From: Dyella telluris
GTDB taxonomy: Bacteria; Pseudomonadota; Gammaproteobacteria; Xanthomonadales; Rhodanobacteraceae
Assembly (NCBI RefSeq): GCF_014297575.1
Contig: NZ_CP060412.1
Coordinates: 2,108,001 to 2,172,000 of the forward strand
DNA: 64,000 nt
Direction: 5' to 3'
Program-made: the position numbers and the translations under genes
The notes under the pieces: generated by a model
Databases searched by the model: none
Seen by the model: only the letters and a program-made list of their open reading frames with translations
What the model was told of the DNA's origin: nothing
Shown: positions 1 through 64,000 of the stretch, piece by piece
How positions within the stretch are numbered: position 1 is the stretch's first letter
Layout of the letters: each line of letters opens with the position of its first letter

Positions 1-1
1 G

Positions 2-511
2 AAGCGCCTCTCGCGCGACGGTCGCTGGCGCTGGATCGTCACCTTTCATCCGAAGATGAATCCGGAGACGGTGGCCAAGTACAAGGCGCTGCAGAACGAG
101 TACCTGACGTTCGCCGAGAACGACAACATCCTCGAACTGTTCCCGCAGGTCGACCTGATGTGTTCGGATACCTCCTCGGCGCTCAACGAGTTCCTGCTCA
201 CCGGCAAGCCGGTGGTGACGTTCAAGAACCGCCGGCCAGGCCCGCAGCTGATCGACATCGACGAGGCGGCGCAGTTCGAGCCGGCCATCGAGCGCGCGCT
301 GGCACGGCCGCCGGAGCTGATGCAGGCCATCCGCGAGTATGGCGACGCCATTCACCCCTATCGCGACGGCCAATCAAGCGAACGCATCCTGAAGGCCATT
401 GACGATTTCATCGCCTCCGGCGGCCGCAACCGTCGCCGTAAGCCTTGGAATATCTGGCGAAAATTGAAAATCCGCCGCCGCATCGGCTACTGGGGCCCGG
501 CCGGCTACTGA
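2..511 (+). CDS. C-terminal part of a GT-B type transferase (CDP-glycerol glycerophosphotransferase-like), 5' truncated
   Basis: The reading frame is open from the window edge to a TGA at 509-511, so only about 169 C-terminal residues are present. The segment CSDTSSALNEF followed by GKPVVTF matches the C-terminal nucleotide-binding half of CDP-glycerol glycerophosphotransferase and UDP-GlcNAc 2-epimerase-like GT-B proteins, where a D-SSxxxE motif contacts the donor nucleotide. The last 30 residues are strongly basic (RNRRRK, KIRRRIG), as expected for a peripheral membrane enzyme. A role in surface glycan or polyol-phosphate assembly fits the membrane glycosyltransferase just downstream. Donor and acceptor cannot be read from this fragment. 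The family call is fairly secure, the exact reaction is not. Confidence 0.6.
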   Translation, partial: KRLSRDGRWRWIVTFHPKMNPETVAKYKALQNEYLTFAENDNILELFPQVDLMCSDTSSALNEFLLTGKPVVTFKNRRPGPQLIDIDEAAQFEPAIERALARPPELMQAIREYGDAIHPYRDGQSSERILKAIDDFIASGGRNRRRKPWNIWRKLKIRRRIGYWGPAGY

Positions 512-589
512 GGCGGTGGGCTGCAGGTCAGCGTGGCGCGGGGGCGGGTCGGGATAGAATCCGTCTCAATCCCTTCAAGAAGACTGCCC

Positions 590-2296
590 GTGGCACCCAG
601 CAGCTATAGCCGCTCCGAACACCTGCGTTCCCTCTGGCCCTGGCTGCCACTGTGGGCGCTGGTCGCCCTGCTGGCGATCTTCTCGCATGGCCCCATGCCG
701 CTGTATTCCACGCGCACCCTCGCGGTGGCGTGGGAGATGTTCAACCATCACGACTGGCTGGTGCCGCACATCAACGGCGCGCCGTACAGCGAGAAAGTCC
801 CGCTGCTGTTCTGGTTGATCCATGCCGGCTGGTTCGTGTTCGGCGTGAACGACGTCTGGCCGCGCGTGCTGGAAGTGATCTTCGGCGGCGCGCAGCTGGT
901 GCTGGTGTCGGTGCTGGCGCAGCGCCTGTTCCCGAACCGCCCGTGGGTGGCCAAGGGCGCACCGTGGATTCTGCTGGCGCTGGGTTATGCCTTCCTGTTC
1001 GGCCTGCAGATCATGTACGAGGTGCTGCTGGCCGTATGGGTGCTGGCGGCGCTGCTGTGCCTGACGCCCAAGCCGCAGCGCGCCGAGCCGCGCTGGGTGC
1101 TGTTCGGCGTATGCGTGGGCCTGGGCCTGCTCACCAAGGGCCCGGTCATGCTGCTGCACGTGGCCTTCCCGTTCGTGCTCGGCCCGCTGTGGAACGACTG
1201 GGCCCGTGACAACCGCGTCCGCTGGTACGGTCGCGGCGTGCTTGCCCTGTTGCTGGGCGGCGCCATGCTGTTGGCCTGGGCGCTGCCGGCGGGCTTCGCC
1301 GGTGGCGAGGCCTATCGTCAGCGCCTGTTCTTCACCCAGACCGCCGGCCGCGTGGTGAATGCCTTCGACCACGCCCGCCCGTTCTGGTGGTACGTGCCGA
1401 TGATCCCGGCGCTGCTGTTCCCCTTCAGCGGCTGGCCGCGCGCCTGGGCGGCGCTGGTCACGCTGCGCCGGCCGCTCGATGCCGGGCTGCGCTTTGCGCT
1501 GTGCTGGCTGGTGCCGGTGATGGTGGTGTTCTCCTTCATCAGCGGCAAGCAGCTGTATTACCCGCTGCCTGAATTCGCCGGCGCCGCCCTGCTGGTGGCC
1601 GGCGCCATTGCCGTGCTGCGCGACCAGCGGCCGGCGCTGGCCTCCAACCCCTGGCTGGGCACGTGGCCGCTGGGCGTGGGTGGCATCCTGTTCGGCATCT
1701 TCCTGTTCGTGCTGCCGATGCTGGTGGCGCACAACGAGCTGCATGGCGAGTGGTTCGACACCACCCAGCGCTACAGCCGCTTCTTCAGCGTGGTCTTCGT
1801 GCTGCTTGGCGCGTTGCTGCTGCTGCGTGGTCGCGGCGAGCTGCGCCGGCTGGCCTTTGCCGGCCTGGTCGGCACGCTGGCGCTCAATACGCTGTTCACC
1901 CTGACCATGTGGCAGAACTTCGATCTGCGCCCGTCAGCCCAGCTGCTGGGCGCGGCCGATGCGGAACACCGCCCCATCGGCATCCTGGGCAATTACGAAG
2001 GACAGTTCCATTTTGCCGGCCGCCTGACCCAGTCCATCGAGCGGCTATACGAAGGCCAGTCGCTGCAGACGTTTGCACAGGCGCATCCGGATGGACTGGT
2101 GGTGGAGCACCCGGAAAAGCTGAGCAACGACGCGCTGCGTTACGCCCTGCTGGTGCAACCGTTCCGCTCGACCTGGGTGGTGATCTGGCCGGCGAAGTCG
2201 CTGTCGGACCTGCGCGCCGGTCGCGTGCCGCCGGAGCCGGCTCACCCCACGCGGGTCTATCAGGTTGACGAGTGGCGCTTCCGCGCCCTGCAATGA
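590..2296 (+). CDS. ArnT/PMT-like GT39 membrane glycosyltransferase
   Basis: About 568 residues, mostly hydrophobic, with many membrane spans. The N-terminal periplasmic-loop region reads YSTRTLAVAWEM...YSEKVPLLFWL, the usual signature of the ArnT / protein O-mannosyltransferase superfamily (GT39, PMT_2), which moves a sugar from a polyprenyl-phosphate carrier to lipid A, protein or glycan on the outer face of the inner membrane. I chose the GTG at 590. A GTG at 533 in the same frame would add 19 residues rich in Arg and Gly that do not look like a membrane N-terminus, and a TAGAAT box at about 554 would fall inside that extension. The stop overlaps the next start (ATGA). The acceptor is unknown. 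Association with a glycan cluster upstream is inferred. Confidence 0.75.
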   Translation: MAPSSYSRSEHLRSLWPWLPLWALVALLAIFSHGPMPLYSTRTLAVAWEMFNHHDWLVPHINGAPYSEKVPLLFWLIHAGWFVFGVNDVWPRVLEVIFGGAQLVLVSVLAQRLFPNRPWVAKGAPWILLALGYAFLFGLQIMYEVLLAVWVLAALLCLTPKPQRAEPRWVLFGVCVGLGLLTKGPVMLLHVAFPFVLGPLWNDWARDNRVRWYGRGVLALLLGGAMLLAWALPAGFAGGEAYRQRLFFTQTAGRVVNAFDHARPFWWYVPMIPALLFPFSGWPRAWAALVTLRRPLDAGLRFALCWLVPVMVVFSFISGKQLYYPLPEFAGAALLVAGAIAVLRDQRPALASNPWLGTWPLGVGGILFGIFLFVLPMLVAHNELHGEWFDTTQRYSRFFSVVFVLLGALLLLRGRGELRRLAFAGLVGTLALNTLFTLTMWQNFDLRPSAQLLGAADAEHRPIGILGNYEGQFHFAGRLTQSIERLYEGQSLQTFAQAHPDGLVVEHPEKLSNDALRYALLVQPFRSTWVVIWPAKSLSDLRAGRVPPEPAHPTRVYQVDEWRFRALQ

Positions 2297-2616
2297 ACGA
2301 CGCGCTGATCGCCAACTTGCGTACGCAGTGCGGTGGCCCACGCGATGGCGCGCTGCTGCGCTTCTCGCTGGGCAATGCGCTGCTGGCTGCCGGCGATGCG
2401 ACGGGCGCCATCCCCGAGTTCCGGCGCGCGGTCGCGTTCGACCCCGGCTACTCCGCCGCATGGAAGCTGCTGGGCAAGGCCTGCCTGGCGCTTGATGACA
2501 AGGCCGGCGCCGCCGAAGCATGGCAACAAGGCATCGCCGCCGCACAGGCGCGCGGCGACAAGCAGGCCGAGAAAGAGATGACCGTGTTCCTGCGACGGCT
2601 GGAAAAACAGGAGTGA
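2293..2616 (+). CDS. Small TPR protein coupled to the GT39 gene
   Basis: A 107-residue soluble protein. Residues 15-85 form two to three tetratricopeptide-like helical hairpins (SLGNALLAAGDATGAIPEF, then AWKLLGKACLALDDKAGAAEAW), typical of protein-protein scaffolds. There is no signal peptide. The ATG overlaps the stop of the glycosyltransferase by four bases, so the two are translationally coupled and probably work together. The binding partner is not visible. A long imperfect hairpin begins 13 bp after the stop and may end the transcript. Confidence 0.75.
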   Translation: MNDALIANLRTQCGGPRDGALLRFSLGNALLAAGDATGAIPEFRRAVAFDPGYSAAWKLLGKACLALDDKAGAAEAWQQGIAAAQARGDKQAEKEMTVFLRRLEKQE

Positions 2617-2628
2617 ATGGCAGAGCAG

Positions 2629-2707
2629 GAGTGAGTAAAGAGGAGTGAGCAGCGAGAGAGGCGAGCACGCGGCCGTCTCTCACTGCTCACTCCTCTTCAC
2701 TCACTTC
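2629..2707. repeat. GAGTGAG long imperfect palindrome, copy 1
   Basis: Two arms of about 31 bp (2629-2659 and 2676-2707) pair with only a few mismatches around a 16-bp GC-rich centre. The left arm starts GAGTGAGTAAAGAGGAGTGA and the right arm ends TCACTCCTCTTCACTCACTT. It sits between the convergent TPR and acyltransferase genes. A related copy lies at 63229-63309, also starting at a stop codon. There is no T tract on either side, so it is not a canonical intrinsic terminator, though RNA made from either strand would fold strongly. Confidence 0.75.
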
Positions 2708-2722
2708 TTGCCCTTCCCGCTC

Positions 2723-3604
2723 TCAGTCGTAAGGACTCTTCCAGGTGTCCGCCGAGTAGCGCTTGTAGTGCCACTGGTACTGCGAGAAGGCCAGCTCCAC
2801 GCAGTTCTCCACGCCCTGGTTGAGGGCACGGCAGGCAAGGGACAGATCGGCATCGGCCAGTCCTTCCGGCGCGGGCATCAGGTGGATGCGGTATCCCTCG
2901 CCCCGGGGCAGGCGCTCGGCGAAGGCGAACAGCACGGTTGCCCCGGTGCGTGCCGCCAGGCGCGGCAGCAGCACCATGGTCAGGGCGTTCTGCCCGAAGA
3001 AGGGGGCGACCTCGCCCTCGCCAGCACGCGGTTTCTGATCCGGCAGGATGCCCACCGTGCCGCCGGCCGCCAGCCGCTTGTAGAGCGTGCGCACGCCGGC
3101 GCCTTCCGCGCGGACCTGCTCCGGCGCCAGCGCGCCGCGCACCTTGCGCAGCAGGCCCTCGATGGCGGCGATGCGCGGCGGGCGGTACAGGATGGCCATC
3201 GGCGTCTTGCGGCACAGCCAGTAGTTGAGCAGTTCCCAGCAGCCCAGGTGCGGCGCGGCGATGATCACGCCCTTGCCCGAGGCCAGCGCGGCATCGAACA
3301 ACGCTTCGCCGCGCACCTCGCGCACCATGTCCAGCGCGCGCTCGGGGTCGTTGCCCCAGATCTTGGCGATCTCGGTGGCCGAACGGCCGCTGTCTTCCAT
3401 CACGTGGCGAAGCAGGGTGGCGTGCGCGGGCGCGTCCAGCGACGGCCGCACCAGCTTGAGGTTCACCGAGGTGGTGTGCGCCGTGCCGGTGCGCAGCGCC
3501 AGCGAGAGTCGGCCGATGCCTGCGCCGATGGCATGCAGCACGCGCAGGGGCAGCAAGCCCAGCAGGCGCAGGAGCAGATAGAGGAGGGTGATGTCGAATC
3601 GCAT
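2723..3604 (-). CDS. LpxL/HtrB-family lipid A acyltransferase
   Basis: 293 residues, the normal size for the LpxL/LpxM/HtrB family, which adds secondary acyl chains to lipid A from acyl-ACP at the inner face of the inner membrane. A hydrophobic anchor covers residues 5-22 ([18 protein letters not shown]). The catalytic HX4E motif is present as H-LGCW-E ([10 protein letters not shown]), and the family's ILPDQKP and C-terminal YQWHYKRY segments follow. It is transcribed away from dtd. With the PagL-like deacylase at 44.5 kb it gives the window two lipid A modifying enzymes. Which acyl position it serves cannot be told from sequence. Confidence 0.88.
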
Positions 3605-3742
3605 GGGCGAAGGAGTTTAACTGGCTGGCCGGCGAGTTCACGGGTCAACGACAAGCCGCCTGTTCTCGTTCACGGCGCTCAGGACTGTCGGCTCGGCCGG
3701 CCAGGCCCTAATCTTTCGCCCCCTTCCGCCGTTACCACATCC

Positions 3743-4183
3743 ATGATCGCCCTGATCCAGCGCGTACTGTCCGCCCGTGTCGACGTTGAAAACACCACCG
3801 TGGGTGCCATCGGGCCCGGCCTGCTGGCGCTGGTGGCCGTGCAGCCCGGGGACGACGAACCGCGCACCCGGCGGATGCTGGAGCGGCTGCTGGGGTACCG
3901 CGTGTTCCCGGACGAGCAGGGCCGCATGAACCGCTCCCTGGCCGATAGCGGAGGCGAGCTGCTGCTGGTCAGCCAGTTCACCCTGGCCGCCGACACCCGC
4001 TCGGGCATGCGACCCAGCTTTACCCGTGCGGCAACCCCCGAGGAAGGGCGCCGCTGGTTCGACCGGCTGGTCGAACTGGCCCGTGCCGCCCACCCGAGGG
4101 TGGAAATCGGTCGCTTCGGCGCCCATATGGAAGTGCACCTGGTCAACGATGGCCCGGTCACCTTCTGGTTGGAGACCCCATGA
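3743..4183 (+). CDS. dtd: D-aminoacyl-tRNA deacylase
   Basis: 146 residues, the standard Dtd length. The protein removes D-amino acids and glycine mischarged on tRNA. Both active-site motifs are intact: SQFTLAAD near residue 77 and the Gly-cisPro motif in [10 protein letters not shown] near the C-terminus. The ATG at 3743 gives the conserved family N-terminus [13 protein letters not shown]. The frame stays open far upstream, but that part is antisense to the acyltransferase and has no Dtd homology. It is divergent from lpxL and 166 bp upstream of rpoD, which has its own promoter. Confidence 0.95.
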
Positions 4184-4291
4184 TCGCCATTTCCCCCGGC
4201 GCGTCCCGACCTCCTACGAAAAAATCACTGGGAAATGCCGGTTTGGCGCGATTTTTGCGTACCGGCGTGACTCAATTTATTCCTTGAAAAC

Positions 4292-4320
4292 TGGTCAAAA
4301 AAGTACCACATGGGTATACT
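4292..4320 (+). promoter_or_regulatory. Sigma-70 type promoter of rpoD
   Basis: -35 element TGGTCA (4292-4297), 17-bp spacer, -10 element TATACT (4315-4320). The expected transcription start is near 4327, giving a short leader before the ATG at 4350. The surrounding A/T-rich stretch (4270-4310) stands out from the local GC content. Confidence 0.7.
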
Positions 4321-4349
4321 GATCGGTTCCTGCATACGCGGCGGTAGGT

Positions 4350-6209
<1,860 letters not shown>

Positions 6210-6235
6210 GCACTACGCTGGTGCAAGTTGCAGGA

Positions 6236-6260
6236 AGCCCCGCGAAAGCGGGGCTTTTTG
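6236..6260 (+). terminator. Intrinsic terminator of rpoD
   Basis: Perfect 8-bp stem AGCCCCGC / GCGGGGCT with a GAAA tetraloop (6236-6255), followed by TTTTT. It lies 27 bp after the rpoD stop. Confidence 0.92.
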
Positions 6261-6280
6261 TTGGTGCCGAGCTTGTCCCT

Positions 6281-6392
6281 GCAGGAGCGCACAGGTGCGC
6301 GACCGGCCCATGGCCTGATGTCGCATTCTCGTTGCATATCCGTGCACTGAGATACCCGATGGTCTGCGGTCGCGCACAAGTGCGCTCCTACA
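6281..6392. repeat. REP-like inverted pair (GTAGGAGCGCAC family), copy 1
   Basis: Two head-to-head units: GCAGGAGCGCACAGGTGCGC at 6281-6300 and the inverted unit GCGGTCGCGCACAAGTGCGC then TCCTACA at 6366-6392, with about 60 bp between. Each unit has its own small hairpin (GCGCAC/GTGCGC). The same unit pair recurs at 23869, 35611, 39207 and 52660, always outside genes. Confidence 0.8.
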
Positions 6393-6411
6393 AAGTGGCC
6401 GGGCGCCCCGC

Positions 6412-6786
6412 TCAGCCACCCGCATCGTAGAAAAACTGCTCGCTGGTGATCTTGTCGTCCTTCACGTGATACACGCAGATCTCGGTCATGGTGACGCGGC
6501 CGTAGTCCTTCATGGTCACGTCCATGGTCATGACGACGCTGAACCAGTTGCCGGCGACCAGCGGTTCGCTGACTTCCAGGCCATGCATTTCCTTGACGCT
6601 GTCCTTGAACCGCTTGCCCTTCTCTAGGATGGCGTCCAGCCCTTTCACGTTGCCCAGCGGGCCGTTGGCCATGCTTTCCGGTTCGATGCTCACGGCATCC
6701 TTGGCGTATAGCTCGTGCTGGGCTTCCTCGAACTGGCCGTGGCGGCACATGGCCACCAGGCGCTTGGCGACGGCTTCGGTACTCAT
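6412..6786 (-). CDS. SnoaL-like / NTF2-fold protein
   Basis: 124 residues. The N-terminal helices (VAKRLVAMCRHGQFEEAQHELY) followed by AVSIEP, then the beta sheet VAGNWFSVVMTMDVTMKD and TEICVYHVKDDKITSEQFFY, match the SnoaL-like polyketide-cyclase fold used by many small enzymes and binding proteins. A GGAGG box lies 6 bp before the ATG. Most such proteins are uncharacterised, and I cannot name a ligand. It stands alone on the minus strand between a REP-like pair and the peptidase gene. Confidence 0.7.
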   Translation of the reverse strand: MSTEAVAKRLVAMCRHGQFEEAQHELYAKDAVSIEPESMANGPLGNVKGLDAILEKGKRFKDSVKEMHGLEVSEPLVAGNWFSVVMTMDVTMKDYGRVTMTEICVYHVKDDKITSEQFFYDAGG

Positions 6787-6882
6787 GGGTAACCTCCGGC
6801 GGGCGAGACCCGCGAAGGTAGCGCCGCATCCGGCATACGGGCGTGAAGGTGCACCGTTCCCGGCGCACCTTCACTGCTGCCG

Positions 6883-8487
6883 TCAATGCTTGCCGACGTT
6901 GTCGGTGTCGTCGATGAAGCGCGCCACGTTGTCATGCAGCTTCTTCAACGAATCCTCGTGCGCGTAGACCATGTGGCCCGACGGATACCACGCGTAGGAG
7001 ATGTTCTTCTCCAGGCTTGCCGGGATCGGCATGTGGTGCATCTCGTAATCGGCGGCGTAGTACGGCGTGGCCAGGTCGTAGTAGCCACCATGCAGCGAGA
7101 CGTGCAGGTTCGGGTTGGTCTTCATCGCCTTGGCCAGGTCGGGCAGCACGTTGGTGCTTTGCTGCAGGGCTTCGTCGGAGCCCGGCACGCCGTGCTTGAA
7201 CTCCCAGCTGTCGATGTCGGCGAACAACCGATAGCTCTGGCCGTCACCGAACTTGAGCTGGCGGCGCACGTAGTCGTTGAATGCCGCGACATACGCCGAG
7301 CTGATGGCCGAGGACTGCGGATCGTATTCGGCCGACTTGCTCAGCGGGTCCAGCGCGGGGCCGGAGAAGCGGCTGTCCAGGCGCCCGGTGGTCATGCCAT
7401 CGTCGGCCTGCAGTTGTTCTTCGAACATGCCGCCATTCACGCGCAGGTTGGCCTTCAGCAGATAGGCGACGGACAGGCCGGTGTACTGGTGCAACTTCTG
7501 CGCCACTGCCTGACGGCGCGCGTCGTCCAGTCGCGAACCGGCCATCAGCGCGGTGGCGTATTCCGTGGTGGCGTACTGCTCCACTTCGCGCAGGAAGGGC
7601 TCCAGCGCTGCCGGCTGCTGCGGCAGCTTGTGGTGGTAGTAGGCGGTGGCGGCATAGGTGGGCAGCGCCAGCTCATACGGCAGGTCCACGCCCGGGTTGG
7701 CGGTCGCACCGCCGATGTACGTGTCGAAGCTGAGGATCTGCGACAGCAGGATCACGCCATTGAGGTCGACGCTGTCCTCGTTCTCCAGGATGTTGGCCAC
7801 CACCGCCGAACGGGTGGTGCCGTAGCTCTCGCCGAACAGATACTTCGGCGAGTTCCAGCGGTTGTAGGTGGACAGAAACTGGGTGATGAACTTTGCGAAC
7901 GCGTGCCCATCGCCATCCACGCTGTAGATGGCCTTCCTGCGCTCCTTCATCTGCTCGTCGCGCCGGCCCTTGTCGGCATCGTCGGCAATCAGGCGGCTGA
8001 AACCCGCACCCGGCGCATCGATGAACACCAGGTCGGTGGCGTCGAGCAGGCTGTAATCGTTGTTCACCAGGCCATACGGCGCCGCCGGCGTGTGCGAGTC
8101 ATCGCTGGTCACCACGCGCCGGGGCCCGAACGCGCCCATGTGCAGCCACACCGTGGCCGAACCCGGGCCGCCGTTGTAGACAAAGGTGATCGGACGCTTG
8201 CCCGGCTCCACGCCTTTCTTGAAGTAGGCGGCATAGAACATGCTGACCTGCGGCTCGTTCTCCTTGTCGCCCGTGCCATGCAGCACCAGGGTTCCCGCCA
8301 CCGCCTTGTAGTCGATGCTGCGGCCTTCCACCTTCACCGTGCCCGAGGTTTCCGACGATTGCGGCTTGAGCAGCGCGGCCTCGGGCTTGTCGTCGGGTTT
8401 GTCGTTCTTGGGATTCTTGTCGGCCGCTTGGACGGTGGCGCCCAGCAGCAAGGTGGCCAGTGCCACGACCAGGGGAAGCTTGCGCAT
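6883..8487 (-). CDS. Secreted S10-family serine carboxypeptidase-like protein
   Basis: 534 residues with a Sec signal peptide (MRKLPLVVALATLLLGATVQA). The S10 nucleophile motif GESYG is present with Ser at about residue 221. The remaining triad residues fit DLATPYY (Asp) and SGHMVY (His) near the C-terminus, and the oxyanion segment NGGPGSAT is seen near residue 105. Bacterial S10 proteins are periplasmic or secreted peptidases that trim C-terminal residues. I chose the ATG at 8487 because it begins the signal peptide and has a GAGG box upstream. The in-frame ATG at 8526 would put a basic, non-hydrophobic tail ahead of it. Confidence 0.85.
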   Translation of the reverse strand: MRKLPLVVALATLLLGATVQAADKNPKNDKPDDKPEAALLKPQSSETSGTVKVEGRSIDYKAVAGTLVLHGTGDKENEPQVSMFYAAYFKKGVEPGKRPITFVYNGGPGSATVWLHMGAFGPRRVVTSDDSHTPAAPYGLVNNDYSLLDATDLVFIDAPGAGFSRLIADDADKGRRDEQMKERRKAIYSVDGDGHAFAKFITQFLSTYNRWNSPKYLFGESYGTTRSAVVANILENEDSVDLNGVILLSQILSFDTYIGGATANPGVDLPYELALPTYAATAYYHHKLPQQPAALEPFLREVEQYATTEYATALMAGSRLDDARRQAVAQKLHQYTGLSVAYLLKANLRVNGGMFEEQLQADDGMTTGRLDSRFSGPALDPLSKSAEYDPQSSAISSAYVAAFNDYVRRQLKFGDGQSYRLFADIDSWEFKHGVPGSDEALQQSTNVLPDLAKAMKTNPNLHVSLHGGYYDLATPYYAADYEMHHMPIPASLEKNISYAWYPSGHMVYAHEDSLKKLHDNVARFIDDTDNVGKH

Positions 8488-8575
8488 GAAGGAAGAACCT
8501 CGTGAAGGACGCAGGGCGCGAGCCACCAGCTTAGGCAGCGAGGTCGCCCGGTTTCATACGCCAGAAGTCACGAGC

Positions 8576-8604
8576 ACCCTCCCGCCGACGCACGGCGGGA
8601 GGGT
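8576..8604. terminator. Strong hairpin after the first RND gene
   Basis: Perfect 12-bp stem ACCCTCCCGCCG / CGGCGGGAGGGT with a 5-nt loop, 11 bp past the RND stop on the minus strand. No T tract follows in either direction, so it may act in mRNA stability or in factor-dependent termination. Confidence 0.6.
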
Positions 8605-8615
8605 GGGGATGCGGA

Positions 8616-11600
8616 TCAGCCCGCCGCCGTCTGCGCCTTGAGCGCCCGCTTGGCCGCCCGCTTCTCGCGGCGCTTTTCCTTGCGGATCTTGCGGTCGTGG
8701 TTCCACAGGTAGATGGCCGGCGTGCTGAGCAGGGTCAGCAGCTGCGACACCAGCAGGCCGCCCACGATGGCCACGCCCAGCGGCTGGCGCATCTCCGAGC
8801 CTACGCCGAAGCCGATGGCCAGCGGCAGGGCCGCGCCCATGGCCACCAGGGTGGTCATGGTGATCGGGCGGAAGCGCACCAGCGCCGCCTCGCGGATGGC
8901 ATCCGGCGGCGACAGGCCGCGTTCGCGTTGTGCCACCAGCGCGAAGTCCACCATCAGGATCGCGTTTTTCTTCACGATGCCGATCAGCATCAGGATCGCG
9001 ATGATGGCCATCAACGTGAGCTGCGTCTGCGTCACCAGCATGGCGAGGAACGCGCCCATGCCCGCGGCCGGCAGCGTGGAGAGAATGGTCAGCGGATGGC
9101 CCAGGCTCTCGTAGAGGATGCCCAGCACGATGTACATGGCCACGATGGAGCCGATCAGCAGCACCATGCCGTTGCTCTTGGCCTGCTGCATGCGCTGGTT
9201 CTGGCCCGTCCATTCCACGCGCACGCCTTCGGGCAGGCCGGCCAGGATGCCTGCGTTGCCCACCAGGCGCACACCCACGTCCTGCGTGACGTCCTTGGCC
9301 AGGTTATAGGTGATGGTCGAGGCTTCGAGCTGGTTGTGATGGCGGATGCGCATCGGGCTCATGTTCGGCTCGATGCGCGCCAGCGCCGACAGCGGAATCA
9401 TCTCGCCCGAAGCATTGCGCACGCGCACATTGAGCAGCGCCTGCGGGCTCAGCGACGTTGCCGAACTGGAGGTCAGCACCACCCAGTACTGGTTGATGTC
9501 CGAATAGATGATCGACACCTGCCGCTGACCGAAAGAGTTGAGCAGCGCGGTATCCACGTCACCCATGGTCACGCCCAGCCGGCTGGCCGAGTTGCGGTCC
9601 ACCTTCAGCTGCTGCTGCTTGCCCACCAGGTCGAAGTTGCTGCCGACGTCGCGGAACTCCTTCATCTTGCGCATCTGCTGCACCATCTTCAGCGTCCACG
9701 GCTGCAGGTCCTCGCCGTTGCTGCCGATGAGCTGGAATTCGTAGGCCGCGCCTTTGTCGCCACTGCCACCGCCGCCGAGGAATTGCACCAGATCCAGCGA
9801 GACGCGGATGCCCGGCAACTGGTCGTACTGCTTGGAGAGGCGCTCCATCACCACCTTGGCACTGTCGTGGCGATCGTTGGGGCCGCTGCCCTTGGGTTTG
9901 AGGTCGACGAACATGCTGCCCGCATTGCCGACCGCACCGGTGCCGTCGTTACCGCCCAGGGTGGTCATCACGTCGAGCACGGCCGGATCGGCCTTCATGA
10001 TGTCCGCAGCCTTCCGCGCCTGTGTCGCCATCATGGTGGGCGAGATGTTCGCATCCGCGCGGATGTCGCCCTGGATCATGCCGATGTCTTCCTCCGGCAT
10101 GAAGTTGCCGCCGGCGGTGGCCACCACGGCGGCACCGAGCGCGAAGGTGGCGAACAGCAGGATAAGTGGCTGCCAGCGCATCAGGCGGCGATGGTGCATG
10201 GCCCAGTCCAGCGCCCGCTCGTATAGGCGATGAAGGCCCTTGTCGAAGCGTTCCAGCGCGAGCTCCATGCGCCCCTGCTTCCGCTCGCCCGGTTCTTCAT
10301 GCTTGAGGAACTTGCCGCACAAGGCGGGTGTGAGCGTCAACGAGACAACGGCCGAGATCACCACCGCCACGGTCAGCGTCACCGAGAATTCGCGCAGCAA
10401 CATGATCAGCATGTTGTTGCCAAACAGCAGCGGTGCGAACACGGCTACCAGCGACAAGGTGATCGACACCACCGTGAAGCCGATCTCGCGCACGCCCATC
10501 AACGCGGCCTGCAGCGGCGGTTCGCCATGCTCCATATGGCGTACGATGTTCTCGATCACCACGATGGCGTCGTCCACCACGAAGCCGATGCACAGCACCA
10601 GCGCCACCAGCGACAGCGTGTTGAGCGTGTAGTTGAGCGCCAGCATCGCCACAAACGCACCTGCCAGTGACAGCGGCACGCTCAACGAGGCGATCAGCGT
10701 GGGACGCAGGCGACGCAGGAACACCAGCATCACCAGCACCACCATCGCGATACTGATCAGCAGCGCCACTTCCACTTCGTGCAGCGCCGACTTGGTGGTG
10801 GTGGTGAGGTCGAAGATCGGCGTGACCTGCACATCCGCCGGCAGCCAATGGCTGAACTCCGGCAGGCGGCGGCGGATTTCGTCCACCGTCTCCACCGCAT
10901 TCGCTTCCGGGCGCTTGCTGATCTGCATCGCCACCGTGGACTGGCCGTTGAACCACGCACCCTGGTAAATGTCCTGCTGGCCGCTGTACACCTTCGCCAC
11001 GTCCGACAGCCGCACCGGGGCGCCGTTGTGGGTGGCGACCAGCACGTTGGCGAAATCCGCGGCCTGGCTCAGGCCGTCATTGGCGGTCACCGTCATCTGC
11101 GTGCGGCCATCGGTGAGCACGCCCTGCGGCGAGGTCACGTTGGCCGCGATCAGCGCATTGCGCACGTCGTTGGCGGTGAGGTTCTTCGCGGCCAACGCGT
11201 TGATGTCCAGTTCCACGCGTACCGCGTGCGGCGTGCCACCGAACACCTGCACCTGCGCCACGCCGGGGATCTGCGCCACGGCCGGCTTCAGCAGCGTGTC
11301 GGTCAGGTCGTAGAGCTTGTCCTGCGGCAGGCCGGTCGACGTCAGCGAGACCAGCAGGATGGGAATCTGCGAGGTGTCGAACTTGAAGTACTGCGGCGGG
11401 CTGGGCAGCTGCGGCAGGTCGGCCTGCGCTGCATTGATGGCCGCCTGCACGTCGCGCGCGGCCTGGTCCGCCGTGCGGTCGAAGGTAAAGCGCACCTGGA
11501 TCGATGCGGTGCCCTCGGCGGCATTGCCATACATGTCGTCGATGCCAGGGATGCGCCCGATGTGGCGCTCCAGCGGCGCCAGCACGGTGGACGCCATGGT

Positions 11601-11771
11601 CTGCGCATTCGCACCCGGCAACTGGGCCACGATGTACACGCCGGGAAATTCCAGCGACGGCAGCGCTGCGACGCCCAGCAGGCGATAGGCAAAGATGCCC
11701 GCCAGCAGCAGGCCCAGCGCCAGCAGCGACGTTCCCACGGGTCGGCGGATCAGGGGGGCGAAGATATTCAC
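8616..11771 (-). CDS. RND (HAE1) multidrug efflux permease, orphan copy 1
   Basis: 1051 residues, full length for an inner-membrane proton/drug antiporter of the AcrB/MdtBC family. The N-terminal span is IRRPVGTSLLALGLLLAG. Proton-relay residues are intact: the DD pair in GFVVDDAIVVIEN (TM4) and Lys in GIVKKNAILMVDF (TM10). No membrane-fusion or outer-membrane partner is adjacent, which is unusual. It must borrow partners encoded elsewhere, possibly the OMF at 48.7 kb. A paralogue of identical length lies at 31966-35121 on the other strand, and the two share upstream sequence blocks. The substrate is unknown. Confidence 0.93.
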   Translation of the reverse strand: MNIFAPLIRRPVGTSLLALGLLLAGIFAYRLLGVAALPSLEFPGVYIVAQLPGANAQTMASTVLAPLERHIGRIPGIDDMYGNAAEGTASIQVRFTFDRTADQAARDVQAAINAAQADLPQLPSPPQYFKFDTSQIPILLVSLTSTGLPQDKLYDLTDTLLKPAVAQIPGVAQVQVFGGTPHAVRVELDINALAAKNLTANDVRNALIAANVTSPQGVLTDGRTQMTVTANDGLSQAADFANVLVATHNGAPVRLSDVAKVYSGQQDIYQGAWFNGQSTVAMQISKRPEANAVETVDEIRRRLPEFSHWLPADVQVTPIFDLTTTTKSALHEVEVALLISIAMVVLVMLVFLRRLRPTLIASLSVPLSLAGAFVAMLALNYTLNTLSLVALVLCIGFVVDDAIVVIENIVRHMEHGEPPLQAALMGVREIGFTVVSITLSLVAVFAPLLFGNNMLIMLLREFSVTLTVAVVISAVVSLTLTPALCGKFLKHEEPGERKQGRMELALERFDKGLHRLYERALDWAMHHRRLMRWQPLILLFATFALGAAVVATAGGNFMPEEDIGMIQGDIRADANISPTMMATQARKAADIMKADPAVLDVMTTLGGNDGTGAVGNAGSMFVDLKPKGSGPNDRHDSAKVVMERLSKQYDQLPGIRVSLDLVQFLGGGGSGDKGAAYEFQLIGSNGEDLQPWTLKMVQQMRKMKEFRDVGSNFDLVGKQQQLKVDRNSASRLGVTMGDVDTALLNSFGQRQVSIIYSDINQYWVVLTSSSATSLSPQALLNVRVRNASGEMIPLSALARIEPNMSPMRIRHHNQLEASTITYNLAKDVTQDVGVRLVGNAGILAGLPEGVRVEWTGQNQRMQQAKSNGMVLLIGSIVAMYIVLGILYESLGHPLTILSTLPAAGMGAFLAMLVTQTQLTLMAIIAILMLIGIVKKNAILMVDFALVAQRERGLSPPDAIREAALVRFRPITMTTLVAMGAALPLAIGFGVGSEMRQPLGVAIVGGLLVSQLLTLLSTPAIYLWNHDRKIRKEKRREKRAAKRALKAQTAAG

Positions 11772-11868
11772 TCAGGTTTCCATACCGGTCAGGGCTGCAC
11801 ACCCGTCACCCAGGCAGACCATCGGCGCGGGCGCACGTTCACGCAAGCAAGGCGAAAGGCCCATACAT

Positions 11869-11910
11869 GCCGCTCTTTATGCCTGTGGGGACGGGAATGG
11901 CGAATGTGCC
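11869..11910 (-). promoter_or_regulatory. Upstream block shared with the second RND gene
   Basis: Read on the minus strand this begins GGCACATTCGCCATTCCCG and ends GGCATAAAGAGCGGC, about 100 bp before the RND start. The second RND gene carries GGCACATTCGCCGTC and GCATAAAAGCGGC at 31851-31892, in the same order. Conservation outside coding sequence suggests a retained promoter or operator. The 300-bp gap 11772-12072 holds nothing else I can recognise. Confidence 0.45.
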
Positions 11911-12072
11911 TGAAGTCGGTCCGTGCCGAAAGGCAGGGGGAGGGCGACGAGGGCTCGACTGACACGATGTGACGCGTGAAACAGGGCATTCCAGCGCGGA
12001 TTTCGCCCCGGCGGGCGGAAAGCGGCGGTGGATGACCTCCGGAAGAAAAGCCCGTCTCAGCGCCTCACCCGG

Positions 12073-12930
12073 TCAAGACCAGGCAATCACCCCGATCGCC
12101 ACCAGCGCCAGCGCCACTCCCAGGCCATTGAGCCAGCTCAGCCGTTCCCGGAACGCCACCGTACCCACTACCGCGCCCAGCGCCACCACGCCCAGGTTCA
12201 TACTCGCGAACACCAGCGAAGGATGATCCGGCAGCGCCCGGTGGCCACGCAGGTAGAACACGATGTTGCCGAAGTTGGCCAGGCCCAGCAGCAGACCGGC
12301 GACAGCGTCGCGCAGGGTAAAGAAGGTGCGGTCGTGCCAGCGGCGCCAGAGCAGGATGAGCAGCGACACCACCAGGGCGAGCGCGAACATCGCCTGCAGC
12401 GAGGCTTCGAACGGCGTGCCTGCCACGGCCACGCGCTTGAACAGGATATCGATCAGGCCGAAGCCCACGAACACCACGCAAGGCCACAGCCAGCTGCGTT
12501 CGCCGTTTGCGTTACTCGTCGGCGTGGCGCGCCAGATCATGCAGAGCAATGCCGCCAGGCCCAGCGCGATACCCACGCCCTTGCCCACGCTCAGGCTTTC
12601 GCCGAACAGCACGAAGGCCGCCAGCAGTGAAATCAGCAACGACAGGCGCTGCGCCGCGTCGGTGCGCACGATGCCGGCGCTGCTGACCGATGCCGCCAGC
12701 GCAAGGAAGATCAGCGGCAGCAGCAAGCCCAGCCCGATGAACCCCAGCCAGGGTGCCTGCGGACTGGTGAGCGCCGACAACGACGGGTGGAACACCGTGG
12801 CGGTAAGCACGCTGGCGGCGACGTAGTTCCAGGCAATGGCCTGGCCCACGTCCACCGACAGGCGACGTGCAAGCTTCAGCAGCACCGACACCAGCACGCT
12901 GCACACCACGCTCAGCAATACGTAAACCAT
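12073..12930 (-). CDS. DMT-superfamily (EamA-like) transporter
   Basis: 285 residues, almost entirely hydrophobic, consistent with about ten membrane spans in two repeated halves (VYVLLSVVCSVLVSVLLK... and PCVVFVGFGLIDILFKRV...). This is the size and layout of EamA-type drug/metabolite carriers. It is 84 bp downstream of the GlxA-type regulator gene on the same strand and could be co-transcribed with it. The substrate is not deducible. Confidence 0.8.
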   Translation of the reverse strand: MVYVLLSVVCSVLVSVLLKLARRLSVDVGQAIAWNYVAASVLTATVFHPSLSALTSPQAPWLGFIGLGLLLPLIFLALAASVSSAGIVRTDAAQRLSLLISLLAAFVLFGESLSVGKGVGIALGLAALLCMIWRATPTSNANGERSWLWPCVVFVGFGLIDILFKRVAVAGTPFEASLQAMFALALVVSLLILLWRRWHDRTFFTLRDAVAGLLLGLANFGNIVFYLRGHRALPDHPSLVFASMNLGVVALGAVVGTVAFRERLSWLNGLGVALALVAIGVIAWS

Positions 12931-13014
12931 GAAGATCCTTGAGGGCGGCGCTGGGACGCGCCACGCCGATATAACGGGGCTTGATGTCAGCCATGCTGCG
13001 GCCGGCCACGGGGC

Positions 13015-14016
13015 TTATCGCTGGTGGGTGAAGCGCTCGCGATAACGTGCCGGGCTCAGCTGCAGGTGCTGGCGAAAATGGTGTCGTAGGGTATCCGTAC
13101 TGCCGAATCCGCACACCTGGGCCACGCGGTCCACACCCATGCCGCTGCCTTCCAGCAGTTCACGGGCGCGACCCAGGCGCTCGCGGGTCAGCCACTGCTT
13201 GGGCGAGCAGCCGGTGGCCTCCTCGAAACGCCGCAACAAGGTGCGTTCGCTCATGCGCGCACGCTCCGCGAGCACGGACACCGGCAGTGACTGGTCAAGA
13301 TGGCGGCGCATCCATTCCAGCAGCTTGCCCAGGCCATCGCCCTGCGCTGGCAGTGGCGACTGGATGAACTGCGCCTGCCCACCATCACGATGCGCAGGCA
13401 CCACGGCGCGGCGTGCGACGGTGTTGGCCGCCTCCGGGCCGTAGTCGCGGCGGATCAGGTGCAGGGACAAGTCCAGTGCGGCGGCACTGCCGGCCGACGT
13501 GAGCAGCTGCCCCTCATCCACATACAGCACATCCGGCTCCACGCGGACACGGGGGTAGCGCTGGGCCAGTGCATCCACATAGCGCCAGTGCGTGGTGGCG
13601 CGGCGCCCGTCCAGCAGGCCGGTAGCGGCCAGCACGAACACCCCGGAGCAGAAGGACATCAGCCGCGCGCCACGCGCGTGTGCCGCCCGCAGGGCGTCCA
13701 GCAGCGGCTCGGGCGGCACCGCGTCCACACCACGCCAGCCGGGCACGATGATGGTGCCGGCGGCGGCGAGTTGTTCCAGCCCGCCATCCGCGCTGACCTG
13801 CATGCCGCCGGCGGCGCGCATGGGGCCCGGGTCCACGGCGCAAAGGCCGAAGATGTACCCCTCGGGCAGCTCCGGCCGCGGCAAGCCGAACATCTCCACG
13901 GCGATGCCGAACTCGAACGTGCAAAGGCCGTCGTACACCAGCGCGGCCACGCGGCGGTTTGGCGGCCCGACAGGGCGCCTGGAACGCTTTGGCGGATTTT
14001 TCATGGTGATTGTCAT
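13015..14016 (-). CDS. GlxA/FtrA-family AraC-type transcriptional regulator
   Basis: 333 residues. Residues about 15-190 form a DJ-1/PfpI (class I GATase-like) domain with the nucleophile-elbow segment SFCSGVFVLAATGLL. The C-terminal 100 residues are an AraC double helix-turn-helix (LAERARMSERTLLRRFEEATG, then VAQVCGFGSTDTLRHHFRQH). This is the FtrA/GlxA layout, and such regulators often sit beside rhodanese genes. The ATG at 14016 starts the shortest plausible leader; another ATG at 14004 is equally possible. The gene is divergent from rhodanese (14084), with a 67-bp shared upstream region, so it probably controls that operon. The ligand is unknown. Confidence 0.85.
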   Translation of the reverse strand: MTITMKNPPKRSRRPVGPPNRRVAALVYDGLCTFEFGIAVEMFGLPRPELPEGYIFGLCAVDPGPMRAAGGMQVSADGGLEQLAAAGTIIVPGWRGVDAVPPEPLLDALRAAHARGARLMSFCSGVFVLAATGLLDGRRATTHWRYVDALAQRYPRVRVEPDVLYVDEGQLLTSAGSAAALDLSLHLIRRDYGPEAANTVARRAVVPAHRDGGQAQFIQSPLPAQGDGLGKLLEWMRRHLDQSLPVSVLAERARMSERTLLRRFEEATGCSPKQWLTRERLGRARELLEGSGMGVDRVAQVCGFGSTDTLRHHFRQHLQLSPARYRERFTHQR

Positions 14017-14083
14017 TCTTGCCAATGTCGGCCAGCGACGCCAGTGCCGATACTGCGTCCACCCCAACGCAGGAGAGCCACGC

Positions 14084-14476
14084 ATGAGCAGCGTCGTCCA
14101 ACGAGTCAGTGCCGCACCCAGCCACCATGCACTGGCGCATTTCCAGGCACGCCTGGGTTTTGAAACCGACTGCGCGGATGTGCATTACGCAACCCACCAC
14201 GAGTCGAAGGACTTCGTCCTGCTCGATGTCCGTACGCCCACGCTTTACGCCGCCGGCCACGTGCCTGGCGCCCTCAACCTGCCCACGCGCATGATCAGCG
14301 AGCAGCGGATGGCGGAGTACCCGGCCGACACCCTGTTCGTGGTCTATTGCGCCGGGCCGCATTGCAACGGCGCCAACAAGGCGGCGGTGAAGCTGGCGCA
14401 ACTGGGCCGCCCGGTGAAGGAGATGATCGGCGGCCTTACCGGGTGGATCGACGAAGGCTTCGGGCTGGAACGCTGA
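14084..14476 (+). CDS. Rhodanese-like domain protein
   Basis: 130 residues, a single rhodanese domain. The conserved segments KDFVLLDVRTPTLYAAGHVPGALNLP and the active-site loop VYCAGPHCNGANKA are intact, with Cys in YCAG as the likely persulfide-carrying residue. An AGGAGAG box precedes the ATG. The next gene starts 2 bp after the stop, so the two are co-translated. The typical role is sulfur transfer. What sulfur acceptor it serves is unknown. Confidence 0.88.
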   Translation: MSSVVQRVSAAPSHHALAHFQARLGFETDCADVHYATHHESKDFVLLDVRTPTLYAAGHVPGALNLPTRMISEQRMAEYPADTLFVVYCAGPHCNGANKAAVKLAQLGRPVKEMIGGLTGWIDEGFGLER

Positions 14477-14477
14477 T

Positions 14478-14960
14478 ATGCGCGCGGGCCCTGCCATCCG
14501 TCGCGCCACGGGCATCGATGTTCCCGCACTGTTGTCGCTCGGTGCGGAGCACGCCGCCTTCGAGCAGCTGCACCATCGCGCCAGCCAGCGGCCTGCCGCG
14601 CTGGCCGGTGCGCTCGACAGCGATCCACCTCGGCTGCATGCATGGCTCGCCTTGCAGGATGACAACGCCGTGGGCTACGCCAGCGCCACGCTCGACTACG
14701 CCACGCTGGACGGCGCGGACTATCTGCACATGGATTGCCTGTACGTTCGCGAAGCATGGCGAGGCCAAGCCATCGGCCTTGGCTTGTGGCATGCCATACG
14801 CGAATTCGCCCAGGTGCGTCGCTGCGCCGCCATCCAGTGGCAGACACCGTCGTGGAACGTGCACGCGGCACGCTTCTATCGCCGGCTGGGCGCAGCCGAA
14901 ACGGCCAAGCTGCGTTACTGCCTGCCGCTGCCCGGCGACGTGAATGACAGCGGGGCGTGA
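14478..14960 (+). CDS. GNAT-family N-acetyltransferase
   Basis: 160 residues. The acetyl-CoA binding core is visible as MDCLYVREAWRGQAIGLGLWHAI (the R/Q-x-x-G-x-G/A pyrophosphate loop), followed by WNVHAARFYRRLGA, the usual GNAT C-terminal helix and strand. It is immediately downstream of the rhodanese gene and clearly in its operon. Rhodanese, GNAT and a GlxA regulator together suggest a small detoxification module, but no substrate can be inferred. Confidence 0.85.
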   Translation: MRAGPAIRRATGIDVPALLSLGAEHAAFEQLHHRASQRPAALAGALDSDPPRLHAWLALQDDNAVGYASATLDYATLDGADYLHMDCLYVREAWRGQAIGLGLWHAIREFAQVRRCAAIQWQTPSWNVHAARFYRRLGAAETAKLRYCLPLPGDVNDSGA

Positions 14961-15007
14961 GGCGACGGTGCGATCATGCCGGCACCACCCGGCCTCGAGG
15001 AGGCTGC

Positions 15008-15313
15008 ATGCTGGAACTTCGACCCACCTGCGAGCAGTGCAACAAGGCGCTGCCGCCGGCCGCCACCGACGCCATGATCTGTTCCTACGAATGCACCTAC
15101 TGTCGTGATTGCGTTGCTCTGCTGCAGAACGTATGCCCGAACTGCGGCGGCGGCTTCATGCCCCGCCCGATCCGCCCCGCCCATGCGTGGAAACCCGGCG
15201 TCTCGCTGGAACGCCAGCCCGCCACGCAGGTGATCACATACAAGCCGGTGGATCCGCTGAGCCACGCGGCGTTTGCCGCGCTGTTCGAAAGCCTGCCGCC
15301 GGAACAACGCTGA
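15008..15313 (+). CDS. DUF1272 zinc-ribbon-like protein
   Basis: 101 residues. The N-terminal 55 residues match DUF1272: ELRPTCEQCNKALPP, AMICSYECTYCRDC and VCPNCGGGF, giving eight cysteines in CxxC-type pairs that probably bind zinc. The C-terminal tail has no cysteines. A GAGGAGG box precedes the ATG. It lies 47 bp after the GNAT gene and is probably the last gene of the rhodanese operon. The family has no established function. Confidence 0.85.
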   Translation: MLELRPTCEQCNKALPPAATDAMICSYECTYCRDCVALLQNVCPNCGGGFMPRPIRPAHAWKPGVSLERQPATQVITYKPVDPLSHAAFAALFESLPPEQR

Positions 15314-15387
15314 ACATCGACGGCATCTTGACGCGCACCACCCTACACATGGGCCCCTGATCACGGGCCCACGGGGCGTTCCGCAGC

Positions 15388-17565
15388 ATGCGCAGGCATG
15401 AACCCACCGCGCCGGATGGCGAACGACGGCTGCTGCTGATCGGCGCAACGGTACTGTTTCTGGTCGTCTTCGCGTCCGATGCGATCTCCCTGCTGCTGGC
15501 CCGCCATGCCGGCGCCATGCCTTCGCTCTGGACCGCCAACGGCATCGCCGCCGGCGTGTTGCTGTCGGTGCAGCGACGCTACTGGGGCCTCCTGTTCGTG
15601 GTGACCGGGCTCGCGTTGCTGCTTGGCACGTATGCCGCGTTTGGTGAACTCCAGCTCAGCCATGGGCTGCTGGTGCTGGCGAACCTGGTGGAAATCCTCA
15701 TCGTCATTGTGATCATCCATCACTACTTTCCGACGATCACCGGCAGGGAAGGCGGCTATCTCCGCCTCGGTCGCGTGGCCATAGGCGCTGCGCTGGCGGC
15801 CTGTGTCGTGTCCACGCTGGTGGCCAGCCTGGCCGGGAAGCTGTCCAAGGACCCTGCCGTGTTCGGCCGTCCGGAAGAATGGTTTCGCGCGGACCTGCTC
15901 GGCATGGTGATCGTGGGCATGCTCACCCTGGTGGCGTTTCGCGAGCGGGGCCGCATGCTTGGCGCGGAGGGAACACGCTTCCGCATGCTGTGCGACGTGC
16001 TGGTACTGGTCGCCGTCACCATCGGCGTATTTGCGCAGACGCGCTACCCGCTGCTGTTCGTGGTGTTCGCACCGTTGCTCTACCTGGTGTTTCGCTACCG
16101 CTTCACCGGACTGGTGCTGGGCATGGCCGTGGTGTCCCTGATCACCAATGTCGCCACCTCCGTCGGGCTGGGCTCCTTCGCGCTCATCGCCGGGGTCGAC
16201 GCCGACGAGCGCACCCTGGTCGCCCAGATCTACCTGGGCGTGGTTTGCCTGGTGGCAGTGCCGGTGGCGCTGGCGCTGGCCGACCGGCAACGTCTGTCGG
16301 AGAAGGTCGCCGAAAGCGAAGGTCTTTATCGACTGCTGGCCGATTACGCGAGCGACCTGATCGTGCGCGTCTCCCAGGATGGCACGCGCCGCTATGTCTC
16401 CCCGTCGGTGAAGGAGATGCTGGGCTGGACACCGGAGGAGTTCGCCGCGCAACGGGTGGAGCTGATTCATCCGGACGACCGCCACCTCGTGGCGGTCCTG
16501 CTCGCCCGACTGCAGCAGAGCGGCAAACCGGAAATCGTGCGTTACCGGGTCCGCAACCGCGCTGGCGAATACCAATGGCTGGAGGCCATCGGCCGACTCG
16601 CGCCCAGCCCTGATCATCCCGGACACCAGGAAACCGTCTACAGCGCCCGTGACATCACCCAACGGGTGCTGGCGGAAGAAGCACTGGCTGACAGCGAGAA
16701 GCGCCTGCGCACGATCACCGACAACGTGCCTGCCGTGATCGCGCAGATCGACGCCGAGCAGCGCTACACCTTCATCAACGCGTATGCGGCCGAGGTGATC
16801 GGTGGCATTGCCTCATCCAACATCGGCCGTACCGTGGCGGAGATGCGCGGTCCCACGGTGTATGCCTTGCTCAAGCCACACATCGAGAAGGTGCTGCAGG
16901 GCAAGCCCGCCACCTTCGAGTACCAGGTACCGGTGGGCGGCGAAGCCCGCACCTTCCAGGCGACCTACCTGCCGGCCATCACGGCCGATGGCCAGCGCAG
17001 CGGCTTTTACTCCCTGACCACGGAAATCACCCGCATCAAGCAGGCCGAGCAACAACTGGATTTCCTAGCTCATCATGACGCGCTCACCGGCATCGCCAAT
17101 CGGCTGTCGTTCCGCGAGAACGTCACGCGGGCGGTCGACCGCGCCGGGATCACGCATCAGCCACTGCTACTGATGATGATCGACGTGGACCACTTCAAGC
17201 AGATCAACGACACCTGGGGCCATGCCGCCGGCGACATGGCGCTCAGCGAGGTGGCGAACCGGCTAAAGGCCAGCATCCGCAAAACCGACCTGCTCGCCCG
17301 CCTGGGCGGCGATGAGTTCGTGATCCTTTGCCACGACATCGAGGATGCTGAAACGGGGCGCCAACTGGCGGAGAAGATCATCGATGCGATGCGCGCACCG
17401 GTACACGTGGGCCCGGCGGATCTGGGCGTCACGCTCAGCATCGGCCTGGCGCTGTCCCGCGATGTCTCCTCCGGCGACGAACTGGCACAGCAGGCGGACG
17501 AAGCGCTCTACCAGGCCAAGGAGGCGGGCCGCGCCCGCTACCGCATGACCACCCACGGCATGTGA
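15388..17565 (+). CDS. MASE1-PAS-PAS-GGDEF diguanylate cyclase
   Basis: 725 residues. Residues about 15-300 form an eight-span MASE1 sensor (SLWTANGIAAGVLLS is typical). Two PAS domains follow, at about 315-430 (LIVRVSQDGTRRYVSPSVKEMLG) and 440-555 (VPAVIAQIDAEQRYTFINAYAAEV). The C-terminal GGDEF domain carries an intact GGDEF signature at 640-644 and an RxxD inhibitory site (RKTD, 631-634) five residues before it. The enzyme should therefore make c-di-GMP from two GTP and be product-inhibited. No EAL domain is present. It converges with the MFS gene, with only 4 bp between stops. Confidence 0.93.
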   Translation: MRRHEPTAPDGERRLLLIGATVLFLVVFASDAISLLLARHAGAMPSLWTANGIAAGVLLSVQRRYWGLLFVVTGLALLLGTYAAFGELQLSHGLLVLANLVEILIVIVIIHHYFPTITGREGGYLRLGRVAIGAALAACVVSTLVASLAGKLSKDPAVFGRPEEWFRADLLGMVIVGMLTLVAFRERGRMLGAEGTRFRMLCDVLVLVAVTIGVFAQTRYPLLFVVFAPLLYLVFRYRFTGLVLGMAVVSLITNVATSVGLGSFALIAGVDADERTLVAQIYLGVVCLVAVPVALALADRQRLSEKVAESEGLYRLLADYASDLIVRVSQDGTRRYVSPSVKEMLGWTPEEFAAQRVELIHPDDRHLVAVLLARLQQSGKPEIVRYRVRNRAGEYQWLEAIGRLAPSPDHPGHQETVYSARDITQRVLAEEALADSEKRLRTITDNVPAVIAQIDAEQRYTFINAYAAEVIGGIASSNIGRTVAEMRGPTVYALLKPHIEKVLQGKPATFEYQVPVGGEARTFQATYLPAITADGQRSGFYSLTTEITRIKQAEQQLDFLAHHDALTGIANRLSFRENVTRAVDRAGITHQPLLLMMIDVDHFKQINDTWGHAAGDMALSEVANRLKASIRKTDLLARLGGDEFVILCHDIEDAETGRQLAEKIIDAMRAPVHVGPADLGVTLSIGLALSRDVSSGDELAQQADEALYQAKEAGRARYRMTTHGM

Positions 17566-17569
17566 CGAT

Positions 17570-18901
17570 TCATTCGCGGTCGGCCAGTGCGCGGTTCAGA
17601 CGCAGAGCCAGCAAGGTGCACGCCACGCCCGAGAGCAGATAGACACTCACCGCCACCAGTCCGAAGCGCGTCGACAGGCCCAGCGCCACCAGCGGCGCAA
17701 AGGCCGCACCGATCAGCCACGCGAAGTCGGTGGTGAGCGCAGCGCCGGCATAACGCAAGCGCATCTCGAAATTGGACGTAACGCTGCCGGCTGACTGTCC
17801 GTACGACAAACCCAGGCCACCGAAGCCAAGGATGATGAAGGCGTCCTGTCCCAGTTTGCCGCCACCGAGCAGCCACGGAGCCATCAGCGCGAAGATCGCG
17901 ATCAACGCTGCCATCAGGCCAAGCGTAGTGCGTCGGCCGATACGGTCGGCCAGCAGGCCTGACACGATCATGCCCAGGATGCAGGCCACCGCGCCGATGA
18001 TCTCCGCCACCAGCACCGCGTTCACCGACTGGGTGGAACCCAGCACGATCCACGACAGCGGGAAGATGGTGACCAGATGAAACAGTGCGTAGCTCGCCAG
18101 CGCGGCGAACGCACCGATGAAGATGTTGCCGCCCTGGGTGCGCAACAACTCGATGATGCCGATCGGCTCGAGTTCGCGTTCTTCCATCGCGACGGTGTAT
18201 TCCTCTGTGACCACCAGGCGAAGGCGTGCGAACAATGCCACCACGTTGATGGCAAACGCGACGAAGAACGGATAGCGCCAGCCCCAGTCGATGAAGTCTT
18301 CCGGGCTCAGGCTGCTGTGCAGGAACAGGAATAGCGCACCAGCCACCATGAAGCCGATCGGCGCACTCAGTTGCCCGAGCATGGCGTACCAGCCGCGCTT
18401 TCCCGGCGGCGCATTGAGCGCCAGCAACGACGGCAGGCCATCCCACGATCCACCCAGCGCAATGCCTTGCAGGATGCGGAACAGCACGAGCAGGCCGATC
18501 GCCCAATTGCCGATCACCGCGTAACCCGGCAGGAACGCCATGCCCGCTGTAGCACTGCCGAGCAGGAACAGCGCAATGGTCAGCTTGATGCCGCGACTCC
18601 ATCGCCGCTGGAAGCTCATGAACAACGCAGTGCCGAGGGGACGCGCTACAAACGCCAGTGAAAAGATCGTGAAGGCGTAAAGCATGCCGTTCAACGGACT
18701 GGCGAAGGGAAAAAGCAGGGAAGGAAACACCAGCACGCAGGAAATGCCGAACACGAAGAAGTCGAAGTGTTCGGACGTCCGCCCGATGATCACGCCGATG
18801 GCGATCTCGCCCGGCGCCACCTTCGCATGGGCCTGGATGCGTTGGATGTCCTCTACCGTGTGGCCCGTGCCGTGCTCAGGAAACGTGCTTGACATAGTCA
18901 T
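17570..18901 (-). CDS. MFS transporter, metabolite:H+ symporter (MHS) type
   Basis: 443 residues with about 12 membrane spans. IGRTSEHFDFFVFG near residue 40 corresponds to the MHS-family TM1 motif, and the MFS loop signatures FVARPLG and LADRIGRRTT are present. MHS members take up organic acids or osmolytes with protons. The specific substrate is unclear. The N-terminus is uncertain: ATG codons at 18901, 18895 and 18934 are all possible, and none has a good Shine-Dalgarno box. It is divergent from cyoA. Confidence 0.83.
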   Translation of the reverse strand: MTMSSTFPEHGTGHTVEDIQRIQAHAKVAPGEIAIGVIIGRTSEHFDFFVFGISCVLVFPSLLFPFASPLNGMLYAFTIFSLAFVARPLGTALFMSFQRRWSRGIKLTIALFLLGSATAGMAFLPGYAVIGNWAIGLLVLFRILQGIALGGSWDGLPSLLALNAPPGKRGWYAMLGQLSAPIGFMVAGALFLFLHSSLSPEDFIDWGWRYPFFVAFAINVVALFARLRLVVTEEYTVAMEERELEPIGIIELLRTQGGNIFIGAFAALASYALFHLVTIFPLSWIVLGSTQSVNAVLVAEIIGAVACILGMIVSGLLADRIGRRTTLGLMAALIAIFALMAPWLLGGGKLGQDAFIILGFGGLGLSYGQSAGSVTSNFEMRLRYAGAALTTDFAWLIGAAFAPLVALGLSTRFGLVAVSVYLLSGVACTLLALRLNRALADRE

Positions 18902-19030
18902 TACCCGGGAAGAAGGAGTATGTCGCCGCCACACTATGGCACCACCGCGCCTCTCGCGTCACTGGGAATGTTCCTGTTCCCGTTTCGCTCCGAACGGCGT
19001 ACCGTTAATCACACTGGTCGCGTCGTCGGT

Positions 19031-20014
19031 ATGTCTATGAAGGCTTTCCGTGGACTTCTCGTTTTCGCCGTCTTCCTGCTTGCGGGATGCCAGACTGTTT
19101 TGATGTCACCGTCCGGTGACCTCGCGATACAACAGCGCAACCTGATCATCACGTCGACGGTCCTGATGCTGCTGATCATCGTGCCGGTGATTGCGCTGAC
19201 GTTGATCTTCGCCTGGCATTTCCGCGCGTCCAACAAGAAGGCCACCTACGATCCTGACTGGGATCACTCCACCATCCTGGAATTGCTGATCTGGTCGGCA
19301 CCGCTGCTGATCATCATCGCGCTGGGCGCGATCACCTGGGTCAGCACGCACAAGCTCGATCCCTATCGCCCCCTTGATCGTGTCGCCGCGAACCGCCCCA
19401 TGCCATCCGACGTGCGGCCGCTCCAGGTCAACGTGGTCGCGCTCGACTGGAAATGGCTGTTCATATACCCCGAGCAAGGCATTGCCACCGTGAACGAACT
19501 GGCGGCGCCGGTAGATCGCCCGATCCAGTTCAAGATCACTTCCTCCACCGTGATGAACTCGTTCTTCATTCCCGCGCTGGCAGGCCAGATCTATGCCATG
19601 CCCGGCATGGAGACCCAGCTGCAGGCAGTGATCAACAAGCCCGGTGAATTCCAGGGCTTCTCCGCCAATTACAGCGGCCAGGGTTTCTCCGGCATGCACT
19701 TCCTCTTCCACGGCTTGTCCGAGGAAGACTTTGCGCAGTGGGTGCAAAAGACCAAGTCCGGTGGCAGCGACCTCAGCCGTGACGCCTATGTGAAGCTGGC
19801 GCAGCCGAGCGAAAACGATGCGGTGAAGTACTACGCGACGGTGGAGCCGGGCCTGTATCGCGCCATCCTCACCCACTGCGTGGACCCGGAAAATCCCTCT
19901 TGCATGACCCGCATGGACTTGAGCCCGCATGAATCCGGCGACTCGGGCACGATGACGGGCGCAGGCCAGACCAACGGCATGGCCGCGATGGCCGACCACT
20001 CCCATTCCGACTGA
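19031..20014 (+). CDS. cyoA: Cytochrome bo3/ba3-type ubiquinol oxidase subunit II
   Basis: 327 residues. A lipoprotein signal peptide ends with lipobox LLAGC. Two membrane spans follow ([21 protein letters not shown] and [19 protein letters not shown]), then the periplasmic cupredoxin-like domain ([21 protein letters not shown]). Where cytochrome c oxidases have the Cu-A Cys-x3-Cys ligands, this protein has [12 protein letters not shown], so it lacks Cu-A and should be quinol-type. The start at 19031 gives the shortest sensible leader. A second ATG lies at 19037. First gene of cyoABCD-surf1. Confidence 0.95.
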
Positions 20015-20037
20015 TTCCATTCCCGGTGGTGTCCACG

Positions 20038-22041
20038 ATGCTTGCCCATCCCGACCTAGCCAAGCTGATCTTCGGTCGACTCACACTGGATTCGTTGCCG
20101 CTGCACGTACCCATCGTGTTGGGGACGTTTGTCGTCGTGGCCATCCTGGGGATCGCGCTGTTGGGCGCCATCACCTACTACAAGCTGTGGGGATATCTGT
20201 GGCACGAGTGGTTCACCAGCATCGACCACAAGAAGATCGGCATCATGTACATGATCCTGGGCTTCGTGATGCTGCTGCGCGGCTTCTCGGACGCCATCAT
20301 GATGCGCGCCCAGCAGGCCATAGCCTTCGGTGACTCGCAGGGCTACCTTCCACCTGAGCATTACGACCAGATCTTCACTGCCCACGGCGTGATCATGATC
20401 TTCTTCGTCGCCATGCCGATGGTGACGGGCTTGATGAACTTCGTCATGCCGCTGCAGATTGGCGCTCGCGACGTCGCGTTTCCCTTCCTCAACAACTTCA
20501 GCTTCTGGATGACGGTTGCCGGTGCCCTGCTGGTGATGACATCCCTCTTTGTCGGCGAGTTTGCGCGCACCGGCTGGCTTGCCTACCCGCCCTTGTCGGA
20601 CATCGTGTCCAGCCCGGATGCCGGCGTGGACTACTACATCTGGGCACTACAGATAGCAGGCGTAGGAACAACGTTATCAGGCATCAACCTGCTGGTGACC
20701 ATCGTCAAGATGCGCGCTCCCGGCATGGCGCTGATGAAGATGCCGGTGTTCACCTGGACGTCGCTGTGCACCAACGTGTTGATCGTCGCCGCCTTCCCGG
20801 TGCTCACAGTCTGCCTTGCGCTGCTGGCGCTGGATCGCTACGTCGGCACCAACTTCTTCACGACCGAGCTTGGCGGCAACGCCATGATGTACGTGAACCT
20901 GATCTGGATCTGGGGTCATCCGGAGGTTTACATCCTGGTGTTGCCGGCGTTCGGCATCTTCTCCGAGGTCACCGCCACCTTCAGTCGCAAGCCATTGTTT
21001 GGCTACGCGTCGATGGTGTACGCCACGGTGGTGATCACGGTACTGTCCTACCTGGTGTGGCTGCACCACTTCTTCACCATGGGGTCGGGTGCGAGCGTCA
21101 ACTCGTTCTTCGGCATCACCACGATGATCATCTCCATCCCTACCGGGGCGAAGATTTTCAACTGGCTGTTCACCATGTATCGCGGCCGCGTGGATTTCCA
21201 GCTGCCGATGATGTGGACCGTGGCCTTCATGGTCACCTTCGTCATCGGTGGCATGACCGGCGTGTTGCTGGCTGTGCCGCCGGCGGATTTCTCGCTGCAC
21301 AACAGCCTGTTCCTGATCGCTCACTTCCACAACGTGATCATCGGCGGCGTGCTGTTCGGGCTGTTTGCCGGCATTACCTACTGGTTCCCCAAGGCCTTCG
21401 GCTTCCGGCTCGATCCGTTCTGGGGCAAATGTTCGTTCTGGCTATGGGTTACGGGCTTCTATTTCGCCTTCATGCCGCTGTACGTGCTCGGCCTGATGGG
21501 CATCACGCGCCGCCTCAGCCACTTCGACGATCCGTCGCTGCAGATCTGGTTTGTGATCGCTGCGTTCGGGGCGTTCCTCATCGCGCTTGGCATCGCGTGC
21601 AACATCATCCAGTTCATCGTCAGCTTCCGTAACCGCGAGAAGCTGCGCGACTTCACCGGTGATCCATGGGGTGGTCGTACGCTGGAGTGGTCCACCTCGT
21701 CGCCGCCGCCGAAGTACAACTTCGCCTTTACGCCGCTGGTGCACGATCACGACGCGTGGTGGATGATGAAGAAGCATCACTATCAGCGCCCCCTCAGCGG
21801 CTTCATCCCGATCCACATGCCACTCAACACCGGTGCGGGCATCATCATGGGTGGCCTGAGCTTCGTGTTCGGCTTTGCCATGATCTGGTACATGTGGCCG
21901 TTGGCAGCAGTATCGTTCTTCGCGCTGCTCGCGGTAGGCATTGGCCACACCTTCAACTATCACCGCGACTACTACCTGAGCGCGGATGAAGTGACCCGCA
22001 TCGAAGCATCCCGCACGGAGCTGCTGGCGAGCCATGTCTGA
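20038..22041 (+). CDS. cyoB: Ubiquinol oxidase subunit I
   Basis: 667 residues, the large heme-copper oxidase subunit of the Cyo complex, which reduces oxygen at the heme-Cu-B centre and pumps protons. Metal ligands are all visible: [11 protein letters not shown] (low-spin heme His), WGHPEVYIL (Cu-B His with the cross-linked Tyr), WLHHFFTMG (Cu-B His pair) and [12 protein letters not shown] (both axial heme His). The N-terminal quinol-oxidase extension is present. I take the ATG at 20038. The GTG at 20026 would add four residues. It overlaps cyoC by 8 bp. Confidence 0.96.
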
Positions 22042-22669
22042 GATATCCAACACCTTGCCCGGTCGTGGGCCCCATCAGCCGCTGGTGTTCCACGACACCC
22101 ACGAGAGCCACCCGGCGAACGGCACCCTGCTGGGGTTCTGGGTCTACCTGATGAGCGACTGCCTCATCTTCGCCTGCCTGTTCGCCGCCTATGGCGTACT
22201 GGGGCGCGAATACGCCGGCGGGCCCACCGCGCAGGAGGTGCTGGAGCTGCCGGCAGTCGCGGTGAATACCTCGCTGCTGCTGCTCTCCTCGATCACCTAC
22301 GGTTTCGCCGTGCTGGCCATGCAGCGCAACCAGCGCAACCCGATGCTGGTGTGGCTGGTGATTACCGGGCTGCTTGGCGCAGGGTTCATCACGCTGGAAC
22401 TGCGCGAGTTCGCCCATCTCATATCCATTGGCGCGGGGCCGCAGCGCAGCGCGTTCCTGTCCTCGTTTTTCACCCTGGTGGGCACGCACGGCCTGCATGT
22501 GACCTGCGGCCTGATCTGGCTGGTGGTGCTGATCACCCAGGTACTGAAGAAGGGCCTGATCAGCGCCAACAAGCGTCGCCTGCTGTGCCTGTCGATGTTC
22601 TGGCACTTCCTCGACGTGGTCTGGGTGGGTGTCTTCAGCTTCGTCTATCTGATGGGAGTACTGCCATGA
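22034..22669 (+). CDS. cyoC: Ubiquinol oxidase subunit III
   Basis: 211 residues with five predicted membrane spans, matching the bacterial CyoC length. The conserved [14 protein letters not shown] and [18 protein letters not shown] segments are diagnostic of heme-copper oxidase subunit III. The start overlaps the end of cyoB and the stop overlaps the cyoD start (ATGA), so translation is tightly coupled. Confidence 0.95.
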
Positions 22670-23055
22670 GTGCGCACGACGAGCTGCACGCCCACGGCGA
22701 CGACCGCGGGCACGACGAGGATTTCGGCATCCACGCCACTTTCAGTGGCTACATGACCGGCTTTGTGGCGTCGGTGGTGCTCACCGTCATCCCGTTCTGG
22801 CTGGTGATGGGCCATGTGATCACCAAGTCCAGTACCGCGGCGGTGATCATCCTGGCGTTGGCCGCGGTGCAGATCGTGGTGCACATGATCTACTTCCTGC
22901 ATATGAACGCGAAATCGGAAGGCGGCTGGAACATGCTCGCGCTGGTGTTTACCATCGTACTGGTGGTCATCACGCTGAGCGGGTCGATCTGGATCATGTA
23001 TCACCTCAACAGCAACATGATGCCGTCGATGATGGATCCGTCGAACCTGCCCTGA
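22666..23055 (+). CDS. cyoD: Ubiquinol oxidase subunit IV
   Basis: 129 residues. A His/Asp-rich N-terminus (HAHGDDRGHDEDFG) is followed by three membrane spans and the family motif VHMIYFLHMN. CyoD stabilises the Cu-B site of subunit I. The C-terminus is extended by a Met-rich tail (NSNMMPSMMDP). In E. coli the next gene would be cyoE. Here a SURF1 gene follows instead. Confidence 0.93.
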   Translation: MSAHDELHAHGDDRGHDEDFGIHATFSGYMTGFVASVVLTVIPFWLVMGHVITKSSTAAVIILALAAVQIVVHMIYFLHMNAKSEGGWNMLALVFTIVLVVITLSGSIWIMYHLNSNMMPSMMDPSNLP

Positions 23056-23089
23056 CGATCCATTCCCCGTCCCGAACCATGGTTTTCCG

Positions 23090-23857
23090 ATGAGTGTTGC
23101 TGAAGAACCGGGCCGCCAGCCGCGCGGCCCCGTGGCGCTGGCCCTGCTGGCCCTGCTTGGCGTGATCCTGTTTTCCGGCTTCGTGGCCCTGGGCACCTGG
23201 CAGGTTTACCGGCTGGGGTGGAAGCGCGACCTGATCGCGCGGGTGGAAACGCGCGTGCACGCACCCGCCGTGACCGCACCGGGGCCGGACCAGTGGAGCA
23301 GCATCACCGCCGAGTCCGCCGAGTATCGCCACGTGCAGTTGCAAGGTCACTTTCTGTATGACCGCCGGACCCTGGTCTGGGCCGCCACGGATTTCGGCAG
23401 CGGCTATTGGCTGATGACACCGTTGCAGCAGGCGGATGGCACTATCGTGCTGGTCAATCGCGGCTTCGTGCCGGCCGACTGGTGCGGCGTCAACGGCAGC
23501 TGCGCGGCCGCGCCCACCGGCGACACCACGGTGACGGGTTTGCTGCGGGTGAGCGAGACCGCGCGACCGCTCCGCCACAACGACCCGGCGCGCAACAGCT
23601 GGTATACGCGCGATGTCGCCGCCATCGCCACCGCGCGCGGGCTCACCCACGTTGCACCTTATTTCGTCGATGAAGAGGCCGCGCCTGGCACGCTGGAGGT
23701 CGGCAAGCATGCATGGCCGCAGGGCGGGCTCACGGTGATCTCGTTCCCCAACAATCACCTCAGCTACCTGATTACCTGGTATCTGCTGGCGCTGATGGTG
23801 CTGGGGGCTGGCATTTACGTGGCGCGGGACGAGAAGCGGCTGCGCCGGGGGCGATAG
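23090..23857 (+). CDS. SURF1-family oxidase assembly factor
   Basis: 255 residues with the SURF1 topology: one N-terminal span (LALLGVILFSGFVALGTWQVYRL), a large periplasmic domain with VLVNRGFVPADW, and one C-terminal span (NNHLSYLITWYLLALMVLGAGI). SURF1 proteins handle heme a for terminal oxidases. It begins 34 bp after cyoD and so belongs to the operon. In Paracoccus a SURF1 copy is dedicated to a ba3-type quinol oxidase. Its presence here, with no cyoE next to it, hints that this Cyo complex may carry heme A. That is an inference. Confidence 0.88.
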   Translation: MSVAEEPGRQPRGPVALALLALLGVILFSGFVALGTWQVYRLGWKRDLIARVETRVHAPAVTAPGPDQWSSITAESAEYRHVQLQGHFLYDRRTLVWAATDFGSGYWLMTPLQQADGTIVLVNRGFVPADWCGVNGSCAAAPTGDTTVTGLLRVSETARPLRHNDPARNSWYTRDVAAIATARGLTHVAPYFVDEEAAPGTLEVGKHAWPQGGLTVISFPNNHLSYLITWYLLALMVLGAGIYVARDEKRLRRGR

Positions 23858-23868
23858 CCCTGTCCCTT

Positions 23869-23951
23869 GCATGAGCGCACTCGTGCGCGACCGTTGCGTC
23901 AATCCTTTCGGTAACGCCGGAAGACGCTGTCGCGCACGAGTGCGCTCCTAC
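23869..23951. repeat. REP-like inverted pair, copy 2
   Basis: Forward unit at 23869-23892 (ATGAGCGCACTCGTGCGCGA) and inverted unit at 23929-23951 (GTCGCGCACGAGTGCGCTCC), separated by about 36 bp. It fills the gap between the convergent SURF1 and DUF2501 genes and may serve as their transcription stop. Confidence 0.8.
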
Positions 23952-23968
23952 ACCAGGCATGGGTGCCC

Positions 23969-24508
23969 TTACATCTTCAGGAACGACTTGCCCTGCTTCA
24001 GCACGGTGTCGCACACCTTGGTGGTCATCTGCGACTTGAGGTCGCTGGAGCCGCCACCCAGACTATTCAGATCCATGCTCTGCCCGTCGTGGCCCTGCAG
24101 GATGCCCTTGGCACCGCTGAGGTAACCGGGATCGTTGGTGGCGCTGCCCGAGGTCGAGGCCGTGCTGTCGGAAGATTTCTTCTTGCTGCCGGTGAGCTGG
24201 CCGAGCATGTCGCTCGTGCTCGAACCGGAGCCCGAACTGCTGCTGGACGAGTTGGAACCACCGCCCAGCTTGCCCATCAACTGGTTCTGGATGCCTGAGG
24301 CGCCAGAGTTGCCGCCGAGGTAATTGTTCTTCACGCAGTACTCCAGCAGGCCCGCCACATTGCCCATGCTTCCGGATGTCATGGAGCTGCTGCCACCGGG
24401 GATCATGCTGCCGAGCTTGCCCAGGTCCTGCGCGCCGCTGGTGCTGCAGGCCAGGCTGAGGGCGATGGCCATGCCGGCCGTACCGATGCTGCCGATGCGC
24501 TTGTTCAT
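23969..24508 (-). CDS. Exported DUF2501-like protein
   Basis: 179 residues with a signal peptide (GMAIALSLACSTSGA). The mature part has NVAGLLEYCVKNNYLGG, then a low-complexity Ser/Gly tract (about residues 85-100) and a C-terminal VCDTVLKQGKSFLKM segment with a second Cys. This matches the DUF2501 (YjjA-like) family of periplasmic proteins of unknown function. The start at 24508 begins the signal peptide. The upstream in-frame ATG would add a charged leader. Confidence 0.7.
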   Translation of the reverse strand: MNKRIGSIGTAGMAIALSLACSTSGAQDLGKLGSMIPGGSSSMTSGSMGNVAGLLEYCVKNNYLGGNSGASGIQNQLMGKLGGGSNSSSSSSGSGSSTSDMLGQLTGSKKKSSDSTASTSGSATNDPGYLSGAKGILQGHDGQSMDLNSLGGGSSDLKSQMTTKVCDTVLKQGKSFLKM

Positions 24509-24708
24509 GTGTGTCCCTCCGTCAGGTGCGGGCATTGAACACCGCGCATCGTTACGGGGGCGTCAGCGTAGGCCGGGGCTGCACGTTTTTCAGACGAATG
24601 CGCATGTAGATGGTACGCGCGTAGCATGATACGGCCAGGCCGGTTCCGTTCAGTCCGTGAACGGACCGCATGTGTCGCAGCCTCCACCCGACCGATGGAA
24701 GACTCTTG

Positions 24709-25074
24709 ATGAAACGATATGTGGTTCCCGCCTTGGCCATGACGCTGCTTGCCGCCTGCTCCAGTGCCGGCAGCCTACGCAATTCCAAACCCACGGCGTC
24801 CTATGCAGGTGCCGGCAGCGCAGGCGACATCGCGTCCTGTGTTTCCAATGCATGGGGGACCAAGCCCGTGCATCTGGAGTCGCATGTGCTGTACACCGGT
24901 ACGACCATCGAGATCCACAAGACGCCGGACGGCCCTGCGGTGGCGCTGGTGGACATCAAGCCGGTGAGCGACCGCACCGTGGCCACGTATTACTCGAACT
25001 TCGACGAGGATGACACCTGGTACTTCGAACAGGTCGCCCATTGCGTCGATACGACGCCACCGCCGCCGCAGTAA
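24709..25074 (+). CDS. Small putative lipoprotein
   Basis: 121 residues. The N-terminus MKRYVVPALAMTLLAAC is a lipoprotein signal with lipobox LAAC. The mature protein has CVSNAWG and a second Cys near the end (HCVD), which could form a disulfide, and finishes in a Pro-rich tail. The pattern ASCVSNAWGT...PVHLESHVLYTGTTIEI resembles small exported proteins found beside others in this order, but I do not recognise a named family. The ATG at 24709 was chosen because it begins the signal. Confidence 0.7.
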   Translation: MKRYVVPALAMTLLAACSSAGSLRNSKPTASYAGAGSAGDIASCVSNAWGTKPVHLESHVLYTGTTIEIHKTPDGPAVALVDIKPVSDRTVATYYSNFDEDDTWYFEQVAHCVDTTPPPPQ

Positions 25075-25112
25075 GCATCGCGAGGTGGCCCGCGCCGGCG
25101 GGCCACCTGTGC

Positions 25113-25637
25113 TCAGAGGTTGCGGAACACCATCGACATCGACGAGCCGAGCCCGTCGCGCGGCACGCGCACCACGTTGAGCGAATAGCCCGCACCGTTC
25201 GGCAGGGCGCGATCGGCCTTCAGACCCCCGTCGACGTGCGTTACCGCGCCATTGCCCTGCAACGAGGCGCTGACTGCATCGTACGGTGCGGGAGCCAGCA
25301 CAAGCCTGGCCACGGCGCGGGCGCGTTCCAGCCACTGCGCATCGCTCGAGGCATCGTCACCGGCAATCCACAGGCGTGCCGAAAGCGCGGGCGTCACGCA
25401 GCCCGTGGTGGCCACTCGCAACACGTCGCCATTGGCATACATCAACGTGGCCCGTGTACCGGATGGATCCAGCACCACGGTCTGCACACCAGGCTCGGCC
25501 TTCAGGTGCGTCATATCCATGCTGAGAGGGCGGACCGGGCAACCGGCGGAGGCCTCATCGGCTCGCGCCGGCACGCCAGCGGCAGCCATCCATGCCCATC
25601 CCGACAGCAACACACATCCCAGAACGCCGACGCGCAT
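25113..25637 (-). CDS. Exported protein of unknown function
   Basis: 174 residues with a signal peptide (MRVGVLGCVLLSGWAWMAAAGVPARA). A GGGGGAG box lies just upstream of the ATG at 25637, which decides the start. The mature part looks beta-rich (GVQTVVLDPSGTRATLMYANGDVLRVATTGC) with two Cys that may pair. I recognise no family. It is convergent with the small lipoprotein gene and lies downstream of eda on the same strand, 79 bp away, so it could be read through from the Entner-Doudoroff operon. Confidence 0.6.
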   Translation of the reverse strand: MRVGVLGCVLLSGWAWMAAAGVPARADEASAGCPVRPLSMDMTHLKAEPGVQTVVLDPSGTRATLMYANGDVLRVATTGCVTPALSARLWIAGDDASSDAQWLERARAVARLVLAPAPYDAVSASLQGNGAVTHVDGGLKADRALPNGAGYSLNVVRVPRDGLGSSMSMVFRNL

Positions 25638-25716
25638 CGAAACTCCCCCGGTGGTCGATGCGGCCGACTCTGACATGAACGGGAGAGGGCCGCCATGGTC
25701 CCCTCCGCAGCGGGGA

Positions 25717-26358
25717 TCAACGCAGCGCGGCAGCCTCGCGCGCCAGCGCTTCGATGCCACTCCAGTCGCCGTTGCGCAGCTTGTCCGCTGGCGTGAGCCA
25801 GGAGCCGCCGACGCACACCACGTTGGGCAGCGAGAGGAACTCCGGCGCGCTGCTCAGGCTGATGCCGCCGGTGGGGCAGAAGGTGACCTGCGGCAGCGGG
25901 CTCGCCCAGGCGCCCAGCAGCTTGTGGCCGCCGGCCGGAACCGCGGGGAAGAACTTCAGGAAACGATAGCCGCGCTCCAGCAGTGTCATCACTTCGCTGG
26001 CGGTAGCCGCACCCGGCAAGAGCGGCAGGTCGCTGTCGTCGGCGGCATCGAGCAGGCCCGGCGACACGCCAGGCGACACCGCGAACTTGGCGCCGGCCTT
26101 GTGGGCCGCGCGCAGGTCTTTGGCACTCAGCACGGTGCCCACGCCCACCACGGCACCTTCCACTTCTTCGGCGATGGCCTTGATGGCATCCAGTGCGGCC
26201 GGCGTGCGCAGGGTGACTTCAATGGCGGGAATGCCGCCGGCCACCAGCGCGCGCGCCATCGGCACCGCATGGCGCGCGTCCTCGATGATCACCACGGGTA
26301 CCACCGGCGCGAGGCGCAGCGTGGACTCGACCTGCTTCTGCTTGTTTTCGATGCTCAT
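25717..26358 (-). CDS. eda: 2-keto-3-deoxy-6-phosphogluconate aldolase
   Basis: 213 residues, the usual KDPG aldolase length. It cleaves KDPG to pyruvate and glyceraldehyde 3-phosphate. [13 protein letters not shown] (catalytic Glu), SPGVSPGLL, and the Schiff-base Lys in FLKFFPA are present, followed by FCPTGGIS for phosphate binding. It ends the zwf-pgl-edd-eda operon, 52 bp after edd. Confidence 0.96.
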
Positions 26359-26410
26359 GGCGTTCCGTGAATGTCGATGATGGAAAGACCGCTGATCAGG
26401 TCAGGCCTGA

Positions 26411-28228
26411 TCAAAACACGCCCGCGCCGAGGTCGGCGGTGGTGGCGTTGCGGCGGAACAGGCCGAACAGTTCGCGGCCCAGGCCAAACTGGTGCGCGGA
26501 AAGATCCGCCGTGGCCGGCACGCGCGCCTCGAACTCGGCCAACTCCACCAGCACGTCCAGGCGACCGTTGACGGCGTCCAGGCGGATGATGTCGCCATCG
26601 CGGATGCTGGCGATGGGGCCGTTGTCCTGCGCCTCCGGCGTCACGTGGATGGCCGCCGGCACGCGGCCCGATGCGCCGGACATGCGACCATCGGTAAGCA
26701 GTGCGATGCGATGGCCACGATCCTGCAGCACCGAAAGCGTCGGGGTGAGCTTGTGCAGTTCCGGCATGCCGATGGCCTGCGGGCCCTGGAAGCGCACCAC
26801 GGCGATGAAGTCGCGATTGAGTTCGCCGCGCTCGAAGGCCTTGCGCACGTCATCCTGGTCATGGAACACGATGGCAGGTGCTTCGATGACCAGGCGATCA
26901 TCCGGCACCGACGAGACCTTGATTACCGCGCGGCCGAGGTTGCCCGACAGCATGCGCAGGCCGCCGTCGGCGCGGAACGGTTCGGCCGCACCGCGCAGTA
27001 CGCCGCGGTTGCCGCTTTCCTTTGACACCGGCATCCACGCGAGCGCGCCATGCGCGTCCAGCTGCGGCACCTGCGTATAGCCGTCCATGCCGGTGCCGAA
27101 CACCGTGCGCACGTCCGCGTGCAGCAGGCCATGGCTCAACAGCTGGTCGATCAGGAAGGCCATGCCGCCCGCTTCGTGGAACTGGTTCACGTCCGCATAG
27201 CCGTTCGGGTACACGCGGGCCAGCAGCGGAATCACCGACGACAGCGCGTCGAAATCATCCCAGCGCAGCTCGATGCCCGCGGCGCGCGCAATGGCCACCA
27301 GGTGCAGCAGGTGGTTGGTGGATCCACCCGTGGCGTGCAGGCCGATGACGCCGTTGATGATGGCACGCTCATCGATGATCTGGCCCAGCGGCAGGTACGA
27401 CGAACCCGGCGCGCTCAGCTCGGCCACGCGCAGCACGGCTTCACGCGTCAGAGCGTCGCGCAGCGGCGTATCCGGCGCGACGAAGCTGGAACCCGGCAGG
27501 TGCAGGCCCATGATCTCCATCAGCATCTGGTTGGAGTTGGCGGTGCCATAGAATGTGCAGGTACCCGCCGCGTGATACGAGGCGGCTTCTGCTTCCAGCA
27601 GCTCGGCCTTCGTGGCCTTGCCTTCGGCGTACGCCTGGCGGACCTTGGATTTCTGTTCGTTGCTGATGCCGCTGGGCATCGGGCCGCTCGGCACGAAGAT
27701 GCCCGGCAGATGGCCAAAGCTCAGCGCGCCGATCAGCAGGCCCGGCACGATCTTGTCGCAGATGCCCAGGTACATGGCGCCGTCGAACATGTCGTGCGAA
27801 AGCGACACCGCCGTGGCCATGGCGATCAGGTCGCGCGAGAACAGCGACATCTCCATGCCGGCACGACCCTGCGTGACGCCATCGCACATCGCCGGCACGC
27901 CGCCGGCCATCTGGGCAGTGATGCCGGCTTCGCGTGCAATGTTGCGGATCAGCTCCGGGTAGCGCTCGAACGGCTGGTGCGCCGAAAGCATGTCGTTGTA
28001 CGAATTGATGATGGCGAGGTTGGGCGTGTGGCCTTCGCGCAGACGCTCCTTGTCGGTCGGGCCGCAGGCCGCGAAACCATGGGCCAGGTTGCCGCACGAC
28101 AGGCGCTCGCGATGCGGCCCATTGCCCTGTGCGGCCTCGATGCGGCGCAGGTACTCGGCGCGCGACTGCTGGCTACGCTCGCGCAGGCGTTCGGTGACTT
28201 CGACGAGGACGGGGTGCAGCACACTCAT
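26411..28228 (-). CDS. edd: 6-phosphogluconate dehydratase
   Basis: 605 residues, full-length Edd of the IlvD/Edd family, which dehydrates 6-phosphogluconate to KDPG. Cysteines expected to hold the Fe-S cluster are seen in [18 protein letters not shown] and GICDKIVPG. The C-terminal [19 protein letters not shown] is the family signature. This is the committed step of the Entner-Doudoroff route. No gluconate kinase or phosphofructokinase gene is in the window, so ED is probably the main route for glucose here. Confidence 0.97.
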
Positions 28229-28296
28229 GTTCGAACTCCGGAAGCATCAGGTGGCGCGCGACGCGCGCCGGTGTATCGGGGCGGTGCCGTCGATGC

Positions 28297-29010
28297 TCAG
28301 GGGCACCAGTAGACGGACACCGGCACGCGTGGCTGGGTCAGCACCGAGCGCACGGGGAAATTCACCGCCTCGCCCGCGCCCTGCTGCGCATCGGCCAGCA
28401 ACTGGCGCTTGGCCTCGCCTTCGATATGCAGGAACAGCGCACGTGTATCGAGCAGCGCGGACAAGGTAAAGGTGATGCGCGGTTCGCCGGCGCCAGGCGC
28501 ACGCATCGGCAGGACGCGCGCTGCATTGTTCAGGTCCAGCGCTTCGGGCAGGCGATCGCCACCGGGAAAGAACGAGGCGGTGTGGCCGTCATTGCCCATG
28601 CCCAGGATCACCGCGTCAAACGGCAGCGCCAGCGACGCCAGGCGCGCACGCACCGTGACCAGGCCAGCCTCGGGTGTCGGCGCGTCGGAATAGAGCGGCA
28701 CGAACTGCGCGGCGGTGGCGTCGTGCTGCAGCAGCATTGCCTTCACCATCGCGGCATTGGAGCGCTCGTTGCTCTCCGGCACCCAGCGCTCGTCCACCAG
28801 CGTCACCTGCACCTTCGCCCAGTCCAGCGACTGGCGTGACAACTGCTCGAAGAAGCGTTTCGGCGTGCTGCCACCGGATACCGCCAGCAGCGCATGGCCG
28901 CGCTCGGCGATGCCTGCGCGCAGGCGGTCGGCAATCTGTTCGGCCAGTGCCGCGGCGAGCGCGTGGCCATCGGGGAAGTCGTGAGTGGTGACGTTGGCAG
29001 AGTCAGACAT
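28297..29010 (-). CDS. pgl: 6-phosphogluconolactonase
   Basis: 237 residues, DevB/SOL-type lactonase that hydrolyses 6-phosphogluconolactone. Motifs: SGGSTPKRFFEQL, TLVDERWVP and GMGNDGHTASFFPG, all in the expected order. It sits between zwf and edd in pathway order. A perfect 11-bp hairpin lies in the 154-bp gap between zwf and pgl. Confidence 0.95.
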   Translation of the reverse strand: MSDSANVTTHDFPDGHALAAALAEQIADRLRAGIAERGHALLAVSGGSTPKRFFEQLSRQSLDWAKVQVTLVDERWVPESNERSNAAMVKAMLLQHDATAAQFVPLYSDAPTPEAGLVTVRARLASLALPFDAVILGMGNDGHTASFFPGGDRLPEALDLNNAARVLPMRAPGAGEPRITFTLSALLDTRALFLHIEGEAKRQLLADAQQGAGEAVNFPVRSVLTQPRVPVSVYWCP

Positions 29011-29112
29011 GGCGGAAGAAGGCTAGGGCTGCGCGGGAGAACACGCGTGGCGGAGGAGGATGGTGCGAAGCGAAGGCATATCGTCGAGGGACAAGGCTAA
29101 GTCCCCGGGTGC

Positions 29113-29139
29113 CATGCACGGGTGAAGTACCCGTGCATG
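29113..29139. promoter_or_regulatory. Intercistronic hairpin between zwf and pgl
   Basis: Perfect palindrome CATGCACGGGT / ACCCGTGCATG with a 5-nt loop, 26 bp after the zwf stop. No T run follows, so a processing or stability element is more likely than a terminator. Confidence 0.55.
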
Positions 29140-29164
29140 ACTTTCAATCCATCCGAACGAAGAC

Positions 29165-30628
29165 TTACTCACTGTCCTCGTTCCAGGTACGACCGTCGCG
29201 CTCGATCAGCGCCACGGCCGCACTGGGGCCCCAGGTGCCGGAGGTGTACGGACGCGGCGCCTCGCCGCTGTCCGCCCACGCGGCCAGGATGGGGTCGGCC
29301 CAGCGCCATGCCGCCTCGACTTCGTCGCGGCGCATGAACAGCGTGGGGTTGCCACGCACCACGTCGAGCAGCAGGCGTTCGTAGGCATCGGGCTGCGCCG
29401 CGCCAAAGGCTTCGGCAAAGCTCATGTCCAGCGGCACGTGGCGCAGGCGCAGGCCGCCCGGGCCCGGGTGCTTGATGGTGAGCCACAGCTTGATGTCTTC
29501 GTCCGGCTGCAGGCGCAGCACCAGGCGGTTCTGCGCCAGCGGACCGGCGGAGGCATCAAAGATGGAATGCGGCACGGCCTTGAACACCACCGTGATTTCG
29601 GAGACGCGTTCCGGCAGGCGCTTGCCCGTGCGCAGGTAGAACGGCACGCCGGCCCAACGCCAGTTGGCGATCTCGGCTTTTACGGCCACGAAGGTTTCGG
29701 TGTTGGACTTGTGGTCCTGCAGTTCGTCGAGGTAACCCGGCACTGCCTGGCCCTCGGCCGAACCCGCGCGGTACTGGCCGCGCACGGTGAGCTGGGCGGC
29801 ATTGGCCTCGTTGATGGGCTTGAGCGAGCGCAGCACCTTGAGCTTCTCGTCGCGCACCGCATCGGGCGCCAGCGAGGAGGGCGGCTCCATCGCCAGCATG
29901 CACAGCAGCTGCAGGATGTGGTTCTGCACCATGTCGCGCAGCGCGCCGGCGTGGTCGTAGTAACCCGCGCGCTGGCCCACGCCCAGGGTTTCAGCCACGG
30001 TGATCTGCACGTGGTCGATGTGCTCGGCGTTCCACAACGGCTCGAACAGCGCGTTGCCGAAACGCAACGCCAGCAGGTTCTGCACCGTTTCCTTGCCGAG
30101 GTAGTGATCGATGCGGAAGGTCTGCGACTCGTCGAAGAAACGGCCGACGTCGTCGTTGATCTGGTTGGCGCTCGCCAGGTCGTGGCCGATGGGCTTTTCC
30201 AGCACCACGCGGGACTTGCCCTTGTTGAGGTCGTACTTGCCCAGGCGGTTGCAGATGTCCACGAACAGGTTCGGCGAGGTGGACAGGTAGAACACGCGGA
30301 TGCGGTCCGCGTCCTTGTCCATCATCGTGGCGAAGTCGTCCCAGCCATCGTCCTTGCGGGCGTCCAGCGGGCGGTAGCCGACCAGCTTGAGGAATGCCTC
30401 CACCTTGCTGCCGTTGCCGTCCTTGACCAGCACCTTGCGCAGATTGTCGCGGTAGCCCTCGTCGTCCAGGCCTTCGCGGGCGATGCCGATGATGCGGCTG
30501 TCATCCGGAATCTGGCCGTCCGCGTAGCGGTGGTAGAGCGCCGGCAGGAGCTTGCGCAGGGCAAGGTCGCCGGTACCGCCGAAAATCACCAGGTCGAAGG
30601 TTTCAACCGGCTGGGGAGAAGCAGTCAC
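29165..30628 (-). CDS. zwf: Glucose-6-phosphate 1-dehydrogenase
   Basis: 487 residues from the chosen GTG, the normal G6PDH size. The nucleotide-binding GGTGDLALRKLLPALY and the active-site RIDHYLGKE are intact. It oxidises glucose 6-phosphate to the lactone and makes NADPH. I prefer GTG 30628: a GAGGTGA box lies just before it. GTG 30637 is in frame but overlaps that box, and the ATG at 30775 would give an extension without homology. First gene of the zwf-pgl-edd-eda operon, divergent from a GntR regulator. Confidence 0.95.
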   Translation of the reverse strand: MTASPQPVETFDLVIFGGTGDLALRKLLPALYHRYADGQIPDDSRIIGIAREGLDDEGYRDNLRKVLVKDGNGSKVEAFLKLVGYRPLDARKDDGWDDFATMMDKDADRIRVFYLSTSPNLFVDICNRLGKYDLNKGKSRVVLEKPIGHDLASANQINDDVGRFFDESQTFRIDHYLGKETVQNLLALRFGNALFEPLWNAEHIDHVQITVAETLGVGQRAGYYDHAGALRDMVQNHILQLLCMLAMEPPSSLAPDAVRDEKLKVLRSLKPINEANAAQLTVRGQYRAGSAEGQAVPGYLDELQDHKSNTETFVAVKAEIANWRWAGVPFYLRTGKRLPERVSEITVVFKAVPHSIFDASAGPLAQNRLVLRLQPDEDIKLWLTIKHPGPGGLRLRHVPLDMSFAEAFGAAQPDAYERLLLDVVRGNPTLFMRRDEVEAAWRWADPILAAWADSGEAPRPYTSGTWGPSAAVALIERDGRTWNEDSE

Positions 30629-30659
30629 TTCAGTCACCTCGGGGCGATGCGTGGGGCGG

Positions 30660-30848
30660 GCACGTGGCATGCATACCACGTGCGTTGCCCGCTGATCGTA
30701 CCAGTGACATACCAGACAAAACCAGTTCTGCGGCAACACCGCGCGAACCTGCGCTGGGCAAGGAATCGGCAGCAAAATTGGTACCGCCGAAAAGCCCCGC
30801 CAGAACAGACGATTGCCAAATTGGTATGGTCATTGGTATCGTTTAGGT
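30660..30848. promoter_or_regulatory. TGGTAT operator array between zwf and the GntR gene
   Basis: The 220-bp divergent region carries repeated TGGTAT/C half-sites. Toward zwf (minus strand) 30715-30697 reads CTGGTATGTCACTGGTACG. Toward the regulator (plus strand) 30821-30841 reads TTGGTATGGTCATTGGTATC. Both are direct repeats with an 11-12 bp period and share TGGTATG(G)TCAYTGGTAY. A further TTGGTAC is at 30778-30784. A near-perfect 24-bp palindrome at 30660-30683 (arms GCACGTGG / CCACGTGC) also contains an inverted TGGTAT pair, 32 bp upstream of the zwf start. The probable binder is the adjacent HutC-type regulator. Confidence 0.65.
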
Positions 30849-31601
30849 ATGGAAACCGCTCTCGTCAACGAATACCGCCGGCTCAGCCGCGACCCCGCCA
30901 CCAGCCAGCCGCTGGCGTATCTGCGCCTACGCCGGGCCATCCGCAACGTGGTGGAGCATCGCGATATCGAGCCGGGCCAGGCCCTGCCCAGCGAGCGCGA
31001 TCTTTCCCGCCTGCTCCAGCTTTCGCGCGTCACGGTGCGCAAGGCCATCTCCGGCCTCGTGGAAGAAGGCCTGCTCAACCAGCGCCACGGTGCAGGCACC
31101 TTCGTGGCCGAGCGCATCATCAAGCCGATGTCGCGCCTGACCAGCTTCACGGAAGATCTTCGCGCCCGCGGCCTGAACCCGCGCTCCGAATTCTCCGAAC
31201 GCATCATCGGCGAAGTGACGCCCGAGGAATCGATGGCGCTGAACCTGTCGCCCGGCGTGCTGGTGGCGCGCCTGCACCGCGTGCGTTACGCGAAGGAAGA
31301 ACCCTTGGCCATCGAGCGCAGCGTGGTGCCCGCGAGCATCCTGCCTGACCCGACCATCGTGCAGGACTCGCTCTACCAGATCCTCGAAACACTGGGCGCC
31401 CGCCCGCGCCGCGCACTGCAGCGCCTGCGCGCCGTATCGCTGGGCGCACAGCAGGCGCGCCTGCTGCACGTGCCGGCCGGCAGTGCAGGCCTCAACATCG
31501 AACGCCGCAGCTTCCTCGATGACGGCCGCGTGGTGGAGTTCACCACCTCGTGGTATCGCGGCGACATCTACGACTTCGTGGCGGAACTGCAGACTGACTG
31601 A
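30849..31601 (+). CDS. GntR/HutC-family transcriptional regulator with UTRA domain
   Basis: 250 residues. N-terminal winged helix (about 20-90: LPSERDLSRLLQLSRVTVRKAISGLVEEG) followed by a UTRA effector domain (about 105-245: VLVARLHRVRYAKEEPLAIER, VEFTTSWYRGDIYDF). This is the HutC/NagR/DasR subfamily, whose effectors are usually sugar phosphates or amino sugars. It is divergent from zwf-pgl-edd-eda, so a role controlling central sugar metabolism is likely. No HexR homologue is in the window. The ATG at 30849 lies 8 bp after one operator copy, which suggests autoregulation. Confidence 0.88.
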   Translation: METALVNEYRRLSRDPATSQPLAYLRLRRAIRNVVEHRDIEPGQALPSERDLSRLLQLSRVTVRKAISGLVEEGLLNQRHGAGTFVAERIIKPMSRLTSFTEDLRARGLNPRSEFSERIIGEVTPEESMALNLSPGVLVARLHRVRYAKEEPLAIERSVVPASILPDPTIVQDSLYQILETLGARPRRALQRLRAVSLGAQQARLLHVPAGSAGLNIERRSFLDDGRVVEFTTSWYRGDIYDFVAELQTD

Positions 31602-31650
31602 GCGTTGGTGCCAGATCTTCGTCTGGCGTCGTGAAAGACGGGAGTGGTCG

Positions 31651-31751
31651 CCTCACCGTCATCCCCGCGAAAGCGGGGATCCCGTGCCTTTAGGGCGCAC
31701 GGCAATCCGGAAAGTCGCTGGATCCCTGCTTTCGCGGGGATCACGGTGAGG
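31651..31751. repeat. GTCATCCCCGCG inverted repeat pair
   Basis: Unit CCTCACCGTCATCCCCGCGA...GGGGATCC at 31651-31682 and its inverted partner GGATCCCTGCTTTCGCGGGG...GGTGAGG at 31720-31751. Each unit is itself a hairpin (ATCCCCGC/GCGGGGAT). It belongs to a second repeat family seen also at 36118-36146, 47219-47370, 52104-52130 and 53129-53156. The 364-bp gap between the GntR and RND genes holds this pair and the shared RND upstream block. Confidence 0.75.
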
Positions 31752-31850
31752 GGTAGCGAGACTGCGCCGGGATCACCAAGACGCGGAAGGCCCGCAGCTT
31801 GCGCGACGCTGAAGCCGGCGCCGGCATGACCCCTGGCACATACGCACTTA

Positions 31851-31892
31851 CGGCACATTCGCCGTCATGGGTTTGCGTGCATAAAAGCGGCT
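31851..31892 (+). promoter_or_regulatory. Upstream block shared with the first RND gene
   Basis: CGGCACATTCGCCGTCATGG then GCATAAAAGCGGC, about 75 bp before the RND start. It matches the block at 11910-11869 on the minus strand in order and approximate spacing. TTCGCC with CATAAA could be weak -35/-10 elements (16-bp spacing). Confidence 0.45.
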
Positions 31893-31965
31893 GAGATGGC
31901 TGGTCGGTAGCATCTCGTGTCACCCAGGCGCGGACGAGAGCGCGCCGCCAGACGGTTTGCATGCC

Positions 31966-34900
31966 GTGAATTTCTTCGCGCCACTGATACGTCGACCCAT
32001 CGGTACGTCCGTGCTGGCATTCGGACTCGCGCTGGCAGGCTTCTGGGCCTACCTGCTGCTGGGCGTGGCGGCGCTGCCGTCGCTGGAATTTCCCGGCATG
32101 GTGGTCTACACCGAACTGCCGGGCGCCAATGCGCAGACTATGGCGGCCACCGTGGCCGCGCCGCTGGAGCGGCACCTGGGGCGCATTCCCGGCATCAAGG
32201 AAATGCACTCGGAGAGCAACGACGGTTCGACGTCGGTGCGCATCATCTTCAACTTCGGCAACAACACCGACAAGGTCGCGCGCGATGTGGAAGCCGCGAT
32301 CAACGCCAGCATGGCCGACCTGCCGGCAGGCATCCCGATACCGCCGCGCTACTACAAGTTCAACACCGCCAATATCCCGGTGCTGCTGCTGTCGCTGACG
32401 TCCACCACGCTGCCGCCGGACAAGCTGTACGACCTGGCCGACACGCTGATCAATCCTGCGATCTCGCAGATTCCCGGCGTGGCGCAGGTACGCGTGATCG
32501 GCGGGCGACCCAAGGCCGTGCGTGTGGAGCTCAATACCGCGGCGCTGGCCGCCAAGGGCCTCACCGCCAACGACGTGGCGAACACGCTGCGCGCCGCCAA
32601 CGTCACCTCGCCCGAAGGTGCACTGAGCGACGGGCGCACCCAGATGACGGTGTCGGCCACCGACGCGCTGAGCACGCCGCAGCAGTTCGGCAACCTGCTG
32701 ATCGCCGTGCAGAAGGGCGCACCGGTGCGTTTGTCCGATGTGGCCAAGGTCACCACCGGCCAGCAGGACGAGTACCAGGCAGCGTGGTTCAACGACCATC
32801 GCGCGGTGGCCATACGCATCAGCAAGCGACCCGAAGCCAATGCCGTGGCAACGGCCGATGCCGTGCGCGCCAAGCTCCCGCAGATGCGCGCGTGGCTGCC
32901 GGCCGACCTGCAGATCACGCCGATCTTCGACCTCACCCAGACCACCAAGTCGGCCCTGCACGAAGTGGAGATTGCACTGCTGCTCAGCGTGCTGCTGGTG
33001 GCCGCGGTGATGCTGGTATTCCTGCGCCGCGTCGGTCCCACCCTGATCGCCATGCTGAGCGTACCGTTGTCACTGGCCGGTGCATTCACGGTGATGTGGA
33101 CGCTGGGTTTCACCCTCAACACCTTGTCGCTGGTGGCGCTGGTGTTGTGCATCGGCTTCGTGGTGGACGACGCCATCGTGGTGATCGAGAACATCGTGCG
33201 CCACATGGAGCACGGCTCGCCGCCGCTGCAGGCCTCGCTGGATGGCGTCACGGAAATCGGCTTCACCGTGGTGTCGATCACCCTGTCGCTGATCGCGGTG
33301 TTCGCGCCGCTGCTGTTCGGCAACAACCAGTTCACCATGTTGCTGCGCGAATTCTCGGTGACACTGACCGCGGCGGTGGTGATTTCGGCGGTGATCTCGC
33401 TCACGCTGACGCCCGCATTGTGCGGCCGCTTCCTGACGTTGGAAAACGCCGGCGATCGCCAGCCCAACCGCATGGAGCAGGCGCTGGCGAGGTTCGACCG
33501 CGGCCTGCATGACGTCTACGAGCGGGCGCTGGACTGGGCCATGCACCATCGCCGGCTGATGCGATGGCAGCCGCTGATCCTGCTGCTGCTCACCATCGGC
33601 ATGGCCATGAGTGTGGTGAAGCTCTATGGCTTCGATTTCATGCCCAAGGAAGACATCGGCATGATCCAGGGCGACGTGCGCGCCGATACCAACATCTCGC
33701 CCACGTTGATGGCCGAGCGCGCGAAAAAGGCTGCAGCCATCATGGTGGCTGACCCGGCCATACGCGATGTCACGACCTTCCTGGGCAGCGACAACGCCGG
33801 CGGCGCCGTGGGCAACCAGGCCACCATGTTCGTCGACCTGAAGCCGAAGGGCCACGGCCCGGGCATGCGCGCGGACTCGATGAAAGACATCATCGCCCGC
33901 CTCAACAAGGCCTACGAGAAGATCCCCGAGCTGCACGTTTCACTCAATTCCATCGGCTTCTTCAACGACAACAACGACAGCAGCCGCGGCAGCCAGAGCT
34001 TCCAGCTGGTCAGCAGCAACAACATCGACCTGCAGCCCTGGGCTTACAAGGTCACCGAGCTGATGCGCAAGCACAAGGAATTCCGCGACATCAGCAGCGA
34101 CTACGACAACGTCGACAAACAGCAGATGCTCACCGTCGATCGCCTTGCCGCCGGACGCCTGCACTTGAACATGGGCAACATCGACTCGGCGCTGTACAAC
34201 GCCTTCGGCCAGCGGCAGGTGTCGATCATCTATTCGAACATCAACCAGTACTGGGTGGTGCTGACGTCCTCGTCAGAGCGATCGCTCAGCCCGGACACGC
34301 TGCTCAACACCTATGTGCGCAGCGATATCGGCAGCATGGTGCCGCTGTCCGCGGTGGCGCATATCGCACCGAATGTCACGCCATCGTTCGTGATCCACAC
34401 CAACCAGCTGGAAGCGACGCAGATCTACTACAATACCGAGCAGGGCTTTCCGCAGAACAAGGCCACCGACCTGATCAACCAGATCGTGGACGACGCGCGC
34501 CTGCCGGCCGGTGTGCAGCTGGGTTACTCGGGCGAGGCGAAAAACCTTGAGGAAACTCGATCCAACGCCAACGTGCTCCTGCTGGGTTCCATCCTTGCCA
34601 TGTACATCGTGCTGGGCATTCTCTACGAGAGCCTCGGCCACCCGCTGACCATTCTCTCCACGCTGCCGGCGGCGGGCGCGGGTGCGTTCCTGGCCATGCT
34701 GGTCACGGGGACACCGATGTCGCTGATGGCCATCATCGCAATCCTGATGCTGATCGGCATTGTGAAGAAGAACGCGATCCTGATGGTGGATTTCGCCCTC
34801 GTTGCCCAGCGCGAACACGGCCGTTCACCGCCGGAAGCCATCCGCGAGGCCGCACTGGTGCGCTTCCGTCCGATCACCATGACCACGCTGGTGGCGATGG

Positions 34901-35121
34901 GTGCCGCGTTGCCGCTGGCCGTGGGTTTCGGCATCGGCTCCGAACTGCGCCAGCCGCTGGGCGTGGCCATCGTCGGCGGCCTGCTGGTGTCGCAGTTGCT
35001 GACGTTGTTGAGTACGCCGGCGATTTACCTGTGGAATTACGACAGGAAGGTGCGCAAGGAGGAGCGGCAGGCGCGGCGGGCGGCGAAGCGGGCGTTGAAG
35101 GCGCAGACGGTAGTGGGGTGA
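31966..35121 (+). CDS. RND (HAE1) multidrug efflux permease, orphan copy 2
   Basis: 1051 residues from the GTG at 31966, exactly the length of the copy at 8616-11771. The GTG gives VNFFAPLIRRPIG, aligning with MNIFAPLIRRPVG of the paralogue. The TTG at 31957 would add three unmatched residues. Proton-relay DD (GFVVDDAIVVIEN) and Lys (GIVKKNAILMVDF) are conserved. No fusion or outer-membrane gene is adjacent. The two permeases are close in the membrane parts and diverge most in the periplasmic porter region (residues about 560-800), so substrate range may differ. Confidence 0.93.
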   Translation: MNFFAPLIRRPIGTSVLAFGLALAGFWAYLLLGVAALPSLEFPGMVVYTELPGANAQTMAATVAAPLERHLGRIPGIKEMHSESNDGSTSVRIIFNFGNNTDKVARDVEAAINASMADLPAGIPIPPRYYKFNTANIPVLLLSLTSTTLPPDKLYDLADTLINPAISQIPGVAQVRVIGGRPKAVRVELNTAALAAKGLTANDVANTLRAANVTSPEGALSDGRTQMTVSATDALSTPQQFGNLLIAVQKGAPVRLSDVAKVTTGQQDEYQAAWFNDHRAVAIRISKRPEANAVATADAVRAKLPQMRAWLPADLQITPIFDLTQTTKSALHEVEIALLLSVLLVAAVMLVFLRRVGPTLIAMLSVPLSLAGAFTVMWTLGFTLNTLSLVALVLCIGFVVDDAIVVIENIVRHMEHGSPPLQASLDGVTEIGFTVVSITLSLIAVFAPLLFGNNQFTMLLREFSVTLTAAVVISAVISLTLTPALCGRFLTLENAGDRQPNRMEQALARFDRGLHDVYERALDWAMHHRRLMRWQPLILLLLTIGMAMSVVKLYGFDFMPKEDIGMIQGDVRADTNISPTLMAERAKKAAAIMVADPAIRDVTTFLGSDNAGGAVGNQATMFVDLKPKGHGPGMRADSMKDIIARLNKAYEKIPELHVSLNSIGFFNDNNDSSRGSQSFQLVSSNNIDLQPWAYKVTELMRKHKEFRDISSDYDNVDKQQMLTVDRLAAGRLHLNMGNIDSALYNAFGQRQVSIIYSNINQYWVVLTSSSERSLSPDTLLNTYVRSDIGSMVPLSAVAHIAPNVTPSFVIHTNQLEATQIYYNTEQGFPQNKATDLINQIVDDARLPAGVQLGYSGEAKNLEETRSNANVLLLGSILAMYIVLGILYESLGHPLTILSTLPAAGAGAFLAMLVTGTPMSLMAIIAILMLIGIVKKNAILMVDFALVAQREHGRSPPEAIREAALVRFRPITMTTLVAMGAALPLAVGFGIGSELRQPLGVAIVGGLLVSQLLTLLSTPAIYLWNYDRKVRKEERQARRAAKRALKAQTVVG

Positions 35122-35171
35122 GGGATTGGTGGTGGTGAAGAAGAAGGAAATCTCGCCATTCCGTTTCATTC

Positions 35172-36232
35172 TTTAGCCGTCACCCCAGCGGACGCTGGGG
35201 TCCAGTGACTTGCCTTGGCTCTTCGCCTCGGACGCTTCCGCGACCGGGCCGCTTACGCAGCGGGCGTTCCGACCTCCTGCCGGAGGCCGGGTCACTTTTC
35301 TTTGCTTGCCCAAAGTCCCACGGGGATTAGCTTCGCGTCAAAAGTAACCAAAAGAAAAGGCACCCCCATCGCGGCGCTGGCCGGTGAAGCCGGCCAGTCC
35401 GTGAGGGTCGGCCGGGCTTTTCGACAGGGCGTCCTGCCCTGTCGAAAAGGGATCGGCATCCTTGCCGATCCCCCTGCGGGCCTGTCGTCCGCCCCTCACC
35501 GCCGCTCAAGGGGTCGGGTAGGTCAAAAGCCAGAACCGAAGGCTCGTGCAGCTGCGCTGCACATCGCGTCGCAGGGTGCGATGACGCATGGCGTGCAGGC
35601 TCAGCTTGTCTGTAGGAGCGCACTTGTTCGCGACCACCTGACGGAGCGGTATCGACATGACGCTGCGGTCGCGCCCCAGTGCGCTCCTACAGGGGGTGTC
35701 TCGCACCGTGTGAAGCCCGCTTTTCCCTCGCCTCAGTGCTCACCCCAGTCCTCTCCCGAACGGGAGAGGACGAGCGACAGGGGATGTTCAACGTGAACAC
35801 CCTAGGGGCAAGGAAGGCGGTGCCGCGCAGCGGCACGACGCTCCGCGTTAAGTCCTCTTCGCTTCGGCGCGTTGCGAAGCGCTTGGAAGTACCCGCTGTG
35901 TAGAGGCGGAGGTTGTCCCGCAACCGGGCTTCCTCAAGCTCACCGGGCTTATCCCAACAGAATGCTGCCAGCTCTTAGGGCCATTTTCTTTGGGTTACTT
36001 TTCTTTTGGGCCAGCAAAAGAAAAGTGACTCGGCCTCCGGCAGGAGGTCGAAACGCCCCCGCGGCGTAAGCGGCAACCTGGCGCCGGCATGACTACCGAA
36101 GGCACAGAGCAAAGTCACTGGATTCCCGCCTTCGCGGGAATGACGATCAAAAGAACGAAGCCCTCGGGCGATAACCGACCACCAACGCTCCAAATCTCCG
36201 CCTGCGCCGGGATGACGGCTAAAGGATGATGT
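35172..36232 (+). repeat. Hairpin-mosaic intergenic repeat, full copy A
   Basis: About 1.06 kb without a credible gene, nearly the whole of the 1170-bp gap. It matches 53161-52100 in inverted orientation along its length. In order it holds: CCCCAGCG/CGCTGGGG (35183), a TTTCTTTG/CAAAG palindrome broken by an insert (35295), CTGGCCGG/CCGGCCAG (35377), CGACAGGGC/GCCCTGTCG (35421), GGATCGGCA/TGCCGATCC (35450), a REP-like pair (35611-35691), TCCTCTCCCG/CGGGAGAGGA (35750), GTGCCGC/GCGGCAC (35820), ACTTTTCTTTTG/CAAAAGAAAAGT (35998) and ATTCCCGC/GCGGGAAT (36122). Short ORFs inside are read in both directions and follow the repeat units. Confidence 0.85.
35611..35691. repeat. REP-like inverted pair, copy 3 (inside mosaic copy A)
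   Basis: TGTAGGAGCGCACTTGTTCG at 35611 and its inverse ending GTGCGCTCCTACA at 35691. The first unit has lost its own hairpin (GCGCAC against TTCGCG). It is embedded in the mosaic repeat at the same place as the pair in copy C. Confidence 0.85.
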
Positions 36233-36291
36233 TGCGAAGCGAGCAACACCCCTCACCCCAACCCTCTGCTCAAAGGATAAACCACGCCTCG

Positions 36292-36762
36292 TCAGTCCTT
36301 CGGACTCGTGCACGCCGCATAACGGCGCCCCTCCACCTGCACCACATCCTCACCCTTGATATTGATCCGCGCCACGTAATGCTCCGCCGAATCAAACTTC
36401 ACCTGCCCACGCGCCGCGTCCATCAACCCTTGGCACTGCACCGTCCAGCTCAACGCCGTGCTACTGCGATGCTGGTCAACACGCTCGCATTGCGCATGGC
36501 CGGGCACAGGGAGGTTGGCGAACTCCACCCACGGGTCCGGGCTTTCGTCCACGCAATGCCACGTTACCTGCGGCTGTCCTTGCTTGCCGTGCTCAAACAC
36601 CCGCGTGACGATCTTCCACAGGCCGGGCATGGCCTGGAAATCGCCGGGGTCCGCGTGGCCCGGCTCGCCGACCAGTGCGGCGATCAGCAGCACCAGCACC
36701 GCGACGGTGCGCGCTACCGCATGGCCGCGATGGCCGGGGGCGGGTTGGCTGAAAGGGTCCAT
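36292..36762 (-). CDS. Exported DUF3617-like protein
   Basis: 156 residues from the ATG at 36762 (a second ATG at 36780 adds six). A hydrophobic signal segment (TVAVLVLLIAALVGEPGHA) precedes FQAMPGLWKIVTRV, the PGLW start typical of DUF3617 proteins. Four Cys are present, including the C-terminal RRYAACTSPKD. Periplasmic location is likely. The function is unknown. It lies 74 bp downstream of the phosphoesterase gene on the same strand and may be co-transcribed. Confidence 0.65.
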   Translation of the reverse strand: MDPFSQPAPGHRGHAVARTVAVLVLLIAALVGEPGHADPGDFQAMPGLWKIVTRVFEHGKQGQPQVTWHCVDESPDPWVEFANLPVPGHAQCERVDQHRSSTALSWTVQCQGLMDAARGQVKFDSAEHYVARINIKGEDVVQVEGRRYAACTSPKD

Positions 36763-36836
36763 GGCGGTGCAGGGCTCCATACGCAGGAAAGACCCTGCCC
36801 GCTCACGCAGGCAGGGTCCGGTTTCCGGCTATTGGA

Positions 36837-38858
36837 TCAGTCTTGTGTTTCAGCTGCTGCGTAGCTGTGACCGTGACCGTCGCGGTCGAACTCGAACATG
36901 TTCATCAAGTTGCCGATGGCCGGCGCATTGAGCGGGACATACGGGTTGTTCGGCAGCGCCACCGGGTTGGGCAGGTTGTCGCGGCTGCGGCCCGAAATGG
37001 TCTCGTGCAGGCCCCAGTTGGCTTCGACGAATTTGTCGAAGGACACATGGTCGTAGTACGTATGCACCACGCGGCCGCCTTCGGAGAAGCGCGAGATCAC
37101 CAGCAGCGGGATGCGCGTGCCGTCGCCGAAGAAGTCCACCGGCTGCACGTAGCCCGAATCGTAGTAACCGCCGCCTTCGTCGAAGGTCACCATGATCACG
37201 GTGTCGTTCCACACCTTCGGATTGGCCTTGGCCATGTCCACGATCTTCTTCACGTAGCCTTCGAACAGGTCCAGCTTGGACGAGGCCGGGTGGCCGTCCA
37301 GGATGCCGTCCGGCTTGGCGATGGATACCGCCGGCAGCGTGTCGTTCTGGATGTCGTTGTACAGGTCGGAGAGATCCTGGTTGTTCGCACGCAGCTTCGG
37401 ATTGGTCATGACCTGCGTGGAGTACAGGAACGGATCGCAGATGTTGCAGAACGTGCCGGCCTCACCGTTTTCCTTGCCCTTGGCGTAGCCCTCGCCGTAG
37501 TACTTCCAGGACACGTGGTGGCGGCTCAGCAGCAGCGCGAGGTTGTCCTGGCGCGACGGCGGGATGGTGAACTGCGTGGCACCCAGCGGAGCCGGCGTGC
37601 CGTCACCCAGGTAGCCCGGGTTGTAGTTGTTCACCAGGTAGTAGGCGTTCTTCTTGCAGTCGGTGCCGTGGAACGTGTGGTATGGCAGGGACTTCAGGTA
37701 GTCCTTCACCGCGGCCACGCCCGGCTGCGCGTCATCGGCGCAGTTCACGTAGGAACCGCCGCTGTAGCCATCCTGCACGTACCAGTTGTTGGTACCGGCC
37801 TGCGCATCCGGGTTTTCGATCTGGTTGGACGGCGGCGTGGCCGGCTCGCCGTTGGCGTCGGCGTAATAGATCAGGTCACCGAAGCCCAGCATGATGTGGT
37901 TGGCGCCCGTGCCGCCCATCACCGACTGGTGGAAGTTGTCGCTCAGCGTGTACGTGCGGGCCAATTCGGCGAAGTAGGGTGCATCGCCCTTGGCCATGTT
38001 GAGGAACTGCATGGCGGTGGAGCCTTCGCCCGTGGTCTCGTCGTCGAAACCGGCGGCCTGCGCCTTGCCGTTGGTGCCGGCACCGATGCTGGTTTCCACC
38101 CACGGGAACAGATCCATGCGACAGCCGCTGGGGTTCTTCGCGGTGGCGGCCGTCACGTCACAGTCCATCTGCTGCCACATCTGGAAGAAGCGGTGCACCG
38201 GGCTGTTGGCGTAGTCGTCGTAGCTGATCGACGCATGCATGTCGACCGGCGCGTTCGGCAGCTGCGACGGGAAACGCGTGTCGAGGCTGTCGTTAGGCAG
38301 GCCCGTGCCGCCGGCAGCGAGCTTGCTGTAGTCGGCGGTGGGCAGGCCCGGCTCGATCGCCTGCGCCTGCGCGGCGGAAGCGAACGGCGCCTGCGTCGGC
38401 GCGCCACCGGTGTTCATCTGCGGCAACGTGCTGTAAGCCGTGGTGTGCTTTGGCGCCAGCGCGTACTTGCCGGTGTTGCTGGCCTGCCACTGTTTGGCCG
38501 CAGCCACGTTCGGGCCGGGCGTGCCGTCGGCATTGACGATGCCTTCGGACAGCAGATTGAACACGCTCTGGCCCTTCGGCGGCGTGTAGGTGGCGTACAC
38601 GTGGTCGAACGTACGGTTTTCGCCGATCAGCAGGATCACATGCTTGATGGGCGTGCGCGTGTGATCGCTGTGATCGCCCCGGTCATCGTCGTCGCCAGGC
38701 CGGTGCAGCACGGCAACGCCGTTGGCGGGGCTCTGGGTGGTCGAAGCCACGGAAGCGTTGGTGGTGTTGCTCTGCGCGCTCACTACGCCGGCCAGGCCGA
38801 CGGCAAGCATTCCGATGGCAAGCGGAAGGAGCCGCTTGCGGACGTTCGTCATGGACAT
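36837..38858 (-). CDS. Secreted phosphoesterase-family enzyme (acid phosphatase / phospholipase C type)
   Basis: 673 residues with a signal peptide (LLPLAIGMLAVGLAGVVSA). IKHVILLIGENRTFDHVYA near residue 72 holds the metal-binding Glu-Asn and nucleophilic Thr of the PF04185 phosphoesterase family. VMVTFDEGGGYYDSG and YYDHVSFDKFVEANWG supply the second metal site. Members hydrolyse phosphate monoesters or phospholipid head groups outside the cytoplasm. Sequence alone does not separate acid phosphatase from phospholipase C. GGAG lies 9 bp before the ATG at 38858. A Pho-box-like half-site is about 160 bp upstream. Confidence 0.88.
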   Translation of the reverse strand: MSMTNVRKRLLPLAIGMLAVGLAGVVSAQSNTTNASVASTTQSPANGVAVLHRPGDDDDRGDHSDHTRTPIKHVILLIGENRTFDHVYATYTPPKGQSVFNLLSEGIVNADGTPGPNVAAAKQWQASNTGKYALAPKHTTAYSTLPQMNTGGAPTQAPFASAAQAQAIEPGLPTADYSKLAAGGTGLPNDSLDTRFPSQLPNAPVDMHASISYDDYANSPVHRFFQMWQQMDCDVTAATAKNPSGCRMDLFPWVETSIGAGTNGKAQAAGFDDETTGEGSTAMQFLNMAKGDAPYFAELARTYTLSDNFHQSVMGGTGANHIMLGFGDLIYYADANGEPATPPSNQIENPDAQAGTNNWYVQDGYSGGSYVNCADDAQPGVAAVKDYLKSLPYHTFHGTDCKKNAYYLVNNYNPGYLGDGTPAPLGATQFTIPPSRQDNLALLLSRHHVSWKYYGEGYAKGKENGEAGTFCNICDPFLYSTQVMTNPKLRANNQDLSDLYNDIQNDTLPAVSIAKPDGILDGHPASSKLDLFEGYVKKIVDMAKANPKVWNDTVIMVTFDEGGGYYDSGYVQPVDFFGDGTRIPLLVISRFSEGGRVVHTYYDHVSFDKFVEANWGLHETISGRSRDNLPNPVALPNNPYVPLNAPAIGNLMNMFEFDRDGHGHSYAAAETQD

Positions 38859-38986
38859 GACTTCGATCTCCTGCAGACACCTGCAAGGGCTGCTCGAGTG
38901 GTTCCCCCTGATTGATCGCCGCTGCTCGCAGTGGGGTGCGGCGTCGATCGGCGGCGAGTCTGGTCCGCGCAGATGACGGACCCTTG

Positions 38987-39023
38987 GCGCTTTTGCGACA
39001 GCAAAAGCGCGTTACATGACAGT
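38987..39023 (-). promoter_or_regulatory. Hairpin and Pho-box-like half-site upstream of the phosphoesterase
   Basis: A perfect 10-bp palindrome GCGCTTTTGC / GCAAAAGCGC with a 4-nt loop (38987-39010) is flanked on the minus strand by CTGTCATGTAAC (39022-39011). CTGTCAT is the PhoB half-site. A second, degenerate copy (CTGTCGC) overlaps the hairpin 21 bp away, about two 11-bp repeat steps. Regulation by phosphate starvation would suit the gene, but the match is partial. Confidence 0.35.
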
Positions 39024-39206
39024 GGGGAGACGTCGCAAATGCTTGCGCAGCAAGACATGGCGCGAAGCCCTGCGGTTGCGCGCATGAGGTTTTTCGAGTC
39101 CGAATGCTGCCTTAATACGGCGGCAAGAACTTACCCCGAGATGATGCGAAGCGAATGGCGAAAACGTGCAGCACGACGCAATCCTCACATCACCACGGCA
39201 ACTTTT

Positions 39207-39291
39207 TGTAGGAGCGCGCTTGCGCGCGACCGCAGGACCCGGCGACTCCGCACGGTCACATGCAGCGGTCGCGCGCAAGCGCGCTCCTACA
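39207..39291. repeat. REP-like inverted pair, copy 4
   Basis: TGTAGGAGCGCGCTTGCGCG at 39207 and its inverse ending GCGCTCCTACA at 39291, about 30 bp apart. It lies 24 bp beyond the multicopper oxidase stop. The rest of the 456-bp gap 38859-39314 holds the phosphoesterase upstream region and nothing else recognisable. Confidence 0.85.
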
Positions 39292-39314
39292 ATTTGTTTT
39301 GAAACGATGCTTGA

Positions 39315-40961
39315 TCAGGCCGGCAACAACTGGAACGGCCGCATCATCTCGTTGTCTTCGTGCTCGAGCAGGTGGCAATGCCACACATAACGGCCGGGCT
39401 CGCCTTCGAAGCGCGCAATGATGCGCGTGACCATGCCGGGATCGGCGCGCACGGTGTCTTTCCAGCCCATTTCTTCCGGATCTGGCGGAATGGCCGGGCC
39501 GGTGTACTTGAGCGTCTTGCTCTCATTCCACGCGAACAGATCGAACGGGCGGCGTTCGAGCACCTGGAAGCGCACCAGATGCAGGTGCATAGGATGCGCA
39601 TCGCCGGTGAGGTTCACCATGCTCCAGATCTCGGTGGTGTTCTGGCGCGGATCTTCGGTCACGGGAGCGGACCAGTGCTTGCCACCCAGCATCATCATCA
39701 TCGGGCTGCCACCGGCATCGTCCTGCTCGCCCAGGGTAAGCACGCGATCGCGCACGGCGCTGGCGGCAGCCAGGCGTTCGATGGAGCGCAGCGTGGACGG
39801 CACGGCGCTGGTGTCCTTGCGTCCGCGGTCGCGCACGCGGAACTCCATGATGGCTTCGGCTTGCTGGCGCAGCTGCACCTGCTTGCCATCCATGCCAGAG
39901 AAGTCGATGACCACCTCGGCACGCTCGGCAGGATAGAGCGTCACGTGCGCGCGCGACAGCGGTGCGGCCAGCAGGCCCTGATCGCTGGCGATCTGCTGGA
40001 ACGGCACGCCGCCCGACAACGACAGCTCATAGAAACGCGTATTGGCGGCATTGATGAGGCGGATGCGGTAGCGACGCGGCTCCACCTCCAGGAAGGGAAA
40101 CAACTTGCCGTTGCACAGGATGGCGTTGCCGTTGCATTCCGATACCCATGGCGCATCCGGATCATCGGATACGGGATAGTAGAGTTCACCGCTCCTGGCG
40201 ATCAGGCGGTCACACAGGATCAGCGGCAGGTCGCAGTCACCGGCGGGCAGGTTGAGCACGTGCTCCGCGTCGTCCTCGATCAGGTAAGCCCCCAGCAAAC
40301 CGGCGTAGATGTTGAGGCGTGTGATACCCATCGCGTGGTCGTGATACCAGAGCGTGGCCGCATCCTGCGCATTGGGGTAGTGCGAAACCAGCGAGCGCCC
40401 CGGTGCGAACCAGGCTTCGGGATAACCGTCGCTATCCGCGGTGGTGCGCGCGCCATGCACGTGCGCCACGGTGCGTACTTCCGGCTTGTCGCGCTCGGCG
40501 CCGTGGATGCTGTGGTCGATGGGCAGGAAGTGTTTGTCCGGCAGCGCGTTGGCCCATTCGATCAGCACCGGTTCGTTGCGCCGTGCCATCAGCGTGGGGC
40601 CGGGGAACGATCCGCCGTAACCCCACATGGGCGTCGCCGGCAGGTCACGGTGCAGCTGTGTTTTGAACGCGCGCATCTCCATGCGGTAGAACGGCAACGG
40701 CTTGCCGGGATACGCAGGGTGCGAACGCTGCCCGACAGGCTTGGCCAGCGCGGGCAGCGGCAACGGATCGACGAAGCGCGCCAGCGTCACCGGATTCACC
40801 AGGGGCACTTTGGGCGCGGCGAGCTGCGGCATGGCCATGCGGGCCATCTTCTCGTCGCCGATGGCGGGCGAGGGCCACGCCAGCAGGCCTAGCTCCACGG
40901 CAGCCGCCGCACCGATCATGTCGGCAAAGCCACGCAGGAACTGGCGGCGCGAAAGCGTCAT
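39315..40961 (-). CDS. Tat-exported multicopper oxidase (CotA/bilirubin oxidase-like)
   Basis: 548 residues. The N-terminus MTLSRRQFLRGFADMIG is a twin-arginine signal. Copper ligands are complete: HVHGAR and WYHDHAMG in the first cupredoxin domain, HPMHLHLVRF and HCHLLEHEDNEMM in the last, giving one type 1 and the trinuclear type 2/3 centre. An axial Met is present. The layout is nearest CotA and bilirubin oxidase, which oxidise phenols, bilirubin or metal ions with oxygen. Met-rich SPMMMMLGGKHW could bind copper. It is not next to copper-resistance genes. Confidence 0.9.
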   Translation of the reverse strand: MTLSRRQFLRGFADMIGAAAAVELGLLAWPSPAIGDEKMARMAMPQLAAPKVPLVNPVTLARFVDPLPLPALAKPVGQRSHPAYPGKPLPFYRMEMRAFKTQLHRDLPATPMWGYGGSFPGPTLMARRNEPVLIEWANALPDKHFLPIDHSIHGAERDKPEVRTVAHVHGARTTADSDGYPEAWFAPGRSLVSHYPNAQDAATLWYHDHAMGITRLNIYAGLLGAYLIEDDAEHVLNLPAGDCDLPLILCDRLIARSGELYYPVSDDPDAPWVSECNGNAILCNGKLFPFLEVEPRRYRIRLINAANTRFYELSLSGGVPFQQIASDQGLLAAPLSRAHVTLYPAERAEVVIDFSGMDGKQVQLRQQAEAIMEFRVRDRGRKDTSAVPSTLRSIERLAAASAVRDRVLTLGEQDDAGGSPMMMMLGGKHWSAPVTEDPRQNTTEIWSMVNLTGDAHPMHLHLVRFQVLERRPFDLFAWNESKTLKYTGPAIPPDPEEMGWKDTVRADPGMVTRIIARFEGEPGRYVWHCHLLEHEDNEMMRPFQLLPA

Positions 40962-41095
40962 GCGCCACTTCCAACGATGGCGACAGCGCTGGAAATCGCG
41001 GCGGCAGGCACGGGCGAGAACGGTGGGGAGCGAGTCATCGAGCCACCCTAGGCAGCCCGCATGACAGTCGCGTGGCAAAGCGTGAAGAGCAGTTC

Positions 41096-41123
41096 ACCCT
41101 TCGCGCAGGATCACGCGAAGGGT
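41096..41123. terminator. Hairpin after the MATE gene
   Basis: Perfect 10-bp stem ACCCTTCGCG / CGCGAAGGGT with an 8-nt loop, 26 bp beyond the MATE stop on the minus strand. It lacks a T run. Confidence 0.5.
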
Positions 41124-41149
41124 CAAGCCGATCTCCATGGACGCCGGTC

Positions 41150-42616
41150 TCAATCCATCGACGCGGGCACGCCCTGCCCGGTGGTGGGCGCCTGCTGGCC
41201 CGCCAGGTCGGCCTGGTCCTGGCCGGCTTTCTCGATCGGCGTGGCCAGCATGCGGGCGCGACGCCAGCCGCCCCATTTGTAGTAGCCCATGGCCATCAGC
41301 AGGGAGGCGAGCGAGCCCAGCGGGAAACTCCACCAGATCGAATCCGCGCCCAGATGCGGCGCCAGCGCCAGCGCGAACGGCGGGCGGATCAGCCACATCG
41401 AAATGAACAGGATCACCAGCGGCGGAATCACCGCACCGGTGGAACGCACCACGCCGAACAGCACGAAGGTGACGCCGAAGAACATGAACGACCACACCGC
41501 GATGCTGTTGAGGTGCTGCGCCAGCGTGAGCGCCTCGGCGTCGTTGGGCAGGAACAGGCCCAGCGCCGCGTGGTTGAACAGGTAGATGATGCCGATGAGC
41601 GCACCGCTGAGCAGGAAGTTGTAGAGCACGCCCACCTGAGTGATGCGGCTGACGCGATCCCACAGCCTGGCACCCACGTTCTGCGCCGCCATGGACGACA
41701 CCGCCGCGCCGATGGCCATCGCAGGCATCTGCACGTAGGTCCACAGCTGCGTGGCTGCGCCGTAGGCAGCAGTGGTCTTGGAGCCGTAGTTGTTGACCAT
41801 GTGGATCATGATGATGGCGGAGCTGGATATCACGATCATCTGCAGGCCCATCGGCAGGCCCTTGAACACCAGCGCGCGCAGGATCTCCATGTCGGGCTTG
41901 AGGTAGCCCAGCTCATGGCGGGTCAGGCGCAGGAAGTGCTTGCGGCGATAAAGCGTGAAGAGCAGGGCGAACAGTGCCACCGTCTGCGCGATAAGCGTGG
42001 AGGTGGCCGACCCGGCGATGCCCAGGCGCGGGAACGGACCCACCCCGAAGATCAGCAGCGGGTTGAATACGATGTCCATCAGCACCGACAGGCCCATGAA
42101 AAAGAACGGCGTGCGCGAATCGCCGGCGCCGCGCAGCGTCATCATCAGGAAGTTGTAGAAGAACATCGACGGCACGGCGACGAAGATGATGCGCAGGTAC
42201 GGCACGGCGTACGCCTGGGCGTCCAGTGGCGTGTTGAGCGCGTGCAGCATCAGCGGCGTGGTGAAGTAGCCGACGATGGCCACGATGACCGAGACGGACA
42301 CGAAGAAGGTCACGCCGGTGCCGACCACGCGCTTGGCTTCCAGCATGTTGCGCGCACCCAGGCTCTGGCCGATCAGGATGGTGCAGGCCATGCTGAGGCC
42401 AAACACCGCGCCCAGCAGCAGGAACAGGATCAGGTTGGCGTTGCTCACCGCCGTGAGGGCGGATTCGCCCAGGTAATGGCCGATCCACATCGCGTTGACG
42501 GAACCGTTGAGCGACTGCAGCACCGTGCTGCCCAGGATGGGCAGGGCAAACATCAACAGCGTGCGGGCAATCGGTCCTTCGGTGAGCAGCGGCTGCCTTG
42601 CAGCGATAGATGACAT
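41150..42616 (-). CDS. MATE-family efflux transporter
   Basis: 488 residues with 12 expected membrane spans in two homologous halves (TLLMFALPILGSTVLQSLNGSVNAMWIG and ALVFKGLPMGLQMIVISSSAIIM). The size and the GAGDSRTPF loop are typical of the NorM/DinF type, which exports cationic drugs in exchange for Na+ or H+. The ATG at 42616 begins MSSIAARQPLLTEGPIARTL, the expected short lead-in to TM1. It lies 28 bp after the DUF2239 gene and is probably in its operon. Confidence 0.9.
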   Translation of the reverse strand: MSSIAARQPLLTEGPIARTLLMFALPILGSTVLQSLNGSVNAMWIGHYLGESALTAVSNANLILFLLLGAVFGLSMACTILIGQSLGARNMLEAKRVVGTGVTFFVSVSVIVAIVGYFTTPLMLHALNTPLDAQAYAVPYLRIIFVAVPSMFFYNFLMMTLRGAGDSRTPFFFMGLSVLMDIVFNPLLIFGVGPFPRLGIAGSATSTLIAQTVALFALLFTLYRRKHFLRLTRHELGYLKPDMEILRALVFKGLPMGLQMIVISSSAIIMIHMVNNYGSKTTAAYGAATQLWTYVQMPAMAIGAAVSSMAAQNVGARLWDRVSRITQVGVLYNFLLSGALIGIIYLFNHAALGLFLPNDAEALTLAQHLNSIAVWSFMFFGVTFVLFGVVRSTGAVIPPLVILFISMWLIRPPFALALAPHLGADSIWWSFPLGSLASLLMAMGYYKWGGWRRARMLATPIEKAGQDQADLAGQQAPTTGQGVPASMD

Positions 42617-42644
42617 CAGGTGGATTCCGCCAAGGGGAAGGGGA

Positions 42645-43241
42645 TCAGTCGCCGGCGACCGCAGCCTGCCATGCGCGTGTTGCCAGACGACGCACATGCT
42701 CGCGCACATCGGCGGGCCATGCATCCGTCAGTTGCGTGAAACGCTCGCTCTCCTTGCGCCAGAACGCGCGGGAAGCTTCTTCGTGATGCGGCAGATCGCC
42801 GGTCATGGCGTGCATGAAGCGATCCACGGCCTCGCCGGCGAGGCGTGCGGCATCGCGCTCGCGGTGGCTGCGTCGCGCTTCTTCCACCAGGCGACGCAAG
42901 GTGGCCGACGCGCCCCCCGGCTGGCTGGCCAGCCAGTCCCAGTGGCGCGGCAACAAGGTCACCTCGCGTGCGACCACGCCCAGTTTGGGGCGGCCCGGAC
43001 CGCGCTGGACGGGCTCCTCATCCACGGCCGGCGGCGGCAGGCGCGCCAGCACATCCGCAGGCGAGCCACGCAGATCCAGCTCCACCGGGCGGCTGCTGAG
43101 ATCGTCGAAGATCAGCAGCCGCCCCTGGGCACCGCCGTCCAGGGCCTGCTTGGCGGCCAGCGCCACGTCGGCCAGCGGGCCGGCGGCGATCCGCCGGTGT
43201 CCATCAAAGGCAATGCAGGACACGGGTTCAATGATAGACAT
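42645..43241 (-). CDS. DUF2239-family protein
   Basis: 198 residues, soluble. It begins SIIEPVSCIAFDGHRRIAAGPL and contains GRLLIFDDLSSRPVELDLRG and a central PGRPKLGVVAREVTLLPRHWDWLASQPGG segment, all typical of DUF2239. The last segment together with GGASATLRRLVEEARR resembles ribbon-helix-helix or Arc-like DNA-binding regions, so it could be a regulator of the MATE pump it is coupled to. Its role has not been established to my knowledge. Confidence 0.8.
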   Translation of the reverse strand: MSIIEPVSCIAFDGHRRIAAGPLADVALAAKQALDGGAQGRLLIFDDLSSRPVELDLRGSPADVLARLPPPAVDEEPVQRGPGRPKLGVVAREVTLLPRHWDWLASQPGGASATLRRLVEEARRSHRERDAARLAGEAVDRFMHAMTGDLPHHEEASRAFWRKESERFTQLTDAWPADVREHVRRLATRAWQAAVAGD

Positions 43242-43246
43242 GATTT

Positions 43247-43283
43247 TGCCCGGGTACAAAAGGGAATGGATAGTGCCCGGGTA
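43247..43283 (-). promoter_or_regulatory. TACCCGGGCA direct repeats before the DUF2239-MATE operon
   Basis: TACCCGGGCA occurs twice on the minus strand (43256-43247 and 43283-43274), 27 bp apart, the nearer one 5 bp before the ATG. The core ACCCGGG is near-palindromic, and a further TTACCCGGGA stands at 18901-18910 by the MFS start. It is a candidate repressor site. Confidence 0.4.
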
Positions 43284-43359
43284 ATAAGCCGGACGCAAGC
43301 GGCCGCTCCGACACGGGCGCGAGGGGTACCATTTCCCGACCTCCCGCCAAGTCGTTTCC

Positions 43360-44280
43360 ATGGTCATTCACCCGCCGCACCGCTCGCTCCGGCTGATGCT
43401 GTTCACCCTGCGCGGCTCCATCGTGCCGGTGATCTGGAAACGCGTGGTCGGGATCATGCTGCTCTCGGTGGCCGTGGTGTTGCTGGAGCACCGCCTGCCG
43501 AGCACGGGCGTGCAGCTGGGCGCCATTCCACCGACCCTGATGGGGCTGACGCTGGCGATCTTCCTGGGCTTCCGCAACACCGTCGCCTATCAGCGCTGGT
43601 GGGAAGCGCGCACCCTGTGGGGCGAGCTACTGATCGTGCTGCGCAACCTGGCGAGGCAGACGCTCAGCTTGCCGGCGGATCTGTCGCAGGAAGAGCGCGA
43701 ACGCATGGTCCATCGGCTGATCGCCTTTGCCCACGCGCTACGCCACCACCTGCGTGGTACGCCGCCGGGCGAGGACGTTTCCCGCTGGCTCACGGCGGAC
43801 GACGCAGCGGCCATCGCCGGGCGCCCCAATCCACCCAACGTGCTGCTCGGGCTGATCGCACAGGGTTATGCACGGCTTTGCCGCGATGGCCGGCTCGATC
43901 CCATCCTGCTGGCCAGCATCGATGCGCAGGTGACGCGCGTGTCCTACGTGCTGGGCGGCTGCGAGCGCATCCAGAACACGCCCATTCCGTTCGCTTACAT
44001 CCTGCTTCTGCACCGCACCGTCTACGTCTACTGCCTGCTGCTGCCGTTCTGCCTGATCGGCAGCGTGGGCTGGGTGACGCCGCTGATGGTGGGCGTACTG
44101 TCCTACACGTTCTTCGGGCTCGACGCGCTGGGTGACCAGATCGAGAACCCCTTCGACCGCCTGCCCAACGACCTGCCGCTGGACGCCCTGTGCCGCACCA
44201 TCGAGATCGGCCTGGGCGAACTGTTGGGCGAGCGCGAACTGCCGGCGCCGCTGGAGCCGGTGGATGGCGTGCTGATGTAA
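43360..44280 (+). CDS. Bestrophin-like membrane channel protein
   Basis: 306 residues. The N-terminal spans VVGIMLLSVAVVLLEHRLP and LGAIPPTLMGLTLAIFLGFRNTVAYQRWWEART, then the C-terminal GDQIENPFDRLPNDLPLDALCRTIE, are the signatures of the bacterial bestrophin (UPF0187) family, pentameric ion channels of the inner membrane. Bacterial members can conduct cations. Selectivity here is unknown. It is divergent from the DUF2239 gene, 118 bp away. Confidence 0.88.
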   Translation: MVIHPPHRSLRLMLFTLRGSIVPVIWKRVVGIMLLSVAVVLLEHRLPSTGVQLGAIPPTLMGLTLAIFLGFRNTVAYQRWWEARTLWGELLIVLRNLARQTLSLPADLSQEERERMVHRLIAFAHALRHHLRGTPPGEDVSRWLTADDAAAIAGRPNPPNVLLGLIAQGYARLCRDGRLDPILLASIDAQVTRVSYVLGGCERIQNTPIPFAYILLLHRTVYVYCLLLPFCLIGSVGWVTPLMVGVLSYTFFGLDALGDQIENPFDRLPNDLPLDALCRTIEIGLGELLGERELPAPLEPVDGVLM

Positions 44281-44333
44281 GCCGCGATACGGCCAGCCTC
44301 GCGCTGGTGACTCCGCAATTTTTCTGAGCAAGC

Positions 44334-44353
44334 TCACCGCATTTTTGCGGTGA
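44334..44353. terminator. Hairpin after the bestrophin gene
   Basis: Perfect stem TCACCGCA / TGCGGTGA with a TTTT loop, 53 bp past the stop, followed by TTTCCG. A modest terminator candidate. Confidence 0.5.
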
Positions 44354-44484
44354 TTTCCGCGTGTGCTTCACCCCTTCGGGTGGACACTGAACACGCGCAG
44401 GGGAAAGCAAGACAGGCACTCGTACCGCCCAGGCAACGCAGTGTTGCCCAGATTCGACCTATTTCCAGTACCGGGCGGTCCAGT

Positions 44485-44500
44485 TAAGTAATTATACTTA
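44485..44500 (+). promoter_or_regulatory. Palindrome overlapping the -10 box of the PagL-like gene
   Basis: TAAGTA-ATTA-TACTTA is a perfect 16-bp palindrome. It contains TATACT (44493-44498), a good sigma-70 -10 element placed 45 bp before the ATG. No good -35 is seen 17 bp upstream, so activation or repression by a dimeric protein is plausible. The A/T content contrasts with the surroundings. Confidence 0.5.
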
Positions 44501-44543
44501 GCAGTGCAGTAACCCCTCCCCAAGCAAAAAAAGAAGAACGAAC

Positions 44544-45059
44544 ATGCGATCCCTCCTCCTGCGCAGTGCCGCAGCGCTCGCACTCGTCGGCGTCTCCGCC
44601 TCCGCCCTGGCTGACCCCCGCATCGAAATCAACGGCGGCCGTAGCTACTCCGACGGCTACTGGACCAACACCGCCTGGATCGAAGGCATCTGGGGCGAGC
44701 ACGCCCTGAGCAACAGCCGCATCACCTGGGCACCGATGGCCTCCCTGGGCTTCATCAACGGCCGGAATGTCGCCAAATACGGCAACGCCGTGTCCGACGA
44801 CGTATGGCTGGGCGGCGGCGGCTTCCGCATCCGCTACGGCGGCGCCAACGACTGGTACCACCACCTGTTCTGGAACGCCGAAGTTGCCGTGCAGGGCGGC
44901 CGCACCCTGGCCCTCAGCAGCGGCGGCGAGTTCATCAACTCGATCGGCTGGAGCGGCGACCACTGGACCTTCCAGATCCGCCACGCCTCCAACGCCGGCA
45001 TCAAGGGCTCCAACCGCGGCGAAACGATGGCGCTGGTGGGGTTTGCGTTCAATCCGTAA
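44544..45059 (+). CDS. PagL-like lipid A 3-O-deacylase (acyloxyacyl hydrolase)
   Basis: 171 residues with a signal peptide (LLRSAAALALVGVSASALA). The mature part alternates Gly and aromatics as in an 8-strand outer-membrane barrel. Near the C-terminus IRHASNAGIKGSNRGETMAL carries the PagL catalytic pattern: His147 and Ser149 two apart, and Glu160. In Pseudomonas PagL the His-Glu spacing is, as I recall, one residue longer, so the acidic partner should be confirmed. PagL removes the 3-O acyl chain of lipid A at the outer membrane. The gene is monocistronic, with its own promoter and terminator. Confidence 0.75.
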   Translation: MRSLLLRSAAALALVGVSASALADPRIEINGGRSYSDGYWTNTAWIEGIWGEHALSNSRITWAPMASLGFINGRNVAKYGNAVSDDVWLGGGGFRIRYGGANDWYHHLFWNAEVAVQGGRTLALSSGGEFINSIGWSGDHWTFQIRHASNAGIKGSNRGETMALVGFAFNP

Positions 45060-45079
45060 GCGGCGTTGTGCGCAGCAAG

Positions 45080-45115
45080 AACGACAACGGCCCCTTGAGG
45101 GGCCGTTGTCGTTTT
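45080..45115 (+). terminator. Intrinsic terminator of the PagL-like gene
   Basis: 15-bp stem ACGACAACGGCCCC / GGGGCCGTTGTCGT with a TTGA loop, then TTTT. It lies 21 bp after the stop. Confidence 0.92.
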
Positions 45116-45149
45116 GGACGGCTAAATCAGACAGAGGCAAGATTGACCC

Positions 45150-45500
45150 CTCACCCCGGCCCTCTCCCCGAAGGGGAGAGGGAGAAGTGAGAGGCCCCGC
45201 AAGACCACCAAACCACACGACGCTCTGTCTTAAGTCCTCAGCGCATTGGCGCGTTGCGAAGCGCTTTGATGTACCCGCTGTGTAGAGGCGGAGGTTGTCC
45301 CACAACACCGTTCCTCAGCCGCTCGGGCTTTTCCCATCGGCATGCTGCCAGCCTTTAAGGCCATTTCTTTGGGTTACTTTTCTTTGGGCCAGCAAAGAAA
45401 AGTGACTCGGCCTCCGGCAGGAGGTCGAGACGCCTCCGCGGCGTAAGCGGCAACCTTGCGCCTGCATGACTACCGAAGGCACAGAGCAAAGGCACTGGAC
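45150..45500 (+). repeat. Hairpin-mosaic intergenic repeat, partial copy B
   Basis: Matches the right part of copy A (about 35740-36122) in the same orientation: CTCTCCCC/GGGGAGAG hairpin, the CGTTGCGAAGCGCTT segment, the TGTGTAGAGGCGGAGGTTGT segment, the ACTTTTCTTTG/CAAAGAAAAGT palindrome and the GGCCTCCGGCAGGAGG block. The left half (with the REP-like pair) is absent. Together with two terminators it fills the 565-bp gap 45060-45624. Confidence 0.8.
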
Positions 45501-45570
45501 GACCAGCCATGCGGCTGTTGAAAAGCGCCTCCAGCTTCCGCTCGGATGACGAGCTAAAGCGACATAGAGA

Positions 45571-45601
45571 GCAAAAGAAAAGGCCGCATCGCTGCGGCCT
45601 T
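45571..45601 (-). terminator. Intrinsic terminator of emrB
   Basis: On the minus strand, stem AAGGCCGCA / TGCGGCCTT with a 4-nt loop (45601-45580), then TTTTCTTTT. It is 24 bp after the emrB stop. Confidence 0.9.
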
Positions 45602-45624
45602 CTCCAATCCATCGAAGACAAGGA

Positions 45625-47145
45625 TCAGTGATCCGCCCCCGGCCCCGCCTTCGCACTGAACGGCGGCTTCGCCATCCACACCACCACGATCAGGCTCAGG
45701 AACACCCAGCCCAGCATGTGGAACACCTCGTTGAACGAGATCTGATACGCCTGCTGGTTGATCAGCTGCTCAAGCAAGCCGTTGCTTGCCTGGCCCGTCA
45801 CGCCCGCCGCCTGCAGCGTTGCCTGGGGCGAGCTGTCGTAGGCCGTGATGTGTTCCGTCAGCTGCGCGTGATGCACGATCGCGCGGTGATCCCACAGGAA
45901 CGTGGTGAGCGACGCGGAGAAGCTCGCGCCCAGCGTGCGCAGGAACGTCGCCAGACCACCGCCCGCGGCGATCTCGTTGGGCAACAGATCCGACAGCAGG
46001 ATCGTCGTCACCGGCATGAAGAACAGCGCCACGCCCAGGCCCTGGATGAACTGCGCACCGGCCACATGCAGGAAGTCGATCTGGGTGAAGAACTCCGAGC
46101 GCATGAAGCAGGTCATGCCCATCACCAGGAACGCGCACGAAGCCAGCAGGCGCATGTCCGTGCGCGGCGCGTACTTGCCCACGATGAAGGTCAGCATCAC
46201 CGGCAGGATGCCCAGCGGCGCCGCGGCGAAGCCGGCCCACGTCGAGGTGTAGCCGATGTTCCGCTGCAGCCACTGCGGCACCAGCAGGCCGATGGCGAAG
46301 AACGCCGCGTAGGCCAGCACCAGCGCGATGGTGCCCGTGCGGAAGTTGTGATGGCGGAGCAGGCGCAGGTTGACGATGGGTTCCTTGTCGGTGAGCTCCC
46401 AGATCAGGAACACCGCCAGGGCGACCACCGACACGATGGTGGTGATCACGATGAACTGCGAACTGAACCAGTCCTCGTCATTGCCCTTGTCCAGCACGAT
46501 CTGCAACGCGCCAACGCCAACGATCAGCGTGATCAGGCCAACGTAGTCCATCTTCGGGCGCATGGTTACGTCCACGCGTCCCTTCATCTGATTGGCCACC
46601 ACGGTGCTGGCAAAAATGCCGATGGGCACGTTGATGAAGAAGATCCACGGCCACGAGTAGTTGTCGGTGATCCAGCCACCCAGGATCGGGCCTGCAATAG
46701 GCGCCACCACCGTCACCATGGCCAGCAGCGCCAGCGCCATCCCTCGTTTGGCCGGTGGATAGATCGAGATCAGCAGGCTCTGCGTGATCGGGTACATCGG
46801 GCCGGCCACGGCGCCCTGCAGCGCGCGGAACGCGATCAGCATCGGCATGCTCTGCGCGAGGCCGCACAGGAAGGAGGCGATCGAGAACAGCAGCGTCGAC
46901 CAGATGAACAGCTTCACTTCGCCAAAGCGGCGGGTGAGGAAGCCGGTCAATGGCAACGCAATGGCCGTGCTCACCGCAAAGGAGGTGATGACCCAGGTGC
47001 TCTGGTTGACGCTCACGCCGAGGTTGCCGGCAATCGTCGGCAACGACACGTTGGCAATCGTCGTGTCCAGCACCTGCATGAAGGTCGCCAGCGAGAGGCC
47101 GACGGTGGTCAGCGCCAGGTTGGGCGGACGGAATTCTTGGCTCAT
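45625..47145 (-). CDS. emrB: EmrB-type DHA2 MFS drug efflux transporter
   Basis: 506 residues with 14 spans, the DHA2 family layout. TM1 holds MQVLDTTIANVSLPTIAGNLG, the motif typical of EmrB/QacA. The antiporter motif C is seen as APIAGPILGGWI. It pumps hydrophobic compounds using the proton gradient, together with the EmrA adaptor and an outer-membrane channel. It is the last gene of the marR-OMF-emrA-emrB operon. A 285-bp gap holding inverted repeats separates it from emrA, which is wide for such an operon. Confidence 0.92.
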   Translation of the reverse strand: MSQEFRPPNLALTTVGLSLATFMQVLDTTIANVSLPTIAGNLGVSVNQSTWVITSFAVSTAIALPLTGFLTRRFGEVKLFIWSTLLFSIASFLCGLAQSMPMLIAFRALQGAVAGPMYPITQSLLISIYPPAKRGMALALLAMVTVVAPIAGPILGGWITDNYSWPWIFFINVPIGIFASTVVANQMKGRVDVTMRPKMDYVGLITLIVGVGALQIVLDKGNDEDWFSSQFIVITTIVSVVALAVFLIWELTDKEPIVNLRLLRHHNFRTGTIALVLAYAAFFAIGLLVPQWLQRNIGYTSTWAGFAAAPLGILPVMLTFIVGKYAPRTDMRLLASCAFLVMGMTCFMRSEFFTQIDFLHVAGAQFIQGLGVALFFMPVTTILLSDLLPNEIAAGGGLATFLRTLGASFSASLTTFLWDHRAIVHHAQLTEHITAYDSSPQATLQAAGVTGQASNGLLEQLINQQAYQISFNEVFHMLGWVFLSLIVVVWMAKPPFSAKAGPGADH

Positions 47146-47218
47146 CGCACGGATAACCTGCGGTATGAAGGGTTTGCTCGCTCCGCTGAACTCAACGGAG
47201 CAGCTTTCTGTTTTTGCT

Positions 47219-47370
47219 CGTCATTCCGGCGCACCCCACAAAAGAGGGCAAAGGCTGGAATCCAGTGTCGGCAGGATCCGGCTTTCGCCCTGCGCTCAAC
47301 AGCGTGGCCCGCTTGGCGACGACCGTGCTCTGGGGCGCTGGATTTCGGCCTACGCCGGAATGACGCTTCG
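47219..47370. repeat. Inverted GTCATTCCGGCG pair between emrA and emrB
   Basis: TCGTCATTCCGGCGCACCCC begins near 47219 and GGCCTACGCCGGAATGACGC ends near 47367, with AATCCAGTG-like and GCTGGATTT segments between. It is the GTCATTCC family seen elsewhere, here inside an operon rather than between transcription units. Confidence 0.7.
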
Positions 47371-47430
47371 AATCATTGAAGCGGCTGGCGTGGATGGCGA
47401 TGCAGCGCCTCCACGCCAACCTCAAAGCAC

Positions 47431-48633
47431 TTACTGCTTCTGGGCTTCGCCCGTACCGGCCATGTTCGCGTGGATGATCTCCGCGATCATGCCGTCGGCC
47501 TTGGCCAGCTGTTCCTTGTACACATCCGTCTTGAACACCGGCTCGGTCGGCGCCTGCTTGGAGAGCAGCGGACCGCTTTGGTCACGCAGGGCCACTTCCA
47601 CCTTGGTCGACAGGCCGATGCGCAGCGGGTGTTCTTCCAGCTGCTTGGGATCGGTGAAGAACACGCGCACCGGCACGCGCTGCACGATCTTGATCCAGTT
47701 GCCGGTGGCGTTCTGCGCCGGCAGCAGAGAGAACGCGCTGCCCGTGCCCACGCCCAGGCTCTCGACCTTGCCCTTGTAGGTGACCGAGCTGCCATAGATG
47801 TCGGCACGGATGTCCACCGGCTGGCCGATGCGCATGCTGGTCAGCTGCGTTTCCTTGAAGTTGGCGTCGATCCACACTTCATGCAGCGGCACCACGGCCA
47901 TCAGGGGGTTACCCGGCGCCACGCGCTGGCCCAGCTGCACCGAACGCTTGGCGACATAACCGTCCACCGGCGCAAGAATCGAGGTGCGCAGGTCGTCGAG
48001 GTAGGCGGCGCGCAGGCGGGAAGCAGCCGTCTGGACGTCCGGATGCGAGGCGACGACGGTGTCGTCCACCAGCACCTTGTTGGTCTGCAACTGCTGCTGC
48101 GAAGTCGTGAGTGCACTCTGCGCGGTGGTCAGCGCGTCCAGGGCGTGCGACAGCTCTTCGGCCGAGATGGCGCCGGTCTTGGCCAGGTCGCGACGACGGT
48201 TGTAGTCGGCCTGCGCCTTGTCCACGGCGGTCTTGCGCGCCGCCACTTCGGCCTGGGCACCGTTGACGTTGCTGTACAGGCCGCGCACCTTGCGCACCGT
48301 GCTGGCCAGGTTGGCGCGCGCCTGTTGCAGGGCAACGTCGGCGTCGGCCGGGTCGAGCTTCACCAGCACGTCGCCGGCATGCACGAGGTCGCCGTCATCG
48401 GCGCCGATGGTGATGACCGAGCCCGGCACCTGCGGGGTGATCTGCACCACGTTGCCGTTGACGTAGGCGTCGTCGGTCTCTTCAAACCAGCGGCCTTCGA
48501 GGAAGTACCACAGGCCCCAGCCGATGGCGGCAAGCACCACCACGGCCGCAAGCGCCTTCAGCATGAAACCGCGACGGCTCTTCGGGGGTTGGACGGCCGC
48601 ATTCTCGGCCGCGAGCGGGGTTTGGCTAGACAT
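47431..48633 (-). CDS. emrA: EmrA-type membrane fusion protein
   Basis: 400 residues. One N-terminal span (MLKALAAVVVLAAIGWGLWYFLEG), then a HlyD/EmrA periplasmic adaptor: lipoyl-like half GNVVQITPQVPGSVITI, a long alpha-hairpin (about 105-205, DVALQQARANLASTVRKV...), and the beta-barrel region ILAPVDGYVAKRSVQLGQRV. It bridges EmrB to the outer-membrane channel encoded just upstream. The gap to the OMF gene is 17 bp. Confidence 0.92.
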   Translation of the reverse strand: MSSQTPLAAENAAVQPPKSRRGFMLKALAAVVVLAAIGWGLWYFLEGRWFEETDDAYVNGNVVQITPQVPGSVITIGADDGDLVHAGDVLVKLDPADADVALQQARANLASTVRKVRGLYSNVNGAQAEVAARKTAVDKAQADYNRRRDLAKTGAISAEELSHALDALTTAQSALTTSQQQLQTNKVLVDDTVVASHPDVQTAASRLRAAYLDDLRTSILAPVDGYVAKRSVQLGQRVAPGNPLMAVVPLHEVWIDANFKETQLTSMRIGQPVDIRADIYGSSVTYKGKVESLGVGTGSAFSLLPAQNATGNWIKIVQRVPVRVFFTDPKQLEEHPLRIGLSTKVEVALRDQSGPLLSKQAPTEPVFKTDVYKEQLAKADGMIAEIIHANMAGTGEAQKQ

Positions 48634-48650
48634 GGGGGGCAGCCTTTTTC

Positions 48651-50117
48651 TTAAAGCGAATGATCAGAAGGGGTTTGGACGGCCACATCGGCGTTGCCTT
48701 GCGGACGGAAACCGCCGCCCAGCGCCTGGATGAGTTGCACGGACAGGTCGACCTGCTGCGACTGCAGCGCGGCAAGACGTTCCTGCGCGCCGAGCAGCTG
48801 CTGGCGCACGATCAGCGCCTCGAGGTAACTGCCCACGCCGGCCTTGTAGCGTTGTTCGGAGAGCTGCCACGCCTGCGTGGCGGCATCCACCGCGCGCTGC
48901 TGGGCGGCCACCTGCTCCTTGGCGGACTGCACGGCGTCGTAGCCGTCGGCCACTTCATTCACCGCGCGCACCAAGGTCTGGTTGTACTGGGCAACGGCTT
49001 CGTCGTACTGCGCGTCCTTGGACGACAGGTTGGAACGCAGGCGGCCACCGTCGAAGATCGGCAGGCTCAGCGACGGGCCGAAGGTGTAGAAGCGTGCCGG
49101 CAGCTGCAGCGGATTGATGCTGCCGAAGGCGGCCACGCCGGCCATGGCGCTGATGCTGACGTTGGGCAGGAACTCGGTCTTGGCGACCTTGATCTCCTTG
49201 CCCGCCGATTCCACGCGCCAGCGCGCGGCGACGATGTCGGCACGATGGCCGAGCAGTTCGGTCGACAGGTCCGCCGGGACGCTGAGCGACGCCGGCGCCA
49301 GCAGCTGCGGGCGACCGATGTCCATGCCGCGATCCGGACCCTTGCCCAGCAGTACCGACAGCGACGAACGCGCCGCATCGATGGCGCGGTTGGCAGCGGC
49401 CAGCTTCTGGTCGGCATTGGCCACTTCGGTTTCGCTCTGCTTGAGCTGCAGCTGGTTGTCGAGGCCGGCGGTAACACGCTGCTGGGTCAGCTGGCGCGCG
49501 GTGGCGGCGCGCTCGTGCTCGGCCTTGGCCACGTCCTGCTGCGCGTAGGCGTAGGACAGCTCCACATAGGCACGCGCCACGTTGGTGGAGAGCTCGATGC
49601 GCGCGGCCTGCTGTTCGATCTGCGCGGCATGCTGCATGCCAACGGCGGCTTCCCACGCGGCACGCTTGCCGCCCCACAGGTCCAGGCCCCAGCTGAAGCT
49701 GGCGCGGGCGTCCTTGAACCAGGTGAACTTGCCGCCGCCAAGTTCCGGCGGCGCCGCGGTCAGCGGCAGGCGCTGGCCGATGACGTTGGCGCCAGCGCTC
49801 ACGCTGGGGCCGCGGTCCGCGTCGGCCGCACCAGCTTCGGCCTGCGCCTGGCGGGCGCGGGCATCGGCCACGGCGAGGGTCGGGTTGTCCTTCAGCGCCT
49901 CGGTGATCAGCGCGGACAGCTGGGGATCACCCAGGCCCGTCCACCAATCATCGGCCGGCCAGGCGGCGGGGGAGAGCGCGGCGCCGGACAGGCTGCGGTC
50001 GGCCTTCAGTGACGAAGCATCGGTCAGCGTGCCCTCGGGATGCAGGCCGCCGCTGCTGACGCAACCCGCCAGCGCGAGGGAGAGTGCAGTAGCTGCCGCA
50101 AGGATTTGCAGACGCAT
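48651..50117 (-). CDS. NodT/OprM-family outer-membrane efflux lipoprotein
   Basis: 488 residues. Signal with lipobox LALAGC, so the protein is lipidated. Two OEP repeats follow, each with a long coiled-coil helical hairpin (ARARQAQAEAGAADADRGP..., VANADQKLAAANRAIDAARSS). DDWWTGLGDPQLSALI is the typical NodT opening. It forms the outer-membrane exit duct. Besides EmrAB it may also serve the two orphan RND pumps, which is speculative. The ATG at 50117 begins the lipoprotein signal. Confidence 0.92.
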   Translation of the reverse strand: MRLQILAAATALSLALAGCVSSGGLHPEGTLTDASSLKADRSLSGAALSPAAWPADDWWTGLGDPQLSALITEALKDNPTLAVADARARQAQAEAGAADADRGPSVSAGANVIGQRLPLTAAPPELGGGKFTWFKDARASFSWGLDLWGGKRAAWEAAVGMQHAAQIEQQAARIELSTNVARAYVELSYAYAQQDVAKAEHERAATARQLTQQRVTAGLDNQLQLKQSETEVANADQKLAAANRAIDAARSSLSVLLGKGPDRGMDIGRPQLLAPASLSVPADLSTELLGHRADIVAARWRVESAGKEIKVAKTEFLPNVSISAMAGVAAFGSINPLQLPARFYTFGPSLSLPIFDGGRLRSNLSSKDAQYDEAVAQYNQTLVRAVNEVADGYDAVQSAKEQVAAQQRAVDAATQAWQLSEQRYKAGVGSYLEALIVRQQLLGAQERLAALQSQQVDLSVQLIQALGGGFRPQGNADVAVQTPSDHSL

Positions 50118-50148
50118 GGGCGTGGTTTCCAGGAATGAAATCGGGTTG

Positions 50149-50601
50149 TTACATGTCGCGGAGCGCCAACAGCACGCGCTCCAGGTAGTCGCGCAACTGT
50201 TCACGCTCGGTCGGATCCAGCGCCTTCTGCGCGGCGTCCAACACGTATTCGTTGCACGGAGTCATCTGCTCCCACATCGCCTGACCGGCATCGGTCAACT
50301 CGATGCGCAGGGCGCGCCGGTCCTGCTCATGCGGCTGGCGGCGCAACAGGCCCTTGCCTTCGAGCTGGTCCAGCTGGCGGGTCATGGCGCCGCCATCCAG
50401 TTCCACCGAGCGGGCCAGTTCGCTGGCCGACATCGGACCGATCAGCGCCAGGCGCTTGAGGATCAGGAACTGGGTGAAGCGCAGTCCGATGCCCGAAGAC
50501 TGCAGCTCGGCTTCCATCTTGCGGACCAGTTCGCTGCGAACCAGCCCGATCAGGACGCCGATGCTGTCTTGGGCGTGCGAAAGGGGATTGGAGGGGCTCA
50601 T
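50149..50601 (-). CDS. MarR-family repressor of the efflux operon (EmrR-like)
   Basis: 150 residues with the MarR winged helix (about 55-105: MSASELARSVELDGGAMTRQLDQLEGKGLLRR, then the wing EQDRRALRIELTDAG). It is the first gene of the marR-OMF-emrA-emrB operon, 31 bp before the OMF gene. Two palindromes of the same type lie in its promoter region, one over the -35 box, so autorepression released by drug binding is likely. Confidence 0.92.
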   Translation of the reverse strand: MSPSNPLSHAQDSIGVLIGLVRSELVRKMEAELQSSGIGLRFTQFLILKRLALIGPMSASELARSVELDGGAMTRQLDQLEGKGLLRRQPHEQDRRALRIELTDAGQAMWEQMTPCNEYVLDAAQKALDPTEREQLRDYLERVLLALRDM

Positions 50602-50610
50602 GGAGCGGCA

Positions 50611-50647
50611 ATTCTATTGCCGGAAATATATTTGTCAAGGCAAATAT
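50611..50647 (-). promoter_or_regulatory. emr operon promoter with overlapping MarR operator
   Basis: On the minus strand: -35 TTGACA (50638-50633), 16-bp spacer, -10 TAGAAT (50616-50611), ATG at 50601. The palindrome ATATTTG-N6-CAAATAT (50628-50647) covers the -35 box, an arrangement expected for a repressor. Confidence 0.8.
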
Positions 50648-50659
50648 GTTTTGGTTAGA

Positions 50660-50675
50660 TTTTGCCTTATCAAAA
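50660..50675. promoter_or_regulatory. Second MarR-type operator
   Basis: TTTTG-CCTTAT-CAAAA has the same TTTG-N6-CAAA core as the operator over the promoter. The centres of the two sites are about 30 bp apart, about three helical turns, so two dimers could sit on one face of the DNA. Confidence 0.65.
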
Positions 50676-50687
50676 TTTGAGATTGCC

Positions 50688-50927
50688 TCAATGAGGCCCC
50701 TCGCGCATTTCGTCCTCCAGCCAGGCGCGCAGGGCCGGATCACGCAGTTCGAACAACTCGAATACGCCCAGAGCCCGCAGCGCCGGCAACAGGGCCACCA
50801 AGCGCGGCTCCAGGGCACGGCGGGTGGCTTCCGGGGTTTCGGGGGCCAGCATCTGGTGGGCACAGGCCACAAAGACTTCCAGCGGGGCGGTCTCGGCGGG
50901 GGTCGTACGTACGGCAATCAACGACAT
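50688..50927 (-). CDS. Small protein of unknown function
   Basis: 79 residues, no signal peptide. A GGGAGAG box precedes the ATG at 50927, which supports translation. The sequence is helical and Leu/Ala-rich (RRALEPRLVALLPALRALGVFELFEL) with an acidic C-terminus. No family is recognised. It lies just upstream of the emr operator region on the same strand and is divergent from the AraC regulator, so it may be an AraC target. The 243-bp gap 50928-51170 shows no clear promoter. Confidence 0.55.
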   Translation of the reverse strand: MSLIAVRTTPAETAPLEVFVACAHQMLAPETPEATRRALEPRLVALLPALRALGVFELFELRDPALRAWLEDEMREGPH

Positions 50928-51170
50928 GGGTCTGCTCTCCCTTCGACGCCGGGCGGCGGCGCCGCTTGCTTGCAACAACAGGACGCGAGTCGGGGTGCGG
51001 GCGTGACCGGGCCAGATCAAGCAGGAGGAATGGCACGGGTAGGGAAACCGCGACCGACGCCACGTTCGGCACCGCGAGCGACGGCAGCGGTGGGGATCGG
51101 GCGAGCATGATTGAGCAGGCCGGCAAATTACTGTTAGCGTTATTTGGTCAAAGTTTGTCGAGAATCGGCC

Positions 51171-51995
51171 ATGGGCCACGTCCGCGAGAAAGACGAAGCA
51201 CAGTTCCACGGGATGATCGAGCGGCTGGATGGCCCCTCGGTGATTGCCTACTGGACCGAGGGCGAAGTCGCCGGTGAGTACAACGAAACCACGCGCGAGT
51301 ACGGCTGGCATTCCCATGCACGGGGGCAGCTCTACTGCGTGGAAAGCGGCCTGGTACATGTGCGCACCGCCAAGGGCTCCTGGCTGCTGCCCCCTCATCG
51401 CGCCGGCTGGATGCCGCCCGGCGTGGAGCACACCGTGACCGTCAGCGGCGCCATGAGCGGCTGGGGCGTATTCATCACTCCGCCCGAATGTACGTGCCTA
51501 CCGTCTGACCCCTGCGTGATGGGCGTCACCGAGCTGATGCGCGCGCTGGTGCGACGCGCCAGCTCCTGGGTATGGGAAACGGAGCTGGACGAAAGCCAGG
51601 AGCGCATCACCGCCGTCTTGCTGGAGGAAGTCCGCCGCGCCCAGCACGAGCCCCTGCACCTGCCGATGCCGGTGGATCGCCGCGCGCTGCGCATCGCGGT
51701 AGCACTGCTGGAAAACCCCAATGACAACCGCGGGCTGGACGACTGGGCGACGTGGGCGGGTTTATCGCCACGCAGCCTCAGCCGGCTGTTCCGCAGCGAA
51801 ACGGCGCTGAGTTTCGCGCAGTGGCGTCAGTTGGCGCGGTTGTCGCGGGGGCTGGAACGCCTGGCGGATGGCGAGCCGGTGTCGGCGGTGGCGGATGCGT
51901 TGGGGTATGCGAGCGTGAGTGCGTTTGTGGCGATGTTTCGCAGGAGTTTTGGGCAGCCACCGGCGAGGTATTTTGCGGCGCAGATGGGGCAATAG
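51171..51995 (+). CDS. AraC-family regulator with cupin domain (NimR-like)
   Basis: 274 residues. N-terminal cupin (YGWHSHARGQLYCVESGLVHVRT, then AGWMPPGVEH) and a C-terminal AraC double HTH (LDDWATWAGLSPRSLSRLFRSET, then VSAVADALGYASVSAFVAMFRRSFG). This is the layout of NimR-type repressors, which usually control a neighbouring efflux gene. The ATG at 51171 is chosen; a GTG at 51144 in frame has no support. Its likely target is the divergent small gene or the emr operon beyond it. Confidence 0.88.
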   Translation: MGHVREKDEAQFHGMIERLDGPSVIAYWTEGEVAGEYNETTREYGWHSHARGQLYCVESGLVHVRTAKGSWLLPPHRAGWMPPGVEHTVTVSGAMSGWGVFITPPECTCLPSDPCVMGVTELMRALVRRASSWVWETELDESQERITAVLLEEVRRAQHEPLHLPMPVDRRALRIAVALLENPNDNRGLDDWATWAGLSPRSLSRLFRSETALSFAQWRQLARLSRGLERLADGEPVSAVADALGYASVSAFVAMFRRSFGQPPARYFAAQMGQ

Positions 51996-52099
51996 GGACG
52001 CGTTGGGCGCGGTTTAGCGCTTGGCTTTTGGTGTTTGGTTGCTCTCTCTTCTCCGGGGAGAGGGTCGGGGTTGGGGCGTGGGTGCTCGCGGGAACGTTT

Positions 52100-53161
52100 C
52101 TACATCGTCATCCCGGCGCAGGCCGGGTCTAGTTTCCGTAGTGGTCGGCAATCGCCCCCGGCGTTTCATTCTTTTGACCGTCATTCCAGCGAGGCGCTTT
52201 TCACCCGCCGGGGGGCTGGTCAAGCTGGGATCCAGTGCCTTTGCTCTCTGCCTTCGGTAGTCATGCCCGCGCCAGGTTGCCGCTTACGCCACGGAGGCGT
52301 TTCGACCTCCTGCCGGAGGCCGAGTCACTTTTCTTTTGCTGGCCCAAAAGAAAAGTAACCCAAAGAAAATGGCCCTAAAGGCTGGCAGCATGCCGTGGGG
52401 ATAAGCCCGAACGGCTGAGGAACGTTGCTGCTTGGCAACCTCCGCCTCTACACAACGGGTACTTCCAAGCGCTTCGCAACGCGCCGATGCGAAGAGGGCT
52501 TAACGCGGAGCGTCGTGCCGCTGCGCGGCACCTCCTTCCTTGCCACTTGGTGGTTCACGTTGAACATCACCTGTCGCTCGTCTCCTCCCGTTCGGGAGAG
52601 GACTGGGGTGAGCACTGAGGCGAGAAAGAAACGGGCTTCACACGGTGCGAGACACCCCCTGTAGGAGCGCACTTGGGCGCGACCGCAGCGCCCTGTCGAT
52701 ACCGCTCCGTCAGGTGGTCGCGCACAGGGTGCGCTCCTACAGACAAGCTAAACCGGTACTCCATGCGCCGTCGCGCCTGCGACGCGATGTGCAGCGCAGC
52801 TGCACGAGCCTTCGGCTCGAGGCTTTTGACCTACCCCTCCCCTTGAGCGGCGGTGAGGGGCGGACGACAGGCCCGCAGGGGGATCGGCAAGGATGCCGAT
52901 CCCTTTTCGACAGGACAGGGAGGTCCTGTCGAAAAGCCCGGCCGACCCTCACGGACTGGCCGGCTTCACCGGCCAGCGCCGCGATGGGGGTGCCTTTTCT
53001 TTTGGTTACTTTTCTTTGGGCAAGCAAAGAAAAGTGACCCGGCCTCCGGCAGGAGGACGGAACGCCCGCTGCGCAGGCGGCCCGGTCGCGGTAGCGCTAG
53101 AACCCGAAGGCCCAAGGCAAAGTCACTGGACCCTGCCTACGCAGGGGTGACGGCTAAAGAA
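52100..53161 (-). repeat. Hairpin-mosaic intergenic repeat, full copy C (inverted)
   Basis: About 1.06 kb matching copy A (35172-36232) end to end on the opposite strand, with the same order of hairpins and an intact second TTTCTTTG/CAAAGAAA palindrome at 53010-53037. It contains a REP-like pair at 52660-52741. It occupies most of the 1235-bp gap between the AraC and S9 peptidase genes. The ORFs read here are fragments of repeat sequence with matching ones in copy A. None has a good ribosome site or family match. Confidence 0.85.
52660..52741. repeat. REP-like inverted pair, copy 5 (inside mosaic copy C)
   Basis: TGTAGGAGCGCACTTGGGCG at 52660 and its inverse ending GGGTGCGCTCCTACA at 52741. 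It is the counterpart of the pair at 35611-35691 in the inverted copy. Confidence 0.85.
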
Positions 53162-53185
53162 GGAAGCCTTCCCGCGAGCACCCAC

Positions 53186-53221
53186 CCCTCACCCCAGCCC
53201 TCTCCCCGATGGGGAGAGGGA
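53186..53221 (-). terminator. CCCTCTCCCC hairpin after the S9 peptidase
   Basis: CCCTCTCCCC / GGGGAGAGGG with a 3-nt loop, 10 bp past the peptidase stop. The same unit (CCCTCACCCC plus hairpin) occurs at 45150-45182 and, altered, at 35742-35771 and 52586-52614. No T tract, so factor-dependent action or a plain repeat. Confidence 0.5.
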
Positions 53222-53230
53222 GCCAAGGCA

Positions 53231-55663
53231 TTACTGCTTCGCCGGCTTCACATACGTATTGAACAACTCATCAATACGACGGTACTCGTCATACCACGAG
53301 TCCGGATGCACGAAGCCGTGGCGCTCCATCGGATACAGCGACATCCAGAAGTTGTTCTTGTGCAGCTCGATGAAGCGCTGGTACAGGCGAATGGTGTCGC
53401 TGGTCAGCACGTTGTCGTCGATCAGGCCGTGCTGCATCAGCAGCGGATCCTGCAACTTGTCGGCGTAGGCGATCGGCGAGCTGATCTGGTACGACTCCGG
53501 ATCGAGCTGGGGATCGTTGAGGATGTTGGCGGTGTATTCGTGGTTGTAGCTGGTCCAGTCGGTCACCGGACGCAGCGCGGAACCGGCAGCGAACTCGCCC
53601 GGTGCGCGCAGCAGGGACATCAGCGTCATGAAGCCGCCGTAGCTGCCGCCATACATGCCCACGCGCTTGGTATCCACGCCATGGTTTTTCACCAGCCACG
53701 CCTTGCCGTCGAGCAGGTCTTCCAGTTCCGGATGGCCCATCTGGCGATAGATCGCCGTGCGCCACGCGCGGCCGTAGCCTTCCGAAGCGCGGTAATCCAT
53801 GTCGAGCACCACGTAACCCTGCTGCACCAGCAGGTTGTGGAACATCTGCTCGCGGAAGTAGTTGGAGTACGACAGCGTGACGTTCTGCAGGTAGCCCGCG
53901 CCGTGCACGAAGATCACGGCCGGACGCGAAGCGGCGGCGGCTTCATCGGCCGGGCCGTAGTACTTCGCCCAGATGGTGCCTGCACCATGCGAGGACGGGA
54001 TGCCGACGATCTTCGGCTGGATCCACGCATGCGCGGTGAATGCCGGCTTCATGGTGTTGGTGAGTTCGCGCGGCGTGCCGCCTTCGGCGTTCTGCACCGC
54101 CAGCTGCGCCAGCGTGTACGGCGAGGAGTGCAGCACGGCGAGCTGGCGACCATCGGGCGACAGCGCGAAGTCGTCCATGCCCTGGTACTGGGTGAGGCGG
54201 GTCAATTCGCCGCCAGCGCTGGGTACGCGATAGACGTCGTAGCTGTACGGCGCGACCTGGTTGGCGCGCACGTAGAACCACTGGCCATCCTCGCTCAGCG
54301 CCGGATGGCTCACTTCGAACTTGCCGCTGGTCAGCGCCTTGGCCTTGCCGCCCAGTGCCTTGCTGTAAAGCTGCGAGTAGCCCGATTCCTCGCTGAGGAA
54401 CCAAAGCGTGCGGCCGTCCTTGAGCCAGCCGAAATCGTTGAAGTTCCAGTTGATCCAGGCGTTGTCGGTGAGGCGATCCTGGTTGACCAGCGCGTGCTTG
54501 TCGAAATCGACGCTGGCGATCCAGCGATCCTTGTTGTCGATGGCGCGCAGCTGGATGGCGACGTTCTGGCCATCATCGCTCCACGCGATGCCGCCACCAC
54601 CGCCGTCGTCAGCGCCGGACACGATGCGCACCGCACGCACGTCCGGGGCCTTAAGGGCCTTGGCTTCGTCGGCCTTGCCGTCCTTTTCGAGGGCAGCGAT
54701 GGTCTTGGCACGGATGGCCTTGAGCGGATCGTCCTTGATGCCCGGCAGCGTGTCGGTCTTCAGCGAGTAGAACTTCGCGGTAGCCAGGTCTACCAGCAGC
54801 AGCGACTGCGGCGCGGGATCGTTGTGACCCACGTAAACACGCGTTTCCTGCTGTTCGGCGTAACCGGACTCGGTCACGTAGTGGGTGACTTCGGGGCGCC
54901 GGCCTTCCTTCGCGTCCTTGGGCTTGGTCACCACCACCATCCAGCGGCCATCCGGCGACAGTTCGGTATCGGCCGGTTCGGCGCCTTCGCCCAGATAGAT
55001 GGGCTTGGGAGCGCGACCCGGATCGGCGGCCATCATCGCGTCGTCGTTCGCGCGCGCGGCGTCCTTGTCCGACTTGTTCTCGCGCAGCGACCGGAACATC
55101 TCAAGCTGCATGTCCTTGAGCTGGTCGGGCTTCTTGTCCTGCGGGTCATTGGTGAAGCGCAGCACGGCGGCCGGGCCACCCACGCCGGAGGCGAGGTCGT
55201 AGACGAACCAGTTGTTGCCCTGGCGATACTGCAGGCGACGACCGTCGCTGGAGAAGCGCGGCGAGGATTCCGCTTCGGACGAACGGGTCACCTGCACGCG
55301 GCGTCCGCTCGACAGGTCCACCATGAAGATGTCGCCGTGCATCACGTAGGCGGCGTGTCGATGGGCGCGGTCGTACACGGCCGGGCCTTCCGCCTGGGCC
55401 ATGGCGGCGGGATCGAGCTTCACGCTCTGGCCACCGGAGGCGTCCACGCGATACAGGTCACGCACCTTGCTGCCGTCGCGCTTGAGCGAGTAGTACACGC
55501 TGCGGCCGTCCACGCTCCAGTAGGGCTGTTCCACCGCGGCACCGATCCAGTCCGGATTGGCCATGATGGTTTCCAGGTCCAGCTGGTTGCCGGTCGACGG
55601 CGACAGGGCCGCGGCAGGCAACGCGGCGAGGGCGGCAAGGCCGGCGAACAGCGTTCGGCGCAT
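53231..55663 (-). CDS. Exported S9-family prolyl oligopeptidase / dipeptidyl peptidase
   Basis: 810 residues with a short signal (TLFAGLAALAALPAAAL). An N-terminal beta-propeller of repeated blades (SSPRFSSDGRRLQYRQGNNW, DTELSPDGRWMVVV, IAWSDDGQNVAIQL) is followed by an alpha/beta-hydrolase domain. Nucleophile motif GGSYGGF has Ser at residue 674, Asp is in HGLIDDNV and His in ERHGFVHP. This is the DPP-IV/acylaminoacyl peptidase group, acting on small peptides in the periplasm. The ATG at 55663 starts the signal. Confidence 0.9.
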   Translation of the reverse strand: MRRTLFAGLAALAALPAAALSPSTGNQLDLETIMANPDWIGAAVEQPYWSVDGRSVYYSLKRDGSKVRDLYRVDASGGQSVKLDPAAMAQAEGPAVYDRAHRHAAYVMHGDIFMVDLSSGRRVQVTRSSEAESSPRFSSDGRRLQYRQGNNWFVYDLASGVGGPAAVLRFTNDPQDKKPDQLKDMQLEMFRSLRENKSDKDAARANDDAMMAADPGRAPKPIYLGEGAEPADTELSPDGRWMVVVTKPKDAKEGRRPEVTHYVTESGYAEQQETRVYVGHNDPAPQSLLLVDLATAKFYSLKTDTLPGIKDDPLKAIRAKTIAALEKDGKADEAKALKAPDVRAVRIVSGADDGGGGGIAWSDDGQNVAIQLRAIDNKDRWIASVDFDKHALVNQDRLTDNAWINWNFNDFGWLKDGRTLWFLSEESGYSQLYSKALGGKAKALTSGKFEVSHPALSEDGQWFYVRANQVAPYSYDVYRVPSAGGELTRLTQYQGMDDFALSPDGRQLAVLHSSPYTLAQLAVQNAEGGTPRELTNTMKPAFTAHAWIQPKIVGIPSSHGAGTIWAKYYGPADEAAAASRPAVIFVHGAGYLQNVTLSYSNYFREQMFHNLLVQQGYVVLDMDYRASEGYGRAWRTAIYRQMGHPELEDLLDGKAWLVKNHGVDTKRVGMYGGSYGGFMTLMSLLRAPGEFAAGSALRPVTDWTSYNHEYTANILNDPQLDPESYQISSPIAYADKLQDPLLMQHGLIDDNVLTSDTIRLYQRFIELHKNNFWMSLYPMERHGFVHPDSWYDEYRRIDELFNTYVKPAKQ

Positions 55664-55900
55664 GGAGGGCTCCACAGTCAAAACGAGGCAGCATAACCAA
55701 GGCGTCGGCCCGCACAAGCGCCGTTGGTCCCGGTTCAAACTGATCGCCTAGACAGCTAATCTTGGCGGTTGCCCGGTCACGAATCCCTGTCACCTTGACC
55801 GGCGCCATGTCGGCCAAGCTGCGCCCCGTGCGTTCGGTGAGGTTCCCCCGCATGTCTTCGAGGCATGCTTTGCCCGCGTCCCCAAGCCCAGCGAGCCACC

Positions 55901-56566
55901 ATGCCCCTGCCTACCGTTGAGATCGAAACCGCCCCCCATCCCGGCCATAGCGTGATCTGGCTGCACGGGCTCGGTGCCGACGGCAATGACTTCGCACCCA
56001 TCGTGCCTGAACTGGTTTCCCCCACGTGGCCCGCGCTGCGCTTTGTGTTTCCGCACGCGCCGGTGCGCCCGGTGACGGTCAACGGCGGCATGCCCATGCG
56101 CGCCTGGTACGACATCGTGGGCGTGGACCTGATCTCGCGCCAGGACGAAACCGGCATGCGCGCCTCCATCGCCAGCGTGGAAACGCTGATCGCGCGGGAG
56201 AATGAACGCGGCGTGCCCACCGGGCGGATCCTGCTGGCGGGTTTCTCCCAGGGCGGCGCCATCGCGCTGGCGGCAGGGCTGCGCCACGCGGACAAGCTGG
56301 CCGGCGTGATCGCGCTGTCCACGTACCTGCCCCTGCAGGAGGCCTTTGCTGCCGAACGCAGCCCGGCCAACGGCCACACGCCGGTGTTCTGGGGGCACGG
56401 CACGGCCGACCCGATCGTGCCGCTCACCCGCGGCGTCAACTCGCGTGACTTGCTGCAGTCGCTGGGCTACCCGGTGAGCTGGCACACCTACCCGATGCCG
56501 CACTCCGTGTGCGCCGAGGAAGTGACCGACCTGCGCCAGTGGATGACGGTGCGCCTGGAAGCCTGA
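55901..56566 (+). CDS. Phospholipase/carboxylesterase-family hydrolase (EstB-like)
   Basis: 221 residues, cytoplasmic alpha/beta hydrolase of the PF02230 family. VIWLHGLGADGNDF forms the oxyanion region. LLAGFSQGGAIAL has the nucleophile Ser116, with Asp in HGTADPIVP and His in PMPHSVC. Members hydrolyse short-chain carboxyl esters or lysophospholipids. It is divergent from the S9 peptidase and 73 bp before the sensor kinase gene. Confidence 0.92.
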   Translation: MPLPTVEIETAPHPGHSVIWLHGLGADGNDFAPIVPELVSPTWPALRFVFPHAPVRPVTVNGGMPMRAWYDIVGVDLISRQDETGMRASIASVETLIARENERGVPTGRILLAGFSQGGAIALAAGLRHADKLAGVIALSTYLPLQEAFAAERSPANGHTPVFWGHGTADPIVPLTRGVNSRDLLQSLGYPVSWHTYPMPHSVCAEEVTDLRQWMTVRLEA

Positions 56567-56639
56567 GCGCCGCGTCGAGTCGACCGTGCCGCGATAGGCC
56601 GCAAAGAAGCCAACACGCGCATGCGTCATACTCCTGCGC

Positions 56640-57686
56640 ATGAGGGAGTCCGCCACCGCTACAACAGCGCCTGCTCGTGCTGAGCATCGCCCGCTGCCCG
56701 ATTTCTGCAGCGGGCCGGTGATCTATGCGCTGCTGATCATCGCGGCGATCACGGTCACCGTGATGTGGCTGGCCCCGAATAACAGCCACGGCTGGGAAGG
56801 CTATAGCGTGGGCATGTTGTTCGCCGAATGGCTGGCCGTGGTGATTGGCGTGGCCCTGTGCAAGCTGCGACCGCTCTTCGAACGACTGCCCGGTCATGCC
56901 TCGTATGCTGGCGTGTGGATGGCGATGGTGGCGATCGTGGCGGCAGGCAGCATCCTGGTGCACTGGCTGGATGGCCTGATGCAGATGGCCCTGCTGCGCG
57001 ATACCGCAGTCGAGTTCGTGCGCAACAACACGGTGATGGCGGCGCTGCTGGGCGCGCTCATGCTGCGCTACTTCTACCTGCTCGCGCAGTGGCAGACGCG
57101 GCTGGAGGCCGTATCGAAGGCGCAGGTGGCCGCCTTGCAGGCGCGCATCCGGCCCCACTTCCTGTTCAACAGCATGAACACCGTGGCGGCGCTGGTGCGG
57201 GTGGACCCGGCGGCGGCGGAACGCACGGTGGAAGACCTGTCCGAGCTCTTCCGCGCGGCGCTCGGTGAACACGCCACGCAGGACGGCACGCTGGGCGAGG
57301 AGCTGGGCCTGGTGGACCGTTACCTCGACATTGAACAGCTGCGCCTGGGCGAACGCCTGCGCGTGCGCCGCGAGCTGGACGAACTGCCTGCCGATTTTCC
57401 GCTCCCGCGCCTGCTGCTGCAGCCACTGGTGGAAAACGCCGTGCGCCACGGCATCCAGCCACTACGTGAAGGTGGCGAGGTGATCCTGCGCGGTGCGCGC
57501 GGGCGCGACGGCATCGTGATCGAGATCGACAACCCGCTGGCGAGCGAGCCTGCGCCATCCGGCCATGGCCATGGCCTGGACAATGTGCGCCGGCGCGTCG
57601 CTTACCGATATGGACCGCTTGCGCGCGTCAACGCCGGCCCCGATGGCGGGCGTTTCATCGTGCGCCTGCAACTGCCGGCACCGTAG
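56640..57686 (+). CDS. algZ: LytS/AlgZ-type membrane sensor histidine kinase
   Basis: 348 residues. Four membrane spans in the first 150 residues, then the His_kinase (PF06580) domain: ALQARIRPHFLFNSMNTVAAL with phospho-acceptor His173, and an ATPase segment LLLQPLVENAVRHGIQP with GHGLDNVRRRV. This kinase type pairs with LytTR regulators. It is 10 bp upstream of algR-like and 1.6 kb upstream of hemC, the same order as in Pseudomonas and Xanthomonas, which supports the AlgZ name. Confidence 0.87.
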   Translation: MRESATATTAPARAEHRPLPDFCSGPVIYALLIIAAITVTVMWLAPNNSHGWEGYSVGMLFAEWLAVVIGVALCKLRPLFERLPGHASYAGVWMAMVAIVAAGSILVHWLDGLMQMALLRDTAVEFVRNNTVMAALLGALMLRYFYLLAQWQTRLEAVSKAQVAALQARIRPHFLFNSMNTVAALVRVDPAAAERTVEDLSELFRAALGEHATQDGTLGEELGLVDRYLDIEQLRLGERLRVRRELDELPADFPLPRLLLQPLVENAVRHGIQPLREGGEVILRGARGRDGIVIEIDNPLASEPAPSGHGHGLDNVRRRVAYRYGPLARVNAGPDGGRFIVRLQLPAP

Positions 57687-57696
57687 AAACTAGCGT

Positions 57697-58401
57697 ATGC
57701 GCGTACTGATCGTAGATGACGAACCCCTGGCACGCGCGCGGCTCGCCGCGTTGCTCGCCGAATGCAGCGATGTCGAGGTGGTGGGCAGCGTGGCCGATGG
57801 CGAAGCGGCGCTCGAGGCCCTGGGCGAACTGCAACCGGATCTGTTGCTGCTGGACATCAACATGCCCGGCCTCAGCGGCACCGCGCTTGCGCAGCGACTG
57901 GCCGGTCGCAAGCGGCCGCTGGTGGTGTTCTGCACGGCCTATGAAAGCCACGCACTGCACGCTTTCGATCTGGGCGCCGCCGATTACCTGCTGAAACCGG
58001 TCCGGCTGGAACGACTCAACGAAGCCTTGCAGCGGGCACGCCAGCGCCTGCAACAGGCGCCGCGCGACGCGGGCGGCTACCTGCACGGCCGTCTTCGCGG
58101 CGAACAGGTGCGCGTTGCGCTGGATGATGTGATCTGCCTGCTGGCCGAAGAGAAATACGTGGTGGTGCAGCACCGTGGCGGCCAGCTCTTGCTGGAGGAT
58201 TCGCTGCGACAGCTGGAAGAAGCCTACCCGGACACCCTGATCCGACTTCACCGCAATTGCCTGGTGCCGGCACAGCGCCTGATTGGCCTGAAGACACTGT
58301 CGGACGGTCGCGTGCTCGCGCGACTGGGCAGCACGGAACTGATGCCGGAAGTCAGCCGGCGCAACCTGCCGGCACTGCGCAAGCTGCTGCGCATGGGTTG
58401 A
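57697..58401 (+). CDS. algR: AlgR-type LytTR response regulator
   Basis: 234 residues. N-terminal receiver with DD at 7-8, phospho-acceptor Asp53 (LLLLDINMPG) and LLKPV. The C-terminal LytTR DNA-binding domain (about 135-230) contains VICLLAEEKYVVVQHRGG and TLIRLHRNCLVPAQRLIG. In relatives AlgR controls exopolysaccharide, pili and virulence traits. Targets here are not known. No good Shine-Dalgarno box precedes the ATG, so coupling to algZ translation is likely. Confidence 0.9.
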   Translation: MRVLIVDDEPLARARLAALLAECSDVEVVGSVADGEAALEALGELQPDLLLLDINMPGLSGTALAQRLAGRKRPLVVFCTAYESHALHAFDLGAADYLLKPVRLERLNEALQRARQRLQQAPRDAGGYLHGRLRGEQVRVALDDVICLLAEEKYVVVQHRGGQLLLEDSLRQLEEAYPDTLIRLHRNCLVPAQRLIGLKTLSDGRVLARLGSTELMPEVSRRNLPALRKLLRMG

Positions 58402-58454
58402 GAGGGTATGGGCTGAAGCGGTGGCGCCGGGGCGGCCACCGCCTCATGGCGGGA

Positions 58455-59123
58455 TCAACGCGCCGCCAGCTCGCTCGACGGCACGCCGTCACCCTGCGCG
58501 GCATAGCCGATCAATTGCCTGATCAGGCTGCGCTCGCTGGCCGTCCAGCGGAGCGTGGTGCGCAAGGTGGCGTTGTCGGTGCCGAAGCTCACCGGATCGC
58601 TTTGCGCCGCGGCGCGGTACCACGCCAGCGCCGCGTCACGCTGGCCCGATGCGGTGTAGGTCAGCGCCATGGCCATGGGCACCCACTGCGGTCGCTGTCC
58701 GGGGCGCAACGAGAGGTTTCGCTGGAACGCTTCGAGCGCGCAGGCCGGATCACCCAGATTGATCATGCCCCAGCCATAAGCCCACAGCAGGCGGCGATCA
58801 TTGGGTGTCATGCGCAGGGCTCGCTCGAAATTGACCTGTGCCGCGCTGCTGCGATGCGTGCTCGCTGCCAGCCAGCCTTCATCGGTGAGCTTGCGCACTG
58901 GCGCGATCTGCGGAAATGCTCCCGCCGTACTGCCCTGATCGAACGGCGAGGCCTCGGGCAAGCCGCGCGCGGTGACATCCGGATCGGTGTACGGACGCCC
59001 ATCGGGCATCAACACCGGGAGTTTCGCGTTGGTGGAAGTCGCCACCGGCGCGATATCGGCCGCGATGGCGGCGTGGCCGGCGAGGGCGAAGAGAATCGTG
59101 CAAACCATCCCATGGATCTTCAT
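58455..59123 (-). CDS. Exported TPR-containing protein
   Basis: 222 residues with a signal peptide (MVCTILFALAGHAAIA). Residues about 90-190 hold two to three TPR-like repeats (AAQVNFERALRMTPNDRRLLWAYGW, ALEAFQRNLSLRPGQ, AALAWYRAAAQSDPVSF). It lies between algR and hemC on the opposite strand and so interrupts the otherwise common algZ-algR-hemC order. I recognise no named family. Periplasmic scaffolding is a guess from the repeats. Confidence 0.7.
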   Translation of the reverse strand: MKIHGMVCTILFALAGHAAIAADIAPVATSTNAKLPVLMPDGRPYTDPDVTARGLPEASPFDQGSTAGAFPQIAPVRKLTDEGWLAASTHRSSAAQVNFERALRMTPNDRRLLWAYGWGMINLGDPACALEAFQRNLSLRPGQRPQWVPMAMALTYTASGQRDAALAWYRAAAQSDPVSFGTDNATLRTTLRWTASERSLIRQLIGYAAQGDGVPSSELAAR

Positions 59124-59258
59124 GACAACACTCCTTGCTGTCCCTATCCCAACATCAGCATAGTCCTATTCGCGATGCCGCACCTAATGCAGCCGCGACA
59201 ATAATTACGCGACAATGAGCGCCCCCAAGTAGCCCTGCGCCACGCCCCCGAGACAACC

Positions 59259-60176
59259 ATGACGCCAACCACGCTGCGTATCGCCACCCGCAAGAGCGCG
59301 CTCGCCCTTTGGCAGGCCGAACACGTCGCCGCGGAGCTGCGCGCTGTCCATCCGGGGTTGCTCGTGGAACTGGTGCCGCTGTCCACCCGCGGTGATGAAA
59401 TTCTCGACAAGCCGCTGGCCACCATCGGCGGCAAGGGCCTGTTCCTGAAGGAACTGGAAGTGGCCATGCTGGAAGGCCGCGCCGAGCTGGCCGTGCACTC
59501 CCTCAAGGACGTGCCCGCCGAGTTGGAGCCCGGCTTCGTGCTGCCTGCCATCCTGCCGCGCGCTGATGCGGCCGATGCGTTCGTGAGCAACGACTACGCC
59601 GATCTGGCCGCACTGCCGCTGGGTGCACGCGTGGGCACCTCGTCGCTGCGTCGCCAGGCCCAGCTGCGAGCCGTGCGCCCTGACCTGACCCTGCTCGACC
59701 TGCGCGGCAACGTGGGCACGCGCCTCTCCAAGCTGGATGCGGGCCACTACGACGCCATCCTGCTCGCCTGTGCCGGACTGGAGCGACTGGGCCTGGCCTC
59801 CCGCATCCGCAGCCGCCTCACCGCGCCTGACTGGCTGCCCGCACCCGGGCAGGCGGCCATTGCCATCGAGGCCCGCGCGGACCAGCCCGACGTGCTCGCG
59901 CTGCTGCACGCGCTGGACGATGCGCAGACCCGCCTTGCCGTCACCGCCGAGCGCGCGATGAACCACGTACTGGGCGGCAGCTGCACCGTGCCGGTAGGTG
60001 CGTGGTGCACGGTGACCGAACGCGGCCTGCACCTGCGCGGCATGGTGGGCGATGTCAGCAGCGGCCGGCTGCTGCAGGCCGAGGCCGAGGCGGAAGGCGA
60101 TCAGGCCGAAGCGCTGGGCAGGCAGGTGGCGCAGGCGCTGTTCGACAAGGGCGCTGGCCCGCTGCTCGGCCACTGA
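59259..60176 (+). CDS. hemC: Porphobilinogen deaminase (hydroxymethylbilane synthase)
   Basis: 305 residues, standard length. It joins four porphobilinogen units to hydroxymethylbilane. [27 protein letters not shown] and [12 protein letters not shown] are present, and Cys242 in [10 protein letters not shown] is the dipyrromethane cofactor attachment site, at the same residue number as in E. coli. hemD is not in the window. The gene ends at a bidirectional terminator. Confidence 0.97.
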
Positions 60177-60180
60177 CGGG

Positions 60181-60236
60181 CAAAAGAAAACCGCCCCGCG
60201 GGTGCCGTCGTGGACGGTCCCGCCCGGGCGGTTTCA
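60181..60236. terminator. Bidirectional terminator between hemC and the DUF481 gene
   Basis: Outer stem AAACCGCCC (60188-60196) / GGGCGGTTT (60226-60234) encloses further pairing (CCGTC/GACGG). On the minus strand it is followed by TTTTCTTTT, a strong stop for the DUF481 gene. On the plus strand only a short T run follows. Confidence 0.85.
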
Positions 60237-60249
60237 ACAACACGGCTGC

Positions 60250-61095
60250 TTAGAAGTTGTAGACCAGATTCGTGGTGACCAGCGAATCGGTGCTCTGCGT
60301 GCCCGGCTGCACGTCGCTGTTGTAGCGCACCTGGTAGCCAAGCTTGAGCGCCATCTTCTTGGTCATGCTGACGGCCAGGCCGATATCGTTCTGGTAGTAC
60401 TTGTTGTCCGAGCCCGCTTCGATCAGCAGCGTGTCTTCCAGCGCCGTGTTGTCGGTGATGCGGTACTTGTAGTTGATCAGGCCACGGCCCACGGCCTCGC
60501 CCACGGTGTCCTGGCGGACCTTCACGGTGCTGGTAGTGGTGGTGCCGTCGGGCTGCGTCACCGTCTGGCTCTGCTCGACGTCGGCAGGGCGATAGCGCTT
60601 GTAACCGGGGCCGACTTCGAACGACAGCTCGTTGCGGTCGGTTTTCAGCGCGATGTAGCCGTAGCCCACCGAGACGATGCCCTGCCACAAGTTGGCGCCG
60701 AAATCGTCATGCTCGTAGCGCAGCGCGGTCACGATGTAGCTGCGCGGATCGAGCTTGTAGCCAACGGACGCGCCGGTGTCGTAGCGGTTGGCCGTGGTGG
60801 TCAGGCGATCCACGGTGTTGCCCTGCGGGTCCTGCACCTCGACCTCGCCCTTGGAGCGCAGGCCGTTCAGGAAGAAATTGTTCTTCCACAGGTCGTTTTC
60901 CTGGTTCAGGCCGAGCTTGGCGTTGATGTTTTCCGAGCGGGAGTTGCCATAGGAGGACGCGAAACCGAATTCGCCCGAACCCGTCCAGCCGCCGTTATCT
61001 GCCGGATTGGCCGGATTGGCCGGCGCGTCGTCGGCCTGAGCGCCAAAACTGGCCAGCGCCGCGAGCAATGCGCCCGCCATCAGGGTCTTCTTCAT
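60250..61095 (-). CDS. DUF481-family outer-membrane protein (YdiY-like)
   Basis: 281 residues with a signal peptide (TLMAGALLAALASFGAQA). After a short Pro/Asn linker the protein shows amphipathic strands typical of a beta barrel (GEFGFASSYGNSRSENINAKLGL, VGYKLDPRSYIVTALRYEHDDFG) and ends in a terminal aromatic (LVYNF), the outer-membrane insertion signal. This fits DUF481/YdiY proteins, of unknown function. The ATG at 61095 is chosen. A GTG at 61101 sits nearer the AAGGA box and is possible. Confidence 0.85.
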   Translation of the reverse strand: MKKTLMAGALLAALASFGAQADDAPANPANPADNGGWTGSGEFGFASSYGNSRSENINAKLGLNQENDLWKNNFFLNGLRSKGEVEVQDPQGNTVDRLTTTANRYDTGASVGYKLDPRSYIVTALRYEHDDFGANLWQGIVSVGYGYIALKTDRNELSFEVGPGYKRYRPADVEQSQTVTQPDGTTTTSTVKVRQDTVGEAVGRGLINYKYRITDNTALEDTLLIEAGSDNKYYQNDIGLAVSMTKKMALKLGYQVRYNSDVQPGTQSTDSLVTTNLVYNF

Positions 61096-61208
61096 GAGCA
61101 CTTGTTCCTTTTTCGTTAAATAGTCGGCATCACGCCACCTTAACGGGGCGGATTGAACTGCCTGTGAACCGGGGATGCGGATGTTCAGCGTAGGCGCGCG
61201 ACGACGCC

Positions 61209-62111
61209 CTAGGGGCCGTCCGGCAAGGCTGCCAGGGCTTCATCATACAAACTAAGCTCGGTCGACATACCCACCGTGCCGCTGATGGCCGCCACCATAG
61301 CCAGGGCGAGCCAGCCGAAACCGAAGCTCATCAGCAGCAAAGCGGCGCACGGCACCGCGTAGACCAGCAGCGCCGCCAGATAACGCCCCGGCTGCAATTC
61401 CAGCCGACCACGCGGCCCCACCACCCGCTGCAGCGCGGCCTGCCAACGCAAGCTTTCCACCAGGCCACGCAGCAGGGCCAGCACCAGCAGGCCGACGATC
61501 CATGCGGTGGGATGCAGGTCGGTGTTGTCGGCGCCCTGGCCGGCGGCGCAGAGCCACAGCCACAGGCCGCCCCCGTACGTCGCCGACACCACGCGGCTCA
61601 GCGGCAATTGCGTGGCCAGATGGTGATCCATCTCCGGCGCCTGGCGGCGTCCGTCGGCGTAAGCGGTAACGATGAGGCAGCACAGGCTGCACAAGGCCAT
61701 GGCCGCACCGGCCAGACGCGTGGCCCAGAAGGTGTTGTCACCACGCGCCAGACCGGCCACCGCCAGCACCGGCAAGGTGCAGGCGAGGGCGATCAAAGCA
61801 TCGCGCGTGGGTCGCGACCCCTTGCCGAGGACCCAACCGTGCCAGTGCGGCATCCAGCGCGAATGAAAGCCCGCCGCCGCCAGTCCAAAAGCCACCAGCA
61901 GCGCACCGAGGGCGAGGGGTACCAGCACATCGCCGCGTCCTCCGGGATACACGCCCACGGCCAGCGCCAGCCCGAGCACCATCCACAAGCCAAACCCGTT
62001 GTAGCCGCCGACATGCAACAGGGTGGCCGCCAGCGGACGTGGACGCGCCCGGAGCGGGGGTTGTCCGTAGCCCGCGGAGGCATGCCTGGAAGTGGAACGG
62101 AGCGGCTTCAT
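61209..62111 (-). CDS. Integral membrane protein of unknown function
   Basis: 300 residues with about eight hydrophobic spans (FGLWMVLGLALAVGVYPG, VLVPLALGALLVAFGLAAAGF, ALIALACTLPVLAVAGLA, and a last pair ALLVYAVPCAALLLMSFGFGWLALAMV). The topology and the mid-chain HLATQLPLSRVV segment recall polytopic anchor subunits such as DmsC, but no catalytic partner is adjacent and I do not call it. The start is uncertain: 62111 (ATG) is used, with an in-frame start at 62147 also possible. Confidence 0.55.
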   Translation of the reverse strand: MKPLRSTSRHASAGYGQPPLRARPRPLAATLLHVGGYNGFGLWMVLGLALAVGVYPGGRGDVLVPLALGALLVAFGLAAAGFHSRWMPHWHGWVLGKGSRPTRDALIALACTLPVLAVAGLARGDNTFWATRLAGAAMALCSLCCLIVTAYADGRRQAPEMDHHLATQLPLSRVVSATYGGGLWLWLCAAGQGADNTDLHPTAWIVGLLVLALLRGLVESLRWQAALQRVVGPRGRLELQPGRYLAALLVYAVPCAALLLMSFGFGWLALAMVAAISGTVGMSTELSLYDEALAALPDGP

Positions 62112-62254
62112 GAGGATGGCGTCTTTTGTACGTGAAGGGCGGATCACGCTGGCGTGACTGCGGCGTGGTCTTGCTGAATTTCACCGTCTGGTGGACTTGC
62201 GGCTGCCGCCAACCGTGCGCATGCTACGCGGAGGCAGCCGTCGAAAATCATTTC

Positions 62255-63235
62255 ATGGATCGTTACGAGCGCATTCTCACCCTGCACCGATTGCTGAAGT
62301 CGGCGCACTATCCCGTGCCTCTGCCTCGTCTGATGGACGAGCTGGAGTGCTCGCGAGCGACGCTTTACCGCGACGTGGCGTTCCTGCGCGATGCGCTGGG
62401 CGCGCCCATCGAGAGCGCGGGCGGCGAACATGCCGCATTCCGCTATGCCGCTGGCGAAGGCGAACGTTTCGAATTGCCGGGACTGTGGCTGACCTCCGAT
62501 GAACTGGCCGCGCTGCTCGCCCTCAACGAACTGATCGGTCGCAGCGGGCCTGGTGTACTTGCGGGTGCCCTCGCGCCATTCAAGGCGCGCATCGAGCACC
62601 TGCTCTCCGACCAGGGCACCGGGAAAACGCTGCCCATCGAGCGCATCCGCGTGATCGCCTGGGGTGAGCGCAAGCTCGACCAGCAGGTGTTCCGCGTGGT
62701 GGCCGGCGCCGTGCTGGAGCGCAAGCAGCTGCGCTTCCGCTACCGCGCGCGCACCACCAATGCCGACAGCCATCGCCGCGTGTCGCCGCAACGCCTCACG
62801 CACTATCGCGACAACTGGTACCTGGACGTGTGGGACCACGACCGCGAAGCACTGCGCAGCTTCGCCGTTGACCGCATTGCCGAGCCGCAGGCGCTGGACG
62901 AACCGGCCCGCGACGTGGCCGAGCAGGATCTCAACGACGCACTTGCCTCCAGCTACGGCATCTTCGCCGGCAAACCCAAGGCGTGGGCCACGCTGCGCTT
63001 CTCGCAGCACGCCGCGCGCTGGGTGGCGGACGAGCACTGGCATTCGCAGCAGAAGGGCGAATGGCTGCCGGACGGCCGCTACGAACTGCAGGTGCCTTAC
63101 TCCAATTCCAAGGAACTGCTGATGGACGTACTCAAGTACGGTCCGGACGCGGAAGTCGTGGCGCCGCTGTCGCTGCGCGAGGAAATGAAGATCCAGCTGC
63201 AGCTGGCCCTGGGTGGATATCAAAGCGAGAAGTGA
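62255..63235 (+). CDS. YafY/WYL-domain transcriptional regulator
   Basis: 326 residues. The N-terminal HTH (DRYERILTLHRLLKSAHYPVPLPRLMDELECSRATLYRDVAFLRDALG) is followed by a WYL domain, with the signature NWYLDVWDHD at about 187 and the Sm-like fold around RKQLRFRYRAR. The C-terminal WCX part follows. WYL regulators sense nucleotides or DNA damage products, and some control defence loci. No defence genes are in view. Its stop lies inside the left arm of the second GAGTGAG palindrome. Confidence 0.87.
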   Translation: MDRYERILTLHRLLKSAHYPVPLPRLMDELECSRATLYRDVAFLRDALGAPIESAGGEHAAFRYAAGEGERFELPGLWLTSDELAALLALNELIGRSGPGVLAGALAPFKARIEHLLSDQGTGKTLPIERIRVIAWGERKLDQQVFRVVAGAVLERKQLRFRYRARTTNADSHRRVSPQRLTHYRDNWYLDVWDHDREALRSFAVDRIAEPQALDEPARDVAEQDLNDALASSYGIFAGKPKAWATLRFSQHAARWVADEHWHSQQKGEWLPDGRYELQVPYSNSKELLMDVLKYGPDAEVVAPLSLREEMKIQLQLALGGYQSEK

Positions 63236-63309
63236 GTAAACAGGAGAGAGCAGTGCGAGAGAGCCGCGGGGCCCACTCTCACTCCTCACTTCTCTCCACT
63301 CACTTCTTG
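63229..63309. repeat. GAGTGAG long imperfect palindrome, copy 2
   Basis: Left arm AGAAGTGAGTAAACAGGAGA, right arm ending TCTCTCCACTCACTTCTTGC. The outer parts are almost identical to the element at 2629-2707, while the inner arms have drifted. The left arm includes the last codons of the WYL gene. It stands 11 bp before the patatin gene, inside a same-strand gene pair. Confidence 0.7.
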
Positions 63310-63320
63310 CCTTTCTGCCC

Positions 63321-64000
63321 ATGAGCGCCATTGATATCGCTGATCCTTCGACGCTTCCCGCCGAAGCCACCGTTCAGAAGAAACCGACCATCGCGCTCGC
63401 CCTTGGTTCCGGCGGCGCCAAAGGCCTGGCGCATATCGGCGCGATCGAGGAGATCGAAGCGCAGGGCTACGAGATCGTCGCCATCGCCGGCACCTCCATG
63501 GGTGCACTGATCGGCGGCATCTACGCCACCGGCAAGCTGACGGTGTATCGCGACTGGGTCTGCTCGCTGGCCAAGATGGACGTGCTCAAGCTGGTGGACT
63601 GGACCTTGTCCGGCGGTGGCCTGATCAAAGGCGAGCGCATCATCGAGACCATGCGTGGCCTGATCGGCGATGTCGCCATCGAAGACCTTCCGCTGGCCTA
63701 TACCGCCGTGGCCACCGACCTGGACCGCGAACGCGAGGTGTGGCTGACGCGCGGCCCGCTGTTTGATGCCATCCGCGCCTCGATTGCCATTCCCACGCTG
63801 TTTCGCCCGCACATGCTGTCCGACCGGCGGCTGATTGATGGCGGCTTGCTCAATCCCGTGCCGGTGACGCCGCTGATTCGCGAAACCGCCGACTACCTGT
63901 TCGCCGTGAGCATGGATGGTCCGCCCGATGCCGGCACGCCGGACGTGGTGCCCGCCACGCCCACGGCCAACGATGACAGCTACCGGTCGCGCATCACCGA
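63321..64000 (+). CDS. Patatin-like phospholipase (RssA-type), 3' truncated
   Basis: 226 codons are visible and the frame is open at the window end. LALGSGGAKGLAHIGAIEE gives the glycine-rich oxyanion hole, IAGTSMGALIGG the nucleophile Ser59, and LIDGGLLNP the Asp173 of the Ser-Asp dyad. There is no signal peptide, so it is likely cytoplasmic, like RssA. Members release fatty acids from phospholipids. The ATG at 63321 directly precedes the conserved domain. Confidence 0.9.
   Translation, partial: MSAIDIADPSTLPAEATVQKKPTIALALGSGGAKGLAHIGAIEEIEAQGYEIVAIAGTSMGALIGGIYATGKLTVYRDWVCSLAKMDVLKLVDWTLSGGGLIKGERIIETMRGLIGDVAIEDLPLAYTAVATDLDREREVWLTRGPLFDAIRASIAIPTLFRPHMLSDRRLIDGGLLNPVPVTPLIRETADYLFAVSMDGPPDAGTPDVVPATPTANDDSYRSRIT

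Follow-up and report, generated by a model that had tools for sequence, protein, structure and literature searches.

The hairpin-rich element of about 1 kb that occurs twice in the window (the whole stretch of DNA that was analysed, 64,000 nucleotides) is a dispersed intergenic mosaic repeat, and in that respect it is ordinary. What is unusual, judging from sequence, is its core (X): a structured module that appears homologous to a predicted CsrA-binding RNA and is repeated in dozens of copies between terminator-like caps. We put the probability at roughly 55% that the element is a terminator-capped intergenic mosaic that has spread, in many copies, a predicted CsrA/RsmA-binding decoy RNA.

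Under this proposal, the transcript of X would come from the strand opposite that of copy A, run from the interior of the element outwards and stop at the cap, the T-rich palindrome of which would also end transcripts arriving from the flanking gene. The RNA would display at least two CA(N)GGA loops holding CsrA/RsmA, and dozens of X copies would buffer the protein. As the X core is repeated in dozens of copies, the genome may carry dozens of regulatory decoys. Both transcription and RsmA binding are steps that we infer, and the action of X as an RNA decoy has about an even chance of being correct.

Organization and chromosomal copies of the element

Copy A (35172-36232, plus strand) and the inverted copy B align over ∼1.05 kb in a DNA search (86% identity; mean column identity of 90% in a two-row alignment) and carry an identical series of hairpins in conserved order, as the original prediction stated for the full kilobase. 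Inverted-repeat pairs of ≥12 nt with arms ≤120 nt apart number six in copy A and eight in copy B, and since palindromes too short for a 12-nt listing lie between these pairs, the claim of about ten hairpins was a fair reading. Searches with the DNA in phage and plasmid collections, and with the exact pattern of the element in viral contigs, gave no match, and a phage or plasmid origin was rejected.

From left to right, copy A consists of a CGTC-type REP, the cap, X, a REPIN, Y, the inverted cap, and an inverted REP (Table 1). The block conserved across 40 aligned copies from the same genome runs from ∼35182 to 36150, with similarity dropping beyond it, and judged across copies the ends are fuzzy. 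They are mutually inverted over ∼140 nt (up to ∼140 to 190 nt at 76 to 93% identity), forming terminal inverted repeats of the MITE type. The CGTC tag, short stem and CCA tail are found at many element ends, several of them altered or lengthened; the strict CGTC-1 REP pattern has 42 matches genome-wide, three of which are at element copies. Within the T-rich palindrome of the left cap, copy A has a 24-nt insert (35316-35339). The REP-like pair reported inside the element proved to be a REPIN, i.e., an inverted REP pair whose arms share exact stretches of 13 to 15 nt with the repeats on both sides of the sole RAYT-type gene. That gene (L086, 1271-1872) is the only Y1_Tnp gene of the genome, and its flanks carry the same REP arms.

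Table 1. Features of the element and its copies, in window positions
Feature	Position	Strand	Basis
Copy A, composite element (REP-cap-X-REPIN-Y-cap-REP)	35172..36160	+	Alignment of 40 copies from the same genome
Left CGTC-type REP hairpin with CCA tail	35178..35209	+	Sequence; family in extract of PMC3733652
Left cap: GC hairpin CCTCCTGCCGGAGG, then T-rich palindrome	35270..35359	+	Sequence; right end matches inverted
X module, predicted TwoAYGGAY/Csr-type RNA	35359..35532	-	R3 and R2 model matches
Terminator-like stem before T-run, 3' end of predicted minus-strand RNA	35360..35377	-	Terminator scan
Hairpin H2 of X, GGA in minus-strand loop	35417..35449	-	Inverted repeats, alignment, loop counts
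Hairpin H3 of X, minus-strand loop CAAGGATG	35450..35471	-	Alignment, loop counts
Internal REPIN, inverted pair of TGTAGGAGCGCAC repeats	35610..35692	+	Inverted repeats, RAYT-region comparison
Y module, hairpin array	35836..36145	+	Alignment, tags, mapping, folding
Right cap, inverted copy of left cap	35980..36047	-	Sequence, alignment
Right CGTC-type REP hairpin	36114..36145	-	Sequence pattern
Y-only copy without REPIN or X	45216..45499	+	Tag at contig position 2153251; 88% identity to Y of copy A
Copy B, composite element	52100..53161	-	Alignment with copy A
X core of copy B, predicted RNA strand	52850..52950	+	R3, E = 5.3e-12

The genome is a single contig of 4.99 Mb, and a DNA search of it yielded near-full copies at 83 to 91% identity (the best 40 of 335 candidates were scored). 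Counting copies genome-wide, as the original prediction proposed, gave 42 X tags and 53 Y tags in scans with ≤3 mismatches, with no match for the reversed control patterns. A Y tag lies downstream of X on the same strand in 36 of the 42 cases, at a spacing of 388 to 643 nt (30 at 388 to 428 nt and six at 498 to 643 nt), which bears out the claim of a composite unit with fixed order. There are also 17 Y tags without a nearby X tag, and the selected sites that were mapped held the full X-REPIN-Y series, REPIN and Y, Y only, or X only. Fixed order together with partial units makes the element a mosaic, and the idea that it is copied or converted as a unit finds support as regards order and dispersal but not as regards indivisibility. 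The opposite outcome envisaged at the outset, palindromes recurring in random order and a single recent local duplication behind the two copies, was rejected: the tags are dispersed over the chromosome and their order is fixed.

The largest arc that contains neither X nor Y tags measures 984 kb (G000:C1 4049077 to 41947), as happened in 0.03% of 20,000 simulations of uniform placement. Neither dnaA nor another usable landmark was found at the contig start.

Structure, loops and homology of the X core

Compared with dinucleotide shuffles, the X part folds far better (z = −5.66 on the minus strand and −7.06 on the plus strand), and the Y part folds weakly better (z = −2.11, with six of 200 shuffles equally good). 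In alignment A4 of X, 90.1% of cells pair, against 38 to 43% in partner-slid controls; 20 of 25 pairs have changed on both sides, giving 215 such cells versus 55 in shuffles, and nine cells have one-sided changes of the G·U type. X is an old module, and its structure is selected. The proposal of a structured transcript thus gains support as to structure in X, on the strand opposite to that read in copy A.

The loops of both hairpins read TCC on the plus strand and hence GGA on the minus strand. An initial hairpin filter demanded TCC or CCC near loops and biased the loop counts, which were repeated without it. In the unfiltered counts GGA lies in the loop of H2 in 38 of 39 and of H3 in 38 of 39 copies from the same genome, in 46 of 48 and 45 of 48 copies from the family, and in 21 of 22 and 17 of 22 distant X sequences, respectively; the loops are near constant on stems that vary. 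Of the 82 hits that the hairpin search retained, four were spurious, being hairpins of the T-rich cap or out of register, and their removal ahead of the stem-pair counts left 78. Minus-strand folds of 40 sequences left GGA unpaired 111 times out of 207 (baseline, 14.6%), a count that is biased because the distant rows had passed the loop filter. X therefore presents GGA in loops or other unpaired stretches, as Csr/Rsm decoys do.

The usual minus-strand loops are CAAGGATG, CAGGATG and ACAGGGACGT, the first being the H3 loop in 26 of 39 copies from this genome. Strict AYGGAY is absent from many of these copies, in which A or G frequently follows the A of the loop. An extract of PMC7652899 gives RUACARGGAUGU as the CsrA SELEX site, CAGGA(U/A/C)G as the hairpin-loop repeats of CsrB and ANGGAN as the loops bound by RsmE, and the X loops match the SELEX site and the CsrB repeats. 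The same extract notes that very stable structure may be disadvantageous for CsrA binding, and the stems of X are longer than those of most SELEX ligands. The genome has one csrA gene.

X had seemed to belong to no named family. An Rfam scan of the window at gathering thresholds gave no match, positions 35100-36300 matched no Rfam model, RF01731 (TwoAYGGAY) included, at E ≤ 5, and the gathering score of RF01731 was not reached in the four family loci scanned. Because the direct scan gave nothing, the link to TwoAYGGAY came to light only with the scanning of distant loci. X sequences of the family served to train model R1, which matched 13 of the 369 genomes at class level, and R2, with 44 training rows, some of them from R1 loci, matched 32 of 398 phylum-level genomes (the source genome is included in both). 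Most of the R1 loci examined share the cap and the hairpins, on stems that differ in sequence; one, L092, has no cap. Rfam was run on 20 loci (L119 and 19 of the 30 obtained with R2), of which RF01731 matched 11 at E ≤ 0.05 and reached its gathering score in seven. All 11 matches are on the strand opposite to the R2 match there, with a further match elsewhere in some loci. A further 18 loci gave matches below threshold in L088, L101 and L095. R2 also recovered RF01731-positive loci from outside its training set.

The reciprocal model, R3, was built from the 11 distant loci on the RF01731 strand, with none from the source genome. Of the 40 aligned copies of that genome it detected X in 37, at E values of 1.8e-13 to 3.1e-8, the next match being at 0.0013. 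These hits occupy 37 places in 36 of 39 loci (one locus with two), including both window copies (L001 and L007); the three loci that R3 did not match (L036, L037 and L038) contain copies that lack the X core. In copy A, R3 matched positions 35403-35502 on the minus strand (E = 1.7e-10), and R2, whose training included an X copy of this genome, matched on the opposite, plus strand (E = 3e-29). The forward (R2/RF01731) and reciprocal (R3) matches identify X, very probably, as a TwoAYGGAY homologue that falls below Rfam's threshold, so the original view that no named family fits was mistaken for the core. According to the Rfam scan outputs, clan CL00106 contains RF01731, RsmY and RsmV. Other Csr/Rsm models matched below threshold (RsmY, 17 bits in L081; RsmV, 20.4 bits in L109).

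Several further observations came from these scans. L213 and L214 have C4 antisense RNA matches in the stretch that also matches TwoAYGGAY. In the window, positions 6843-6875, 61185-61283 and 62882-62961 have weak model matches (E = 0.002 to 0.03) that are probably due to chance. Nine loci of relatives (L048, L049, L052, L064, L069, L070, L073, L076 and L085) carry a second, diverged X subtype inverted beside an ordinary X, as if two RNAs diverged from a common middle. Tandem hairpin arrays with many GGA (or TCC) loops, resembling long decoy arrays, were seen at the phylum level in L222, L227, L230 and L233. The R2 hits L220, L221, L225, L226 and L228 have just H3-H4-like hairpins and are not claimed as homologues.

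Strand, placement and competing explanations

A mosaic acting at the DNA level only, i.e., a non-autonomous repeat of the MITE, REPIN or NIME kind spread by transposition or gene conversion, would need no RNA action, and its perfect hairpins would be kept through template switching or as recognition sites. The inverted ends with REP hairpins at both edges, and the REPIN arms shared with the RAYT-type gene region, favor such a mosaic, as does the scarcity of G·U pairs in X. H2 has no G·U and one A·C and H3 two G·U and three A·C, so that G·U is nearly absent on either strand, which fits DNA palindromes better than ordinary RNA. With a generic hairpin finder, G·U made up six of 945 cells (0.6%) in X and 40 of 1,046 (3.8%) in RNase P (P = 8e-7), the control comprising the 27 of 30 loci with the expected motif; even for RNase P the power of the finder is low (40 G·U versus 28 A·C on the sense strand). 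This scarcity is the chief result against a plain RNA reading, and we take it to reflect either the great stability of the stems or a further process acting on the DNA.

The history of the element also suits a DNA-level repeat. Copy B lies downstream of an S9-type peptidase gene, and the corresponding site was located in 18 other species of the genus, 17 of which were readable (G018 ends at once, and G001, G002, G015 and G016 give no more than 308 to 485 nt). Cap, X or Y pieces are present in 12 of the 17 species, the REPIN alone in G009, and no element piece in four (G007, G010, G017 and G019); in G005 the pieces are reversed. A simple GC-rich, terminator-like hairpin directly follows the peptidase gene at the element-free site of G007, G010 and G019. 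In a tree of 68 X sequences the copies of this genome group together, with the exception of L034, and are 93.9% identical to each other compared with 68 to 88% to those of other species. Variation at one site and this clustering show gain, loss and lineage-specific homogenization. The element appears to have spread as a unit within this lineage, and transposition as the means of spread is a tentative choice, somewhat short of even odds. Some part of the element was matched in all 20 genomes of the genus and in at least 131 of 147 genomes of the family, the source genome included (three candidates were scored in each).

An early, purely DNA-level reading based on the lack of G·U was weakened by the strand asymmetry, the RF01731 matches and the R3 result. 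In 33 nonredundant sequences, the outer stems, found by a strand-neutral search, contain 20 A·C versus four G·U mismatches on the plus strand (one-sided binomial P = 0.0008, treating mismatch events as independent); 20 A·C on the plus strand are 20 G·U on the minus strand. DNA-level action alone leaves this 20:4 asymmetry unexplained, as it does the GGA in both loops of most distant X sequences while the stems vary, and the homology of X to an RNA that Rfam places in the Csr/Rsm clan. We consider it unlikely, if still a serious competitor of the decoy reading.

A second alternative is that the element is chiefly a bidirectional terminator or insulator between genes, with the inner hairpins as passengers. 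A GC hairpin and T-rich palindrome face inwards at both ends, and the placement of the copies is suggestive: as judged with a simple codon-usage gene caller, the neighbors are convergent at 20, tandem at 18 and divergent at one of the 39 callable copies (of 40), against six, 10 and six of the 22 window gaps of ≥100 bp examined with the same caller. Divergent gaps are avoided (P = 0.007); the convergent excess is not significant (P = 0.11). Against a chiefly terminating role, G010, G017 and G019 keep the same convergent gene pair without the element, the same AraC-type neighbor following after ∼127, 265 and 56 bp, respectively, versus 1,238 bp here, and neither two GGA loops nor a 1-kb layout is needed in a terminator. 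This role as the main one is improbable.

The plus strand might instead be the RNA, with UCC loops that pair with ribosome-binding sites. UCC in the loops is the same letters on the other strand, and the plus strand folds slightly better, the minus-strand fold of X being no better than the plus. A comparison of strands by RNAalifold was dropped as a test, since each fold picks the pairs that are legal on its own strand. The A·C excess lies on the plus strand, and the RF01731 matches are on the minus strand, as is the terminator-like end, a stem followed by a T-run, in 34 of 39 X copies of this genome and 37 of 48 of the family; the other end has such a signal in none of 39 and two of 48. In distant X sequences the terminator-like end occurs in two of 19, for which the stretch analysed may be too short, and the two terminator-like sites in the window region are not above chance (1.5 expected in shuffles). 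No sigma-70-like promoter was found in the element, a result of little weight since shuffles also gave ∼0. The supported RNA strand is that opposite to copy A as read, insofar as sequence can tell, and a plus-strand RNA is very unlikely.

A small encoded protein has in its favor the 193-amino-acid open frame that is the longest in copy A, and it can be dismissed: a search of 5.77 billion proteins gave 13 matches to the frame (E ≤ 0.001), all lacking Pfam domains and the three with names being "hypothetical protein," in line with the prediction that the element holds no credible gene.

Significance and comparison with known systems

A decoy-bearing mosaic would join repeat-element biology to posttranscriptional control and would place TwoAYGGAY, an Rfam RNA with no assigned function, in a genomic setting. 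Transcription of the X copies, were it to occur, would by itself yield ∼80 GGA loops in each genome, at two loops for each of the 42 tagged copies. X is also a candidate RsmA-sequestering RNA in the order that holds Xanthomonas, for which an extract of PMC7694677 describes a sequestering RNA outside all known families. A bolder proposal is that this is a class of self-spreading intergenic elements with their own Csr/Rsm decoy and built-in terminators, that copy number sets RsmA buffering, and that TwoAYGGAY is the RNA part of the class across Pseudomonadota. We think this doubtful; if true, the 3' ends of genes would be where copies come and go, their number would differ between species, and the sponge would evolve like a transposon family.

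Known systems resemble parts of the element. CsrB/CsrC and RsmX/Y/Z usually occupy few loci. The element differs from these in its dozens of dispersed copies, its very stable stems and the lack of a recognized promoter, and resembles them in its hairpin loops, which are like CAGGA(U/C)G (extract of PMC7652899). In REPIN/RAYT systems, the likeness is the internal inverted REP pair, which shares its arms with the repeats around the only RAYT-type gene; the difference is that the REPIN here is an insert inside the element and not its edge. As repeat mosaics, the Neisseria intergenic mosaic elements (NIME) are similar to the element, which is distinguished from them and from CGTC-1 REP/dRS3 repeats as an enclosed unit of ∼0.9 kb with an RNA-like core. 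REP hairpins with a CGTC tag and CCA tail bound the element, as in the CGTC-1 REP family, to which Neisseria dRS3 belongs and for which the authors found no associated transposase (extract of PMC3733652). Pseudomonas fluorescens R200/R26 are likewise larger multicopy intergenic repeats (320 and 352 bp; extract of PMC2718517); identity of the element with these repeats is a guess.

The closest relative of the core is TwoAYGGAY, which is predicted to bind CsrA and has a tandem GA in its stem (extract of PMC4333381). In the portions available, it appears as a table row in PMC2864571, in connection with loop stability in PMC11661157, in a single table mention in PMC11701678 and in one sentence in PMC7657543; a link to a multicopy capped repeat was not found in the open-licence literature, covered mostly by title and start of abstract. 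TwoAYGGAY and X share a pair of adjacent hairpins whose loops read A(N)GGA, reciprocal model matches, and a fixed A·A or A·G mismatch in the longer stem, which is present in 35 of 44 aligned rows of the wider X family. The X of this genome departs from TwoAYGGAY in scoring below Rfam's threshold, in the often nonpyrimidine base after the loop A, and in the mismatch of H2, which is an A-T pair in its alignment row. It differs, further, in being present as at least 42 copies within a terminator-capped composite.
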